Positions 1 to 64,000 of a DNA stretch of 64,000 nucleotides are shown piece after piece. Position 1 is the first letter of the stretch; each line of letters begins with the position of its first letter. The notes beneath the pieces were generated by a model. It did no database searches and was not told the DNA's origin. It worked only from the letters and a program-made list of their open reading frames with translations. The stretch is taken from assembly GCA_021819435.1 (NCBI GenBank), contig JAKARB010000010.1, forward strand, positions 62,001 through 126,000, in the 5' to 3' direction. Source of the DNA: Pseudomonadota bacterium (lineage in GTDB: Bacteria; Pseudomonadota; Gammaproteobacteria; Burkholderiales; Burkholderiaceae_C). A program made the position numbers and the translations under genes.

Positions 1-2
1 CG

Positions 3-1571
3 CTGATCCAGGCGCCGGTGTTTGGCGCCGAGGTTGCCTCCTTCGATGGGGGTGAGGCGCTCAAGCAGCGCGGCGTCTTGCAGGTGATCCGCATCCCGCA
101 CGCGGTGGCGGTCATCGCCGACAACTGGTGGCGCGCCAAGCAGGCGCGTGAGCTGGTCAAGGTGCAATGGACGGCCACGCCTCACGATGCCTATGCGAGC
201 CAGGACCTGGCCCGCGCGGCTGACGAGGCCTTGCGCGATGGCTTCGGCATGCCCTATGTGATGCGGGGCGACGCAGAGGGACGCATCGAGCAGGCCCGGC
301 AGGCCGTGGCCGGGCAAGCAGGTCAGTCAAGTTCGTCCCAGGCTCCGGCCGGCGGTCCGGGCCCGCGCCTGCTCGAAGCCCGCTACCACGCACCCCACGT
401 TGCGCACGCCGCGCTGGAACCCATCAACTGCACAGCCCGCGTGCAAGAGGGCCGCGTCGAAGTCTGGGCCTCGACCCAGGTGGCCTCGCTGGCACGCTGG
501 CGGGCCGCGCAAGTGGCCGGTGTCGACACCGAACAGGTCACCTTGCACCTGCCGTTGCTCGGCGGCGGTTTCGGGCGCCGGCTGGAGGTCGACATGGTGG
601 AGCAGGCCGTTCGATTGGCCATGCAGACGCAAGGCAAGCCCGTGAAAATGGTGTGGACGCGCGAGGAGGACACCCAGCACGACTTTTATCGCCCGGCGGC
701 CTGGGCCGATTTCCGCGCCGCGCTGGATGAACAGGGCCGCGTCATCGCCTGGCACAACCGCGTGGCCGCTCAGCCGCCCACCAACATGGCCATGGTGCGC
801 CTGCTGCCCTGGGCCTCCACCAAGCTGCCAGACAAAAGCCAGATCGAGGGCGCTTTCGACGTGCCCTACGCCATCGAGCACATGAAGGTGCAGCAGTTGC
901 AGCTCGAATCGCCCGTGCCGGTGGGCTACTGGCGCAGCGTGGGCCATTCGTACAACGCCTTCTTCACCGAATGCTTCGCCGACGAACTGGCCCACGCCGA
1001 GGGGGCCGACCCGGTGGCCTGGCGGCGTGCGCGGCTGGGCTCGCAGCCTCGCCATCGCGCCGTGCTCGACGAGGTGGCTCGCCGCGCGGGCTGGGGCACG
1101 CCATTGCCGCCTGGGCATGCGCGAGGCGTGGCCTTGCAGGGCAGTTTCGGCTCGATCTGCGCTCAGGTGGTCGAAGCCTCGATCGAGGGCGCCGAGGTGC
1201 GCGTGCACCGTGTCACCTGCGTCATCGATTGCGGCGTGGTGGTGCACCCCGACACGGTGATCGCGCAGATGCAAGGCGGCATCGTGTTCGCGTTGACGGC
1301 GGCCCTGTTCGGCGAGATCACCGTGTCCGAAGGACGTGTGCAGCAAAGCAGCTTCCCCGACCAGCCGCTGCTGTCGCTGGCGCGCACGCCACGCATCGAC
1401 GTGCACCTGATGCCGAGTGCGCACCCGCCAGGCGGCGTGGGCGAGCCGGGCGTGCCGCCGTTGGCCCCGGCGTTGGCCAATGCGCTGTTCGTGCTCACGG
1501 GCGAGCGGCTGCGCAGCCTGCCTCTGCGCCTGAAGCCTGGTGGGAACGATCCGGACACGGCGGTGTCGTGA
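3..1571 (+). CDS. xanthine dehydrogenase family protein, molybdopterin-binding subunit (isoquinoline 1-oxidoreductase beta-like), 5' truncated by window
   Basis: Reading frame open from the window edge; LGGGFGRRLE motif and C-terminal PPGGVGEPGVPPLAPALANALF typical of IorB-type molybdenum hydroxylases. Confidence 0.9.
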   Translation: MIQAPVFGAEVASFDGGEALKQRGVLQVIRIPHAVAVIADNWWRAKQARELVKVQWTATPHDAYASQDLARAADEALRDGFGMPYVMRGDAEGRIEQARQAVAGQAGQSSSSQAPAGGPGPRLLEARYHAPHVAHAALEPINCTARVQEGRVEVWASTQVASLARWRAAQVAGVDTEQVTLHLPLLGGGFGRRLEVDMVEQAVRLAMQTQGKPVKMVWTREEDTQHDFYRPAAWADFRAALDEQGRVIAWHNRVAAQPPTNMAMVRLLPWASTKLPDKSQIEGAFDVPYAIEHMKVQQLQLESPVPVGYWRSVGHSYNAFFTECFADELAHAEGADPVAWRRARLGSQPRHRAVLDEVARRAGWGTPLPPGHARGVALQGSFGSICAQVVEASIEGAEVRVHRVTCVIDCGVVVHPDTVIAQMQGGIVFALTAALFGEITVSEGRVQQSSFPDQPLLSLARTPRIDVHLMPSAHPPGGVGEPGVPPLAPALANALFVLTGERLRSLPLRLKPGGNDPDTAVS

Positions 1572-2224
1572 GCCGCTGCACCGAACTGGGCGAGGCATCG
1601 GGAGGACCCGGTCTTTCTTCGCCCCGGGTTGTGGCCTTGGTGCTTGCTGCGGGCCGTGCCAGCCGCTTCGGCTCGGACAAGCGCCAGGCCCGCTTGCCCG
1701 ATGGCCGCTGTTTGCTGGAAGCGGTCTTGCAAACTCAGCGCGAAGCCTGTGATGACGTGCGCGTGCTCCTGCGCCCTGACGACGCGTGGGGCCGGGCGCT
1801 GTGCACCGAGCACGGTGCCGCATGGCTGACGGTGCCGGATGCCGACCGGGGCATGGGACGCACCCTGGCCGCAGGCCTGCGCGCGCTGATGAACGACGAA
1901 AGTTCGGTCGCAGGTGCCGCATCGTCGATGCCCGGTTTCGACGCCGCGCTCATGGTGCTGGCCGACATGCCCTGGGTTCAGACCGCCACGGTGAGGGCCC
2001 TGGTCAGCGCCTTCCAACGCGAAGGCCGACCCGCCTGGCCCTGGCATGGCGGCCAACCTGGCCACCCCCGCCTGTTGCCCCGAGCAGACTGGCCCGCCTT
2101 GTTCGATCTGTCGGGTGACGAGGGCGCGCGCCACACCGTGGACTGGTTTCGAGCCACCCGTGTCGATGTGCCCGATCGCGGCATCCTGATCGACATCGAC
2201 ACACCAGCCGACCTGGGCGGATAA
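1568..2224 (+). CDS. nucleotidyltransferase family protein (MobA/MocA-like molybdenum cofactor nucleotidyltransferase)
   Basis: GTG start overlapping the previous stop by 4 nt; LVLAAGRASRFGSDKRQARLPDG NTP-transferase motif; next to a molybdenum hydroxylase. Confidence 0.85.
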   Translation: MSRCTELGEASGGPGLSSPRVVALVLAAGRASRFGSDKRQARLPDGRCLLEAVLQTQREACDDVRVLLRPDDAWGRALCTEHGAAWLTVPDADRGMGRTLAAGLRALMNDESSVAGAASSMPGFDAALMVLADMPWVQTATVRALVSAFQREGRPAWPWHGGQPGHPRLLPRADWPALFDLSGDEGARHTVDWFRATRVDVPDRGILIDIDTPADLGG

Positions 2225-2269
2225 CATTGGCTCCATCTGGTCACCATCGATGACCAACACCGCCAAACC

Positions 2270-5200
2270 ATGTCCGACGCCGACAACGCTTCCCCCCAGT
2301 CCACCCCTTCGCCAAGTCGCTCGCGCATGGTCGTCCGTGTCGGGGCTGGCGCGGCGCTGGTCGCGGCAGCCTGGACGGGTGCCGTGGGGCACTGGCTGCC
2401 CGGCTGGTTGCGTCCGCGTGTGGAAGCCGCCGCGTCTGATGCCCTCGGCACGCCTGTGCGCCTGGGTGGCCTCGCCATCGCACCCTGGCGCCTGGAAGTC
2501 ACCGCCACCGATCTGGCCGTGGGCCCCGCAGAGCGGCCCTGGCTCAAGCTCAAGCAGGCCGAAGCCGGGCTGTCGCTGGAGTCGCTGTGGCGGTTTGCTC
2601 CGGTCATCAAGCGGGTCGATCTGCAAGCCCCTGAGCTCGATGTCGAGCGCCTGAGCGCCGACCGCTTCAACTTCTCGCCGCTGCTCGACAAATTGCGGCA
2701 GCCCTCGCCCGAGCCGAATGCAGACACCGGCCCGGCGCGCTTCGCCATCTTCAACATCCGCCTGCATGACGGCGTGGTGCGCTACGCCGACCGCGTGCTC
2801 GACCAGTCGCACCTCATCGACCAGATCCGCCTGGAGGTGCCCTTCCTGAGCAGCCTGCCCAGCGATGTCGACGTCACGGTGCAGCCATTGCTGGAGGCCC
2901 GCATCGACGGCAGCGCCTTGCGCGTGGCCGGCCGCACCCACCCCTTCCAGGCGACGCTGCACAGCGAGGTCGATGTGCGCTGGCAGGACGTTGACCTGGT
3001 GCACTGGCTGGACGCCGTGCGGCCTCTCATGCCCGAGCCCTGGCGTCCGCAGGCTCGCGAGGGCCGCCTGGACACCGACCTCAAAGTGGTGTTCGAGCAG
3101 CGGCCCGCGCCGGCCTTGCCCCTGCTGGCCGTCCAGGGCCGCTTGGGGGTGAGGGGGCTCGACCTCTCATTGCCGGCCGTGCCGGGAGCCGGCGCGTTGG
3201 ACGCCCGTTGGCAACAACTCGAACTCAACGGCCTCGACCTGCAACCGCTGGCCCGCAAGGTCACGCTGGGCAAGCTGTCGCTCGATGGCGTGGGCGTCAA
3301 GCTGCGGCCAGCCACGGGTGCGGCGCAAGGCTCGCTGAACGCTCGCGGTGCATCCACTGTCGCCTCGGCAGCAGGCGACGCCGCCACCCTCAAGGCATCG
3401 CCATCTGCATCGTCACCGGCCGCGCCCTGGTCCTGGTCGGTCGGCCAGATTCGCATCACGCTGGCCGATGCCGATGTGCAGAACTTGGCCGCCCCTTGGC
3501 CACGCCTGACCCAAGGCCTCATCGAAGTCCAGGGGCTGGACGGCGGCGAACGCGCCAAGCCCGCCAAGTGGACGCTGTCGCTGGCCGATGAGCACGAAGG
3601 GCGCATCGCGGCACAAGGCCAGGCGCAGATCGCGCAGGGGACGGCCGAGGCCGAGCTGCAAGTCGACCAATGGCGACTCCCCCCTTGGCTCGCGCCCGTG
3701 GGGCAAAGCGGTCTGCTGCCGGTGATGTTGACGCAAGGACAATTGAACCTGCACACCCGCGTGCGCCTGAACGCCTTGTCCTCGCCCACAGGTCAGCCGC
3801 CCATGTTGCACATCGAGGGCACCGGCCTGGGCATCGAGGGCGCACAGGTTCTGTTGGCGCCGCCTGCCCGGGGCTCATCGGGCTCCGCCACGAGCCCCGA
3901 TGCCGACCACGCCAACTGGCGCTCGCTGACCCTCGACGGCGTCGAGGCCGATGTCAGCCTCGCCGAAGGCGCCTCTGGCCTGCGACGGTTGCATGTTGCC
4001 AGCGTGACCGCCGATGCGCTGGATGCAGCCGTCTCGCGCGATGCACAGGGGCGCGTGTTGGCTGGCCTGATGCGGGCCACCGCGCCTGCGGCCTCGGCGG
4101 AGCCTGCGCGCTCCGCCTTGCGCGCCTCACCCCGCCCCCAGCCTTCTGAGCCACCCACCATCTCGGTCGACCTCGTGCAATGCCGTGGCTGCGCCGTGCG
4201 CTTCACCGACCAGGGCGTGCAGCCCACCGCCCGTTTCGCCTTGCAGCAGGCCGACCTGAGCGTGCAAGGCGTTTCGCAGCAACTCAACCAGGCCATGAAG
4301 GTCGACCTCCGCACCCGCGCGCAGGGACAGGGCCAGCTCGCTTTCAAGGGCGAGTTGCGGCCCCAGCCGCTGTCGATCAAAGGTCAGTTGTCGGCCAGCG
4401 CGCTCGACCTGCGCGCCTTGCAGCCTTACCTTTCGCCCCACGTCAACGTGACGCTGGCAGGCGCCATGGCTGCGGCCCAGGGCCAGGTGAACGTGGACGC
4501 TGCCCGCAGCGGCAGCGGCGAGGCGTTCCATGTACGCTACCAAGGCCGGTTGGGCTTGCAAGACCTGCGCCTGCGCGATCGCGTCAACGACGCGCTGCTG
4601 CTGCGCTGGACCAGCTTCGCGCTCGACCGCGCCGACCTCGCCTGGCGCGACGGCGCCATCGATGCCGACCTCGGCTTCATCGCCCTCAAGGATTTCTACG
4701 GCCGCGTCATCGTCAACCGCGATGGCAGCCTGAACCTGGCCAGCATCGTGCGCCGCAGCGGCGAAGCGCAGCCCACCTCGGTGACCACGCCGCAGGATGC
4801 GGGCAAGCCGGCCGTGGCGGCGGCGCCAGGCGGCACATCGCCCCGCCTGCGCTGGCAAGGCATCCACCTCGAAAAGGGCGAGGTCGATTTCACCGACACC
4901 TTCATCCAGCCCAACTACTCCGCCCACCTCACGCGTCTGGCCGGCGACATCTCTGCCGTCTCGTCGACGCTGCCCGAGCCCGCCAAGGTCGAGGTCAACG
5001 CCACGCTCGACGACAGCGCGCCCGTGCGCATCAGCGGCCAACTGCATCCACTGGGTGCCAGGCTCTTCACCGACATCCAAGGCGTGGCCAAGGGCATCGA
5101 GCTCACCCGCTTCACGCCCTATTCAGCGCGCTACGCCGGCTATGCCATCGAGAAAGGCACGCTGTCGGTCAACGTGCATTACCGCGTCGATGGCGGCAAG

Positions 5201-6007
5201 CTCCAGGCCGACAACCAAGTCTTCCTCGACCAGCTCACCTTTGGCGAACGCGTCGAGAGCCCGCAGGCCACCAAGCTGCCCGTGCTGCTCGCTGTTTCGC
5301 TGCTCAAGAACACCAAGGGCGAAATCGATGTCAACCTGCCCATCTCCGGTTCGCTCGACGACCCGGAGTTCTCGGTGGGCGGCATCATCTGGCGTGTCAT
5401 CGCCAACCTGCTGACCAAGGCGGTGGTCGCGCCGTTCTCCTTGCTGTCCGGTGACGACGGCGGTGAACTGGGCAGCGTGCCCTTCCAGCCGGGCGTGGCC
5501 GTGCTCGATGAAACCGCGCGCACGCGGCTCGACAAGCTCGCCGAGAAGCTCAAGGATCGCCCTTCGCTCAAGCTCGAAGCCACTGGCTGGGCCGATGCCG
5601 ACCTCGACCTGGAGGGCCTGCGCCAGGCCCATGTGCAGGAGCTCATGCGCCGCGCCAAAGCCAAGGCCAAAGGGCTGGATGTGGACGAGGTGGTGATCGA
5701 CCCCGCCGAGCGCAGCACCTGGCTGAAGGCCGCCTACCAGGCCGCCGACATCAAGAAGCCGCGCAACTTCATCGGCATGGCCCAGAGTCTGCCCGACGAG
5801 CAGATGACGGCCCTGCTCAAGGCCAGTGCCGTGGTCGACAAGGCCACGCTCAAGGCCCTCGCCGACGACCGCGCCAACGAGGTCAAGGCCTACCTCAGCG
5901 AACGGCTCGACCCCGAGCGTGTGCGGCTGACGGCTTCTCGCGTGGGGGCCGAAGGCCAGGTCGCCGAGAAATCCGGCGGCAGCAGCGTGCTGTTCGAGTT
6001 GCGTTAA
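2270..6007 (+). CDS. DUF748 / AsmA-like domain-containing large protein (1245 aa)
   Basis: N-terminal TM segment, long AsmA-like beta region and a C-terminal region typical of DUF748 proteins. Confidence 0.8.
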   Translation: MSDADNASPQSTPSPSRSRMVVRVGAGAALVAAAWTGAVGHWLPGWLRPRVEAAASDALGTPVRLGGLAIAPWRLEVTATDLAVGPAERPWLKLKQAEAGLSLESLWRFAPVIKRVDLQAPELDVERLSADRFNFSPLLDKLRQPSPEPNADTGPARFAIFNIRLHDGVVRYADRVLDQSHLIDQIRLEVPFLSSLPSDVDVTVQPLLEARIDGSALRVAGRTHPFQATLHSEVDVRWQDVDLVHWLDAVRPLMPEPWRPQAREGRLDTDLKVVFEQRPAPALPLLAVQGRLGVRGLDLSLPAVPGAGALDARWQQLELNGLDLQPLARKVTLGKLSLDGVGVKLRPATGAAQGSLNARGASTVASAAGDAATLKASPSASSPAAPWSWSVGQIRITLADADVQNLAAPWPRLTQGLIEVQGLDGGERAKPAKWTLSLADEHEGRIAAQGQAQIAQGTAEAELQVDQWRLPPWLAPVGQSGLLPVMLTQGQLNLHTRVRLNALSSPTGQPPMLHIEGTGLGIEGAQVLLAPPARGSSGSATSPDADHANWRSLTLDGVEADVSLAEGASGLRRLHVASVTADALDAAVSRDAQGRVLAGLMRATAPAASAEPARSALRASPRPQPSEPPTISVDLVQCRGCAVRFTDQGVQPTARFALQQADLSVQGVSQQLNQAMKVDLRTRAQGQGQLAFKGELRPQPLSIKGQLSASALDLRALQPYLSPHVNVTLAGAMAAAQGQVNVDAARSGSGEAFHVRYQGRLGLQDLRLRDRVNDALLLRWTSFALDRADLAWRDGAIDADLGFIALKDFYGRVIVNRDGSLNLASIVRRSGEAQPTSVTTPQDAGKPAVAAAPGGTSPRLRWQGIHLEKGEVDFTDTFIQPNYSAHLTRLAGDISAVSSTLPEPAKVEVNATLDDSAPVRISGQLHPLGARLFTDIQGVAKGIELTRFTPYSARYAGYAIEKGTLSVNVHYRVDGGKLQADNQVFLDQLTFGERVESPQATKLPVLLAVSLLKNTKGEIDVNLPISGSLDDPEFSVGGIIWRVIANLLTKAVVAPFSLLSGDDGGELGSVPFQPGVAVLDETARTRLDKLAEKLKDRPSLKLEATGWADADLDLEGLRQAHVQELMRRAKAKAKGLDVDEVVIDPAERSTWLKAAYQAADIKKPRNFIGMAQSLPDEQMTALLKASAVVDKATLKALADDRANEVKAYLSERLDPERVRLTASRVGAEGQVAEKSGGSSVLFELR

Positions 6008-6121
6008 CGCCCGGCATCGATGCCAATGCCGAGCAATCCGCACGGTCGGCGGCCTTTCCAGGGCGCCCTGGTGTGACGTGAGCGGGGCGAGGCTGCACAC
6101 TGCTTGCACCAGGAGGGCGCC

Positions 6122-6418
6122 ATGAACGTCACATCCATCGCCATGAGCGGCATGCAGGCGGCGTCCAACCGCCTCGACGTAGCCGCCAACAACATCGCCA
6201 ACAGCCAGACGCCAGGTTTCCGCCGAGACATGGTGATGCAGCAGACGCAAGAGCAGGAAGGCGTGCTCACCGTGGTCGGCAAAGCCCAGGAAGTGGGCCC
6301 TGACCTCGCAGCCGACCTCGTCGAGCAGATGCAGGCCACCTACGCCTTTCGCGCCAACCTGCGCACCATCGAGGCCGACAAGCACATGAGCGGCAGCCTG
6401 CTCGACATCCAGGCCTGA
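6122..6418 (+). CDS. short standalone flagellar basal-body rod-type protein
   Basis: MNVTSIAMSGMQAASNRLDVAANNIANSQTPGFRRD matches the flagellar rod N-terminal domain; C-terminus resembles FlgC/FlgG. Confidence 0.8.
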   Translation: MNVTSIAMSGMQAASNRLDVAANNIANSQTPGFRRDMVMQQTQEQEGVLTVVGKAQEVGPDLAADLVEQMQATYAFRANLRTIEADKHMSGSLLDIQA

Positions 6419-6593
6419 AGCGTGCGGCCTGGCGGTCACGCTCGGGCCACTCCCACGCTCCAGCCCCGCCCCAGCCTCGCCCCTTGCCCGGCCACGGGTG
6501 CGCCGCACCACCCGTCAGCTGTCGCCCCGTGACCGCCAAGCTCGCGCGACAATGCGTCTGGCACCCCGCCTTCAGCGCGGCGGGTGCCCAGCC

Positions 6594-7853
6594 GTGACCG
6601 ATCCGCAACTCACCTCCGCGCCACCCGCACCCCAGGCGGTGCCCGACCGCCTCATCGCCCACCTCGACATGGACGCCTTCTACGCGTCGGTCGAGCTGCT
6701 GCGCTACCCGGAGCTTCAAGGCCAGCCGGTGGTGATTGGCGGGGGGCGCCGACGCCAGCCCGATCCCCATGCTGACGGCGGCGAGCAAACCGTCCACCAT
6801 GCCCGCCTGCGCGACTACGCCGGCCGAGGCGTCGTCACCACCGCCACCTACGCCGCCCGCGCCTTTGGCGTGCACTCCGGAATGGGCCTGATGAAGGCCG
6901 CCGCGTTGGCTCCCGACGCCATCCTGCTGCCCGCCGATTTCGACGAGTACCGCCGCCTCTCGCGCTTGTTCAAGGCGGCCGTCGCCACCATCGCGCCCGT
7001 GATCGAAGACCGCGGCATCGACGAGATCTACATCGACCTGGGCGATGTGCCCGGCGCGCGTGACCGCACCTCGCAAGACCCCATGGCCGGCGCGCGCGAG
7101 GTGGCTTCGCGCATCAAGCAGGCGGTGCGCGAGGCCACCGGCTTGAGCTGCTCCATCGGCGTCACGCCCAACAAGCTGCTGAGCAAGCTGGCATCCGACC
7201 TCGACAAGCCCGACGGCCTGACCCTGCTCAGCCACGCCGACCTGCCCGAGCGCGTGTGGCCCCTGCCGGCCTCACGCATCAATGGCATCGGCCCGAAAGC
7301 CAACGCCCGCCTGGGCGAGATCGGCATCCACACCATCGGTGAACTGGCCGCCGCCGACCTGTCGGTGCTCGTTGAAACCTTCGGCAGCAGCCATGGCCAG
7401 TGGATGCACGCTGCCGCGCACGGCCGCGACGAACGCCCCGTCGTCACCTGGCGCGAACCCAAATCCATCAGTCGTGAAACCACCTTCGAGCGCGACCTCC
7501 ACCCGCGCGAGGACCGTGCCCTGCTCACCCCGATCCTCACCCGCTTGTGCGAGCAGCTCGCAGCCGACCTGCTGCGCAAGGGCTATGCGGGCCGCAGCGT
7601 GGGTGTCAAGCTGCGCTACGATGATTTCCACATCGTCACCCGCAGCCTGAGCCTGCCGCACGCCACGCGCGACGCCGCCCTCATCCGCCAAGGGGCTGGC
7701 CGCTGCCTCAAGACAGTGCCCCTGGATCAGCGCTTGCGCCTGATTGGCGTGAAAATGTCGTCCTTGGTGCCCGGCGACGGGAGTGCGCCGCCGTCCGACC
7801 TCGGGCCGCGCTCGCTGCCCCTCTTCGACCTCTTCGACCTGACCGAAACTTGA
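6594..7853 (+). CDS. dinB: DNA polymerase IV
   Basis: AHLDMDAFYASVELLRYPEL; EDRGIDEIYIDL; SCSIGVTPNKLLSKLASDLDKPDG Y-family motifs; GTG start chosen. Confidence 0.93.
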   Translation: MTDPQLTSAPPAPQAVPDRLIAHLDMDAFYASVELLRYPELQGQPVVIGGGRRRQPDPHADGGEQTVHHARLRDYAGRGVVTTATYAARAFGVHSGMGLMKAAALAPDAILLPADFDEYRRLSRLFKAAVATIAPVIEDRGIDEIYIDLGDVPGARDRTSQDPMAGAREVASRIKQAVREATGLSCSIGVTPNKLLSKLASDLDKPDGLTLLSHADLPERVWPLPASRINGIGPKANARLGEIGIHTIGELAAADLSVLVETFGSSHGQWMHAAAHGRDERPVVTWREPKSISRETTFERDLHPREDRALLTPILTRLCEQLAADLLRKGYAGRSVGVKLRYDDFHIVTRSLSLPHATRDAALIRQGAGRCLKTVPLDQRLRLIGVKMSSLVPGDGSAPPSDLGPRSLPLFDLFDLTET

Positions 7854-7892
7854 TCCTCCCGGCGGCGTTTCTTTTCCCGCCCAGTTCACACC

Positions 7893-8279
7893 ATGTCTTC
7901 ACCCTCGCTGCCTTCCTTGCGCGTCCTGGCCATCCTGGCCGCGACGGCGTCGCTGTCTTCGCTGTCGGGTTGCAGCGTGGTGGCCGTGGCCGATGCGGCG
8001 GTCACGGTGGCCTCCACCGCTGTCGGCGTGACGGCTACGGTGGTCGAGACGACCGTGGACGTGGCCGCCGCCGGTGTGCGCGCCGCCACCGGCGATGACA
8101 AGGGCCCCGCGAAGGCCGATGAGAGGGCCGTCGAGCAGAAGGCGAACCCCGGCCAGCCGCCCGAACCCGCACAAGCCGCGAATCCAACAACGCCACAGTC
8201 GGCAGCGCCCAATGCCCAGGGCGGCTCGGCCGCACCGCAGCGCACCTGGCAAGAACCCACCTGGCCCGTCAGCCATTGA
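7893..8279 (+). CDS. small putative lipoprotein (NF038104-like)
   Basis: Signal peptide with LSGC lipobox followed by an Ala/Val/Thr-rich helix. Confidence 0.65.
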   Translation: MSSPSLPSLRVLAILAATASLSSLSGCSVVAVADAAVTVASTAVGVTATVVETTVDVAAAGVRAATGDDKGPAKADERAVEQKANPGQPPEPAQAANPTTPQSAAPNAQGGSAAPQRTWQEPTWPVSH

Positions 8280-8297
8280 AGGGTGCAGGGTGAGGCG

Positions 8298-8597
8298 ATG
8301 GCCGACGCAGCCGCCTGGTTGACCATCCAGCCCCTGGGGGCGCGCGTGCCCGTGCCAGCCGGCCAGAGCCTGCTGGAAGCCGCGCTTGCCGCCGGCATTG
8401 AACTGCCGCGTTCTTGCCGCAACGGCACCTGCCGCGCCTGCCGCTGCCAGATGGTGTCAGGCAGTGTGCGCTACCGCATCGAGTGGCCCGGCCTCAGCCC
8501 CGATGAGCACGAGGCCGGCGAGGTGCTGCCCTGCGTGGCGCTGCCGCAGGGCGATGTCACGTTGAACCAGCCTTTGGCGCGTCGGGCGTCCACCTGA
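8298..8597 (+). CDS. 2Fe-2S plant-type ferredoxin-like protein
   Basis: CRNGTCRACRC = CX4CX2C cluster ligand motif, with a later Cys (LPCVALP). Confidence 0.85.
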   Translation: MADAAAWLTIQPLGARVPVPAGQSLLEAALAAGIELPRSCRNGTCRACRCQMVSGSVRYRIEWPGLSPDEHEAGEVLPCVALPQGDVTLNQPLARRAST

Positions 8598-8820
8598 AAC
8601 GCGGCTGGCGCACGCCGTTGCTTTCCACTTCTTCGGTGAACATCGCGAAGGGCCGCACCCACAGCGCGCCCTCGCCATAAAGCGGGCGGTAGACGACCAG
8701 CGCCTCGTGCGTTTCGCTGTGCCGGGCCACGCCGTGAACCTCGTACAGGCCGCCCTTGTGATGGGTGTACAGGCCGGAGGGCAGGGTGGGCAGGGGCGTC
8801 AGGTCGTCCTCAATGCGCAT
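8557..8820 (-). CDS. DUF1653 domain-containing protein
   Basis: GLYTHHKGGLYEVHGVARHSETHEALVVYRPLYGEGALWVRPFAMFTEEV is characteristic of DUF1653. Confidence 0.85.
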   Translation of the reverse strand: MRIEDDLTPLPTLPSGLYTHHKGGLYEVHGVARHSETHEALVVYRPLYGEGALWVRPFAMFTEEVESNGVRQPRFRWTPDAPKAGST

Positions 8821-8958
8821 GGGGCAGAGCTCAACTTTACAAATCCTTTACGAAGAAGATTGTCCACGAACCGCGCGTGGTTGGCGTTGTACACCTCAAG
8901 GACGCGAGTCCTGACCTTCCTCAGTGAACTGTTTCCACCACGACCCAAGGACATCATC

Positions 8959-9183
8959 ATGAAGATCCGTCTGCTCACCGCCGCCCTGATCACCGCTGTT
9001 TCCGCTTCGGCCTTCGCCCAGGCTCCCGCCGCCCCGGCCACCGCCGCAGCCCCCGCTGCCTCGGCTGCTTCCGGTGCCCACAAGGCCGGTCACGAAGCCC
9101 GCAAGGAGCGTCGCGAGAAGCGCAAGGAGCACAAGGAACACCGTGCTGCCCACGCCGCTTCGGCTGCCTCGGCCGCCAAGTGA
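8959..9183 (+). CDS. small secreted Ala-rich / Lys-Glu-His-rich protein
   Basis: Signal peptide (MKIRLLTAALITAVSASAFAQA), then low-complexity AAPAAS and ERREKRKEHKEHR stretches. Confidence 0.6.
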   Translation: MKIRLLTAALITAVSASAFAQAPAAPATAAAPAASAASGAHKAGHEARKERREKRKEHKEHRAAHAASAASAAK

Positions 9184-9278
9184 TGAGCTGAAGCCTGCGG
9201 CGCAGGCACAATGACGGGCTTTGGCCGCGCGCCGCAGCGCCTGGCCGCTGCATCAGCCTGATCTTGCCGCCTGCGCCC

Positions 9279-11141
9279 ATGCTCTGGTCTTCCATCAACC
9301 GCCAACTCGACCGCCTGCGCCCCAAGCGCCAGGCGGTCGTTTTGTTGGCGGACGCCTGCCTGATCCTGCTGGCCTGGCACCTCACCTACCTCTTTCGCAT
9401 GGGGGTGGAGCGCTGGCTGCACGAGCGCCCCTCGTATGACTGGGCCGTGATCCTGGGCGTCATCGCCATCTACAGCGTGCTGTCCTGGGCGGCGGGCGTG
9501 CCACGGGCAGCTTGGCGCTACGTCAGCTTCCCCGACATCAGCCGCCTGGGCTGGGTCTGCCTGGGCGCCGGCCTCACCAGCGCCGTCATCGTGCTCATGG
9601 CCCAGTTGGTCGAGGTGCCGCGCGCGGTGCTGGCCCTGCACCCGCTGTTCTCGCTGACGCTGTTGTCCATCGGCCGCATGGCGGTGCGCATGCTCAGTGA
9701 ATCTTCGCGCGCGCGCCGCGCCGGCGCCTCGGCCAAGGGTCAGCAGGCCCTGGTGCTCGGGGCGGGGGCTGCGGCCAAGCTGCTGATCGCCGGCATCCAG
9801 CACCGGGGCTGGACGGTCGTCGGCCTGCTCGACGATGACCGCCGCAAGCACGGCAGCACGATCTCGGGCGTCACCGTCTGGGGTGGCCTGGAGCTGCTGA
9901 GCGATCCTGACACCCTGCGAGGGGTCACCCACCTCATCCTCGCCATGCCCTCGGCCACGCAGGCCGACCGCAAACGCGCCCTCGATCTCGCCGCCGCCAC
10001 CGGCCTGCCCGTGGTCACCGTGCCCTCGGCCGACGAGCTGCGCGAAGGCCGCTCGCGCATCGACCGCGTGCGCGACATCGAGCCCGAAGACCTGCTGGGC
10101 CGCCAACCCGTCAAGCTCGACGAGAGCGCTGTCTCGTCCCTCATCAGCGGCCAGACCGTGTTCGTGACCGGGGCTGGGGGCTCGATCGGCTCGGAGCTTT
10201 GCCGCCAGATCGCCCGCTTTGGCCCCAGCCGCATCGTGCTGTTCGAGCTCAGCGAATTCGCGCTTTACCAGGTCGAGCAGGAGCTCGGCGAGCAGTTCCC
10301 GCACCTGCCGCTGGTGCGCCTGGTCGGCGACGTGAAGGACATCGGTGCCTTGCGGCGCGCCATGGCCCAGCATCGCCCCGACCTCGTCTTCCATGCGGCG
10401 GCCTACAAGCACGTGCCGCTGATGGAGGACGACAACGCCTGGATCGCGCTGCGCAACAACACCCTGGGCACCTACCTGTGCGCGCAGGCCGCAGCCGAGG
10501 CCGGCGTGCAGCGCTTCGTGCTGATCTCCACCGACAAGGCCGTCAACCCCACCAACGTCATGGGCGCCACCAAGCGCGCCGCCGAGATGGTGGTTTCGCA
10601 CTGGGCGGCGCAGGCGTCGGGCACGCGCTTCATGGCCGTGCGATTCGGCAACGTGCTGGGCTCCAGCGGCAGCGTCATCCCGAAGTTCAAGGAGCAGATC
10701 GCGCGGGGCGGGCCGGTCACCGTCACCCACCCCGAGATCACGCGGTTTTTCATGACCATCCCCGAGGCCGCCCAGCTCGTGCTGCAGGCCGCCGCGCTGG
10801 CCGACACGGGTCAGGTCTTCGTCATGGACATGGGGCAATCGGTCAGGATCGCCGACCTGGCGCGCGAGCTCATCCGCCTGAGCGGACACACCGAAGCCGA
10901 GATCCCCATCGTTTTCAGCGGCTTGCGCCCCGGCGAGAAGCTTTATGAAGAGCTGCTGGCCGATGCCGACACCACGCTGCCGACCCCGCATCCGCGCCTG
11001 CGCCTGGCCCGCCTCAACGGCGAGCTGCCCGCCGACTGGATCGAGCGCCTGCTGACGCTGGCGCGGGACGAGGCCGCCGGCACACCCTCGGTGCTGCGGG
11101 CTCGGCTGCATCAACTGGTGCCCGAGTACGCTCCTCGCTGA
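9279..11141 (+). CDS. polysaccharide biosynthesis nucleoside-diphosphate sugar epimerase/dehydratase (CapD/WbpM-like)
   Basis: N-terminal TM segments, then VFVTGAGGSIGSELCRQI, STDKAVNPTNVMGATKR and FSGLRPGEKLYEELL. Confidence 0.9.
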   Translation: MLWSSINRQLDRLRPKRQAVVLLADACLILLAWHLTYLFRMGVERWLHERPSYDWAVILGVIAIYSVLSWAAGVPRAAWRYVSFPDISRLGWVCLGAGLTSAVIVLMAQLVEVPRAVLALHPLFSLTLLSIGRMAVRMLSESSRARRAGASAKGQQALVLGAGAAAKLLIAGIQHRGWTVVGLLDDDRRKHGSTISGVTVWGGLELLSDPDTLRGVTHLILAMPSATQADRKRALDLAAATGLPVVTVPSADELREGRSRIDRVRDIEPEDLLGRQPVKLDESAVSSLISGQTVFVTGAGGSIGSELCRQIARFGPSRIVLFELSEFALYQVEQELGEQFPHLPLVRLVGDVKDIGALRRAMAQHRPDLVFHAAAYKHVPLMEDDNAWIALRNNTLGTYLCAQAAAEAGVQRFVLISTDKAVNPTNVMGATKRAAEMVVSHWAAQASGTRFMAVRFGNVLGSSGSVIPKFKEQIARGGPVTVTHPEITRFFMTIPEAAQLVLQAAALADTGQVFVMDMGQSVRIADLARELIRLSGHTEAEIPIVFSGLRPGEKLYEELLADADTTLPTPHPRLRLARLNGELPADWIERLLTLARDEAAGTPSVLRARLHQLVPEYAPR

Positions 11142-11318
11142 ACGCCCGCACCGAAGCGTCGCGTCGGTCCGCCTGGGGTGAACCCATGGGGTCGGGCTGT
11201 GGCCGATTCGATTCAATCCCGTCATCTGGGCCCTGACAAGCGCCTTGATCGCCTGCAGAAGGCACTTGGCACACCCTATACTGCCTCCCACACTGTGAAC
11301 GTGGGCCTCACTCCTGCC

Positions 11319-12875
11319 ATGACTTCCAAAATCAAGATTGCCGGTTGGGTTGCGCTGGGCGCGCTCGCCGGCGGCCTGACCACCCTGCAATTCGGCGCGA
11401 CCGCTCGCAACACGGTGTCGCCACTCCCGCTGGAAGAGATGCAGCAGCTCGCGGCGGTCTTCGGCATGATCAAGACCGACTACGTCGAGCCCGTCGACGA
11501 GAAAAAGCTCATCAGCGACGCCATCGGCGGCATGGTCTCGGGGCTGGACCCGCACTCGGTTTACTTCGACAAGACCACGTTCAAGGAATTCCGCGAAGGC
11601 ACCACCGGCAAGTTCGTCGGCGTGGGCATCGAGATCGGCATGGAAGACGGCCTGGTCAAGATCGTCTCCCCGATCGAAGGCTCGCCTGCCTTCCGCGCCG
11701 GCCTCAAGTCGGGTGACCTCATCACCAAGATCGACGACACCTTCGTCAAGGGCCTGACCATGGACCAGGCCGTCAAGCGCATGCGCGGCGAGCCCAACAC
11801 CAAGGTCGTGCTGACGGTGTTCCGCAAGTCCGAGAACCGCAGCTTCCCCGTCACCATCGTGCGCGAGGAAATCCGCGTGCAGTCGGTGCGCGCCAAGATC
11901 ATCGAGCCGGGCTACGGCTGGGTCCGCGTCAGCCAGTTCCAGGACCGCACGGTCGAGGACTTCGTCGCCAAGGTCAACGCCCTCTACAAGGAAGACCCCA
12001 AGCTCAAGGGCCTGGTGCTCGACCTGCGCAACGACCCGGGTGGCCTGCTCGAAGGCGCCATCGCCATCTCGGCGGCCTTCCTGCCCAAGGACGTGACCGT
12101 GGTGTCCACCAACGGCCAGTTGCCTGAATCCAAGGCCATCTTCAAGGCTCGCCCCGAGGATTACACCCGTCGCTTCGGCACCGACCCGCTGGCCAAGCTG
12201 CCCGCCGCGCTCAAGACCGTGCCGCTGGTGGTGCTGGTCAACGAAGGTTCGGCTTCGGCTTCCGAGATCGTGTCAGGCGCGTTGCAGGACCACCAACGAG
12301 CCATCATCATGGGCGGTCAGACCTTCGGCAAGGGCTCGGTGCAGACCGTGCGCCAGCTCACCGCCGAAACCGCGCTGAAGATCACCACCGCGCGCTACTA
12401 CACCCCGAGTGGTCGCTCCATCCAGGCGCGAGGCATCGTGCCCGATGTGATGGTCGATGAAACCGAAGAGGGCAACGTCTACGCCGCGCTGCGCGTGCGC
12501 GAAGCCGACCTGGAAAAGCACATCACCTCCGGCCAGGGCAAGGAAGAAAAAGACGCCGCCCGCGAGAAGGCCCGCGAGGAAGCCATCAAGAAGCTCGAAG
12601 AGGCCAGCAATGGCAACGGCAATGGCAAGAAGGCCGAAGCGCCCAAGCCGCTGCCGGAGTTCGGCAGCACCGATGACTTCCCGCTGCGCCAGGCCTTGAA
12701 CAAGCTGCAGGGCAAGCCCGTGGCGGTGTCCAAGACCATGACCGAACGCAAGGTCGAAGGCGCTGCTGCCCAGGGTGATGCGGCTTCCGCGCCCGTGGCG
12801 CCGGCTGCATCTGGGCCTGTGTCTGCGCCAGCATCGGCCCCAGCGCCGGCCTCGGCTCCCGCCAGCACCCGCTGA
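11319..12875 (+). CDS. ctpA: S41 family C-terminal processing peptidase
   Basis: PDZ region, DLRNDPGGLLEGAI, NEGSASASEIVSGALQDHQRA catalytic Ser motif, GKGSVQT. Confidence 0.92.
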   Translation: MTSKIKIAGWVALGALAGGLTTLQFGATARNTVSPLPLEEMQQLAAVFGMIKTDYVEPVDEKKLISDAIGGMVSGLDPHSVYFDKTTFKEFREGTTGKFVGVGIEIGMEDGLVKIVSPIEGSPAFRAGLKSGDLITKIDDTFVKGLTMDQAVKRMRGEPNTKVVLTVFRKSENRSFPVTIVREEIRVQSVRAKIIEPGYGWVRVSQFQDRTVEDFVAKVNALYKEDPKLKGLVLDLRNDPGGLLEGAIAISAAFLPKDVTVVSTNGQLPESKAIFKARPEDYTRRFGTDPLAKLPAALKTVPLVVLVNEGSASASEIVSGALQDHQRAIIMGGQTFGKGSVQTVRQLTAETALKITTARYYTPSGRSIQARGIVPDVMVDETEEGNVYAALRVREADLEKHITSGQGKEEKDAAREKAREEAIKKLEEASNGNGNGKKAEAPKPLPEFGSTDDFPLRQALNKLQGKPVAVSKTMTERKVEGAAAQGDAASAPVAPAASGPVSAPASAPAPASAPASTR

Positions 12876-12920
12876 CCCTGCCTGGTTGCCCGGCCTCGGC
12901 CGGGCGCTGGGCCGCTTGCC

Positions 12921-13724
12921 GTGCAAGACGAACAGGAACTCCGCTACAGCCGCCACCTGCTGCTCGACGAATGGTCCGAAGCAGCCCAGGAGCGGCTGTT
13001 GCGTTCACACGCTGTCGTCATCGGGGCCGGGGGGCTGGGCGCGCCTGCCTTGATGTACCTGGCCGCCGCCGGCGTGGGCCGCATCACCGTGGTCGACTCG
13101 GACACCGTCGAGCTCAGCAACCTGCAACGCCAGATCGCGCACACCACGGCCAGCGTCGGGCAGGCCAAGGTCGAGTCGGCGGCTCGCACGCTGGCGGCGC
13201 TCAACCCGGACGTGAACGTGCGCACCTTCGCGCAGTCCGCCGATGAGGTCTGGCTGGCCACCCACCTGCCGGGCGCCGACGTGGTGCTCGACTGCACCGA
13301 CGCCTTCGCCACCCGCCAGCGCATCAATCGCGCGGCCTGGGCGGCGGGCGTGCCGCTGGTCTCGGCCTCGGCGCTGCGCTGGGACGGCCAGCTCAGCGTC
13401 TTCGATCCGCGCGATCCGCAGAGCCCTTGCTACGCCTGCCTCTTCCCGCCCGAGCCAGCGCCTCAGGAAACGCGCTGTGCGTTGATGGGGGTGTTTGCGC
13501 CCCTTGTCGGCCAGATGGGCGTCATGCAGGCTGGCGAAGCCATCAGGCTGCTGGCCGGGCTGACGGGACCTGCTGGCAGCGCTGTCGCCCATCGCTCGCT
13601 CACCGGCGTGCTGCACATGGTCGATGGCCGCGACGGCAGCGTCACCCGCTTGCGCGTCAAGCGTCAGCCCGGTTGTTCGGTCTGCGGTGGCACCCACCCG
13701 ACGCTGGCGAACGCAACGGCCTGA
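12921..13724 (+). CDS. moeB: molybdopterin-synthase adenylyltransferase (HesA/MoeB/ThiF family)
   Basis: RYSRHLLLDEW; VIGAGGLGAPALMYLAAAGVG; SNLQRQIAHTTASVG. Confidence 0.9.
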   Translation: MQDEQELRYSRHLLLDEWSEAAQERLLRSHAVVIGAGGLGAPALMYLAAAGVGRITVVDSDTVELSNLQRQIAHTTASVGQAKVESAARTLAALNPDVNVRTFAQSADEVWLATHLPGADVVLDCTDAFATRQRINRAAWAAGVPLVSASALRWDGQLSVFDPRDPQSPCYACLFPPEPAPQETRCALMGVFAPLVGQMGVMQAGEAIRLLAGLTGPAGSAVAHRSLTGVLHMVDGRDGSVTRLRVKRQPGCSVCGGTHPTLANATA

Positions 13725-13881
13725 GCGGTGCGGCCCTTCGAGGGGCAGCCACGGGCGGGCCAGCGGAGTCGCGTCGCCGCAACTCCGCCTGCTTGAGCGG
13801 CCTTTTCCTCGCCTGAGGCCAAAGACATCGGCTCATACTGGCCTTCAGGCCCCATGAGGGGCGAGACCAGGATCGCCGAGC

Positions 13882-14787
13882 ATGAACAACCCCAAGGAAC
13901 TGCGCGAACGCAATTTCCCCACCGCCGGGCAGGACGCCGAGGCCGCCGCCAAGTCACCCTTGTATGGTGGCCCGGACAGCAGCTACGCGCTGGCGTTCAC
14001 CGACATGGACTTCCTGCTGGGCCCAGAGATGCGGCCGGTGCGCATGCAGCTGGAGCTGCTCAAGCCCGAGCTCATCCAGCGCGAGGAGAACATCGAGTCG
14101 ACCATCGTCGTTTTCGGCAGCGCGCGCATCCTGCCGGCCGATGTGGCCCGCGAACGCCTTGACGAAGCCGAGTCCTTGCCGCCTGGCAGCGCCCGCGAGC
14201 AGGCCATCCGCGCAGCCAAGCGCCTGCTCGGCATGTCGCGCTTTTATGAAGAGGCGCGCCGCTTCGCCAGCCTCGTCACCGAGCATTCGGCTCGGTTGGA
14301 GCACCCGATCTACGTCGTCACCGGCGGCGGCCCCGGCATCATGGAAGCGGGCAACCGGGGCGCGCACGAGGTGGGTGGCAAGAGCATCGGCCTGAACATC
14401 GTGCTGCCCCACGAGCAGGAGCCCAACCCCTACATCACGCCCAGGCTGTGCTTCCAGTTCCACTACTTCGCGCTGCGCAAGATGCACTTCCTGATGCGTT
14501 CGGTGGCGCTGGTGTGCTTCCCAGGCGGCTTCGGCACGCTCGATGAACTCTTCGAGACGCTGACCCTGATCCAGACCGGCAAGTGCCGCAAGCGCCCCGT
14601 GCTGCTGTTCGGACGCGAGTTCTGGACCAAGCTCATCAACTTCGAGCACCTGGTTGAGACCGGCATGATCAGCCCGGAAGACGTGGACCTGTTCCGCTTT
14701 GTCGAGACCGCCGACGAGGCCTGGTCGACCCTGCAGCAGCTCTACGGCTTGGGGCAACCCGATGCCGATTCGGCTTGCGGCTGGTGA
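13882..14787 (+). CDS. TIGR00730 / LOG family Rossmann-fold protein
   Basis: VVTGGGPGIMEAGNRGAHEVGGKSIGLNI and CFPGGFGTLDELFETLTLIQTGK (PGGxGTxxE). Confidence 0.88.
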   Translation: MNNPKELRERNFPTAGQDAEAAAKSPLYGGPDSSYALAFTDMDFLLGPEMRPVRMQLELLKPELIQREENIESTIVVFGSARILPADVARERLDEAESLPPGSAREQAIRAAKRLLGMSRFYEEARRFASLVTEHSARLEHPIYVVTGGGPGIMEAGNRGAHEVGGKSIGLNIVLPHEQEPNPYITPRLCFQFHYFALRKMHFLMRSVALVCFPGGFGTLDELFETLTLIQTGKCRKRPVLLFGREFWTKLINFEHLVETGMISPEDVDLFRFVETADEAWSTLQQLYGLGQPDADSACGW

Positions 14788-14825
14788 CGGCTCGCCAAGG
14801 ATTGCCGCTTTCAGGCGCCGACCGA

Positions 14826-16147
14826 TGTCCACAAACGCACCCGCTTCGCACGATGCTGCTAACTTGCGGCATGGGGCAACGGCCGCGTCGAACATGAGCA
14901 AGCCTGGCAAGACCGCACTGATCCTGACTGGTGGGGGCGCGCGCGCCGCTTACCAGGTCGGTGTGTTGCAGGCTTTGCAGCTCATCCGTCGCGATGCGGG
15001 TGAGAAGCGCCGAACCAGCCCGTTTCGCATCATCTGCGGCACATCGGCGGGCGCGCTCAACGGCATGGCGCTGGCCAGCCGGGCCGACCACTACGACCTG
15101 GCTTTGCGCGCGATGGTCGAGGTCTGGCGCGATTTCCGCACCGAGCAGGTCTACCGCTCTGATTCATTCGGTGTCATCCAAAGTGGCGCCAAGTGGCTGA
15201 CCTTGTTCTCGCTCGGCTGGGCCGTGGCGCGGTGGCGCAAGGCCCGCCCGCGTTCGCTGCTCGACAACGAGCCCCTGCGCGAGCTGCTGCCTCACCTCTT
15301 CGACATGGAGCGCCTGCCCGAGCTGATGGCCAATGGCCACATCGACGCGGTGGCCGTCACCGGGTCGAGCTACACCAGTGGCGAGCACGTCACCTACTAC
15401 GACAGCGCAGAACCCATCGAGCCCTGGACGCGTTCGCAGCGCCTGGCCGTGCGCTCGCGCCTCACGCTCGACCACCTGATGGCCTCGTCGGCCATCCCCT
15501 TCGTCTTCCCCGCCGTCAAACTCGACGTGCAGGGCCGGCCGCACTACCTGGGTGATGGCTCCATGCGCCAGGCAGCACCCATCTCGCCGGCCATCCACCT
15601 GGGCGCCGACCGCATCCTCGTGGTGGGTGCCGGGCGCCTGCACGAGCCGCAGGCTGCGAGGCCCATGGCCACCGAATACCCCAACCTGGCGCAGATCGCC
15701 GGCCACGCGATGTCCAGCATCTTCCTGGACGCGCTGGCTGTGGACATCGAGCGCATGCAGCGCGTCAACAGCACGCTCAAGCTGCTCACACCCGAGCAGC
15801 GCGAGAAGACCGAACTGCGCCCGGTCGACATCCTCGTCATCGCGCCAAGCCAGCGCATCGACGACATCGCCGCGCGCCACCTGTGGGCGCTGCCACCGGC
15901 CGTGCGCGCCATGCTGCGCGCTGTCGGTGTGTATGGCACGGGCCGCAGCGCGCGGGGCACGGCGCTGGCCAGCTATTTGCTGTTCGAGTCGTCGTTCACC
16001 CGCGAGCTCATCCACCTGGGTTTCACCGACGCGCTGGCCAAGCGCGACGAAGTCGTGAGCTTCTTCGGCTGGGGGCAAGACAGCGGTGGGCAGCCCGATG
16101 CAGCCGACACGGCTGCCAGCCCGCTGGAAAACGAAGCCGTCTGCTGA
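14826..16147 (+). CDS. patatin-like phospholipase family protein
   Basis: LILTGGGARAAYQVGVLQAL; GTSAGALNG (GXSXG); LGDGSMRQAAPISPAI (DG). Confidence 0.9.
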
Positions 16148-16154
16148 CGCAGCA

Positions 16155-16193
16155 CAAGGATTCCCAACAAGGAGCCCCGACAAGGGGCCCCTT
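16155..16193. terminator. putative bidirectional rho-independent terminator between convergent genes
   Basis: aaggagccccgacaaggggcccctttc hairpin with one mismatch and a short T-run, between convergent CDSs. Confidence 0.5.
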
Positions 16194-17297
16194 TCAGGCG
16201 AACACCCAGAGCTGCTCGGGCGGGATCTCGACCCAGCGGGGCCCGGCAGGCAAGGGTTCGGCGCCATGCGCACGCACCATGGTCTGGCCGTTGTCCAGCA
16301 CGTACTCCCAACGGTCGCCCAGGTACATCGAGGTCACCAGATCCATTGGCAGGCGGTTGCGGCCCGGGCCATCGGCAAGCTTCACGCGCTCGACGCGGAT
16401 CACGCCCGTGGCCTCGCCGCCAGCAGGCCCCGAGGATGTGCCGCGCTGGCGTCCCCACAGCGGATGCTCGCCGATGCGGATGCAGATGCCGTCCTCGCCG
16501 CGCTCCTCAATGCGTCCCTTGAAGGTGTTGTTCGTGCCCATGAAGCCGGCGGCGAACAAGGAGGTCGGGTGCGAGTACATCTCGGTCGGCGTGCCTTGCT
16601 GTTCGATCTTGCCGCCATTGAGCAGCAGGATGCGGTCGGACATCGCCATCGCCTCGCCCTGGTCGTGCGTCACCACCAGCGCCGACAGCTGCAGTTTGAT
16701 GATGAGCTCGCGCAGCCAGGCGCGGGCTTCCTCGCGCAGCTTGGCGTCGAGGTTGGACAAGGGCTCGTCCAGCAGGATCACCGGTGGGTTGTAGACCAGC
16801 GCCCGCGCGATCGCCACGCGCTGCTGCTGTCCACCTGAGAGCTGATGCGGGAAGCGCTCGGCCAGGTGCGCCAGGCCCAGGTTCTTGAGCGCGTCGCTGA
16901 CGCGGTCGTGGATGTCCTTCGTGGTGGTCTTGCGCAGCTTCAGGCCATAGGCCACGTTGTCGAACACCGTCTTGTGCGGCCACAGCGCGTAGCTCTGGAA
17001 CACCAGGCCCAGGTTGCGGCCCTCGGCGGGCACCTCGACGCCCGTCTGTCCGTTGAAGACGGCCTGGCCCGCGATCTCGATCTGGCCGGCGTGCGGCTGC
17101 TCCAAGCCGGCCACGGCGCGCAGCAGCGTGGTCTTGCCGCTGCCCGAGGGGCCCAGCAGCGAGATTACCTCGCCGCGCCGCAGCTCCAGCGACACGCCCT
17201 TGAGGATGGGGTTGTCGCCATAAGCGAGTTCCAGGTTCTGCACGCGCAGCACGGACGGGATGGTGGAGAGGGTGTTCATGGTTTTCACCTCAGTCAT
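16194..17297 (-). CDS. ABC transporter ATP-binding protein (Fe3+/FbpC-like)
   Basis: Walker A GPSGSGKTT, LSGGQQQRVAIARAL signature, Walker B ILLDEP; start could also be 17279. Confidence 0.9.
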   Translation of the reverse strand: MTEVKTMNTLSTIPSVLRVQNLELAYGDNPILKGVSLELRRGEVISLLGPSGSGKTTLLRAVAGLEQPHAGQIEIAGQAVFNGQTGVEVPAEGRNLGLVFQSYALWPHKTVFDNVAYGLKLRKTTTKDIHDRVSDALKNLGLAHLAERFPHQLSGGQQQRVAIARALVYNPPVILLDEPLSNLDAKLREEARAWLRELIIKLQLSALVVTHDQGEAMAMSDRILLLNGGKIEQQGTPTEMYSHPTSLFAAGFMGTNNTFKGRIEERGEDGICIRIGEHPLWGRQRGTSSGPAGGEATGVIRVERVKLADGPGRNRLPMDLVTSMYLGDRWEYVLDNGQTMVRAHGAEPLPAGPRWVEIPPEQLWVFA

Positions 17298-19023
17298 GGA
17301 GCTTGACGCCGAAGCGCAGGGCGATGGCCAGGCCGAAGCCGACCAGCACGATGTTGATCAGGGAGAGCGCGGCCACGATCTCGACGGCGCCCGCCGCCAT
17401 CAGCGAGACCAGCACGGAGCCGATGACCTCGGTGCCCGGCGACAGCAGGTAGACGCCGGTCGAGTACTCGCGCTCGAAGATCATGAAGATCAGCAGCCAG
17501 GAGGCGAGCAGGCCGTTGCGGATCAGGGGCAGGGTCACGTCGGTGATGACGCGGCGCGGGCTGGCCCCGGTCAGGCGCGCGGCTTCTTCCAGCTCGGGGC
17601 TGACTTGCAGCAGGGCGCTCTGGATGAGGCGCATGCCGTAGGCCAGCCAAACCACCGTGTACGCCACCCAGATGCTCACCAGCGTGCTGCGCGCCGGCTG
17701 CAAGAAGGGCACGAACAGGAAGACCCAGAAGATGGCCAGGCCAGCCAGCAGACCGGGGATCGCGCGCGGTGTCATGACCAGGTAATCGACCACGCGGACC
17801 AGGCCGTCGTGCTTGCGGTGCGCCACCAGCCCGACGGCGGTGTAGCAGGCCACGGCCAGCCCGCCACCCACCGTGCCGATCAGCACCGAGTTGACGATGG
17901 CGCGCACCATGGTGCTGTCTTCGAACACCGCGCGGAAGTTGTCCAGCGTCAGCACCTCGAGGACGTTGACGCCTTCGCCCCATGTCGAAACGAAGGCACG
18001 CAGCGTCACGCCCGCCAGCGGCACCAGCACCGTGAACAGCAACCACACACTCACCAGGCCCAGCGCCAGGTGCTTCCACTTGCCCAGCATCAGCGGGCGC
18101 TGGCGCGCGGCCTTGCCCTTGATGCTCGCGTAGCGGTTGGCGTGCTTGAGCAGAGCGCGTTGCAGCAGCACCAGCGGCAGCGTCACCGCGATGATGCACA
18201 CGGCCACGGCCGCCATCAGCTGATAGGCGGGCGTGCCCAGCTTGCTGGCCAGCTTGTACAGGTAGGTCGTCAGCACCAGGTGGCCTTCGGGGTCGCCCAG
18301 CACCAGCGGCAGGCCGAAGATTTCGAAGCCCAGGAAGAAGATCAGCACGCCGACGTACAGAAGGGCCGGGGCCACCATCGGCACACTCACGTGCCACGCC
18401 ACCTTGAACGGGTGGGCGCCGCAGATGCGCGCGGCCTCTTCCACATCGGAGCCCAGGTTGCGCAGCGCCGACGATGCATAGAGGTACACGTGCGGCACGT
18501 GTGTCAGCCCCGCCACCACGGCGATCGCGAACAGGGAATAGATGTTCCAGGGCACGGTGCCGAACACGTGCTGCGCCCACAGCGAGATGAAGCCCACCGG
18601 CCCCATGGCGACCACGTAGCCGAAGGCCAGCACCACGGGTGAGATGAACACCGGCACCAGCAGCAGCGGCTCCAGCCAGCGCCGCCCTGGCAGGTCGGTG
18701 CGCACCATCAGGAAGGCCAGCCCCGAGCCCAGCGGGATCGAGATCGCGGCCATGCCCACGGCGATGGCCACCGAGTTGCGCGCCGCGACGTAGAAGTCCT
18801 CATCCGCGAAGATGAAGCGGAAGCTGTCCAGCGTGGCCTGCGCGCCCGGCAGGAAGAAGGCGCCCGACAGCAGGCTCTGATACAGGATCAGCAGCAGCGG
18901 CGTGAGCACCAGCGTGGCCAGCGCGAGGGTGGTGGCCAGGCGCGGAACGCTCCAGGGCAGCAGGCGGCGGGCGCGCACCACCTCGGCCGTGTCGGGATGC
19001 AATGCGGTGGCGTGGTTGTTCAT
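17290..19023 (-). CDS. ABC transporter permease (FbpB-like fused permease)
   Basis: Many TM segments with two permease repeats; start overlaps the binding-protein stop by 4 nt. Confidence 0.9.
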   Translation of the reverse strand: MNNHATALHPDTAEVVRARRLLPWSVPRLATTLALATLVLTPLLLILYQSLLSGAFFLPGAQATLDSFRFIFADEDFYVAARNSVAIAVGMAAISIPLGSGLAFLMVRTDLPGRRWLEPLLLVPVFISPVVLAFGYVVAMGPVGFISLWAQHVFGTVPWNIYSLFAIAVVAGLTHVPHVYLYASSALRNLGSDVEEAARICGAHPFKVAWHVSVPMVAPALLYVGVLIFFLGFEIFGLPLVLGDPEGHLVLTTYLYKLASKLGTPAYQLMAAVAVCIIAVTLPLVLLQRALLKHANRYASIKGKAARQRPLMLGKWKHLALGLVSVWLLFTVLVPLAGVTLRAFVSTWGEGVNVLEVLTLDNFRAVFEDSTMVRAIVNSVLIGTVGGGLAVACYTAVGLVAHRKHDGLVRVVDYLVMTPRAIPGLLAGLAIFWVFLFVPFLQPARSTLVSIWVAYTVVWLAYGMRLIQSALLQVSPELEEAARLTGASPRRVITDVTLPLIRNGLLASWLLIFMIFEREYSTGVYLLSPGTEVIGSVLVSLMAAGAVEIVAALSLINIVLVGFGLAIALRFGVKLHD

Positions 19024-20135
19024 TTCGGTGCCTTCACGCTGTTCCACTTCTTCAAGAATTCCAGCCGCTTGGACTGGTCAAGGTAGGTCAGCAAGGCCGG
19101 CGCGATGGGGATGGGCTTGATCGCGTTGCCGAGCCTGGCCTGCAGCGAGCTGATGGTGGTTTCGCCCTGAACGTCGCTGCGGATGGCGAACAGATCGGCC
19201 TGGTTGGCGATCAGGGTCTGGCCGCGTTGCGACAGCACGTACTCGAGCCACAGGCGCGCGGCGGCGGGGTGCGCGGCCTGCTTGGCGATGAAGGTCACGC
19301 GGCTGAACACGAGGTTGTAGTCGTTCGTGAACGCCACGCCAATGCTCGGGTCCTTGGCGGCGCGCACCAGCGCATACGAGCCGATCATGTTGTAGCCGAT
19401 CAGGTTCTCGCCCGAGGCGATGCGCTCCAGCATCGTGCCCACCGAGGTCTGCACGCGCATCCCGGTCTGGCCCATGGCGGCGGCCAGCTCCCAGAAGCCC
19501 GCGCTGTTGGCCAGCGCGTCCTGGCTGTGCAGCATGAAGCCGAGGCCGGACTTCTCCGGGTCGTAGGTCGTGACCTTGCCCTTGAGCTTGTCGGCCTTGG
19601 TGCGCAGCAGCTTGGTGAACTCGGCGTGGGTCTTGGGCACGTCGGCCGCATCCAGCAGGCGCTTGTTGTAGACGATGGCGATGGGCTCGAAGGTCGTGCC
19701 GAAGGCCTCGTTTTTCCAGATCGCCCAGGCGGGCAGCTTGCTGGTGTCCGAGAGCTTGTAGGGCTGGGCGTAGCCATCGTTGACCAGCTTGACGGTCTGG
19801 TCCATGGCCGAGGACCACACCACGTCGGCCGAGGCGCCGACCGCGCTCTCCGAGATGAAGCGGTTGTAGACCTCGGTCGAGTTCATGTCGTGGTACTCGA
19901 CCTGCAGGCCCGGGTACATCGACTCGAAGTCCTTGATCAGCGGCGCGACCTGCTTCTGGTCCGTGGTGCTGTAGATCACCAGCTTGCCTTCGGACTTGGC
20001 CTTGGCGATGTCGGCGGAAGACTGCGCGCGCACCGGCGAGGCGATGCCCAGGGCGATCACGGCGGCGGCCAGCGCCAGGGCGCGGCGTTGCGGAGAAGAG
20101 GTCTTCATGGTGGTGGCTCCTCGTTGGGGGTTCAC
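19020..20135 (-). CDS. extracellular substrate-binding protein (iron(III)/FbpA-like family)
   Basis: Signal peptide ending ...VRAQS, then EGKLVIYSTTDQKQVAPLIKDFESMYPGLQVEYHDMNSTEVYNRF. Confidence 0.88.
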   Translation of the reverse strand: MNPQRGATTMKTSSPQRRALALAAAVIALGIASPVRAQSSADIAKAKSEGKLVIYSTTDQKQVAPLIKDFESMYPGLQVEYHDMNSTEVYNRFISESAVGASADVVWSSAMDQTVKLVNDGYAQPYKLSDTSKLPAWAIWKNEAFGTTFEPIAIVYNKRLLDAADVPKTHAEFTKLLRTKADKLKGKVTTYDPEKSGLGFMLHSQDALANSAGFWELAAAMGQTGMRVQTSVGTMLERIASGENLIGYNMIGSYALVRAAKDPSIGVAFTNDYNLVFSRVTFIAKQAAHPAAARLWLEYVLSQRGQTLIANQADLFAIRSDVQGETTISSLQARLGNAIKPIPIAPALLTYLDQSKRLEFLKKWNSVKAPK

Positions 20136-20138
20136 GGG

Positions 20139-21254
20139 TCAGAAACGATGCTGGATGCCCACGCCCAGGCCGGCCTGGTGGCCGCTGAGCGGTGTTTGAT
20201 CGCGGTACACACCGGTCAGCGTCGTGCTGCCGTTGTCAGACTTCGCGCGGGCCACGCCGGCCGTCGCGTACAGCCAGGTGCGCTTCGAGAGGTTGTAGTG
20301 CAACTTGGCGGCCAGCATCAGCGGGTCGGAATCGGTGCCGCCCTTGTTCTCGTAATAGAAGCCGCCGAAGCCTGTGATCCGCTCGCTCAGCGGCGCGCTC
20401 ACGCCCAGCCAGTACAAGGTGCTGTGGAACTTCGGGTTGCTCGCGCTGATGGTGCCCACCGGGTGGCGGCTCGTGTCGCGCACACCGGCGTACAGCTTGG
20501 CGCTGCCGAAGTCGTAGGTGCCCGATGCGATCCAGCTGCGGTTGCTGGTCGATGCGTGCAAGGTGTCGGTGGCGCCCGTGCGGCCATCGTCCAGGCTGAT
20601 CTGGGCCGACAGCGCCCCTTCGTCGTAGCCCACCGACACGCCACGGCTGGTGTTGGCGTTGACCGAACCCGAGACCTCGCCCAGGCCCACATTGGCGCCT
20701 ACTTTGAAGGCCCCGAAAGTGCCACGGTAGCGCACGGCGTTGCTGATGCGGCTGGTGAAGGCCGAAGAAGGCACCGTTGCGGTCGATGTGACCCACGAGT
20801 ATTGCGGCGCAAAGCCCATGAAGTCGTGGCCGATGGTGAAGTCATAGGCCACGGTGGACATGCGTCCCAGCAAGATCCCGCCGATGCCCTGCTGGTCGAT
20901 GCCGACCCAGGCCTGCCTGCCGAAGAAGGCCGATCCGGTGGCACCCGTGTCGGCCACCACCTCGGACTCGAGGTTGAACTGCGCGCTCAGGCCGCCACCG
21001 AGGTCTTCCTTGCCCTTGAAGCCCAGTCGCGAGGTGTTGAGCCCGCCCGAGTTCACGCGCAGCACGCCCTTGCCATCGGCCGTGTTGCGGGTGCGGTACT
21101 CGACGCCGAGGTCCATGATGCCGTAGATGCTCACGTTGCTGCTCGCATTGCTGGCGGGCGCTGCTTGCGCATGCGCCAGCCCATGCCCGAGGGCCGAGCA
21201 CAGCGCGGCGGCGCCGAGGGTCAGGTGTCGTGTGGTGCGGGAAGCTGGGGTCAT
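20139..21254 (-). CDS. Gram-negative general porin
   Basis: Signal peptide, SSNVSIYGIMDLGVEYR, C-terminal GLGVGIQHRF ending in Phe. Confidence 0.9.
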   Translation of the reverse strand: MTPASRTTRHLTLGAAALCSALGHGLAHAQAAPASNASSNVSIYGIMDLGVEYRTRNTADGKGVLRVNSGGLNTSRLGFKGKEDLGGGLSAQFNLESEVVADTGATGSAFFGRQAWVGIDQQGIGGILLGRMSTVAYDFTIGHDFMGFAPQYSWVTSTATVPSSAFTSRISNAVRYRGTFGAFKVGANVGLGEVSGSVNANTSRGVSVGYDEGALSAQISLDDGRTGATDTLHASTSNRSWIASGTYDFGSAKLYAGVRDTSRHPVGTISASNPKFHSTLYWLGVSAPLSERITGFGGFYYENKGGTDSDPLMLAAKLHYNLSKRTWLYATAGVARAKSDNGSTTLTGVYRDQTPLSGHQAGLGVGIQHRF

Positions 21255-21506
21255 GCGGGGGTCTCCATCTGACCTGGTTCGAAGGAATGTGTGTGGTCAG
21301 TGGGATCGCATGATCGAGAGCCTTCCTGTCAAGTTTCTGGCGATGGGACCGCATGGGCCGCAGTTCACGGGAAAACACCGAGGCCATGGCGCTCCCCTGC
21401 GGCCAGCCACACTGACAAGCCGCATCGATTCGTGCTGAAATCCGCCGCGACCCTTTCTCAAACGCGTGCCCCACGCGCCAACCCACCGCCTCAGCCGAGC
21501 CAACCC

Positions 21507-22172
21507 ATGCGCTTGTTGCTTGTCGAAGACCAGGAAGAGCTGGCCGAATGGCTGGCCAAGGCCTTGCGGCAAGGCGGCCACGCGGTCGACCTCATGGGGC
21601 GCGGCGACCACGCCGATCACGCCCTCGCCACCCAGCCGTATGACCTCGTCATCCTCGACCTGTCGCTGCCAGGCATGGACGGCCTGGAGGTGCTCAAGCG
21701 CCTGCGCGCACGCGGCGGCGACCTGCCGGTGCTCATCCTCACCGCGCGTGGCAGCACCGACGAGCGCGTCATCGGCCTCAACCTGGGCGCCGACGACTAC
21801 CTGGTCAAGCCCTTCGAACTCAGTGAGCTGGAGGCTCGCGTCAAGGCCCTGCTGCGCCGTGGGCAAGGCCGCTCGCCGGTTCTGCGCGTCGGCCGCCTCG
21901 AATTCGACTCCAGCAGCCGGCTGGTGATGATCGACGGCCGCCCTCTGCCGCTCACGCCGCGCGAACTCGCCGTGCTGGAGGCGCTGATGGCCCGCCTCGG
22001 CCGGCCCGTCGCGCGCGAACTGCTGTTCGAGAAAGTCTTCGACATGGACGCCGACGCGCGCCCCGAAGCCATCGAGAGCTACGTCTCGCGCCTGCGCAAG
22101 AAGCTCGAAGGATCGGACGTGAGCATCACCACCTTGCGCGGCCTCGGCTACCTGCTGGGCGAAACACCGTGA
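21507..22172 (+). CDS. OmpR/PhoB family response regulator (TctD/QseB-like)
   Basis: MRLLLVEDQEELAEWLAKALRQGGHAVD, LVILDLSLPGMDGLEVL, winged-helix PLTPRELAVLEAL; VESYVSRLRKKLEG-type ending. Confidence 0.9.
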   Translation: MRLLLVEDQEELAEWLAKALRQGGHAVDLMGRGDHADHALATQPYDLVILDLSLPGMDGLEVLKRLRARGGDLPVLILTARGSTDERVIGLNLGADDYLVKPFELSELEARVKALLRRGQGRSPVLRVGRLEFDSSSRLVMIDGRPLPLTPRELAVLEALMARLGRPVARELLFEKVFDMDADARPEAIESYVSRLRKKLEGSDVSITTLRGLGYLLGETP

Positions 22173-23578
22173 CGAGCCTGCGGCAGCGCATCGCGCGCTG
22201 GCTTTTCTCGCTGCTGCTGGGCTTCCTGCTGCTCAACGCCTGGTTCGGCCAGCGCAACGCCGGGCAGGCCGTCAACCGCGCCTACGACCGAGGCCTGATG
22301 TCGTCGGCGCACCTGATCGCTGAGCGCACCTACTCCACGCACGGCGAGGTGGTGGTCGACCTGCCTTATGCCGCGCTCGATGTCACCAACGAGCGCGTGT
22401 TCTACGGCGTCTTCTGGCCGGACGGCGAAGTGATCACCGGCTACGACGACCTGCCCCGCCTGCTGCCTCCAGGCCAGGACATCGTGGTCAGCGACACCGA
22501 CTACCGGGGCCAGCCGGTGCGCCTCGTGGCCATGCGCAAAAAGCTCTACGACCCCGATCAGATGAACGCCAGCAGCGTGATCGTCGTCGTGGCCGAGACC
22601 GTCGATGGCCGCTCGGCCCTCGCTCGCGACATCCTCATCGACGACCTCTGGCGCCAGGGACTGATGGCCTTGCTCGGCTTGCTCTTGATGTGGGTGATCA
22701 TCACGCGGGCCCTGCGCCCGATGACCGAACTGGGCGAGGCGTTCGCGCGCCGCCGCGAAGACGACCTCACGCCTGTGGGCACGGACGGCATCCCGGCCGA
22801 AGTGCGGCCGCTCATCGACGCGGTGAACCACCACATGCAGCGCATCGAGGCCATGCTGCAAGCCCGCAAGCGCTTCGTGGCCGATGCCGCGCACCAGTTG
22901 CGCACGCCCATCGCGGTGCTGCGCACCCAGATCGACTACGGCCTGCGACAGCACACCCCGGGTGAATTGCGCGAGGCCTTCGAAGGCGTGGACCGCAGCG
23001 TGCGCCACATGCAGCGCCTGACGCAGCAGTTGCTGTCCCTCTCCAGCGCCGAGGCCATCAACGGGCTGTCGCGCGAGCGTGAACAGGTCGACCTCGCCGC
23101 GCTGGTGCGCGAGGTGGCGGGCGAGCTCTCGCCGCTGGCCATCGAGCGCCGCATCGACCTGGGTTTCGAGGCCGATGGCGATGCCGCGCGCGGCGCGCCG
23201 GTCTGGGGGCACGCCGCGCTGCTGCGCGAGATGGCGAGCAACCTGATCGACAACGCCCTGCGCTACACCCAGCCGGGCGGCAGCGTGACGGCGCGCGTGG
23301 CGGTGGGCCCCGACGTGTGCCTGCTTGTGTCGGACACCGGCCCCGGCATCCCGCCCGAGGAGCGCGCCAAGGTGTTCCAGCGCTTCTACCGCATCCTGGG
23401 GGGCGACCGCACCGAGGGCAGCGGCCTCGGGCTGGCCATCGTGCGCGAGATCGTGCTGTCGCATGGTGGCCAGGTCAGTCTGGAGGGTGGCGAGGGCGGA
23501 CGCGGGCAGGAGGGGGCACGGGGTCTGACCGTGCGGGTGACGCTGCCGGCGGTGGCGCCGCAACATGGGCCTTCTTGA
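22169..23578 (+). CDS. sensor histidine kinase (TctE-like)
   Basis: Overlaps response regulator by 4 nt; VADAAHQLRTPIAVLRTQ H-box, NLIDNALRYT N-box, SDTGPGIP, GSGLGLAIV. Confidence 0.92.
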   Translation: MTSLRQRIARWLFSLLLGFLLLNAWFGQRNAGQAVNRAYDRGLMSSAHLIAERTYSTHGEVVVDLPYAALDVTNERVFYGVFWPDGEVITGYDDLPRLLPPGQDIVVSDTDYRGQPVRLVAMRKKLYDPDQMNASSVIVVVAETVDGRSALARDILIDDLWRQGLMALLGLLLMWVIITRALRPMTELGEAFARRREDDLTPVGTDGIPAEVRPLIDAVNHHMQRIEAMLQARKRFVADAAHQLRTPIAVLRTQIDYGLRQHTPGELREAFEGVDRSVRHMQRLTQQLLSLSSAEAINGLSREREQVDLAALVREVAGELSPLAIERRIDLGFEADGDAARGAPVWGHAALLREMASNLIDNALRYTQPGGSVTARVAVGPDVCLLVSDTGPGIPPEERAKVFQRFYRILGGDRTEGSGLGLAIVREIVLSHGGQVSLEGGEGGRGQEGARGLTVRVTLPAVAPQHGPS

Positions 23579-23708
23579 CAGGCGGATCAAACCGGGTTAG
23601 AGTGGAGAGCTCTGCCTTGTGTTTTTGTGTTTTGCTGCGTGTGTGAACGCGTTGGCAAGCTCACTGATGGCGGGCGGAGTTCAAGCTCTTTTCCTGAAAG
23701 GTCTCAAC

Positions 23709-24020
23709 ATGTACGCGGTCATAAAAACCGGTGGCAAGCAATACAAAGTTGCCGCTGGCGAGAAGATCAAAGTAGAACAGATTGCTGCGGACGTTGGCCA
23801 AGAGATCGTGATCGACCAGGTTCTGGCAGTCGGCAACGGCGCTGAACTCAAGGTGGGCACGCCCTTGGTGGCTGGCGCCAATGTGAAGGCAACCGTCGTT
23901 TCGCACGGTCGCCACGACAAGGTCCGCATCTTCAAGATGCGTCGCCGCAAGCACTATCAAAAGCGCCAAGGCCATCGCCAGAACTTCACCGAGCTGGAAA
24001 TCAGCTCGATCAACGGCTGA
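23709..24020 (+). CDS. rplU: 50S ribosomal protein L21
   Basis: [25 protein letters not shown]...[21 protein letters not shown]. Confidence 0.97.
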
Positions 24021-24052
24021 TGCCGGTCGCCTAACTTCCAAGGAGCAGATCC

Positions 24053-24310
24053 ATGGCACAGAAAAAAGGCGGCGGTTCCACGCGGAACGGCCGTGACTCC
24101 CAACCGAAGATGCTGGGTGTGAAGGTCTACGGTGGCCAAGTGGTTCCCGCAGGCTCGATCATCGTTCGTCAACGCGGCACCCGCTTCCACGCTGGCCCCA
24201 ACGTCGGCACCGGTCGCGACCACAGCCTGTTCGCGCTGGTCGATGGCACCGTGTCCTTCGCCACGAAGGGCCCCCTGAACCGCAAGACCGTGGTCGTCAC
24301 CCCGGTCTGA
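24053..24310 (+). CDS. rpmA: 50S ribosomal protein L27
   Basis: [29 protein letters not shown]. Confidence 0.97.
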
Positions 24311-24357
24311 TGTTCAGCCCCGGTCGCCCATGCCTCCGTGGCGTGGTCGACACCCCG

Positions 24358-24384
24358 AAGCCCCGGTCCGCCGGGGCTTTTGTC
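24358..24384 (+). terminator. rho-independent terminator downstream of rpmA
   Basis: aagccccgg-tccg-ccggggcttttgt hairpin with T-run. Confidence 0.75.
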
Positions 24385-24508
24385 ATTCTCGGGTCGCGTC
24401 GCCGACGAGGCCCCGCGCTTGAAGCGCACCCAGCGTCGATAATCGCCGCTGCCCGGGTGAGGGCACCTCGGGTGTCGCACACCAAACAGAACCCATCAGG
24501 ACACGTCC

Positions 24509-25939
24509 ATGAAATTCGTCGATGAAGCCACCATTGATGTGGCCGCCGGCAACGGTGGCAGCGGTTGCATCAGCTTCCGTCGCGAAAAGTTCATCCCCTT
24601 CGGTGGCCCCAATGGCGGCAACGGCGGGCGCGGTGGTCACGTCTACGTCGAGGCCGACCGCAACATCAACACGCTGATCGACTACCGCTACGCCCGCCGC
24701 CACGAGGCGCGCAACGGCGAGCAGGGGCGCGGCTCCGACCAGTTCGGTGCGGCCGGTCCGGACATCGTCCTGCGCATGCCCGTGGGCACCATCATCCGCA
24801 ACGCCGAGACCGACGAGGTCATGATGGAGCTGCTCGAGCACGGCGAAAAACGCCTGCTCGCCAAGGGCGGCGACGGCGGTTTCGGCAACCTGCACTACAA
24901 GACCGCCACCAACCGCGCCCCGCGCAAGAAGACGCTGGGCTGGCCCGGCGAGATGTTCAAGCTCAAGCTTGAACTGCGCGTGCTGGCCGACGTGGGCCTG
25001 CTGGGCATGCCCAACGCCGGCAAGTCCACCCTGATCACGGCCATCTCCAACGCCCGCCCGAAGATCGCCGACTACCCCTTCACCACCCTGCACCCCAACC
25101 TCGGCGTGGTGCGCGTGGGCCCGGAGAAGAGCTTCGTGGTGGCCGACATCCCCGGCCTGATCGAAGGCGCTTCTGAAGGTGCCGGCCTGGGCCACCTCTT
25201 CCTGCGCCACCTGCAACGCACGCGCGTGCTGCTGCACGTGGTCGACCTTGCTCCGTTCGACGAAGGCGTCGACCCGGTCAAGCAGGCCCGCGCCATCGTC
25301 AACGAACTCAAGATCTACGACGAAGAGCTCTACAACAAGCCGCGCTGGCTGGTGCTCAACAAGCTGGACATGATCCCGGAAGAAGAGCGCGTCGGCCGCG
25401 TGGTGGACTTCGTGCGCCGCTACGGCTGGAAGGGCCCCGTCTTCCAGATCTCCGCGCTCACCCGTGAGGGCTGTGAAAAGCTGGTGCAGACCATCTACCA
25501 GCACGTGGCGAGCATGCAAGAGCACCACGAGGAGTCCGACGTGCGCTTTGACGTCGAAGCCTCTCTGCCCACCGGTGTCGATCTGCTTGCCCAGCATGGC
25601 GTGAAGTACGACGCCGACATCGAGGCCTTGGTCAAGCCCAAGGCGGTGAAGAAGGCTGCAACTGCAAAGAAGGCCGCGCCTGCCAAAAAAGCCACTCCGG
25701 CTAAGAAAGCAGCGCCTGCAAAGAAGGCTGCGCCTGCAAAGAAGGCTGCGCCTGCAAAGAAGGCTGCGCCTGCGAAGAAAGCCGCACCGGCCAAGAAAGC
25801 TGCACCTGCGAAAAAGGCAGCACCCGCTAAGAAGGCGGCGCCGGCTAAGAAAGCCGCACCTGCCAAGAAGGCGGCGCCCGCGAAGAAATCCGCCTCGGCC
25901 AAGAAGGCCGCGCCTGCAAAGAAGGCCAAGCGCTCATGA
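24509..25939 (+). CDS. obgE: Obg family GTPase CgtA with extended Lys/Ala/Pro repeat C-terminus
   Basis: [41 protein letters not shown]1 [11 protein letters not shown]; ends in ~15 x PAKKAA; stop overlaps proB start (ATGA). Confidence 0.95.
25663..25930 (+). repeat. 18-bp in-frame tandem repeat encoding (AAPAKK)n
   Basis: ~15 units; three perfect copies of gcgcctgcaaagaaggct at 25712-25765, the rest with synonymous or near-synonymous divergence. Confidence 0.93.
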
Positions 25940-27054
25940 GCGACACCCTCAAGCACGCCCGCCGCATCGTCGTGAAGGTGGGCTCCAGCCTGGTCACCAA
26001 TGAGGGCAAGGGCGTCGACGCCGATGCCATCGGCAACTGGTGCCGCCAAATGGCCGCGCTGGCCGCCGACGGCCGCGAAGTCATCATGGTGTCGAGCGGC
26101 GCCATCGCCGAAGGCATGAAGCGCCTGGGCTGGACGACCCGCCCGAAAGAGCTGCACGAGTTGCAAGCCGCCGCCGCCGTCGGCCAGATGGGCCTCGCGC
26201 AGATGTACGAAACCCAGTTGCGCACCCATGGCATGGGCAGCGCGCAGGTGCTGCTCACCCACGCCGACCTCGCCGACCGTGAGCGCTACCTCAACGCGCG
26301 CTCGACGCTGTTGACGCTGCTCTCGCACAAGGTGGTGCCCGTCATCAACGAGAACGACACGGTCGTCACCGACGAGATCAAGTTCGGCGACAACGACACC
26401 CTGGGCGCGCTGGTGGCCAACCTGGTCGAGGCCGACGCGCTCGTCATCCTCACCGACCAGAAGGGCCTGTACAGCGCCGACCCGCGCAAGGACCCGGCCG
26501 CCCGCTTCATCGATGTCTGCACGGCCGGCGACCCGGAGCTCGAACGCATGGCCGGTGGTGCCGGCTCCAGCGTGGGCACCGGCGGCATGATCACCAAGGT
26601 GCTCGCCGCCAAGCGGGCCGCGCGCAGCGGGGCCTCCACCGTCATCGCCTGGGGCCGCGAGAGCGACGTGCTCGTGCGCCTGTCGCAGGGCGAGTCCATC
26701 GGCTCGCTGTTCGTGGCGGCCACGCAGAAGGTCACCGCCCGCAAGCAATGGATGGCCGATCACCTCCAGCTGCGCGGCGCTGTCGTGGTCGACGAAGGCG
26801 CGGCCACCCGCCTGCTCGAAGGCGGCGCCAGCCTGCTGCCCATCGGCATGGTCGAGGTGCTGGGCGAATTTCACCGTGGCGACGTGATCGCCGTGCGCAA
26901 CCTGCGCGGTGAGGACATCGCCCGTGGCCTGGCCAACTACGCCAGCTCCGAAGCCCGCCTGCTGGTGCGGCGGCCCTCCGCCGAGATCGAGGCCCGCCTG
27001 GGCTTCGTCAACGAGCCCGAGATCATTCACCGGGACAACCTGGTGTTGGCCTGA
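25936..27054 (+). CDS. proB: glutamate 5-kinase
   Basis: [52 protein letters not shown]-terminal PUA region. Confidence 0.95.
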
Positions 27055-27112
27055 GCACCGATCGGCGTGGGCCCCTGAATGCTGCATGCCTCAAGCCACT
27101 GTGCGTGAAGCC

Positions 27113-27496
27113 TCAAAGGTCGGCGCCTCGCAGCATGTCAAGGAAGGCGTCCAAGACGGCCTGCTCTCCAGCGCGACATTGCTCGATGAAGGCATCCAGC
27201 GCCGAGGGCTCGACAAACCCCGACGACCATGCGATGACGTTCGTCACGGGTGATCGCTCTGTCCAAAGCAGGGTGTCGATGTTGTGATGGCGGCTGTCGC
27301 TGTAAATGGCGTCGCGAGTCAGCGTCATCGCAGGTCCAGGCCCTTGCAGCCATTGACAGTATCGATGACCATCGAAAAGCAATGCGCCTGTCAGTCCGTT
27401 CGATGCATTGCGGTGTCTGCTGACGCGAGAGATCCTTGCAAACTCCGGCGCGAGAGGTGTGGTGCTGGATTCGCTGATGTAGACGAGGTGTTGCAC
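27113..27496 (-). CDS. BLUF domain-containing protein (FAD blue-light sensor)
   Basis: HLVYISES, HRNASNGLTGALLFDGHRYCQWLQGP, IAWSSGFV: Tyr, Asn, Gln and Trp of the BLUF flavin pocket present. Confidence 0.85.
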   Translation of the reverse strand: MQHLVYISESSTTPLAPEFARISRVSRHRNASNGLTGALLFDGHRYCQWLQGPGPAMTLTRDAIYSDSRHHNIDTLLWTERSPVTNVIAWSSGFVEPSALDAFIEQCRAGEQAVLDAFLDMLRGADL

Positions 27497-27592
27497 AAGG
27501 CGTGGCTTCTTGAGTGGGAGCTGGCGACTCTATTCACGTCCTCGGCGATCCAATGCGTGATAGATCGCATCGCCTGATCTGGAGATGTGCTA

Positions 27593-28354
27593 GTGAATTT
27601 CGATGCATCGACTTCTTGCAAGGCTTGCCCGCTGCGGCGACTGCCCCTGTTCTTGCCTCACACGCCGCAGGAGCTGGAGTCCATCGAGTCGCTCAAGCGC
27701 GGGGAACGCGAAGGCAAGGCCGGTGATGAGTTGATCCGTGAGGGGGCGGCAAGGCCAGGCCTCTTCACGCTGCGCGAGGGATGGGCGTTCCGCTTCAAGA
27801 CCTTGAGTGACGGCCGCCGGCAGATCCTCAACTTCTTGCTGCCCGGCGATTTCATTGGCTTGCAGCAACGCATGAGCGAGGGTGCCGCGCATGGGGTCAC
27901 GCTGTTGACGGACGCGCGACTGTGCGTTTTCGAGAGCGACGCGGTCTGGGAGTTGCACCGTCGCCAACCCTCCATGGGATACAACGTGACCTGGTTGGCG
28001 GCCCACGAAGAATCCTTGGTCGACGACAACCTCTTGTCGGTTGGCCGGCGCACCGCCGAGGAGCGCGTCGCCACCGCGTTGATCTTGCTTTACAAGCGGG
28101 CTGCTGCGGTGGCTCCGCCTGCCGCCAGAGGCGCATCGGCGATGGCAGACATTGCCTTCCCCATCACGCAAAACCACTTGGCGGATGCCCTCGGGCTTTC
28201 GCTGGCGCATGTGAACAAGACCGTTCGCAAACTGGAGCGCCGCAGACTCATGGCTTGGCACGCAGGTCGGTTGCAGTTGCTCGAACCACAGGCTTTGGTG
28301 CAGGTTGCTGATCTGTATGGGGACGGCCGGCCGGCACCGAGGCCGCTGGTCTGA
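27593..28354 (+). CDS. Crp/Fnr family transcriptional regulator
   Basis: cNMP-binding-like fold (GDELIREGAARPGLFTLREGWAFRFKTLSDGRRQILNFLLPGDFIGL), C-terminal HTH (ITQNHLADALGLSLAHVNKTVRKLERR). Confidence 0.88.
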   Translation: MNFDASTSCKACPLRRLPLFLPHTPQELESIESLKRGEREGKAGDELIREGAARPGLFTLREGWAFRFKTLSDGRRQILNFLLPGDFIGLQQRMSEGAAHGVTLLTDARLCVFESDAVWELHRRQPSMGYNVTWLAAHEESLVDDNLLSVGRRTAEERVATALILLYKRAAAVAPPAARGASAMADIAFPITQNHLADALGLSLAHVNKTVRKLERRRLMAWHAGRLQLLEPQALVQVADLYGDGRPAPRPLV

Positions 28355-28605
28355 GGTCCGCAGCAGGGTTATCCCTGGCCTGCGGGTGAGGGGGCGGCCG
28401 CCATTTTTGGAGTCGGCAGCGGGCGCTTTCCACTGGGTGACAAATCCAGGGTTGAATTGGCGGCATGATGTTCGGGTGCTGCACAGGGTAGCCGGTCCCC
28501 CCAGAAGGACGGACCAAGGGTTGTCACTGTCCGACACGTCCCCACGCGGGGCGTTACAACGCTGTACCTGATCGGTTCTTCGACCCCACCCTGGAGTCCT
28601 CTTCC

Positions 28606-29673
28606 ATGTCTCTGTTCTCCCTCGCGCTCTCGCGTTTCAAGCCCCTGGCCCTGGCGACAACCGCCACCGTCGCAGCCTTGGCCTTCGCCCCAGCGGTGCA
28701 AGCCAAAACCTTGGTCTGCGTCTGGGACGTCGCTGGCAAGACCGGTGATGTCTATTCCCAAGCCACCGACTACGCCATCTCCATGCAAAAGCAGAAGGTG
28801 GACATCGAACTCAAGAGCTACGTCGATGAGCGCGTGGCGGTCGAAGACTTCCGCGCTGGCCAGTGCGACGCCGTGATCGCCACCGCGCTGCGCCTGCGCC
28901 AGTTCAACCAGGTTTCCACCTCGATCGACTCCATCGGTTCGACCACCGTCGTCAAGGGTGGCAAGGTTGACATCGACGCCTCCTACGAGGTCGTCCGCAA
29001 GGTCATCCAGGTGTTCGCCGACCCGAAGGCCTCCAAGTTGATGGTGGAAGGCAACTACGAAGTCGCCGGCATCTTCCCGCTGGGCGCCGCCTACCCGATG
29101 GTGCGCGACCGCAACATCAACTCGGTCGAGGCCCTGTCGGGCAAGAAGATCGCCGCCTTCGACTACGACAAGGCTCAGAGCGTGATGATCCAGCGCATCG
29201 GTGCCCAGCCCGTGTCGGTGGACGTGACCAACATTGGCCCGAAGTTCAACAACGGCAACGTTGACATGGTGACCCTGCCGGCCGTGGCCTTCAAGCCCTT
29301 TGAGCTGAACAAAGGCCTGGGCAAGACCGGTGGCATCGGCCGCCTGCCCATCATGATCCCGACCGTGCAGATGATCATCAACCGTGGCAAGTTCCCTGAA
29401 GGCTACGGGCAGATCTCGCGTGAATACTGGCTGACCAAGTTCGATCACGCCCTCAAGCTGATCAAGGCTGCGGAAGCGGGCATCCCGGCGCAGTACTGGA
29501 ACGACCTGCCCCCCGAGTCCGTGCCCAAGTACGTGATCATGTTCCGCGAGTCGCGCATCGACATCGCCAAGGCTGGTCACTACAACAAGCAAGGCCTGAA
29601 CATCATCAAGCGCGTGCGCTGCGGCATCAACCCCGGCGACGCCGAATGCGTCACCAAGACCGAGATCGATTGA
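28606..29673 (+). CDS. putative periplasmic solute-binding protein (DUF6091-like)
   Basis: Signal peptide ending VQAKT; CVWDVAGKTGDVYSQATDYA...ERVAVEDFRAGQCDAVIATALRLRQFN. Confidence 0.7.
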   Translation: MSLFSLALSRFKPLALATTATVAALAFAPAVQAKTLVCVWDVAGKTGDVYSQATDYAISMQKQKVDIELKSYVDERVAVEDFRAGQCDAVIATALRLRQFNQVSTSIDSIGSTTVVKGGKVDIDASYEVVRKVIQVFADPKASKLMVEGNYEVAGIFPLGAAYPMVRDRNINSVEALSGKKIAAFDYDKAQSVMIQRIGAQPVSVDVTNIGPKFNNGNVDMVTLPAVAFKPFELNKGLGKTGGIGRLPIMIPTVQMIINRGKFPEGYGQISREYWLTKFDHALKLIKAAEAGIPAQYWNDLPPESVPKYVIMFRESRIDIAKAGHYNKQGLNIIKRVRCGINPGDAECVTKTEID

Positions 29674-29690
29674 TCTCGGACGGGCGCACA

Positions 29691-29716
29691 AAGGGCGGCT
29701 GAGGCCGCCCTTTTTT
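29691..29716 (+). terminator. rho-independent terminator
   Basis: aagggcggc-tgag-gccgccctt-tttt perfect 9-bp stem. Confidence 0.85.
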
Positions 29717-29737
29717 CATGCCCCGGCCAGGCAAGCC

Positions 29738-31267
29738 TCAGTCAAGTTTGAAGGCCGCCACGGTCTGCACCAGCGTGTCGGCTTGCTGGCGCAGGCTTTC
29801 GGCTGCGGCCGCGCTTTGTTCGACCAGCGCGGCGTTCTGCTGGGTGCTGCGGTCCATCTGAGTGACGGCCTCACCCACTGCGGCGACGCCCGATGCCTGC
29901 TCGGTGCTCGCCGAGCTGATCTCCCCGACGATGTCGGTCACGCGCTGGATGGCGTTGACCACCTCGGTCATGGTTGCGCCGGCCTGATCCACCAGTGCCG
30001 AGCCCTGCGTCACGCGTTCCACGCTGGTACCGATGAGGTCTTTGATCTCACGGGCGGCGCCCGCCGAACGCCCTGCCAGGCTGCGCACCTCGCTGGCCAC
30101 CACCGCGAAGCCGCGCCCTTGTTCGCCGGCACGCGCCGCCTCCACGGCCGCGTTCAGGGCCAGGATGTTTGTCTGGAAGGCGATGCCATCGATCACGCCG
30201 ATGATGTCGGCGATCCGGCGCGAGGATTCGTTGATGCCCTTCATGGTGTCGACCACCTGGGCCACGACTTCGCCCCCGCGAATGGCCACACTCGAGGCGC
30301 TCATCGCCAACTGGTTGGCCTGGCGGGCGTTGTCCGCGTTCTGCCTCACGGTGGCACCGAGCTCTTCCATTGACGAAGCGGTCTGCTCCAGCGAACCGGC
30401 TTGCTGCTCCGTGCGCACCGACAGGTCGTTGTTGCCCTGGGCGATCTCGGCGCTGGCCGTGGCCACGCCATCGGCGTTGTGCTTGACTTCGCGCACGATG
30501 CCCGAGAAGTTGCGTTGCATGCGCTCCATCGACTGCAGCAACTGCACGGTCTCGTCGTTGCCATCGGGCTCGACACGCGCGGTCAGGTCGCCCTGAGCCA
30601 ACAGGTTGGCCACGCTCACCGCGTGCGACATCGGCTCTGTGATGCGGCGGGCCAGCCACAAGGCAAGCGTCACCATCGCGGCCAGCGCCATGGTCAGGGC
30701 GATGCCGATGGCGGCCTGAGTCGTGGTGATGCTGTCCTGGGCGTGCTGGTTGAGGGCGTCGCCGTTCTTCTCGATCGAGTCGGACAGCGCGGCCATTTCA
30801 TCTTCCAGCTTGCTGAAGCTGGCCTGCAGCGTGGGCACCATCTGCTCGGCCGAGTGTTGATCGGTGCGAGCGGCCTTGACCAGGCGGTCGGCGCTTTCAA
30901 GGTAGGCTTGCACCAGGGGTTTGGCCTTGTTCAGCGCGACGCGGCTTTCTTCGGTGAGGGGCAGCCCTTCCAGCTTGCCGATGGCCTCGTTGAAGGTCTT
31001 GGCATGGTCAGCGAGGTCCTTGGCGGCCTGTTCGACGCGTTCGGGGTTGTGCTGCATGGCGCCGAACAGCGCCAACTGGCCGTCACCCCGCACGGCGTCG
31101 TGCATCATGTCGGCTTCCTGGCTGGCTTGCAGGGCTTGGCTGGAGAGGATCGCACCGTCGATGGCATGACCCAGGCGGGTCGAAGCGAGCAGCCCGATGC
31201 TGCCGACGATGGCGGCGGCCGATGCCCCGGCCAAGCCAAAAGCGATGATCTGGGTGCGCAGTTTCAT
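29738..31267 (-). CDS. methyl-accepting chemotaxis protein
   Basis: TM-periplasmic 4-helix-TM-HAMP-signalling; hairpin tip IIGVIDGIAFQTNILALNAAVEAARAGEQGRGFAVVASEVRSLAGRSA. Confidence 0.95.
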   Translation of the reverse strand: MKLRTQIIAFGLAGASAAAIVGSIGLLASTRLGHAIDGAILSSQALQASQEADMMHDAVRGDGQLALFGAMQHNPERVEQAAKDLADHAKTFNEAIGKLEGLPLTEESRVALNKAKPLVQAYLESADRLVKAARTDQHSAEQMVPTLQASFSKLEDEMAALSDSIEKNGDALNQHAQDSITTTQAAIGIALTMALAAMVTLALWLARRITEPMSHAVSVANLLAQGDLTARVEPDGNDETVQLLQSMERMQRNFSGIVREVKHNADGVATASAEIAQGNNDLSVRTEQQAGSLEQTASSMEELGATVRQNADNARQANQLAMSASSVAIRGGEVVAQVVDTMKGINESSRRIADIIGVIDGIAFQTNILALNAAVEAARAGEQGRGFAVVASEVRSLAGRSAGAAREIKDLIGTSVERVTQGSALVDQAGATMTEVVNAIQRVTDIVGEISSASTEQASGVAAVGEAVTQMDRSTQQNAALVEQSAAAAESLRQQADTLVQTVAAFKLD

Positions 31268-31284
31268 GGTGCAGTGCCTCCTGA

Positions 31285-32100
31285 TCAGAAACGCACGGAC
31301 AGGCCGATGGTCCAGCCGAAATCGGGGGCGGCCTTGCTCATGCCCCATGATGCGGCTGTGTCGATCTGCACCGAATTCGTGAGCAGGTAGGCCACACCGA
31401 CATCGCCCGTGACGACGTTGCCGCCATGCCGGCCGCTGGTGAGTTGTTGGCCGGACAGCTCGACGAAGCCGCGCAGCCGGTCGGTGAATGATTTGCCAAA
31501 CACCACTGCGGCGATGCCTCCCACGTAGCGCGAGCCAGCCTCATCACGGTCAACGTACAAGCCCGGCATCACGCCCAGGGAATGGCCGCCAGGCAGATCC
31601 CACTCGGCGACCATGCGCAGGGAAGGGCGCCAACCTTTGCCGCGAAACGCCCGCGAGCCGCTGTCGGTATCCACGTGCGCCAGCCAGCCAATGCCAGGGC
31701 GGCCTGTGGCTTCGTCGCCGTCTTGCATGTGCCACTTGAGGCCGAACGAGACGTCGGCGCGGCCCTTGTCGCGGGTGGTCAAACCGTTCTCGTCGGTGCT
31801 GCGCAGGGCCAGCGCGCCGTCGGTTTCGATGCGGGCTTCCAGGGTGTCGCCGAGGCCGATGCGCAGCAGGGTGGGCGTGGAGCGCAGTTTCTCGCGAGCG
31901 CCATCCGCCTTGCCTCGCTCGAAGGCCACGCTGGTTTCGATCTGGAAGCGGCCCGCGCCAACCACGTCGCTGGATTCGACGAAGTCCGGGCGGTCGGTGG
32001 CCAGCGGCTCTTCGTCTTCGGCGTGAGCGTTGAGGGCACAGCCCAACAGCAGGCTGGTGCTCAGCAAGGTTCGGACAAGTTGTTGGCAGGCTCGGGACAT
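31285..32100 (-). CDS. outer-membrane 'transporter' protein (phenol MetA-pathway-like beta-barrel)
   Basis: Signal peptide; EPLATDRPDFVESSDVVGAGRFQIETSVAFER; C-terminal aromatic (TIGLSVRF). Confidence 0.75.
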   Translation of the reverse strand: MSRACQQLVRTLLSTSLLLGCALNAHAEDEEPLATDRPDFVESSDVVGAGRFQIETSVAFERGKADGAREKLRSTPTLLRIGLGDTLEARIETDGALALRSTDENGLTTRDKGRADVSFGLKWHMQDGDEATGRPGIGWLAHVDTDSGSRAFRGKGWRPSLRMVAEWDLPGGHSLGVMPGLYVDRDEAGSRYVGGIAAVVFGKSFTDRLRGFVELSGQQLTSGRHGGNVVTGDVGVAYLLTNSVQIDTAASWGMSKAAPDFGWTIGLSVRF

Positions 32101-32213
32101 GGGGAAACCCTTTTTTGGATGTCCCTGGCTTTTCGGTCACCTGTCTGGAAAGTTGAACACCGAATGGCCAACTGCTTCACGGGCAGGCATGCTTGGCGCG
32201 GCCCGTCAAGTAA

Positions 32214-32242
32214 ACAGGCCCCTCGTCGGGGGCCTGTGTTGT
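32214..32242 (-). terminator. rho-independent terminator downstream of rppH
   Basis: acaggcccc-tcgtcg-ggggcctgt, followed on the minus strand by TTTACTT. Confidence 0.6.
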
Positions 32243-32288
32243 TGCACTGTGCCCCGAGGGGGCAGGTTAGAGCAGCGGGGTGCTGGGC

Positions 32289-32897
32289 TCAACTGCTTGA
32301 TGCGGCGGAGCGTGCTTGGAGATCCGGGCCGTCTTCGGCATGGGACCACTCGCTGCCGTCCGCTTTGCCGCCAGTGGCGCCACGCGTGTTGCCCCGCAGG
32401 TAGCGGTTGCCGCCCCCGTTCTGAGGCTTGGGCAGGAAGCGCGCCAGTTCGGACAAGGCCAGTTGGTAAACGTCGCGCTTGAACTCGATCACCGTTTCCA
32501 GCGGAACCCAGTATTCGTGCCAACGCCAGGCGTCGAACTCGGGGTGGGTGCTGGCGCGCAGGTTCATGTCGCAATCGCGGCCCATGAGCTGCAGCAGGAA
32601 CCAGATCTGCTTCTGGCCCTTGTAATGGCCGCGCGCGTCCTTGCGGATGAAGTGCTGGGGCACCTCGTAGCGCAGCCAGTCCCGGGTGCGCGCGACGATG
32701 CGCACGTGCTCGGGCAGCAAACCCACTTCCTCGTGGAGTTCGCGGAACATCGCCTGCTCCGGCGACTCACCATGCTTGATGCCGCCTTGCGGGAACTGCC
32801 AGGAGTGGGTGCGGATGCGTTTGCCCCAGAATACCTGGTTCCGATGGTTGAGCAGGATGATGCCGACGTTGGGCCGGAAGCCTTCACGGTCGAGCAT
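32289..32897 (-). CDS. rppH: RNA pyrophosphohydrolase (Nudix)
   Basis: [60 protein letters not shown]. Confidence 0.95.
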
Positions 32898-33000
32898 AAT
32901 CAACTCCGAATTTTCAACTGGTTTCATTATTGCACCGCTGAGCCGAAACGCCTAGTGCGTTTGTCAAGGCCTCAACTGAGCGGTGCTCTTTTTTTCCGCC

Positions 33001-34824
33001 ATGAAAGCCTCTCAGTTCTTCATCTCCACCCTGAAAGAAGCCCCGGCTGATGCCGAGATCGTCAGCCACAAGCTGATGATGCGCGCGGGCCTGATCAAGA
33101 AGCTGGGAGCCGGCCTGTACAACTACATGCCCATGGGCCTGCGCAGCATCCGCAAGGTCGAAAACATCATCCGCGAGGAGCTGAACCGGGCGGGTTGCGT
33201 CGAACTGGTGATGCCCGTGGTGCAGCCAGCAGAACTCTGGCAAGAAACGGGCCGCTTCGACAAGATGGGCGACGAGCTGCTGCGCTTCAAGGACCGCCAT
33301 GGCCGCGACTTCGTCATCCAGCCGACGGCCGAAGAGGTGATCACCGACATCGCGCGCCAGGAGCTGCGCAGCTACCGCCAGCTGCCCAAGAACTTCTATC
33401 AGATCCAGACCAAGTTCCGCGACGAGCGCCGCCCGCGCTTCGGCGTGATGCGCGGCCGCGAGTTCACGATGAAGGACGCGTACTCCTTCGACCGCGATGT
33501 CGAAGCCGCGGGCAAAACCTATGACGCCATGTACGCGGCCTACACCCGCATCTTCGAGCGCCTGGGCCTGCAGTTCCGAGCTGTGGCGGCCGACACCGGC
33601 GCCATCGGCGGTGACCGCTCGCACGAGTTTCAGGTGATCGCGGACACGGGCGAGGACGCCATCGTCTACTGCCCCACGAGCGACTACGCTGCCAACATCG
33701 AGCTGGCCGAGGGCGTCGCGCTGATCGCCACCCGTGGGGCCGCAACGCAAGCGATGGAGAAGGTCGCCACGCCGGGCAAGAGCACCTGCGCCGACGTGGC
33801 CGAGCTGCTGGGGCTGCCGCTGAGCCAGACCGTGAAGTCGCTGGTGCTGGCCACCGACGAGACCAACGAGCAGGGCGAGATCGTTAAGTCCACGATCTGG
33901 CTGCTGCTGGTGCGTGGCGATCATGACCTCAATGAAGTCAAGGCTGGCAAGATCGAGCTGGCCGATGTGAATGGCAAGCTGATTGGCCTGAAGGCCGGCT
34001 TCCGCTTCGCCACCGAGAGCGAAATCGTCGAGCACTTCGGCACCAGGCCGGGCTACCTGGGGCCTGTGTTCGGGCAACACATGCAGAACACCGTGGAAGG
34101 GCTGGAATACTCGGCTGAATTCCGCGCGCGCGTGAAGATCGTGGCCGACCGCACCGTGGCCCACATGGCCGACTGGGTGTGCGGCGCCAACGAGGCGGGC
34201 TTCCACATCCGTGGCGTGAACTGGGGCCGCGACCTGCCCGAGCCCGACGTGGTGGCCGACATCCGCAACGTGGTCGAGGGCGACCCCTCGCCCGACGGCA
34301 AGGGCGTGCTGGCCATTCAGCGGGGCATCGAGGTGGGCCACGTGTTCTACCTGGGCACCAAGTACTCCAAGGCGATGAACGCGACCTTCCTGGATGTGGA
34401 TGGCAAGCCCAAGCACTTCGAGATGGGCTGCTACGGCATTGGCGTGACGCGCATCCTGGGCGCGGCCATCGAGCAGAAGCACGACGAGCGCGGCATCATC
34501 TGGCCGGACGCCATCGCGCCCTTCACCGTGGTGATCTGCCCGGTGGGCTACGACCGCTCCGAGGCCGTCAAGGCTGCCGCCGACGAGTTGCACGCGCAGT
34601 TGCTGGCCAAGGGGGTGGACGTGATCCTCGACGACCGTGGCGAGCGCCCAGGTGCCATGTTCGCTGACTGGGAGCTCATCGGCGTGCCGCACCGCGTGGT
34701 CTTCGGCGACAAGGGTTTGAAGGACGGCGTGGCCGAGTACCAGGGGCGCCAGGACGAGCAAGCCACCAAGCTGCCCGTGAACGAAGTCCTGAACCACCTG
34801 GTTTCCCTGCTGCAGATCGGCTGA
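33001..34824 (+). CDS. proS: proline--tRNA ligase
   Basis: [48 protein letters not shown]; class II aaRS motifs; editing insert. Confidence 0.96.
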
Positions 34825-34860
34825 TCGCGGTGGTGTGCGTGGGTTAAGGTCAGGCCTGTC

Positions 34861-35562
34861 ATGCTGCCCCTCTTGCGTCCCGCCCAAATCGCCGTGGCTG
34901 TGCTGTACCTGGCGTTTCTGCCGCGCATGGCGCAAGCAGGTGCCCAGGCCGAAGAGCCGCTGGCCGATTCGGTGCGCACGGCGCTGTCTTCGGCCATCGG
35001 GCGCAGCGCGCCTTCTTTGAGCTTCGCCGATGCCCGCCAGCGCCAGCAGTGCGAAGCCTGGGCCGCGTCGCTCGAGAGCAAACTGCTCAAGCGCAAGCCC
35101 GAGGAGCTGGTGCGCAGGGAGTTCCTGGTTACCGTCTGCTACGAGGCTCGGCGCGCTGGGCTGGAGCCCAGCCTGGTCCTCGGCCTGATCCAGGTTGAAA
35201 GCGGCTTTCGCAAGTACGCGATCTCGCCGGTGGGTGCGCGCGGCTACATGCAGGTCATGCCCTTCTGGTCGCGCCTGATCGGCACGGGTGACCCATCCAG
35301 CCTCTTTCACATGCAGACCAACCTGCGCTTTGGCTGCGTGATCCTGCGTCACTACCTCGACCGCGAACGGGGTGACCTCTTCATGGCCCTGGGTCGCTAC
35401 AACGGCAGCCGGGGGCGGGCGGAGTACCCGAACATGGTCACGGCGGCCTGGCGCACCTGGAAGGTGGCGGATGGCGTGTTGGGTGGTACCCGGGTGGCTG
35501 AGGCCGATGGCGCCGCGCCCGACGGGGGCGTGAGGCTGGTCAGCCGGTCTGCGCAGCGCTGA
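34861..35562 (+). CDS. lytic transglycosylase domain-containing protein
   Basis: PSLVLGLIQVESGFRKYAISPVGARGYMQVMPFW SLT motif. Confidence 0.9.
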   Translation: MLPLLRPAQIAVAVLYLAFLPRMAQAGAQAEEPLADSVRTALSSAIGRSAPSLSFADARQRQQCEAWAASLESKLLKRKPEELVRREFLVTVCYEARRAGLEPSLVLGLIQVESGFRKYAISPVGARGYMQVMPFWSRLIGTGDPSSLFHMQTNLRFGCVILRHYLDRERGDLFMALGRYNGSRGRAEYPNMVTAAWRTWKVADGVLGGTRVAEADGAAPDGGVRLVSRSAQR

Positions 35563-35575
35563 CTGAGCAGGCGCC

Positions 35576-36148
35576 TCAAAGGCCCTGCCACTCGCTCGGC
35601 CGCGCGCCCTCGATGCCCACCATTTGCAGCACCCGCTCGATCGTGTCGTCGATGAGCTGGGCGATGCTCTGCGGCTTGTTGTAGAAGGCCGGCAGCGGCG
35701 GGAAGACGATGCCGCCCATCTCTGTGACGGCGGTCATGTTGCGCAGGTGGGCCAGGTTGAAGGGTGTTTCACGCACCATCAGCACGAGCCGGCGGCGTTC
35801 CTTGAGGGTGACGTCGGCGGCGCGGGTGAGCAGGTTGTCACCGAAACCGTGCGCCACGGATGCCAGCGTCTTCATCGAGCAGGGGGCGATCACCATCGCG
35901 TCGGTGGCGAAGCTGCCGCTGGCGATGCAGGCGCCGACATCGCCGGGTGCATGGGCCTGGGTGGCCAGGGCTTCGAGCTCGGTGCGGTCGAGACCCAGCT
36001 CATGGTGCACGTTGAGGATGCCGGCGGGCGTGGCCACGAGGTGGGTGCGCACGCCGAGGTCGCGCGCGCGCTCAAGCAGGCGCACGCCGTAGGCCGCGCC
36101 GCTCGCGCCGGTGATGCCGACGATCAGGCGCGGCGCCCCCAGGCTCAC
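35576..36148 (-). CDS. ubiX: flavin prenyltransferase UbiX
   Basis: [85 protein letters not shown]. Confidence 0.95.
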
Positions 36149-36456
36149 TTCGCCAGTTCCTGCTGCAGCTCGCCGGACTGGTACATCTCCATCATGATGT
36201 CGGAGCCGCCAACGAACTCGCCGTTGACGTAGAGCTGCGGGATGGTCGGCCAGTTGGCGTATTCCTTGATGCCCTGGCGGATGGCTTCGTCTTCCAGGAC
36301 GTTGACGGTCTGCAGGTCTTGGACGCCGCAGGCCTTGAGGATCTGCACGGCGCGACCGGAAAAACCGCATTGGGGGAATTGGGCCGTGCCTTTCATGAAC
36401 AAGACCACTTTGTGGCCTTTGACCAGGGCATCGATGCGTTGTTGAACGTCGCTCAT
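36145..36456 (-). CDS. grxD: monothiol glutaredoxin (Grx4 type)
   Basis: [40 protein letters not shown] (CGFS); [20 protein letters not shown]. Confidence 0.96.
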
Positions 36457-36580
36457 GGGTGCTTCTCTCGCGGAAAAATCGAAAACAGGCCAGAGGTTAT
36501 ATCAGGCCAGCCCGACTGAGCGCGGCGCAGGGGCACCCGAGGGCCCTGGACAGGGGCGGCGCTTGGCGGCCACGGACCCC

Positions 36581-37405
36581 TCAGAAGGCGTAGCCCAGCG
36601 ACACCTTGACCACCGGACGCATGCGCAGGCCACGCACCATGTCGCCGAAGGAACGGTCGCCCTGCAGCATGCCGGTGAAGCGTTCGGTGCTGTCGGGGTC
36701 GGTGTTGAGCAGGCCGAAATCGGCGTTGAAGCGCCAACTGCGGCCCAGCCCGAAAGCATCGCTGCGGGTGCTGTAGCCGGCGCCCACGTAGGCCTGGGCC
36801 TGAGGCAGCAGATTGCGGCGGCCCAGGCCCAGTGGCGAGCCGAGGGTGTCGAGTTGTTGCAGGCTGAGGTTCAGGCCGCCGCCATGGTCGCCGCTGGACC
36901 ACCAGGCCTGGCCGGCTTCGCCGCTGACCAGGCCCACGGTGGCGCGGAAGCCGCCTTCGACGTAGTGGTCGGCCAGCAGGTGCAGGCTGCGCACGCGCAG
37001 GCCGCCTTCCACCGGTTGCGCCAGCACGAAGCTGTCGCGCAGGGGGTTGACGGGGCGTTCGATGACGGCGCCGATGCGGCCTTCCCAGTTGGGCCAGGGG
37101 CCGTTGTCGCGCAGGGCGAGGCCGTTGCCATCGGCGCCCGCCCCGCCGCGTTCGGCCATGGGGCTGTTGCCCAGGCCGTTGCTCAGGCGGCCGGGCCAAG
37201 GCAGGCGTGCGGTGGTGATGCCGTCTCCGGTGGCGCCCTGGCTGAGGACGTGCGCACCGCGAGGCACCATCTGGGCTTGCGCCGGGGTGATCAGTGTGAA
37301 ACCGATCAGCAGGCCGGCGGCCAGACCTCCGAACGCGCGCGTGCCCCCACCGACCGGCGAGCCGGGCCATGATGCGAGAGGGCGGCGGTGTTCGGTTGGG
37401 CGCAT
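36581..37405 (-). CDS. hypothetical secreted/outer-membrane protein
   Basis: Signal peptide ending PAQAQ; alternating pattern; C-terminal KVSLGYAF ending in Phe. Confidence 0.65.
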   Translation of the reverse strand: MRPTEHRRPLASWPGSPVGGGTRAFGGLAAGLLIGFTLITPAQAQMVPRGAHVLSQGATGDGITTARLPWPGRLSNGLGNSPMAERGGAGADGNGLALRDNGPWPNWEGRIGAVIERPVNPLRDSFVLAQPVEGGLRVRSLHLLADHYVEGGFRATVGLVSGEAGQAWWSSGDHGGGLNLSLQQLDTLGSPLGLGRRNLLPQAQAYVGAGYSTRSDAFGLGRSWRFNADFGLLNTDPDSTERFTGMLQGDRSFGDMVRGLRMRPVVKVSLGYAF

Positions 37406-37584
37406 GCGGCATTCCTGGGGGTCACGTCCATGGCGGTTCCATGCTAGGCGTGCTCACCGGGTTTGTGGCTCCGAGATGTGAGACCTTGTTGGGGTCTTTT
37501 TGCCTGATGGGTTTTGGGTTTGGCGCGACGGGAGGACAAGGCTAGCGACGCGGTCCACGCCCCGGGCATGGGTTTAACCCGAAG

Positions 37585-38502
37585 TCAATGCCACTTGCCC
37601 CCTGTGCAGCGGGGATTGCCTCCCAGATCGAAGCGGGTGCTCACCTCGGTGAAGCCGGCCGCCTGCAACAACTGTTGCACTTCGGCGGCCTGGTCGTGGC
37701 CATGTTCCAACAACAACCAGCCGCCTGGCGCAAGGTGCGCAGGGGCGTGGCGAACGATTTGGCGCAGGTCGTCGAGGCCGTCGGGTCCCGAGGTCAGGGC
37801 GGTGAGGGGCTCGTGGCGCAGCGCGGCCAGGTGGTGGTCGCCCTCGGCGATGTAGGGCGGGTTGCTGACGATGAGCTCGAAGCGCTCGCCGGCCAGGGGG
37901 GCGAACCAGCTGCCTTGCAGGCCACGCACGTTGGTCAGGGCGTGGCGGCGAGCGTTGTCCAGGGCCACGGCCAGCGCGCCGGCTGAGAAGTCGACCGCCG
38001 TGACCTGGGCTTGCGGGCGCTGCTGGGCGATGGCCAGGGCGATGGCTCCGCTGCCGGTGCCGAGGTCGGCCACGCGGCTTGGTTGGCCCTCTGGCAGCAG
38101 ATTGAGCGCCCAGTGCACGAGGGTTTCGGTGTCGGGCCGGGGCACCAGGGTGTCGGGGGTGACGCGCAGCAGCAGGCCAAAGAATTCCTTTTCGCCTTGC
38201 AAGTAGGCGAAGGGCTCGCCCGAGGCGCGGCGGCGCAGCCAGTCGAGCAGGCGGGCCAGGTGTTCGGCCGGCAGCGGGTCACTGCCGTGCGCGAGCACCC
38301 ACGCACGTGAGACGCCGAGCACGGTGCAGACGATGAGTTGGGCATCGAGCCGGTCGAGGCCGGCGGCGCGGGCCTGTTGCAGGGCTTCGGCGACGGTGCG
38401 TGGCGCGGGATTGAACGAGTCGGCCGGGGGGGCGCCGCCAGCCGTGGTGCTCATGGCTGGCGTGGCGTTGGCGTGTGAGGGCTCGGCGTTGTTCCGCTCA
38501 GA
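37585..38502 (-). CDS. prmC: peptide chain release factor N(5)-glutamine methyltransferase
   Basis: [47 protein letters not shown]. Confidence 0.93.
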
Positions 38503-39634
38503 CGCCATGCGCGGCCTCCAGCTCGGCAAGCTGCTCGGCGGCCCGGGCCGACAGCAGCGCGGCGATCACCTCGTCGAGTTCGCCTTCCATCACCGCGCCC
38601 AGTTTGTACAGCGTGAGGTTGATGCGGTGGTCGGTGAGCCGTCCCTGAGGGAAGTTGTAGGTGCGGATGCGGTCGGAGCGGTCACCCGTGCCGACCAGGC
38701 CCTTGCGGGTGGCGGCTTCCTTCGCCTGGCGGGCGATGCGCTCCTGGTCGCGGATGCGCGCGGCGAGCACCGCCAGCGCCTTGGCCTTGTTGCGGTGCTG
38801 GCTGCGGTCGTCCTGGCATTCGGCGACGATGCCGGTGGGGATGTGCGTGATGCGCACGGCCGAGTCGGTCTTGTTGATGTGCTGGCCGCCGGCGCCGCTG
38901 GCGCGGAAGGTGTCGATGCGCAGGTCGGCCGGGTTGATCTGGATCTCTTCGGCCTCGTCCGGCTCGGGCAGCACGGCCACGGTGCAGGCGCTGGTGTGGA
39001 TGCGGCCTTGCGATTCGGTGGCGGGCACGCGCTGCACGCGGTGGCCGCCTGACTCGAACTTGAGCTGGCCGTAGACACCCGTGAGCAAGGTTGGGTCAGC
39101 CCGCTCGGCCTCGAAGCGCAGCACGATTTCTTTGTATCCGCCGAGGTCGGAGTCGCTGGCCGACATCACCTCGCAGCGCCAGCCTTTGCGTTCGGCGAAG
39201 CGGGTGTACATGCGGGCGAGGTCGGCGGCGAACAGGGCCGATTCCTCGCCGCCCGTGCCGGCGCGGATTTCGAGGAAGGCAGGGCGGGCGTCGTCCGGGT
39301 CGCGGGGCAGCAGGGCGGTCTGCAACTGGTCGATGAGGTGGTCGAGGTCGGCCTCGGCCTGGGTGAGCTCTTCTTGCGCCATGATGCGCAGCTCGGTGTC
39401 GTCGCCGGCGCCATGCAGCATCTCGCGTGCTTCGGCCTGGTCTTGCTGGCGGCGGGTGTGGCGGCGGGCCAGATCGCACACGGCGCTGACCTCGGCGTGT
39501 TCGCGCGAGAGATCGCGGAAGCGCCGGTTGTCGGCGGCGACGGTTGGGTCGGCCAGGGCCGCGTCAAGCTCTTGCAGGCGGCGAGCCAGGCGGTCGAGCG
39601 ATGAGGCCAGGGCGGGCGCGAGCGAGCGGCTCAC
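38498..39634 (-). CDS. prfA: peptide chain release factor 1
   Basis: [59 protein letters not shown]. Confidence 0.96.
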
Positions 39635-41013
39635 GCGCCGGGCTCCTTGGTTGGGCCCGTGGGCGAGGTGCCGCCGGGGCGGGCGTCGGCGGGGCCAGCG
39701 CTCCTGCGTGGTGGTTCGCCGCGCAGGAACAGGCGCGACAGCGAGGCCGCGACCTGCGGGCGGTGGCGCGCATCGGCGCTGTGCAGCTCGGCCAGGGCGC
39801 CGTGCAGCATCTTCTGGGTGAGCCCGCGCGAGAGGGCGTCCATCACGGTTTCGATGTCTTCGCCCTTGGCCAACAGCTTGCGGGCGCGGGCGATTTCAGT
39901 GGCTCGCCAGTCGTCGGCCTGGGCTTGCAAGGCCTGGATCAGGGGCACGGTGGTGCGTTGGTCGAGCCAGCTCACGAAGCCCTGCACGCCGGTTTCGATG
40001 ATGGCTTCGGCCTGGGCGACGGCGGCCTGGCGCTTCTCGCCGGCGGTCTGCACGAGGGCGGAGAGGTCATCGACGGTGTAGAGGTAGATGTCGTCGAGGC
40101 GGGCGACTTCGGGCTCGATGTCGCGCGGCACGGCCAGGTCGACCATGAAGATGGGGCGGCGCTTGCGGGCTTTGAGGGCGCGCTCGACCGCGCCCAGGCC
40201 GATGATGGGCAGGGTGCTGGCGGTGCAGGAGACGACGATGTCGAACTCGTGCAGGCGCTCGGGCAAGTCGGCCAGGCGGATGGCCTGCGCGCCGAGGTGG
40301 GTGGCGAGCTTTTCTCCGCGTTCGAGCGTGCGGTTGGCCACCGCCATGGTGCGAGGGGTGCGCGCGGCGAAGTGCGTGGCGGTGAGCTCGATCATTTCGC
40401 CCGCGCCCACGAAGAGCACCTTGGTGCGACCGAGGTCTTCGAAGAGTTCGGCGGCCAGGCGCACCGCGGCGGCGGCCATGCTGATGGAGTGCGCGCCGAT
40501 TTCGGTGGAGGTGCGCACCTCTTTGGCCACGGCGAAGCTGCGCTGGAAGAGCTGATGCAGCGTGGTGCCCAGGGTGCCTGCAGTGTCGGCCTCGCGCACG
40601 GCCTGCTTCATCTGGCCGAGGATCTGGGGTTCGCCCAGCACCATGGAATCGAGCCCGCTGGCGACGCGGAAGGCGTGGCGCGCGGCCTGGCTGTTTTCGA
40701 GCAGGTAGGTGTGGCGCAGCAGTTCGTCGTGGCTGACGCGGCCGATCTGGGCCAGCCAGTCCACCGCGTTGAGGCGCAGCGATTCGAGTGAGGCGCCCAC
40801 GCCATTGACGGCGCAGTAGAGCTCGGTGCGGTTGCAGGTGGACAGCAGGGCCACCTCTGGGTGGATGGCGGGTTGGGCGGACTGCGGTGACCCGGTCAGG
40901 CGCTCATGCAGGTGCTTGAGCGCGGGGGCGAGCTGGTCCACCGCGAAAGCGAAGCGGCCGCGCAGGTCGACGGCGGCCGTTTGGTGGTTGAGGCCCAGGG
41001 TCAGGACAGTCAT
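39631..41013 (-). CDS. hemA: glutamyl-tRNA reductase
   Basis: [51 protein letters not shown]. Confidence 0.95.
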
Positions 41014-41072
41014 GGGCAAAGATTATAAAATCGCTGGTTTGCTTTCGGGTCCGTGCGGGGATACCACCCTGG

Positions 41073-41369
41073 GTGGCGAACTTCGGGCGGAGTACAAATC
41101 ACGTGTTGGGCCAATTTTTCAGCCACATCCTGAATTTCCTGCTGCCGGCGGTGGCCATGGCCTTGTTGGTGCCGACGCTGGCGCGCATCGTCTGGTGGAA
41201 ATCGCTGGCTGCGGCTGGTTGGTTGCGCCAGGTGTGGTGGGCCGTCGTGATCAACGTGGCCGTGTTGGTGCTGGGCTTGCTGGTGCTCGGGCGAGACGGC
41301 GCGATGTGGACTTATGCCGGCTTGGTGCTGGCCTCGGCGCTCGCGGTCTGGTGGACGGGGTTGCGCTGA
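41073..41369 (+). CDS. small hypothetical inner-membrane protein
   Basis: 98 aa with three predicted TM helices. Confidence 0.6.
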   Translation: MANFGRSTNHVLGQFFSHILNFLLPAVAMALLVPTLARIVWWKSLAAAGWLRQVWWAVVINVAVLVLGLLVLGRDGAMWTYAGLVLASALAVWWTGLR

Positions 41370-41488
41370 GCGCGTCGGGTGCTTGCCCATCGTTTCGTCC
41401 TCCTGCCTGCCCCCATCGATCTCGACCGCATTCATTGCCATCGTTCATTCACGCGCCGCCGCGCACGGAACCCCTCCATCGGCCAGCC

Positions 41489-42151
41489 ATGAGCTACAGC
41501 GTCAAGGAAATTTTCTACACCCTGCAGGGCGAAGGCAGTCACGCCGGTCGCCCAGCGGTGTTCTGTCGCTTCGCGGGCTGCAACCTGTGGTCGGGCCGCG
41601 AGGCTGATCGCGCGTCGGCCGTCTGCCGCTTCTGCGACACCGATTTCGTCGGCACCGATGGCCTGGGTGGTGGCAAGTTCGATACGGCGGCGGCGTTGGC
41701 CGGGCGCATTGCCTCGTTCTGGCCTTCGACGCCGGCCGGGGCAGGGGGCCAGCGCTTCGTGGTCCTCACTGGCGGCGAGCCGATGCTGCAGCTCGATGCC
41801 GGCCTGATCGACGCGCTGCATGCGCAGGGCTTCGAGATCGCGGTCGAGTCCAACGGCACGATCGCCGCGCCAGCGGGCATCGACTGGGTCTGCGTCAGCC
41901 CCAAGGCCGGTTCGACCCTGGCGCAGACCTCGGGCCATGAACTCAAGGTGGTGGTGCCGCAGGCCGGTTTCACCGAAGATGACTTGCTCGCGTTCGAGAA
42001 GCTGGGCTTCGAGCAGTTGCGCGTGCAGGCCATGGACAGCGCCGACCCGGCCGCGCGCCGCCATGCGATGGCCTGGGCCGTGCAATGGTGCCTGGACCAC
42101 CCGCGCTGGTCCCTGAGTGTCCAGACCCACAAGACGCTGGGCATCCGCTGA
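41489..42151 (+). CDS. queE: 7-carboxy-7-deazaguanine synthase
   Basis: MSYSVKEIFYTLQGEGSHAGRPAVFCRFAGCNLW...CRFCDTDFVGTDG; VLTGGEPMLQLD. Confidence 0.94.
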   Translation: MSYSVKEIFYTLQGEGSHAGRPAVFCRFAGCNLWSGREADRASAVCRFCDTDFVGTDGLGGGKFDTAAALAGRIASFWPSTPAGAGGQRFVVLTGGEPMLQLDAGLIDALHAQGFEIAVESNGTIAAPAGIDWVCVSPKAGSTLAQTSGHELKVVVPQAGFTEDDLLAFEKLGFEQLRVQAMDSADPAARRHAMAWAVQWCLDHPRWSLSVQTHKTLGIR

Positions 42152-42193
42152 AGGCGTGATGCACCAGCGCCCTCCCGCTGAAGGATTCCCGAG

Positions 42194-42565
42194 ATGTTCG
42201 AGTTGAGCCAGACCTTTTCTTTCGATGCGGCGCACACGCTCAAGCGCCAGGTCTCGCCCGAAGAGGCCGCGGGCAGCCGCCGCATCCACGGCCACACCTA
42301 CTCGGCCGAGGTCATGGTGCGTGGCGAGCGCCAGCCCGAAAGCGGCATGGTGGTGGACCTGGCCGTGCTGCGCGAGGTGATCACCGGCATCCGCAACCAG
42401 CTCGATCACCACTTCCTCGACGAGGTGGCAGGCCTGGGCGCGCCCACGCTGGAGAACCTGTGCGTGTTCATCTTCGCGCAGGTGCACAAGCAGATCCCGC
42501 AGGTGTCTGCCGTGGCGGTGTCGCGTGCGGCGGGCGACCGCTGTGTCTACCGGCCGCAGGCCTGA
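42194..42565 (+). CDS. queD: 6-carboxytetrahydropterin synthase
   Basis: FSFDAAHTLKRQ...RRIHGHTYSAEV; DHHFLDEV; FIFAQVHKQ. Confidence 0.92.
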   Translation: MFELSQTFSFDAAHTLKRQVSPEEAAGSRRIHGHTYSAEVMVRGERQPESGMVVDLAVLREVITGIRNQLDHHFLDEVAGLGAPTLENLCVFIFAQVHKQIPQVSAVAVSRAAGDRCVYRPQA

Positions 42566-42569
42566 GCCC

Positions 42570-43952
42570 ATGGATTGGGCTGAACGCAGCCGCCAGGCCG
42601 TCTGGCACCCCTGCACGCAGATGAAGGTGCACGAGCACCTGCCGCCACGGCACATCGTGCAGGCGCAGGGGCCCTGGCTGATCGATGACCAGGGGCACCG
42701 CATCCTGGATGCCGTCAGCTCGTGGTGGGTCAATTTGTTCGGCCATGGCTTCGCGCCCATCGGGCAGGCGATCGCCGACCAGTTCAACCGGGTCGACCAC
42801 GTCATGCTGGCGGGGCTCACGCATGCGCCGGTGGTGGAACTCTCGGAGAGGCTGGGCCGGCTCACGGGCCTGGGCCACGCCTTCTACGCCAGCGATGGCG
42901 CCAGCGCCACCGAGATCGCGCTGAAGATGAGCGCGCACAGCTGGCGCAACCAGGGCCGCGCGGGCAAGCACCGCTTCATCGGCCTCGAAGGCGGCTACCA
43001 CGGTGAAACGGCGGGCGCCTTGTCCGTCACCGACATCCCGCTGTTCCGCGAGGCCTACGCGCCGTTGCTGCGCCTGAGTGCCACGCTGCCTTCACCCGAT
43101 CCGTGCCGAGCCGCGCCCGGGGTGAGCGCCGAGCAGCACCTGCGGCACTGCATCGACTCGCTGGCCGCCTACCTGGCCGAGCACGCGCACGAAACCGCTG
43201 CCATCATCATGGAGCCTTTGGTGCAGGGCGCCGCCGGCATGGCCATGCACGATCCCGCTTACCTCGTGGCCGTGCGCCGCCTCTGTGACGAGCACGAAGT
43301 GCACTGGATTGCCGACGAGATCGCCGTGGGCTTCGGCCGCACGGGCACGCTGTTCGCGCACCAGCAGGCCATCGGTGAAGACGGCCGGCCTGTGCGCCCC
43401 GATTTCATCTGCCTGAGCAAGGGCCTCACGGGCGGGGTGCTGCCGCTGTCGACCGTGCTCACCACGGACGCCGTGTACGCCGCCTTCTGGGACGATCGCA
43501 CCGCGCATGGCTTCCTGCATTCGCACTCGTACACCGGCAACCCGCTGGCCTGCCGCGCCGCGCTGGCCGTGCTCGACGCCTTTGAGGCGCGTGACGAGCA
43601 GGGCCGCGACGTGCTGGCCCGCAACCGCGAAGCCGCCGCGCGTTTCAACGCCCTGACCGAACCGCTGCGCCGCCACCCGCGCGTGAAGGCGAGCCGCCAC
43701 CTCGGCATGATCTGGGCCTGGGACATCGACACCACCGAGCCGACCTTCGCGGCCCGTTACCACCGCGCGGCGCTCGACGCCGGCTTGCTGCTTCGCCCCA
43801 TCGGCTCAACGCTGTACACGATGCCGCCTTACGTGCTCACGCCCGACGACCAGCGCCACCTGGCCGATGGCCTGCGGCGCGTGCTCGATCAGGTGCTGGC
43901 CGAGGTCGATGCCTTGCCGATGGCGAGCGAGCGGGTGCACCCGCTGGCCTGA
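42570..43952 (+). CDS. bioA: adenosylmethionine-8-amino-7-oxononanoate aminotransferase
   Basis: VWHPCTQMKVHEHLPPRHIVQAQGPWLIDDQGHRILDAVSSWWVNLFGH; DEIAVGFGRTG; CLSKGLTGG. Confidence 0.95.
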   Translation: MDWAERSRQAVWHPCTQMKVHEHLPPRHIVQAQGPWLIDDQGHRILDAVSSWWVNLFGHGFAPIGQAIADQFNRVDHVMLAGLTHAPVVELSERLGRLTGLGHAFYASDGASATEIALKMSAHSWRNQGRAGKHRFIGLEGGYHGETAGALSVTDIPLFREAYAPLLRLSATLPSPDPCRAAPGVSAEQHLRHCIDSLAAYLAEHAHETAAIIMEPLVQGAAGMAMHDPAYLVAVRRLCDEHEVHWIADEIAVGFGRTGTLFAHQQAIGEDGRPVRPDFICLSKGLTGGVLPLSTVLTTDAVYAAFWDDRTAHGFLHSHSYTGNPLACRAALAVLDAFEARDEQGRDVLARNREAAARFNALTEPLRRHPRVKASRHLGMIWAWDIDTTEPTFAARYHRAALDAGLLLRPIGSTLYTMPPYVLTPDDQRHLADGLRRVLDQVLAEVDALPMASERVHPLA

Positions 43953-44055
43953 TCGTCACCTGGCGCACACCCGGCACACGCCCAGCAACCCCACCCGCGC
44001 GCACCTGCAAAAGTTCTTCAATAGACTTCCCACCCTTCACCCACACGAAGCCGAA

Positions 44056-44784
44056 ATGGTCGCTTACTTCGTCACCGGCACGGACACCGGGGTCGGCAAG
44101 ACCCGTGTCAGCACCGCCTTGCTGAGGGCCTTGCACCAGGCTGGCCATGCGCGCGTGGTTGGCATGAAGCCCGTGGCGGCGGGTTGCGATTGGGTGACCC
44201 ACGAAGACGCTGAGCATGGCAGCGCCCATGGCGAGTGGCTCAACGAAGACGTCGCCGCCTTGCGCGCGGCCAGCACGCTCGCCGTGCCCTCGGTGTTCGA
44301 CAACCCCTATGCGCTGCCCGACCCGCTCTCGCCGCACTTGGCCGCGCGCCGGGCGGGCGAGGTGATCGACCTCGACCACATCGAAGCCAGCTTCCATGCC
44401 CTGCGCCAGCACGCCGATGCCGTGGTCGTCGAAGGCGCGGGCGGTTTTGTCGTGCCCTTGAACGAACCCGATCCGCACACCGGCGAAGGGTCATGGGCCA
44501 CAAGCGCCGATCTGGCCGTGCGCCTGCAATTGCCCATCGTGCTGGTGGTCGGCATGCGCCTGGGTTGCCTCAATCACGCCTTGCTCACGCAGGAGGCCAT
44601 CGCTGCGCGCGGGCTCAAGCTGGCGGGCTGGGTCGCCAACCACATCGACGTGGCCATGCAGGCACAAGATGCCAACGTCGACACCCTGAGGCAGAGATTG
44701 ATGGCGCCCCTGCTCGGTCGATTCGCGTGGGCGCCGCAGGCCACATCGGCTGAGCTGGCGGCCAGCCTGGTCATGCCCGCCTGA
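44056..44784 (+). CDS. bioD: ATP-dependent dethiobiotin synthetase
   Basis: MVAYFVTGTDTGVGKTRVSTALL; VVGMKPVAAGC; VVVEGAGGFVVPLN. Confidence 0.95.
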   Translation: MVAYFVTGTDTGVGKTRVSTALLRALHQAGHARVVGMKPVAAGCDWVTHEDAEHGSAHGEWLNEDVAALRAASTLAVPSVFDNPYALPDPLSPHLAARRAGEVIDLDHIEASFHALRQHADAVVVEGAGGFVVPLNEPDPHTGEGSWATSADLAVRLQLPIVLVVGMRLGCLNHALLTQEAIAARGLKLAGWVANHIDVAMQAQDANVDTLRQRLMAPLLGRFAWAPQATSAELAASLVMPA

Positions 44785-44857
44785 AGCTTGGCAAAAAACG
44801 GGCTGAGCTCAGCTTCGGCCTCATGCAGCCCTATGCAATCCCATGCCGCACCATGCA

Positions 44858-46273
44858 TCAAGCGTGCAGCGGTGTGTCGCAGAGGGGATCTGCCGCGGGC
44901 TCGGGTGGCGTGAAAACATGAGCCGCCGGGGCCGCCTGGGTGGTCAGCTCGATCAAAGCACCCAATGGCATCGGTTTGCCGAACAGGTAGCCCTGGAACT
45001 GCCGACATCCCATGCTTTCCAGGATTTGGCGTTGCTCGCGGGTCTCGACACCTTCCGCCATGACGGACATGTTCATCGTGTTGCCCAGCTCGATGATCGT
45101 CTTCGCGATGGCCAGGTCGCGTGGCTGCGTCAGCAGGTCGCGCACGAAGGCCTGGTCGATCTTGAGCTGCTCCAGAGGCAGGCGCTTGAGGTAGGCCAGC
45201 GACGAGTACCCGGTTCCGAAATCATCCAGCGAGAAAGACACGCCGTACTGTTTGAGCACCTTCATCTTGTTGATGAGGTCGTCCATGTCGCGGGCGAACA
45301 CGCTTTCCGTCAACTCCATCTTCAACTGCCGTGGGTCCACCCCATGGCGCTCGATGGCCGCCATGGCCCTCACCACGAAATTCGGCTGCCGGATCTGATG
45401 CACGCTGATGTTGACCGAGATGGTGAGGTGTGCCGTGCCAGGGTGCCGTGCCAGTTGCGCCAAGTGCGCGCAGGCGGTGTCGATCACCCATTCGCCCATG
45501 GGGACGATGAGCCCCGACTTTTCCGCCAGCGGAATGAATTCACCGGGTGAAATCATGCCCCGCCTGGGGTGATGCCAGCGCAGCAGGGCCTCGGCGCCTT
45601 GCACCCGGCCGTCCTGGTCGACCTGGGGCTGGTAGTGCAGCATCAATTGCCCCGTGCGGACTGCTTCGCGCAGATCGGCCTCGTAGGCGTTGCGCGCCTC
45701 CACATCGGCTTGCATGATGTGCATCGCCACGTACATCGCGACCGCTGCCGCCACGGTGTTGATCTTGCCTCCAACGATGCGCAGGGCATCTGGCAGGTTG
45801 TGATCGGGCTGTGCCCCAAAGGACGTGCAGGCCAGCACGACGAACGTCAAGAACACGCAGCCGACCAAGGCATGCCGCACTGGCGCTGCGACGGAGCCGC
45901 GCATGCCCATGTACATGCCGGTGGCCAGTGGTACGAGGAACAGGTGCGTGGTGCGGGGCATCTGGGCCGTGGTCTGGTCCAGGAACAGGCAGGTGAGGCA
46001 GACGACGGTGCACAGCGCGCCACATTGGATGGCGCCCCCGATGTACGGATGGCCCCGGCTTGCGAACCAGACTGCGAGCAGCCCGGCCGGCACGCCCGGA
46101 AAGGGGATCAGCGCCGCTTGCCAGCCCACCAGATGCCACAGGCCCAGCGTCCATCCCATGGTCATGACTGCGGTGAGCCAGCCGCTGACCGTCAGCAACA
46201 GGGCCACCCGTCTCAGGTGCTTGGCGCCGAGGCTGTTCGCCCGGCTGGATGGCGTGGGGTTCGTTGACTGCAT
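44858..46273 (-). CDS. integral-membrane EAL-domain protein (putative c-di-GMP phosphodiesterase, no GGDEF)
   Basis: N-terminal TM region; LMLHYQPQVDQDGRVQGAEALLRW, ELTES, LDDFGTGYSSLAYLKRLPLEQLKID, AEGVET. Confidence 0.9.
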   Translation of the reverse strand: MQSTNPTPSSRANSLGAKHLRRVALLLTVSGWLTAVMTMGWTLGLWHLVGWQAALIPFPGVPAGLLAVWFASRGHPYIGGAIQCGALCTVVCLTCLFLDQTTAQMPRTTHLFLVPLATGMYMGMRGSVAAPVRHALVGCVFLTFVVLACTSFGAQPDHNLPDALRIVGGKINTVAAAVAMYVAMHIMQADVEARNAYEADLREAVRTGQLMLHYQPQVDQDGRVQGAEALLRWHHPRRGMISPGEFIPLAEKSGLIVPMGEWVIDTACAHLAQLARHPGTAHLTISVNISVHQIRQPNFVVRAMAAIERHGVDPRQLKMELTESVFARDMDDLINKMKVLKQYGVSFSLDDFGTGYSSLAYLKRLPLEQLKIDQAFVRDLLTQPRDLAIAKTIIELGNTMNMSVMAEGVETREQRQILESMGCRQFQGYLFGKPMPLGALIELTTQAAPAAHVFTPPEPAADPLCDTPLHA

Positions 46274-46488
46274 GAGGTGTCGGAGCCGGGTTTCCGAGCG
46301 GTTTGCTGGCAGGTCGCTGGGCCGGCTGCTGGTGCATTCGGCCTCATGGGGTTTTCGGCCAAAGTGCACTGTGCTTGAGCCATCCCGCATGCTGGGAATT
46401 GGACGACGCCGCGGGCCGCTCCTTGCGGCATACCGCCGCACAAGGACCCTTTTCCGCCATCGCCAGGACGGCCTGCCGATGGTCGCGT

Positions 46489-47835
46489 TCAGCGCTTGAG
46501 GTAACCGGCCTCGCGCACCTTGCGCTCGGTCAGCTTCTGCGAGCGCGCCAGCACCTCGGCAACGCTGGGAGGGCGGGGTGCGAGCACCCGCGCCACCTCC
46601 TGCCCCACCGCCGTGCCGATGGCCTGGTACTCGGGGATGCCCACCCACTGGATCCCGACGTAGGGCGAGCGCGGCAGGGTCGGGTGCTCCTGGTCTGCCG
46701 ACAAGATGGCCTGCAACTCGACTTCGGCATGTGGGTTGGCTCGTCGGAACTGTGCGGCTGCGTAGGTGGATCGCCGGGTACCGCCGGGCACGGCATGCCA
46801 GCCGACATCGCGCGCCACCAGCTCGATGTATTCACGCGATGTCGCCCACTCGATGAAGGCCTGCGCGGCCGTTGCTTGCCGCGAACTGGCGGGGATGGCC
46901 AGCGACCAACTCCACAGCCAATGCGCGCCCTTGGGCGTGCTGGCCACTGGCGCCTGCAGGAAGTCAACCCGGTCCACTACCCGCGATTCCGATGGGCGGT
47001 TGACGAACGCCCCCGCGACCGTGGCGTCCACCCAGATCGCACAGCGCCCGGCCGAGAACAGTGCCAGGTTCTCGTTGTAGCCATTGGCGACGGCGCCAGG
47101 CGGACCCACCTCACGCAGCAGCGATGCATACAGCGTCAGGGCCTGGCGCCATGGGGCGCTTTGCAACTGCGGCCGCCAAGCCATGTCGAACCACTGGCCA
47201 CCATGGGTGTTGGCCATCGTGGTCAGCAGCGAGAGGTTCTGGCCCCAGCCCGGTTTGCCACGCAGGCAGATGCCATAGACGCCCATTGCCGGGTCGTGCA
47301 GCTTGCGCGCGGCCTGCGCCACCTGTTCCCAGGTCGGCTGGGCGGGCAACTGGATGCCGGCTTGCTTGAGCAGGTCCCGGCGCACCAGTGTCATGGTGCT
47401 CTCGCCATAGAAGGGCAGCGCATAAAGCTGCCCTTGGTGCGTGAGCGCCTGGCGGATCGGAGGCAACAAATCATCGACCTGATAAGCCGCGCTGGGTTTC
47501 AGCGGGCGCAGCCAGCCTCGGCCGCTCCAGACCTGGGCCTCGTAGCCACCCAAGGTCAGGATGTCGAAGCGGCCTGCCTTCGTGACCACATCACGCGTCA
47601 CCTGCTGGCGCAACTGGTCTTCTTCCAGTGTCACCCAGCGAATGCGCACCCCAGGGTTCGCTTGCTCGAAATGCGGCGTGAGCTTTTGCAGCGTCAGCAT
47701 GTGGCCGTTGTTGACCGTGGCGACGACCAGCTCCTGCGCCCACGTCTGGCCAGCCATGGGCAGCGCGGCCATCAGCCCGAACAGCGCGGCACGCAGCTTG
47801 ACCTTCAAGGGGCACTTCCGTCGAAGCGAGTTCAT
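46489..47835 (-). CDS. extracellular solute-binding protein, family 1 (sugar type)
   Basis: Signal peptide; LVVATVNNGHMLTLQKLTPHFEQANPGVRIRWVTLEEDQLRQQVTRDVVTKAGRFDILTLGGYE. Confidence 0.88.
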   Translation of the reverse strand: MNSLRRKCPLKVKLRAALFGLMAALPMAGQTWAQELVVATVNNGHMLTLQKLTPHFEQANPGVRIRWVTLEEDQLRQQVTRDVVTKAGRFDILTLGGYEAQVWSGRGWLRPLKPSAAYQVDDLLPPIRQALTHQGQLYALPFYGESTMTLVRRDLLKQAGIQLPAQPTWEQVAQAARKLHDPAMGVYGICLRGKPGWGQNLSLLTTMANTHGGQWFDMAWRPQLQSAPWRQALTLYASLLREVGPPGAVANGYNENLALFSAGRCAIWVDATVAGAFVNRPSESRVVDRVDFLQAPVASTPKGAHWLWSWSLAIPASSRQATAAQAFIEWATSREYIELVARDVGWHAVPGGTRRSTYAAAQFRRANPHAEVELQAILSADQEHPTLPRSPYVGIQWVGIPEYQAIGTAVGQEVARVLAPRPPSVAEVLARSQKLTERKVREAGYLKR

Positions 47836-47983
47836 GCGAAGCTTCCGTCAGAATGGAGTCGGGCCGCAGCCTGGGCCGGTGACCCGTTCGATCACCGGGT
47901 TCATGCCCGGGTGACGAAGGCGTCTTCGCTCAGGATACTTCAGGTCTGAGGATGCCCTCGCGGGCTGTCACAACATTGCCAAC

Positions 47984-50398
<2,415 letters not shown>

Positions 50399-50447
50399 GC
50401 GCCTGGGCCTTGCTTTACTTGTTCCCCTTGCTGTTCCTGCCATCCCC

Positions 50448-51479
50448 ATGCGCACCCGCCTCACCGAGCTGCTGGGCATCGCCCACCCCATCGTCCTGCC
50501 CGGCATGACCTACATCGCCGTGCCTTCGCTCGTCGCGGCCGTCTCGAACGCGGGCGGGCTCGGCATCCTCGCTTCTGGCGCGCTCACGCCCGAATGTTGC
50601 CGCGAAGCCATCCGCGAGGTGCGACGCCTCACCGACAAACCCTTCGGCGTGGGCTGCAGCCTGGGCCTGCCTGGTGCGGCCGAATGCGCGCGCATCGCCA
50701 TCGAAGAACGCGTGCCGATGGTCAACGTGTCCATGGGCAAAGGCGAATGGGTGATCGAAGGCGTGCGTGCTTACGGCGGCAAGGTGATCGCCACCATCTC
50801 GAGCGAAGCGCATGCGCGATCCGCCCTGTCAGCCGGCGTCGATGGCCTGATCGTGACGGGGCATGAGGCTGCGGCCCATGGTGGCGCGGTGACGTCGATG
50901 GTGCTGATCCCTGCGGTGCGCGACATGACGGACAAACCCCTGATCGCCGCCGGCGGTTTTGCCGATGGGCGCGGGCTGGTGGCGGCGCTGGCACTGGGCG
51001 CGGACGCCGTGGCCATGGGCACGCGCTTCGCAAGTTCGGCCGAGAGCCCGGTGCACGCCGACACCAAGCGCCTCATTGTTTCGAAAGAGGCGGAAGAGAC
51101 CATCTACTCGCCCAACTTCGACACCTGGCCTTGCCGCGTGATGAAGACGCCGGGCGGCAGGCGCTACACGGCGCATCGGTTGAGCCCGCCGGTGGCGATC
51201 TCACGCTCGCTCAAGGCCGCGCGCGAGCTGAACACGCCTTTGCATCACCTGGCTCGCGAGGCCATGCAGCAAGGGGTGGTCGGGGCGGTGAAGGTGGCGT
51301 ACTTTGGCGCGGCGACGCTGGCGATGCGCAAGGCCATCCACGAGGGCAACCACGACGATGGGGTGCAGTTGATCGGGCAGTCGCAGGGCTTGGTCCACGA
51401 TGTCGTGCCGGTGGCGGAGATCGTGGCGAGGGTGATGCGTGAGGCGGCTGAGGTGCGGGGGCGGTTGGCTGGGCTTTGA
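50448..51479 (+). CDS. NAD(P)H-dependent flavin oxidoreductase / nitronate monooxygenase
   Basis: PIVLPGMTYIAVPSLVAAVSNAGGLGILASG; IVTGHEAAAHGG; PLIAAGGFADGRGLVAALALGADAVAMGTRF. Confidence 0.9.
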   Translation: MRTRLTELLGIAHPIVLPGMTYIAVPSLVAAVSNAGGLGILASGALTPECCREAIREVRRLTDKPFGVGCSLGLPGAAECARIAIEERVPMVNVSMGKGEWVIEGVRAYGGKVIATISSEAHARSALSAGVDGLIVTGHEAAAHGGAVTSMVLIPAVRDMTDKPLIAAGGFADGRGLVAALALGADAVAMGTRFASSAESPVHADTKRLIVSKEAEETIYSPNFDTWPCRVMKTPGGRRYTAHRLSPPVAISRSLKAARELNTPLHHLAREAMQQGVVGAVKVAYFGAATLAMRKAIHEGNHDDGVQLIGQSQGLVHDVVPVAEIVARVMREAAEVRGRLAGL

Positions 51480-51614
51480 TTGGCTGATGGGCTCGGGCTT
51501 TGGGTGAGGGCGTGCTTGCTTGCATGCCTGTTTTGGGCGTGGAAGTTTTCTGGCGCTTTGTCGTGGCAGCGCGGGGCGGTGCTGCGCCGGCATCGGCTCG
51601 GGCGCCACGCGGGT

Positions 51615-51739
51615 GGTCACGCCTTTGGCGTGACTTCCCTGCGGTGCTCCCAGCGAGGTGGGGCCCTCCAACTCACTCCGCGCCCTGTGGGCGCTGCGTT
51701 CAGACAATCCGGGCCAGTCAGATGACGAAGCATGCTTCG
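51615..51739 (+). repeat. hairpin-rich intergenic element, copy A
   Basis: gtcacgcc-ttt-ggcgtgac; ccctgcggtgctc; aactcactcc-gcgccc-tgt-gggcgc-tgcg-ttcagacaatcc; cgaagcatgcttcg palindrome. Confidence 0.75.
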
Positions 51740-52003
51740 CATCCACACCTCGCCGCTCCGCTCCCCGGCACCCGCGAGGCGCCCGAGCCGATGCCGGCTT
51801 CGCCCCTTATGCCCCGCTTTCCTCATGCGAGGAAGGTGGCGTCAGGCTCGTTGGTGGTGCTAATTCGCAAGCCTTCGAAAGATCGCTGGCTTGTTCAACG
51901 ATCAGAAACTCTCGTCATGTCACAGCCCGGGAGATGCGATGCAATGCGGCCCGGAATTGGATCCAGCATGTGAGTGACGAATACGCCCGCGCAAGAGAGC
52001 CAA

Positions 52004-52209
52004 CGTGGCATGCCACGAGCGAGGCGGAAAAGGGCGGAGGCGGTGTGTGGGCGGGCGCCTGGGTGGTGCCGAGGAGCGCAAGCTCGATCAGGTTGCCCCT
52101 TGCCGCAGGCAAGGGGATGGCGAGGACTGTTTGAGCGGCCGCAGGCCGCGAGTTCCGCAGCCACCTGAGCGAGCTGAGCACCGCAGGGCAGTCCTGCCGC
52201 AGGCAGGAC
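52004..52209 (-). repeat. hairpin-rich intergenic element, copy B (inverted relative to copy A)
   Basis: Reverse complement carries gtcctgcc-tgc-ggcaggac; ccctgcggtgctc; aactc-gcggcc-tgc-ggccgc-tcaaacagtcc; ccccttgcc-tgc-ggcaagggg; cgtggcatgccacg. Confidence 0.75.
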
Positions 52210-52338
52210 CACCACTCTCGAAGCCCGCCCGCACACCGCCGCAGCCCCGCCTCGCGCTGCCACGGCAAAGCGCTCGGCCCATGCATGACAGCAGCCTCAC
52301 GATCAATGAAAACGCCTCAGCACAACAAGCCCAAAAGC

Positions 52339-52375
52339 AAGAAGCCCGGCCGGTGACCGGCGCGGGCTTCTTTTC
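52339..52375. terminator. rho-independent terminator for the Bax-inhibitor-1 gene, possibly bidirectional
   Basis: aagaagcccg-gccggtgaccggc-gcgggcttctttt long inverted repeat between convergent genes. Confidence 0.75.
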
Positions 52376-52398
52376 AAGCAAAGGAGCGTGAGAGCGGC

Positions 52399-53097
52399 TT
52401 ATTCGTCGCTGCCACCACCCATGCCGAACAGGCTCAGCAAAGCGCTGAAGAGGTTGTAGATCGACAGATACAAGCTGGTCGTCGCCAGGATGTAATTGGT
52501 CTCGCCCCCGTTGACGATGCGGCTCGTCTCGAACAGGATCATCCCGCTCATCAGCAGCACCACCAGCGCGGACACCGCCAAGCTCAAGGCCGGGACCTCG
52601 AAGAACACCGCCCCCAGGCCCAAGGCAAAAGCCACCAGACAGCCGATCATCAAGAAGCTGCCCATGAAGCTGAAGTCACGCTTGGTGGTCAAGGCGATGG
52701 CCGACAGCCCCAGGAAGGCCACGGCCGTCGTGCCCAGCGCCTGCGTGACCACCGCGGCGCCATGAGGCAGGTTCAGCACGGCATTGAGCAGCGGCCCCAT
52801 GGTGAAGCCCAGGAAGCCCGTGAAGGCAAAAACGGCCAGCAGGCCTTGCGCCTTGTGCGCGGTCTTGTGCACCCAAAAGCTCAGGCCGAAGAAGCCCGCC
52901 AAGGTGACAAGCAATCCGAGAGAGGGCACGTTCAGGGTCATGGCCAAACCCGCCATGCCGGCGCTGAAAGCCAGGGTCAGGCCCAAGAGGGCATAGGTGT
53001 TGCGAAGCACGCGACGGCTGCTGTCCGACACAGAGGTCGAAACAGCGGTGCCGGCCGAAAGGCTCAGCGTGCGGGTCGGGTGCGATGAATCGGACAT
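52399..53097 (-). CDS. Bax inhibitor-1/YccA family membrane protein
   Basis: Seven TM segments; LRNTYALLGLTLAFSAGMAGLAM; NLFSALLSLFGMGGGSDE C-terminus. Confidence 0.92.
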   Translation of the reverse strand: MSDSSHPTRTLSLSAGTAVSTSVSDSSRRVLRNTYALLGLTLAFSAGMAGLAMTLNVPSLGLLVTLAGFFGLSFWVHKTAHKAQGLLAVFAFTGFLGFTMGPLLNAVLNLPHGAAVVTQALGTTAVAFLGLSAIALTTKRDFSFMGSFLMIGCLVAFALGLGAVFFEVPALSLAVSALVVLLMSGMILFETSRIVNGGETNYILATTSLYLSIYNLFSALLSLFGMGGGSDE

Positions 53098-53202
53098 GGT
53101 GATTTCCTCGTGGGAAGAGATGCGAACACAAGTCACATCCTGAGGCACTCAGATCATCGTGTAAATTCGAAATATTGATCGTCAGGTTTCGATAAAACCG
53201 AT

Positions 53203-54108
53203 ATGAACTACAAGCACCTGCTCTACTTCTGGACCGTGGCCCGACTGGGCGGCGTCGTCAAGGCCGGAGAACACCTGCACGTCACCCCGCAGACCATCAG
53301 CGGGCAGATCCAGCTGCTGGAGGAGCATTTCGGGCGGCCGCTGTTCAAGAAGAAGGGGCGCCAGCTCGCGCTGACAGAAACCGGTGAACTCGCCTTCAGT
53401 TACGCGCAGGACATATTCACCCTCGGCTCCGAACTGGACCAGGTGGTGCGCCAGCCGCGTGGCGCACACCGCCCGCTGGAGCTGCGCGTGGGCGTGGCCG
53501 ACGCCGTGCCCAAGATGGTGACCTGCCGCCTGCTGGAGCCGGCCTTGCAACGCGAACAGCCCTTCAAGGTGGTGTGCCGCGAGTGGAAGCTCGACAGCCT
53601 GCTGGCAGAGCTGGCCGTGCACCGCCTTGATTTGGTGCTCTCCGACACGCCACTGCCGCCTGCCCTCAGCGTCAACGCTTTCAACCATCGTCTGGGCGGC
53701 TCGTCGGTGGGCTTCTATGCCACGCCCGAGCTGTCCGAGCGCCTGCGGGGCGGTTTCCCACGTTGCCTGGATGAAGCGCCGATGCTGATGCCTGGCAGCG
53801 ATTCCGCCCTGGGGCAGCGCTTTGCACAGTGGCTGGGCCGGCACAAGTTGCATCCACGGCCCATCGCCGAACTGGACGACGGGGCGCTGGCCAAGGCCCT
53901 GGGCAAGTTCGGGCACGGCGTCTTCATGGCACCCATGGTGCTCGACGAGGAGGTGCGCCAGCAGTATGGCGCCGAGCTGCTCGGCGAAGCGCCCGACCTC
54001 ATCGAGGAGTTCTACCTGATCACCGTGGAGCGCCGCATCACCCACCCCGGTGTGGCGGCCATCGCCGAAGCAGCGCGCAAGGGCCTGTTCGCGGCCTGGA
54101 ACCGCTGA
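53203..54108 (+). CDS. nhaR: LysR family transcriptional regulator (NhaR-like)
   Basis: MNYKHLLYFWTVARLGGVVKAGEHLHVTPQTISGQIQLLEEHFGRPLFKKKGRQLALTETG. Confidence 0.85.
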   Translation: MNYKHLLYFWTVARLGGVVKAGEHLHVTPQTISGQIQLLEEHFGRPLFKKKGRQLALTETGELAFSYAQDIFTLGSELDQVVRQPRGAHRPLELRVGVADAVPKMVTCRLLEPALQREQPFKVVCREWKLDSLLAELAVHRLDLVLSDTPLPPALSVNAFNHRLGGSSVGFYATPELSERLRGGFPRCLDEAPMLMPGSDSALGQRFAQWLGRHKLHPRPIAELDDGALAKALGKFGHGVFMAPMVLDEEVRQQYGAELLGEAPDLIEEFYLITVERRITHPGVAAIAEAARKGLFAAWNR

Positions 54109-54142
54109 GCGGTCGCACGCCCGACCCTGTTAACCTCGCAGG

Positions 54143-55396
54143 ATGACTGGATTGTTCGACCGCGAGCTGGGGCAGCTGCAAGCTGCGCACCTGGCTCGAC
54201 TTCGCCGCCAGGTGCAGCCCGCCGTGGCCCCCGCCGACCTGGCTGCGCATGATGAAGCCTTGCGCGCCACCACCTACTTGATCGACGGGAAGGTGCGCCT
54301 GTCCTTCGGTGGCAACGATTACCTGGGACTGTCCCAGCACCCTGCCTTGCTGGCCGCCGCGCACGAGGCCATCAACCGATATGGCGTGGGCGCCACCGCC
54401 TCGCCGCTGGTGTGCGGCCACAGCCCCGAGCACGAGGCGCTGGAGTGGGAACTGGCCGAGCGCGTGGGCCTGCCGCGTGCGCTGTACTTCTACGCGGGCT
54501 ATGCCGCCAACGTCGGGGCGGTGCCGGCGCTGGTGAGCCGGGGCGACGCCATCTTTTCGGATGCGCTCAACCACGCCTGCCTGATCGATGGCATCCGCCT
54601 GTCGCGTGCCGATTCTCACGTGGTGCCGCACGCCGACCTGGGTGCGCTGGCGCAGGCCTTGAAGGCCAGCACGGCACGGCGCAAGCTGGTCATCACCGAC
54701 GCCGTTTTCAGCATGGACGGCAATGTGGCCGACGTGCCCGCCTTGCTTGAGCTGTGTGAACGCCACGACGCCTGGTTGATGATCGACGACGCGCATGGCT
54801 TCGGTGTGCTGGGTGCGCATGGCGAAGGCACGCTGGCGCACCACGGTATCGCTGGGGTCAATGGCGTGAGCCCGGCCTGGCGCGGGCGGCTTGACCGCCT
54901 CATCTACATGGGCACGCTGGGCAAGGCTGCGGGCGTGGCTGGTGCCTTCGTGGCGGGCGAGCCGTCGATGATCGAATGGCTGATGCAGAAAGCGCGCACC
55001 TACATGTTCGCGACCGCGGCGCCCGCCATGGTGGCCGCACCCCTGCGTGCGGCGCTGCGGGTCATGAATGACGAGCCGCAGCGCCGAGCCCACCTCGATG
55101 CCTTGCGGCAAAGGCTGCGCGAAGGCGTGCGGGCCGCGCGGCTGCCTTGGGCGCTGATGCCCTCGGAGACAGCCATCCAGCCCCTGGTCATTGGCAGCAA
55201 CGAAGACGCGCTGGCCGTGATGGACCGGCTCGATGAGCAAGGCGTGTGGGTGCCTGCCATCCGCCCGCCCACGGTTCCCGAAGGCACGGCGCGCTTGCGC
55301 ATCTCGCTGTCGGCCGCGCACACGCTGGAACAGGTCGATCAACTGGTGACGGCTTTGGCGCAAGCCTCCCGCAGCCGTCAGCTCAAGCAAGCCTGA
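54143..55396 (+). CDS. bioF: 8-amino-7-oxononanoate synthase
   Basis: [76 protein letters not shown]. Confidence 0.95.
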
Positions 55397-56344
55397 TCAG
55401 CCCTCGGCCTGGTCGTACAACCGGCGTCGGTTGAGCGTCAGCATGACGAGGCCCCGGGGCAACGCCGCCACCACCTTGTGTTCGGGCTCGGTGGTGTCGG
55501 CGGGTTGGGTCATCAGGTAGGGCGTGCCGTCGGCGCGCAGCAAGCTGCTGACCAGGGGGGTGTCCGGCGTGGCACCCCGGCGCAGCACGATGGCGGTGTC
55601 GCCGTTGCGCAGCTTCACGAAGGTGCCTGGCGGGTAGATGCCCATTTCCTGCACGATGGCGGTGACGTAGGGGTTCGATGCGCCGCCTGCGCTGGCTTGC
55701 AGCTCGCGCGCGACCAGGTTGATGGCCAGAGCGCCTCGCGTGGCCCGTGGGCTGAGCCTGGCGAGGTAGACGTCCGCGTAATGCACCAGGCAGGCCAACG
55801 GGCTCAGGTAGCCGCGTCCGCTGGGCAGGGCGTGGCCACCGGGGGTGACGTGGTGCAGGGCGACGGTGTCGAGCAGGGCTTCGTCGCTGATGCCGAGGGC
55901 GCTCAGCATGTCGCGGCCGCGCTGAGGGTGGCTGTCGATTTCCTGGCGCTGCTTCAGCGTGGGCGAGGTGGGCTGGCGAACCAGCGTGTCTTGCAAGTCC
56001 AGCATGGCAATGTTCATCGTCAGCGAGGCCCTGATGAGCGTCTGCCTGTCTTGCTTCGGCCAGCCCATGCGCTGGGCCACCAGGGCGGTCACGAACGCTG
56101 TTTGCAGCGAGTGGGCGACCGCATAGCCCGCGATCTCCTCGCCATAGATCATCTCGAAGAGGCTGGCCTCGGGTGCGGCATCCACCGTCCGCAGGATGAT
56201 GTCGGTGACGGCGTCGAGCTCGTCGGAGAAGACTGCCTGAGTGGGGTGCCTGAGCAGGTGGGCGACCCGGGCGTGGACGCCGTGCCACACCGAAAACGGG
56301 TCCGGCGCGGCGGGGTCATGCCAGGGTGTGCTGCTCATGAGCAC
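55397..56344 (-). CDS. HD-GYP-like phosphohydrolase-fold protein with degenerate metal motif
   Basis: LTMNIAMLDLQDTLV in place of LLHDIGK; SHPQRGRDMLSALGISDEALLDTVALHH; no GYP. Confidence 0.75.
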   Translation of the reverse strand: MLMSSTPWHDPAAPDPFSVWHGVHARVAHLLRHPTQAVFSDELDAVTDIILRTVDAAPEASLFEMIYGEEIAGYAVAHSLQTAFVTALVAQRMGWPKQDRQTLIRASLTMNIAMLDLQDTLVRQPTSPTLKQRQEIDSHPQRGRDMLSALGISDEALLDTVALHHVTPGGHALPSGRGYLSPLACLVHYADVYLARLSPRATRGALAINLVARELQASAGGASNPYVTAIVQEMGIYPPGTFVKLRNGDTAIVLRRGATPDTPLVSSLLRADGTPYLMTQPADTTEPEHKVVAALPRGLVMLTLNRRRLYDQAEG

Positions 56345-56417
56345 CCATGTTGCCAGGGTGTGCGCCGAAGCGCCATGGGTCTGTGGCGATCGGCGCCTCG
56401 TGGTGAACCTGCCCGGC

Positions 56418-57815
56418 TCAAGCGTGCTGCGCGAGCAACAACTCGGCGCGCAACGAGTGCGGGTAGGCGAGGGTGATGTTGACGTCGATGAGCTGGCCGA
56501 CCAGGCGGTCGCGAAGGGCCTGGGTGGGGCCGGCAGCGAAGTTGACGATGCGGTTGCACTCGGTTCGACCCATCAATTCGGACGGGTCTTTCCGGCTGGG
56601 CCCCTCAACCAGGATCTTCTGCGTGGTGCCCACCAGCATCTGGCTGTAGCGCTGCACGTTGCCCTCCAGGTAGGCCTGCAGCGTTTGCAGGCGCCCCAGC
56701 TTGACCTCGTGCGGGGTGTCGTCCTGCAAGGATGCGGCTGGCGTGCCGGGCCGGGCGCTGAAGATGAAGCTGAAGGAGGCGTCGAACTCGAGGTCGGTGG
56801 CCAGCTTCATGAGCTTGTCGAAGTCTTCATCCGTTTCGCCAGGGAAGCCGACGATGAAGTCGGTGGACAGGCGGATGTCCGGACGCACGGCGCGCAGCTT
56901 GCGGATGGTGCTCTTGTATTCGAGCGCCGTGTAGCCGCGCTTCATGGCCATCAGGATGCGGTCGGAGCCGTGCTGCACGGGCAGGTGCACGTGGTTCACG
57001 AGCTTGTGCGTCTTGCCGTAGACGTCGATGAGGCGCTGGCTGAACTCGTTGGGGTGGCTGGTGGTGAAGCGGATGCGCTCGATGCCGGGGATCTCGGCGA
57101 CGTATTCGAGCAGCATGGCGAAGTCGGCGATGTCTGCCGTGTCTCCCATCTTGCCCCGGTAGCCGTTGACGTTCTGGCCCAGCAGGGTCACTTCCTTCAC
57201 GCCCTGGTCGGCCAGGTCGGCGACCTCGGTCAGCACGTCATCAAACGGGCGCGAGACCTCTTCGCCTCGGGTATAGGGCACCACGCAGTAACTGCAGTAC
57301 TTCGAGCAGCCTTCCATGATCGACACGAAGGCCGATGCACCTTCCTTGCGCGGCGGTGGCAAGTGGTCGAACTTCTCGATCTCGGGGAAGCTGATGTCGA
57401 CCTGCGGACGCTTTTGCTGCTGGCGACGCTCCAGCATGGCGGGCAGGCGGTGCAGGGTCTGCGGGCCGAAGACCACGTCCACATAAGGCGCGCGCTCGAT
57501 GATGGAAGCGCCTTCCTGGCTGGCCACGCAGCCGCCCACGCCGATCATCACGCCCTTTTCTTTCAGGTGCTTGACGCGGCCCAGGTCGCTGAACACCTTC
57601 TCTTGCGCCTTCTCGCGGATCGAGCAGGTGTTGAAGAGGATGAGGTCGGCCTCTTCGGGGTCGTTGGTGGGCACGTAGCCCTTGGCCGCGTTCATGACGT
57701 CGGACATCTTGTCCGAGTCGTATTCGTTCATCTGGCAGCCGTAGGTCTTGATGTAGACCTTTTTCTGAGGTTGGTCAGCGGCGGGTTGGGGCGTGATGGG
57801 GTGGTCGAGGGACAT
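56418..57815 (-). CDS. miaB: tRNA-2-methylthio-N6-dimethylallyladenosine synthase
   Basis: [62 protein letters not shown] (CX3CX2C). Confidence 0.96.
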
Positions 57816-57985
57816 GGCGGATTCAGGGCCGTCTCGGGGACGGGAGCCTGCCTGCTTGAGGCTGAGGACAGAGAACGAAAGCGGTGGGCACGCGGGGTGC
57901 CATGCGCGGAGAATGGGGTGGTTTGATGCGGGGATCGACGCCGTGATGGCGACTGCTTCAGGCGAATGCAGGCCGATCTGGCCGA

Positions 57986-58450
57986 TCAGGGCTTGGACCA
58001 GCTCTGCGAGACCGGGTCGAACACCCACTTGGCGGCTTCTTGGGGTGTGGTCGGCCACAGGCGTGCGGCTTCTGCCGCTGTCAGGATCCACACGTCCTGC
58101 ACGAGGCCGGTTTGAGCGTCGACGTTGTAGTTCACGACGTGGGTCTGGCCGCCGAGCGTGCCCGACATCACCAGGGTGTTGCTCTGCCCGCGAATGCGCG
58201 AGGCAGGCGACAAGCGCGTGGCCACCTTGCCGTTGAGCACGATTTCAGGCGGCATGCCGAAGGTGATCTCGCCGCGCAGCGTGTTGACGGGGATGGGCAC
58301 GGGGCGGGCGGCCTGGGCGTGCGCGGCCGTGGGCGCCAGCGTGGGCACGAGGGCCAGTGTGCTGATCAGCAGCGGGGCGCCGAGCAGCGCACCTGCCGAG
58401 CCGATGAATGCGCCGAGCGTGGCGCAGCGGGTGGGGAGACAGCGGGGCAT
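57986..58450 (-). CDS. hypothetical periplasmic protein
   Basis: Signal peptide ending AAHAQA; no recognised family. Confidence 0.65.
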
Positions 58451-58596
58451 GGTGTAGATCCAGGGGCTGTGGGATGCGTGATTTTAGGACATGCCCAGGC
58501 TCCGCATCCTGCCAGGCAGCGATAAGATGTGCCGCATTGAAAGGTTGGCCACGCAGCCAGCCTCGGGTCACAACAGAAAGCTCAAAGGGAGAGACC

Positions 58597-59631
58597 ATGG
58601 GTCTGGTTGATTTCATCAAGAAGCAGTTCATCGATGTCATCGAGTGGAACGAGTCCGGAGACGGCGTGCTGGCTTGGCGGTACCCGTTCGAGGACCGCGA
58701 AATCCAGAACGGTGCCACCCTGGTCGTGCGCGAGTCGCAACTGGCCCTGTTCGTCAACGAAGGGCAGGTGGCCGACCTGTTCGGGCCGGGTACCCACCGG
58801 CTCACCAGCCAGACCTTGCCCCTGCTGACCAACCTGAAGAACTGGGACAAGCTGTTCGCCTCCCCTTTCAAGAGCGACGTTTATTTCTTCAGCACCCGCC
58901 AGCAGCTGGACCTGCGCTGGGGCACCAGCCAGCCCATCACCCTGCGTGACAAGGATTTCGGTGCGGTGCGCCTGCGCGCCTTCGGCAATTACGCCGTGCG
59001 CCTGAAAGATGCCCGCCACTTCCATGTGAATGTGTCCGGCACGCGCGAGCGCTACAGCGTCGAGGACCTCGACGGCCAGTTGCGCGGCGTGCTGCTGCAA
59101 CACCTCAGTGATGCGGTCGCCCAAAGCGGCATCCCTTTCCTCGACCTGGCCGCCAACCAGGTGGCTTTCGCGCAGGCCCTGGCAAAGGCGGTCACGCCCG
59201 CGTTTGAGCAACTGGGCTTGCAACTCGACGCCCTCACCGTGCAGAACGTGTCCCTGCCTGAAGAGCTGCAGAAGGTGCTGGACCAGAAGATCGGCATGGG
59301 CATGGTGGGCCAGAACATGGGCCAGTTCGTGCAATACCAGGCCGCGCAGGCCCTGCCGCAGGTCGCGGCCTCAGCCGGGCAGGGCTCGGGCGTAGCGGGC
59401 GATGCCGCTTCGCTGGGCGCCGGCCTGGCCCTGGGTCAGGTGATGGCGCAGTCCATCCAGCAAGGCCTGCAGGGCTCGGGGGCAGCCACGTCCTCTGCCG
59501 CGCCAGCGGGCCTGTCGCCCGATCAGGTCATGGCCACCATCGAGAAGCTGGCCGACCTGCACGCCAAGGGCATCCTCACCCCGGAAGAGTTCAGCGCCAA
59601 AAAGGCCGAATTGCTCAAGAAGCTGGTCTGA
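58597..59631 (+). CDS. SPFH/Band-7 domain protein with C-terminal SHOCT motif
   Basis: MGLVDFIKKQFIDVIEWNESGDGVLAWRYPFEDREIQNGATLVVRESQLALFVNEGQVADLFGPGTHRL; C-terminal LADLHAKGILTPEEFSAKKAELLKKLV. Confidence 0.88.
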   Translation: MGLVDFIKKQFIDVIEWNESGDGVLAWRYPFEDREIQNGATLVVRESQLALFVNEGQVADLFGPGTHRLTSQTLPLLTNLKNWDKLFASPFKSDVYFFSTRQQLDLRWGTSQPITLRDKDFGAVRLRAFGNYAVRLKDARHFHVNVSGTRERYSVEDLDGQLRGVLLQHLSDAVAQSGIPFLDLAANQVAFAQALAKAVTPAFEQLGLQLDALTVQNVSLPEELQKVLDQKIGMGMVGQNMGQFVQYQAAQALPQVAASAGQGSGVAGDAASLGAGLALGQVMAQSIQQGLQGSGAATSSAAPAGLSPDQVMATIEKLADLHAKGILTPEEFSAKKAELLKKLV

Positions 59632-59678
59632 GGAGTCGACGTTGTGTTCCATGCTTGAGCATGGCGGGGTGACCCGCC

Positions 59679-61277
59679 ATGGCTGATCCTTCGAGCTCGT
59701 CCCCGCGCTCCTGGCAGGCCGCATGCACCTTCTGTGGTGCACCGGTGACCTTCCGCTCGCCGGTTTCACCGATGGCGGTGTGCAGTTTCTGCCGCAGCAC
59801 CCTGGTGCGCGACGGCGAAACCTTGCGTCGCACGGGCCGCAGCGGTGTGCTGTTCGACGACCACAGTCCTCTGAAGCTGGGCACCCAGGGCCGTTGGCAG
59901 GGTGAAGGCTTTGCCCTGATCGGGCGCATTCAACTGAGCTATCAGGATCCGGACGGCCAGGCCGGTCGCTGGACCGAGTGGCAGGTGGTGTTTGACAACG
60001 GTCGGACCGCCACGTTGAGCGAGGACAACGGCGGACACGTCCTGAGCTTCCCCTTCGAGCTCGATGCCAAGCAGCTCGCGGCCATCCCCGATACCTTGGT
60101 CGGCACGGATCGCCACATCGGTGGCCGGCGCTGGACGCTGTCGTCTCGGCTGCAGGCCAGCGTGCACGCGCTAGAAGGCGAGGTGCTTCATGCGCCGCAG
60201 GTGTCGGGGCCGTTCACGGTCTCCGAGTGGCGCAATGGCGATGGCGAGGTGCTGAGCATCGAGGACATGCCGACCGGACGCCGCGCGGACCTGGGGCGAG
60301 CGGTTCAGCTCGATGACCTCCGGCTGGGTGGCAGTTTCGATCCTGGTGAGGCCTCCTCGGGCAAGGTGAAGTCCCAGGCCCTGGCGTGCCCCAACTGCGG
60401 TGCCGCGCTGACGCCTCGCCTGGACCAGGCCCGCACCATCGTTTGCGACAGTTGCCGCACGGTGATCGACATCAGCCGGGGTGTGGGGGCTGACCTCTCC
60501 TACTACCAGCAAAGCAACGCCCTCGAGCCCTTGATCCCGCTTGGGCTCGTGGGGCAGCTCACGGTGGGTGGCAAGCTGGGCAAGTGGCAGGTGGTCGGTT
60601 ACCAGGAGCGCTGCGAGAAGGCCGATTCGCCCGAGGCAACGCAGGTCTTCTGGCGTGAGTACCTGCTTTATCACCGCAGCCGTGGCTTCGCATTCCTGGT
60701 GGATGCCGCGGACGGTTGGAGCGTGGTTGCGCCCATCACGGGGGCGCCAAGCGTGGCCGCGAACGGCGTGAAGTGGCAGGGGCGGCATTACACGCTGAAG
60801 TACATCTACAGAGGTGTCACCACGCATGTGCTCGGGGAGTTCTACTGGCCCGTGCAACGCGACCAGATCACGCGCAACGCCGACTACGCCTGCCGGGAAG
60901 GGGAGAAGACCTTGCTGCTCAACCGCGAGTCGACCGGCGCGGAGGTGGTCTGGTCCGCCGGCGAGGCGATCGATCACGACGTGGTCATGAAAGCTTTCGG
61001 CTTGACGGGGCAACCGGTGGCGGCGTTCAAGCGCGATGTCAAGCCCATGGGCGACGGGGTGTTATGGGGGCTCCCGACCTCGGTGTGGCTGGCGATCCTG
61101 TTCGTGCTCGTCGTCCTCATGCTGCTCATGTGCTCGAATGACTGTGCGGACGTGAGGGAGCGGTATGGTGATCAAAGCCTCGAATATCGCCAATGCATCA
61201 GCAGGCCTAGCGGTCGTGGCGGCGGCAGCGGTGGCGGCTCATACGGCGGCTACAGCAGCGGAGGCTTCCACAAATGA
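59679..61277 (+). CDS. DUF4178 domain-containing protein with two zinc ribbons, TM helix and Gly-rich tail
   Basis: CTFCGAP..CSFC and CPNCGAA..CDSC; DUF4178-like repeats (LGTQGRWQGEGFALIGRIQLSY...WTEWQVVF); C-terminal TM and GGGSGGGSYGGYSSGGFHK. Confidence 0.85.
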   Translation: MADPSSSSPRSWQAACTFCGAPVTFRSPVSPMAVCSFCRSTLVRDGETLRRTGRSGVLFDDHSPLKLGTQGRWQGEGFALIGRIQLSYQDPDGQAGRWTEWQVVFDNGRTATLSEDNGGHVLSFPFELDAKQLAAIPDTLVGTDRHIGGRRWTLSSRLQASVHALEGEVLHAPQVSGPFTVSEWRNGDGEVLSIEDMPTGRRADLGRAVQLDDLRLGGSFDPGEASSGKVKSQALACPNCGAALTPRLDQARTIVCDSCRTVIDISRGVGADLSYYQQSNALEPLIPLGLVGQLTVGGKLGKWQVVGYQERCEKADSPEATQVFWREYLLYHRSRGFAFLVDAADGWSVVAPITGAPSVAANGVKWQGRHYTLKYIYRGVTTHVLGEFYWPVQRDQITRNADYACREGEKTLLLNRESTGAEVVWSAGEAIDHDVVMKAFGLTGQPVAAFKRDVKPMGDGVLWGLPTSVWLAILFVLVVLMLLMCSNDCADVRERYGDQSLEYRQCISRPSGRGGGSGGGSYGGYSSGGFHK

Positions 61278-61295
61278 AGAAAGGACTGGCACATC

Positions 61296-61517
61296 ATGGA
61301 ACTTGAGTGGTTCAAATTGAGCGTTTTCGTGGCGTCCATCAGCTACGCCCTGATCGGCGTGGTGCTGTTCTGGGTTTGCTTCATCGTCGTCGACAAGCTC
61401 ACGCCTTATGACCTGTGGGGCGAGATCGTCGAGAAGAAGAACGTGGCCCTGGCCATCGTGGTGGGGGCCATGTGCCTGGCAATTGGGCAGATCGTGGCAG
61501 CGGCCATCCATGGCTGA
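61296..61517 (+). CDS. DUF350 family small membrane protein
   Basis: SISYALIGVVLFWVCFIVVDKLTPYDLWGEIVEKKNVALAIVVGAMCLAIGQIVAAAI. Confidence 0.85.
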   Translation: MELEWFKLSVFVASISYALIGVVLFWVCFIVVDKLTPYDLWGEIVEKKNVALAIVVGAMCLAIGQIVAAAIHG

Positions 61518-63099
61518 TGAGATCGCTGGCGGGGCCGAAGTGGCGCTCGCCGACGCACGCCCCCGCATCGAACCCGCCGAGCTCGCGCTGCTGGTCTCGG
61601 TCTTCGTTGTGGCGGCCTGCGGGCTCGTGTACGAGTTGGCTGCCGGGGCCCTGGCCAGTTACCTGCTGGGTGACTCCGTCTTGCAGTTCTCCACCGTCAT
61701 CGGCACCTACTTGTTCGCCATGGGCGTGGGTTCGTGGCTGTCCAGGCACATTGAGCGGCAACTGGTGGCCCACTTCATGCGCATCGAATTGCTGGTCGGT
61801 GTCATTGGGGGGTTGATGCCGGCTGGGCTGTTCGCCGCGCACAGCGTCCTGCCCGTTGGCGCGGCGTCGGAGTTCCGGGCCTTGCTCTACGGCATGGTGC
61901 TGCTCATCGGCATCCTGGTGGGGTTGGAGATCCCGCTGGTCATGCGGATCTTGCAGCGGCGTTTTCGCGAGCGCTATGCGCTCAAGGACCTGGTCTCGCA
62001 GGTGCTGACCTTCGACTACCTGGGTGCGCTGGTCGTGTCGCTGGCTTTCCCGCTGATCATGGTGCCGCAACTGGGGGTGGTCCGCACGGGCGTCTTCTTC
62101 GGCCTGCTCAATGTGATGGTGGCGGTGTGGGTGTGCTGGCAGTTCCGTGCCGAGCTGCGCGCCTGGCCTCAGCATGCTGCGGCTTGTGTCCTGGCGCTGG
62201 TGCTGCTGTCGCTCGGCATGCTGGCAGGGCAGCCGCTGACGACCTGGGCCGAAGACCGCTTCTACGGCGATCACATCGTCATCAGGCAGGACACGCCTTA
62301 TCAGCGCATCGTGCTGACCCACGGGGGCGGCCAAACTCGGCTCTTCCTGAACGGCAACCTGCAGTTTTCCTCGCGTGACGAATACCGCTACCACGAGGCA
62401 CTGGTGCATCCCGCGCTGGCTGCGCAAGGGGCGCCGCGCCGAGTGCTGGTGCTCGGTGGTGGCGATGGCATGGCGGTGCGCGAGGTGCTGAAGTACCCCA
62501 GCGTGGAGCAGGTGACGCTGGTGGAGCTGGACCCGGCCATGACCCGCATGTTCAGCCAGGATGCGCGCCTGGTGGCACTGAACGCCGGTGCGCTGAAGCA
62601 CCCGAAGGTGCGTGTGGTCAACGCCGATGCCTTCGTCTGGCTGGGGGCGCATGACGAGGTGTTCGACGCCATCGTGGTCGACTTCCCTGACCCAACCAAC
62701 CATGCCATTGGCAAGCTGTACTCGACCACGTTCTACGCCTTGCTCGACCAGCACCTTTCGGCCAGTGGTTTCGCGGTGATACAGACCACCTCGCCCTTGA
62801 TCGCGCGCAAGAGCTTCTGGACGGTGGTGAGCACCATCGAGGCGGTGGGTTTGCAAGCCACGCCGTATCACGCCCATGTGCCGAGCTTCGGCGAATGGGG
62901 CTTCGTGCTGGCGCATCGGCGGCTTTGGCGCATGCCCGAGCGTTTGCCCGATGGGCTGCGCTTCCTGACCACGAAGGGCATGTCGGTGCTGTTCGACTTC
63001 CCGCCCGACATGGCGCGGGTGCCGGCCGAGCCCAATCGCCTGAGCAACCAGTCGCTGGTGCACACCTTCGAAGAAGAGTGGGGGCGGGTGCACCAATGA
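61510..63099 (+). CDS. membrane-anchored polyamine aminopropyltransferase (spermidine synthase-like)
   Basis: Multiple N-terminal TM helices; VLVLGGGDGMAVREVLKYPSVEQVTLVELDPAM SAM motif; DAIVVDFPDPTNHAIGKLYSTTFYALL. Confidence 0.9.
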   Translation: MADEIAGGAEVALADARPRIEPAELALLVSVFVVAACGLVYELAAGALASYLLGDSVLQFSTVIGTYLFAMGVGSWLSRHIERQLVAHFMRIELLVGVIGGLMPAGLFAAHSVLPVGAASEFRALLYGMVLLIGILVGLEIPLVMRILQRRFRERYALKDLVSQVLTFDYLGALVVSLAFPLIMVPQLGVVRTGVFFGLLNVMVAVWVCWQFRAELRAWPQHAAACVLALVLLSLGMLAGQPLTTWAEDRFYGDHIVIRQDTPYQRIVLTHGGGQTRLFLNGNLQFSSRDEYRYHEALVHPALAAQGAPRRVLVLGGGDGMAVREVLKYPSVEQVTLVELDPAMTRMFSQDARLVALNAGALKHPKVRVVNADAFVWLGAHDEVFDAIVVDFPDPTNHAIGKLYSTTFYALLDQHLSASGFAVIQTTSPLIARKSFWTVVSTIEAVGLQATPYHAHVPSFGEWGFVLAHRRLWRMPERLPDGLRFLTTKGMSVLFDFPPDMARVPAEPNRLSNQSLVHTFEEEWGRVHQ

Positions 63100-64000
63100 C
63101 GACCCGCCGTCGCGACGTGCTGCGACACGGCGCGGCCTGGTGCCTGGGCACCGGGCTGCTGGCCGGTTGCCGGGATGCCGGCGTCACGACCTTGCGCCCA
63201 GGCATCGCTGGCGGCTGGGTGGGTGCCCAGGTGGACCGTGGGCACGCCTGGCGCGATGGCCGACTGCCATCCTCCGCTGGGGGCGAGCCGGTGCGTCGCG
63301 TGCACACCCTGATCGTGGGCGCGGGCGTGGCGGGCTTGTCGGCCGGGCGTGGCTTGATGCGGGCCGGCATCGACGACTTCGCCCTGATCGACCTGGAGGA
63401 TGACCCGGGCGGCAACGCACGCGGGCACCAAATCCAGGGCATGCGCTGCCCGCTCGGGGCCCATTACCTGCCGGTGCCCGACGATGGGGCCGAGGATGTC
63501 GCTGCCTGGCTGGCCGAACTGGGTTTGATCCGGCGCCAGGCGGGGCGCTGGGTGGGCGACGAGCGCCACCTCGTTCACAGCCCGCAAGAGCGCCTTTTTG
63601 TGCCGGACGGAGGGCTGTCGCCACCGCAAGCCAATGGCTTCTGGCGCGGGCGCTGGCAGGAGGGCCTGGTGCCCGGAGCCGAAGACCCGGCGATGCGAGC
63701 CGACCTGCATCGTTTGCGCCATGCCATGGCCGCAGCCTTGTCTGGTGTGCGCCTGCGCCTGCCAACGTGGCGGACGCCTTGGTCAGCCCAACTGACTGCC
63801 TTGGACCAGGTCACGTTCGCCGACTGGCTGTCCCGGCAAGGCGTGCGCACCCGCGAACTGCTGTGGTGGTTGGACTACGCCTGCCGGGACGACTACGGCG
63901 CGGGCTTGTCCCGGGTCTCTGCCTGGGCGGGCTTGCAGTACCTCGCCAGCCGCCACGGCCTGGGCATGGGTGACGACGAAGGCGCCGACGCCGGTGGACG
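63096..64000 (+). CDS. FAD/NAD(P)-binding oxidoreductase with Tat-lipoprotein-type signal, 3' truncated by window
   Basis: MTTRRRDVLRHGAAWCLGTGLLAGC (RR + LAGC lipobox); VHTLIVGAGVAGLSAGRGLMRAGIDDFALIDLEDDPGGNARG; frame open to window end. Confidence 0.85.
   Translation, partial: MTTRRRDVLRHGAAWCLGTGLLAGCRDAGVTTLRPGIAGGWVGAQVDRGHAWRDGRLPSSAGGEPVRRVHTLIVGAGVAGLSAGRGLMRAGIDDFALIDLEDDPGGNARGHQIQGMRCPLGAHYLPVPDDGAEDVAAWLAELGLIRRQAGRWVGDERHLVHSPQERLFVPDGGLSPPQANGFWRGRWQEGLVPGAEDPAMRADLHRLRHAMAAALSGVRLRLPTWRTPWSAQLTALDQVTFADWLSRQGVRTRELLWWLDYACRDDYGAGLSRVSAWAGLQYLASRHGLGMGDDEGADAGG

Follow-up and report, generated by a model that had tools for sequence, protein, structure and literature searches.

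The 919-bp gap between two convergent genes in the window (the whole stretch of DNA analysed, 64,000 nucleotides) holds two inverted hairpin units, which with the spacer between them form a composite element of ~730 bp. Its structure and the dispersal of its units as a pair are well supported, and describe a large branched inverted-doublet repeat, in style a relative of REP/REPIN that had not been described before. The best explanation, held with slightly better than even confidence, is a protein-mobilised, non-autonomous interspersed element that folds most likely as single-stranded DNA. The unit of dispersal would be the inverted pair of multi-branched units together with the spacer; at each end of the composite the strand bearing the outermost 3' end would fold into a branched structure held together by stems and GNA triloops. 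The element's conserved unpaired motifs would be recognised by a protein, assumed to be encoded elsewhere, that copies the element or moves it to intergenic sites, many of them between convergent genes; capture of cargo is possible, some pairs enclosing unrelated low-GC genes. If true, this adds a new size class to the REPIN-like elements, present in beta- and gamma-proteobacteria at tens of units per genome, enough to affect assembly, annotation and insertion-sequence targeting.

Architecture and covariation of the units

The gap is bordered on the left by a gene of the nitronate monooxygenase family (50448..51479, + strand; PF03060, 1.3e-54) and on the right by one of the Bax inhibitor-1 family (52399..53148, - strand; PF01027, 5.2e-45). 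The composite occupies 51553..52273 and comprises two inverted units of ~280 bp, unit A (51553..51830) and unit B (52000..52280), flanking a spacer (51831..51999); its arms are inverted, and it recurs on contigs C24, C10 and C15 of the source genome. Model R1 scores 121.7 bits at 51605-51769 in unit A and 90.9 bits at 52068-52220 in unit B. A repeat finder places a terminal inverted repeat at 51553-51603 and 52223-52273 (80% over 51 nt), of the sort by which MITEs and DNA transposons are recognised, and the ends GCGCTTT..GGCAGCGCG are conserved at other loci. A preliminary description of this DNA had reported two copies with a shared module order in opposite orientation, and sequence, inverted-repeat and pattern searches agree; stems P1, the enclosing P3 and P5, the terminal inverted repeat and the recurrence of the composite at several loci had escaped it. 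It had placed unit A on the + strand and unit B on the - strand (here the described strand of each, the other being the complement).

The fold of each unit, established by comparison among copies, is multi-branched, with an outer stem P1, a hairpin P2 and a stem P3 bearing P3b/P4 and P5. On the described strand of unit A, the 5' arm of P1 (51586..51615, 30 nt) is 97% complementary to the 3' arm (51769..51798), and is followed by P2 (51616..51634; GTCACGCC-TTT-GGCGTGAC), the 5' arm of P3 (51653..51661, pairing with 51745-51753), P4 (51675..51699, between AACTC and TCAGACA) and P5 (51730..51744; GCATGC-TTC-GCATCC, with GCACGC/GCGTGC and GCGCGC/GCGCGC in source-genome copies). The corresponding hairpins of unit B are P2 (52191..52209, with a GCA loop on the folding strand), P4 (52135..52149, with a C(GCA)G loop on the + strand) and P5 (52096..52116; CCCCTTGCC-GCA-GGCAAGGGG on the + strand). 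In Polaromonas, Acidovorax and relatives (e.g. L092, L094, L103) there is an extra conserved hairpin, ACTTTCTTTTGCTTCGCCAAAAGAAAGT, outside P2 and followed by CACCAAAGAAAAGGCGACCC.

Among source-genome copies P2, P3b, P4 and P5 each show compensated variation. An alignment of 54 units yields 30 pairs, 24 of them with changes on both sides, and two-sided changes are found in all nine P3 pairs of the family and in all five P4 pairs. Two-sided cells number 362, against 111 with shuffled partners and 62-85 in slid-pairing controls, and the covariation score is 0.557 against 0.153; neither observed value was reached in any of 500 shuffles. The joint change of both stem arms noted earlier is therefore real and a small part of a far larger signal. 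Selection on structure rather than on a protein, as had been proposed, is strongly supported by these comparisons of sequence, and the ORFs tested across 51553-52273 have no Pfam match. Conservation of the three scan-pattern motifs is partly built in by the search pattern, and model-found units lacking that pattern still keep AACTC (64/68) and TCARACA (54/68). Unpaired motifs conserved in this way imply that a protein partner is widespread and can now be searched for.

Copies, pairing and dispersal

The window has two occurrences of the pattern CCCTGCGGTGCTC-N-AACTC, with none expected from shuffles, and the genome six, with none for the reversed control. In the source genome (27 contigs), BLAST with units A and B detects copies, some full and some partial, at a dozen loci; full copies are 88-94% identical for the A type and 93-97% for the B type. 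Scanning public genomes for CTGCGGTGCTC-N-AACTC-N-TCARACA gave at least 118 stretches, mostly Burkholderiales by title among the matches listed, and model R1 collected 196 units at 125 loci. Whole genomes were also sampled from the order and from the class, and with few candidates scored per genome R1 matches were present in at least 44 of 199 and at least 36 of 274, respectively, the latter mostly from other orders. The family thus spans Burkholderiales and other Gammaproteobacteria in the GTDB sense, i.e. beta- and gamma-proteobacteria. Fuller scoring gave 13 units in the source genome, 51 in Polaromonas JS666, 45 in the genome of L128, and 34 and 22 in two others. A nucleotide search of plasmid and phage collections returned no copy. 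The preliminary description had made its reading depend on further copies and on covariation; copies exist in the genome and in relatives, and the covariation is significant. Its remark on comparable sequences in Burkholderiales holds as regards the repeats themselves, which are found across that order.

Units less than 1.5 kb apart face inward in 62 of 65 cases and outward in none, and in two whole genomes the inward-facing neighbours are 16/17 and 19/19. Within the source genome an A-type unit is paired in inverted orientation with a B-type or related unit at six loci. In four composites (this window, C24, C10 and C15) the spacer is conserved, 77-85% alike, and is replaced at other loci, while the outer flanks are unrelated, aligning no better than the background of forced alignments; it follows that the whole ~730-bp composite has been copied rather than a single unit. 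The flanks of four composites of the source genome adjoin without the element in the sister genome G470. In two genomes of the same genus the convergent nitronate monooxygenase and Bax-inhibitor genes have their stops 7 bp apart, against 919 bp here. Shared spacers with unrelated flanks, together with the four empty sites, support well, on genomic comparison, that the pair of units disperses as one element. Precise loss in G470 is formally possible. The composites gave no target-site duplication, the empty-site relatives being too diverged for exact junctions to be read, and no transposase was found for them. Shortened copies, with the A and B halves fused at P2 (C3/C26) or the unit interior lost (C2), are as expected of deletion-prone palindromes.

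Over all loci, rough ORF calls place the units between convergent genes in 33 cases and divergent genes in 8, the rest being co-oriented, and about half of the unit pairs lie outside convergent gene gaps. The earlier claim that each copy follows the orientation of the gene preceding it is true of the present locus; over all loci co-oriented flanks are common.

At one chromosomal site, between the same two genes in two genomes, inward-facing units enclose different cargo (L064, 267-2660; L157, 780-3269). In the source genome (C14/C21, L064) the cargo is three low-GC ORFs, none matching Pfam or PADLOC, and in the other it encodes a DUF1963 protein. At L147, L153 and L159 a single low-GC ORF is enclosed in each case, none with a Pfam match, and at L192 the unit pair encloses ordinary cytochrome genes. 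A transposase as cargo was rejected on these search results. The cargo may have been captured by the element or may have been inserted between two units.

One insertion sequence (IS), with ends GGGCCTGTCAGGAATTTAGTGTTCAGGG and GGGAGTGTCAGATTTTTTGTGTTCGGGG and a body absent from the assembly, interrupts units at contig ends of the source genome. It lies inside units four times with exact 8-bp target duplications (CACCACCC, GACTCGAT, CCTTTGGG and CTGCGCCG), at C3/C26, C25/C10, C14/C21 and C25/C24 (L066, L071, L069, L058, L065, L064, L068, L062); of its further copies one is in a unit whose partner is unresolved (C2) and one outside units (C5/C19). From its ends and duplication length it looks like an IS256 family member. 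Its 27 visible residues match nothing in HMM searches, and the assembly has no PF00872 match, probably for want of the IS body. The IS seems to prefer these repeats as a target, and other IS likewise target REPs. At two source-genome loci, the spacer of L059 (C4) and L064 (2340-2440) share a stretch GGACACGATCCGAGT(T/A)ATTTCAGACAAAC(A/G)CCGAG with many CTCGGCG repeats, which adjoins the second unit at both.

Folding strand and folded molecule

A C.A mismatch on one strand is a G.T or G.U wobble on the other. Across the nine P3 pairs of the 196 units the described strand has 71 C.A/A.C cells and no G.U, cells which read as G.T/G.U on the complement and so point to the complement as the folding strand; symmetric scoring of P3 favours it by 47 to 6, and P3b does likewise, with 57 C.T against 0 G.A. 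The bias of P2 and P5 is opposite, toward the described strand (G.U 85 against C.A 28, and 17 against 6), the P2 count being perhaps inflated by recurring loop-side motifs; P1 is neutral. The complement is the more stable strand in 181 of 195 units with DNA parameters (p=1e-30), a set that may itself reward GNA triloops, and in 153 of 194 untied units with RNA parameters (p=3e-16). Three-base loops close 167 of the 305 hairpins on the complement, and 105 of these triloops are C(GNA)G, against a single mirror case on the described strand; flanking DNA has no C(GNA)G excess, and the strand bias persists when only units lacking the scan pattern are counted and when each locus contributes a single unit. 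Several tests thus favour the complement, and the strand originally assigned is probably not the one that folds; unit A would fold on the - strand and unit B on the +, an assignment new here. In the composite this makes the folding strand at each end the one with the outermost 3' end. The wobble-asymmetry and triloop tests offer a general, sequence-only way of telling which strand of a palindromic repeat folds, and whether it does so as DNA or as RNA.

The evidence that bears on the choice between DNA and RNA is the loop types and the energy parameters. In DNA, GNA triloops are known to give minihairpins of extraordinary stability (Hirao 1994 and Yoshizawa 1997, as cited in PMC11101458), for which reason single-stranded DNA is favoured; it is moderately supported as clearly the likelier of the two molecules. 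The main alternative is a structured RNA, in which the transcribed complement would be a non-coding RNA or a 3'-end processing or termination element; its transcript would run outward from the spacer or arise from read-through of the opposite gene, and the repeats would spread by usefulness to the host or by retro-copying. Wobble pairs specific to one strand and G.A mismatches are what RNA typically shows, the complement is also preferred under RNA parameters, convergent flanks are in excess, and transcripts from a betaproteobacterial repeat locus were seen by Hot et al. (PMC3110155). However, GNRA tetraloops are hardly found among the unit hairpins, where GNA triloops stand instead, the strict inward pairing would be without obvious reason, and it is the non-folding strand that continues the adjacent flanking gene. 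The region also has no Rfam match, either at the gathering threshold or at E<=1. Taken together, the RNA reading is possible, though its chances fall well short of even.

Other readings and known systems

REPINs and BIMEs are inverted REP doublets associated with RAYTs (PMC3116915, PMC3733652, PMC6006769). The present element resembles them in that an inverted doublet disperses, lies between genes and pairs two subtypes (here A/B heterodimers), with single-strand hairpins expected (PMC3116915, PMC3733652) and compensatory changes. That it is a REP/REPIN proper, dispersed by a RAYT (Y1 HUH transposase), is nevertheless improbable. REPs are hairpins of 20-65 nt with a GTAG/GTGG or CGTC tag, whereas the units here are several times longer and branched, with several helices and no conserved tag. 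At the hairpin foot GTAG is present in none of 195 units on either strand and GTGG in just 27, although 11 of these are among the 14 source-genome units; CGTC at the foot of an 8-9 bp stem occurs in 2 of 195, unlike CGTC-tagged REPs. The RAYT link suggested in the preliminary description is also not supported, since a profile search of the source genome for the Y1 transposase (PF01797) found none, controls having matched, and the association across the order is weak, 29 of 44 genomes with units having one (15 lacking it) against 86 of 155 without units. Among the Y1 genes listed in the order survey none lies near a listed unit. RAYT/Y1 was therefore rejected as mobiliser.

The element might instead be an immobile bidirectional terminator or insulator kept by the host between convergent genes, as its strong hairpins and the convergent bias would suggest. 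This is very improbable, given the many pairs outside such gaps, the absence of four composites from G470, and the spacer shared at four source-genome loci, which speaks for copying. That the region is merely structured-looking GC-rich intergenic DNA or a misread gene, as long ORFs spanning it on both strands might propose, has practically no chance of being right, being refuted by the covariation controls and opposed by the missing Pfam matches and by model matches across species.

The TIR families of TIRYT tyrosine transposases likewise are longer inverted repeats dispersed as dimers, and differ in being defined by a flanking Y1 gene (PMC3733652), of which none was found here. MITEs too are short and non-autonomous with terminal inverted repeats; here neither a parent transposon nor, between relatives too diverged for exact junctions, a target duplication was found.

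As in the protein-mobilised element favoured here, the 3'-terminal strand forms branched hairpins with the same geometry at both ends in Streptomyces telomere 3' overhangs, whose GCA loops are closed by sheared G.A pairs, and in parvovirus 3' termini (PMC4513846). Those are the ends of linear replicons, in Streptomyces with a terminal protein, whereas there is no sign of a linear form here, and the likeness would be one of working only. A broader proposal, that the family is class-wide mobile DNA with ends like telomere or ITR hairpins, the 3'-terminal strand at each folding as branched single-stranded DNA read by a conserved protein, and with pairs able to capture and exchange cargo genes, is speculative and rather unlikely.

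A literature search by sequence string found nothing relevant, and the pair ATAGCT(N)22CAAAAG of Polaromonas (PMC5217627) is not the same motif. The Beta-proteobacterial repeat element (BRE) of Hot et al. 2011 (PMC3110155) is a GC-rich repeat of ~90 bp, often in tandem and mostly intergenic, with the B. pertussis repeat at 3605317-3605401 as reference; it is also found in Delftia, Acidovorax, Rhodoferax and Bordetella, and was described without structure or pairing. Compared by description only, BRE and the present family occupy the same taxa, Polaromonas sp. JS666 having 29 BRE copies against its 51 R1 units, and BRE may be the core, or an earlier partial sighting, of this family.

What the first reader, a model, noticed from the sequence alone, without database searches (positions are those of the whole stretch)
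58597..64000. Five-gene SPFH / DUF4178 / DUF350 / aminopropyltransferase / FAD-oxidoreductase cluster: candidate polyamine-linked membrane system
Seen: five co-directional genes with gaps of 47 and 18 nt and then overlaps of 8 and 4 nt, and the last runs off the window. Products are a cytoplasmic SPFH-SHOCT scaffold, a zinc-ribbon DUF4178 membrane protein, a DUF350 membrane protein, a TM-anchored aminopropyltransferase with intact SAM motif, and an exported FAD oxidoreductase. Knowledge: DUF350 and spermidine-synthase-like genes are known to recur together, and the E. coli yjf operon combines DUF350, a PspA homologue and a glutathionylspermidine-synthetase-like ATP-grasp; I cannot verify here what has been published on this exact arrangement. 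Inference: the set may make, sense or oxidise an aminopropylated metabolite at the membrane under envelope or redox stress.
Basis: partly seen in the sequence, partly recalled or inferred. Interest (0 to 1): 0.75.

Follow-up and report, generated by a model that had tools for sequence, protein, structure and literature searches.

The report
Membrane-bound aminopropyl-transfer operon with SPFH scaffold
A set of six neighbouring genes, inherited together across many bacteria, appears to attach aminopropyl groups (the building block of polyamines) to an unknown target at the cell membrane, using a scaffold protein where related operons use the stress protein PspA; the general kind was already described, but this version is a distinct variant whose target molecule is still unknown.

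Summary
The five genes are real, with the stated gaps and overlaps. The fifth ends just past the window and abuts a convergent sixth, the genome's only AdoMet decarboxylase (SpeD). In 150 genomes of the order, the aminopropyltransferase (APT), DUF4178 and the flavoprotein occur in exactly the same 24. The order SPFH-DUF4178-DUF350-APT-flavoprotein holds in 55 of 58 full-length named Burkholderiales loci; the whole set, speD included, is also on plasmids of Novosphingobium and Gemmatirosa. Related APTs elsewhere sit with CesT/Tir-PspA, DUF4178 and DUF350. SPFH and PspA never share a locus (89 vs 11), and the window's genome has no PspA. The flavoprotein is a Tat lipoprotein; charge bias puts the APT catalytic domain on the periplasmic side. 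I favour aminopropylation of an envelope acceptor at the membrane, then flavin-dependent oxidation outside; the acceptor is unknown. Operons of this kind were published (Li 2019, Ravi 2024), so this is a new variant of a known kind.

The parts
58597..59631 (+). SPFH (Band_7_1) + C-terminal SHOCT protein, 344 aa, no TM; begins MGLVDFIKKQFIDVIEW, read here as a likely amphipathic membrane-binding helix; occupies the place PspA/CesT has in related operons
59679..61277 (+). DUF4178 protein, 532 aa: two DUF4178 domains, two CxxC zinc-ribbon-like pairs, one C-terminal TM, Gly-rich tail
61296..61517 (+). DUF350 protein, 73 aa, one 2-TM unit (related operons carry 2-unit and 4-unit forms)
61510..63099 (+). 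Aminopropyltransferase (spermidine-synthase-like) with about 7 N-terminal TM segments; GGGDG, RDEYRYHE and DFPDP motifs intact; PRK03612-type
63096..64000 (+). FAD oxidoreductase of the amine-oxidase superfamily, Tat signal and lipobox (Cys25 invariant); runs on past the window to the equivalent of 64823 (L003:1097-2824), 575 aa. The sixth gene of the module, speD (147 aa, minus strand), lies wholly outside the window at the equivalent of 64778-65221 (L003:2779-3222) and overlaps this gene's end by 46 nt

Best explanation
It is a dedicated membrane aminopropylation module, a variant of the PspA/DUF350/TM-spermidine-synthase operons. SpeD makes decarboxylated AdoMet in the cytoplasm. The 7-TM aminopropyltransferase, probably with DUF350 as a small membrane partner, transfers the aminopropyl group to an acceptor at the membrane. 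Its catalytic domain probably faces the periplasm, so the acceptor is most likely an envelope amine (for example a lipid head group) or a polyamine being exported, rather than the general cytoplasmic putrescine pool. The Tat-exported, lipid-anchored flavoprotein then oxidises the product or a related amine on the outer side. The SPFH-SHOCT protein replaces PspA-CesT as the scaffold on the inner face, and the zinc-ribbon DUF4178 protein, tethered by one TM, links or senses. Shown here: gene content, co-inheritance, intact active-site motifs, Tat lipoprotein signal, SPFH/PspA exclusivity. Inferred: topology, acceptor, the oxidation step, partner roles.
For: Identical distribution of APT, DUF4178 and flavoprotein: 24/24 vs 0/126; SpeD in all 24. 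At phylum scale all 20 DUF4178 genomes have the APT. Same order in 55 of 58 full-length loci, flavoprotein in 58/58, and full sets in Novosphingobium and Gemmatirosa. SpeD has the Ser/His/Cys catalytic residues and the Pro that marks true AdoMet decarboxylases. The cluster APT is the only PF01564 protein of the genome with GGGDG; the others have GLGGGS and GLGAAA. Flavoprotein lipobox Cys invariant, RR over 90%. Loop charges: K+R about 2-5 in loops 2, 4, 6 and about 0 in loops 1, 3, 5, so the C-terminal domain is predicted outside. SPFH and PspA never together; SPFH clade supported 98/97.
Against: No structure prediction was possible. Topology rests on the positive-inside rule; TM2 is weakly hydrophobic, TM7 falls under 1.6 in 10 of the 49 aligned sequences, and a periplasmic domain needs dcAdoMet outside, for which no route is known. 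Cys depletion of the APT domain fits export, but cytosolic SPFH is equally Cys-free. The genome has ornithine-decarboxylase-type enzymes, so putrescine and hence spermidine synthesis is possible. One Comamonadaceae species is reported to contain spermidine. The flavoprotein matches amine oxidases only weakly and mostly at the FAD-binding end.
Confidence: 0.5

Rival explanations
1. A membrane-bound housekeeping spermidine synthase: SpeD plus APT make ordinary spermidine from putrescine, and the other genes tune membrane or export of it; the flavoprotein is a spermidine/polyamine oxidase.
For: Only SpeD and only GGGDG aminopropyltransferase of the genome; NCBIfam equivalog 'polyamine aminopropyltransferase' 683 bits; putrescine-forming type decarboxylases present; spermidine reported in Lampropedia.
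Against: Absolute co-inheritance with DUF4178 and the flavoprotein is not expected of a housekeeping synthase, and 126 of 150 relatives lack it. From memory of its abstract (paper not held), Li et al. 2019 found that such fusions do not complement a spermidine synthase deletion and that spermidine is absent.
Confidence: 0.25
2. A PspA-like envelope-maintenance system in which polyamine chemistry is regulatory: the module senses polyamine or aminopropyl levels and SPFH-SHOCT remodels the membrane under stress.
For: SPFH-SHOCT sits where PspA-CesT sits in related operons and the genome has no PspA; Ravi et al. propose this for the PspA operons.
Against: No expression or phenotype data; two or three catalytic genes are invariant, which suggests chemistry rather than sensing.
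Confidence: 0.17
3. An anti-phage or other conflict system.
For: Some loci carry restriction-modification-like genes inside the operon gap (L094); SPFH proteins occur in some defence contexts (general knowledge).
Against: No meaningful PADLOC hit (one Rossmann-level match of the APT to mad2); flanked by varied, mostly housekeeping genes, vertically coherent clade.
Confidence: 0.03

Closest known systems
CesT/Tir-PspA operon with 7TM-spermidine-synthase fusion, DUF350, DUF4178 (Ravi et al. 2024, PMC11237479, group 2)
   Same: TM-APT, DUF350, DUF4178 and, in loci read here, SpeD; homologous APTs on one tree
   Different: Window has SPFH-SHOCT instead of PspA-CesT, a Tat lipoprotein flavoenzyme, and a 1-unit rather than 4-unit DUF350
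Band-7/SHOCT variant with AdoMet decarboxylase and polyamine oxidase (Ravi et al. 2024, variant of group 3)
   Same: Band-7 + SHOCT, SpeD, DUF350, a candidate amine oxidase
   Different: The published one has band-7 fused to 2 TM and a glutathionylspermidine-synthetase-like ATP-grasp; the window has neither TM in the SPFH protein nor an ATP-grasp in the cluster, and has a TM-APT and DUF4178
MFS-SpdSyn fusion linked with AdoMetDC and DUF350 (Li et al. 2019, Biochem J, pmid 31467246; cited from memory and through PMC11237479)
   Same: SpeD + membrane-fused spermidine-synthase-like protein + DUF350
   Different: Window adds SPFH-SHOCT, DUF4178 and the flavoprotein
Pseudomonas aeruginosa SpeD2-SpeE2 (PA4773-PA4774), pmrAB-linked
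   Same: Second class 1b SpeD next to an atypical APT, envelope-linked
   Different: PA4774 is a 349 aa thermospermine synthase (PMC11107197); none of the other genes

Membership tests
PspA-CesT/TM-spermidine synthase operon (Ravi group 2) | PspA + CesT/Tir dyad | tested here: not met
   No PspA in the genome; none in any SPFH locus
PspA-CesT/TM-spermidine synthase operon (Ravi group 2) | Spermidine-synthase-like domain fused to N-terminal TM domain | tested here: met
PspA-CesT/TM-spermidine synthase operon (Ravi group 2) | DUF350 and DUF4178 genes | tested here: met
Band-7/SHOCT variant with SpeD and polyamine oxidase (Ravi group 3 variant) | Band-7 + SHOCT protein and AdoMet decarboxylase | tested here: met
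Band-7/SHOCT variant with SpeD and polyamine oxidase (Ravi group 3 variant) | 2 TM in the band-7 protein; GspS-like ATP-grasp | tested here: not met
   No hydrophobic segment evident in P0001; Pfam on cluster and flanks gives no ATP-grasp; no further gene conserved in the block
Canonical spermidine synthase SpeE | dcAdoMet site GGGDG and catalytic Asp motif | tested here: met
   Conserved throughout
Canonical spermidine synthase SpeE | Stand-alone soluble protein of about 280 aa | tested here: not met
   529 aa with an N-terminal TM domain
Canonical spermidine synthase SpeE | Putrescine to spermidine activity | not testable with these tools
   needs an assay
AdoMet decarboxylase class 1b | Processing Ser, catalytic His and Cys, and the Pro separating it from arginine decarboxylases | tested here: met
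   Alignment to 1tlu/2iii read against the criteria of PMC10407285
Flavin polyamine oxidase | FAD-binding GxGxxG and amine-oxidase superfamily fold over most of the length | tested here: inconclusive
   Profile matches putrescine oxidase 3.6e-12 over profile positions 58-364 and MAO-B; many other matches cover only the N-terminal FAD region
Flavin polyamine oxidase | Catalytic Lys and amine substrate | not tested
Anti-phage defence system | Match to a defence family or defence-island context | tested here: not met
   flanks

The most novel reading that the evidence does not exclude
A periplasm-facing aminopropyltransferase uses exported decarboxylated AdoMet to aminopropylate an envelope molecule (for example a lipid head group), and a Tat-exported lipoprotein flavoenzyme oxidises the product: a new class of envelope modification, with SPFH-SHOCT doing the job PspA does in sister operons.
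Probability: 0.22. Interest if true: 0.85.

Novelty: new variant of a known kind. Interest (0 to 1): 0.5.

Why it matters
Many bacteria carry AdoMet decarboxylases next to membrane-bound spermidine-synthase-like proteins whose acceptor is unknown. This variant narrows the question: the same six genes travel together across phyla, the flavoenzyme is outside the cytoplasm, and the PspA/SPFH exchange suggests two unrelated scaffolds serve one chemistry. A deletion plus lipidomics in a tractable Burkholderiales strain could identify a new metabolite or lipid.

Tried and rejected
Cys depletion as evidence for a periplasmic APT domain: rejected, because the cytosolic SPFH protein is just as depleted. 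A seventh conserved gene in the operon gaps: none found; gap fillers are unrelated and lineage-specific. A first HMM for the flavoprotein picked up shadow frames of the APT and was rebuilt from trimmed domains. Defence reading: no support. Sigma-70 promoter and terminator scans: no promoter-like site and no more terminators than shuffles. Predicting the acceptor from APT motifs: the literature says spermidine synthases are not distinguished by them. Li et al. 2019 is not held.

Full report
WHAT IS THERE. The window lies at G000:C17:62001-126000 of a 4.4 Mb genome; the closest named relative of the APT is Aquabacterium parvum, 91% identical. The five genes are as described, with gaps of 47 and 18 nt and overlaps of 8 and 4 nt. 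Pfam confirms Band_7_1 + SHOCT, DUF4178, DUF350, Spermine_synth and an FAD/NAD-binding oxidoreductase. Reading past 64000, the FAD gene ends at the equivalent of 64823 and overlaps by 46 nt a convergent gene at 64778-65221 that is an AdoMet decarboxylase (PF02675 2.6e-25; TIGR03330 above cut-off). It is the only PF02675 hit in the genome. MurU and a fatty acid desaturase-like gene follow.

ENZYME MOTIFS. SpeD aligns with solved class 1b enzymes, keeping the processing Ser, the His, the Cys and the HTWPE Pro. By the criteria in PMC10407285 this is a true AdoMet decarboxylase rather than an ornithine or arginine decarboxylase; that the Pro of the paper is the one in HTWPE is my reading. The APT keeps RDEYRYHE, GGGDG, the acidic ribose-binding residue and DFPDP over 24 and 25 diverse sequences. 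The genome's two other PF01564 proteins have GLGGGS and GLGAAA there, so the cluster APT is the only one with a recognisable dcAdoMet site. The flavoprotein has a twin-arginine signal (over 90%) and an invariant lipobox Cys; it is a distant amine-oxidase-superfamily member (putrescine oxidase 3.6e-12, MAO-B, protoporphyrinogen oxidase).

CO-INHERITANCE. In 150 genomes of the order, the APT, DUF4178 and the flavoprotein are found in exactly the same 24 genomes (18 genera); Fisher p is 2.6e-28 for APT vs DUF4178, with the caveat that relatives are not independent. SpeD is in all 24 and in 28 others. In 299 genomes of the phylum, all 20 DUF4178 genomes are among the 31 APT genomes, and several of the remaining 11 have a divergent DUF4178-like gene next to the APT, below the Pfam cut-off.

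NEIGHBOURHOODS. Among 58 named Burkholderiales loci with full flanks, the flavoprotein is present in 58 and SPFH, DUF4178 and DUF350 in 55, always in the order SPFH-DUF4178-DUF350-APT-flavoprotein. SpeD is convergent within 10 kb in 25. These 80 loci are the best-scoring matches, so they over-represent close relatives. A second layout in other families has flavoprotein-APT divergent from DUF350 (two units)-SPFH-DUF4178-SpeD. Outside the class, Novosphingobium plasmid p1 has SPFH-DUF4178-DUF4178-DUF350-APT-FAD oxidoreductase-speD on one strand. Gemmatirosa (Gemmatimonadota) has SPFH-speD-DUF4178-DUF4178-DUF350-APT-flavoprotein. No other gene is conserved in the block.

SPFH FOR PspA. Related APTs in other lineages sit with SpeD, a CesT/Tir protein, PspA, a DUF4178 protein and a 4-unit DUF350. 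Over loci of at least 10 kb, SPFH occurs in 89 and PspA in 11, never together; the flavoprotein occurs only in non-PspA loci. The window's genome has no PspA. In a maximum-likelihood APT tree, all SPFH or flavoprotein loci fall in one clade (98/97), with DUF350 of one or two units. Thus one exchange of scaffold plus gain of the flavoprotein explains the pattern; the exclusivity is therefore not many independent events.

TOPOLOGY. Over both APT alignments, K+R per loop is about 2-5 in loops 2, 4 and 6 and about 0 in loops 1, 3 and 5. TM7 has a median 19-residue hydropathy of 1.7-2.0. This puts the catalytic domain outside, on the same side as the flavoprotein, whether or not the weak TM2 crosses. 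This is inference, not demonstration. Low Cys content was tested as support and rejected.

LITERATURE. Ravi et al. 2024 (PMC11237479) describe CesT/Tir-PspA operons with a 7TM-spermidine synthase fusion, DUF350 and DUF4178, and a variant with band-7-2TM-SHOCT, AdoMet decarboxylase and polyamine oxidase. They cite Li et al. 2019 on a polyamine-independent role of AdoMet decarboxylase, which is not held; its content is given here from memory. No functional study of DUF350 or DUF4178 was seen among the listed papers of the held library.

LIMITS. The collections searched are one genome per species, and the order and phylum samples are draws, not censuses. PspA was looked for genome-wide only in the window's own genome.

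VERDICT. A real, tightly co-inherited six-gene module; a new variant of a known kind. The function proposed, aminopropylation of an envelope acceptor followed by oxidation outside the cytoplasm, is the best reading but is not shown.

Noticed in passing
L003:3226-3999 (window equivalent 65225-65998), also L060, L091, L115, L116, L132, L134, L136: murU (MurNAc-1-phosphate uridylyltransferase) lies next to speD in the window's genome and in several relatives where speD is away from the operon.
   Followed up: partly
L005 and L006 (G000:C16:90011 and G000:C22:114901): Two further spermidine-synthase-like proteins of the genome lack the dcAdoMet Asp (GLGGGS, GLGAAA); their substrates are unknown.
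   Followed up: partly
L094:3687-9953: Genes that look like a DNA methyltransferase and a restriction/helicase protein are inserted between DUF350 and the APT in Paenacidovorax caeni (read by eye).
   Followed up: no
L094:11516-16377, similar in L110, L111, L133: A large membrane sensor histidine kinase-like ORF and a response-regulator ORF separate APT and flavoprotein in Acidovorax/Simplicispira relatives (read by eye).
   Followed up: no
G348:C2:82727-84217 (L143): The APT of one same-family genome carries an internal TGA stop, possibly a pseudogene or assembly error.
   Followed up: no
L193, L039 and L194 (G111:C40): In one genome the module is split over about 40 kb of one contig: DUF350-SPFH-DUF4178, then the APT, then the flavoprotein, each apart.
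   Followed up: partly
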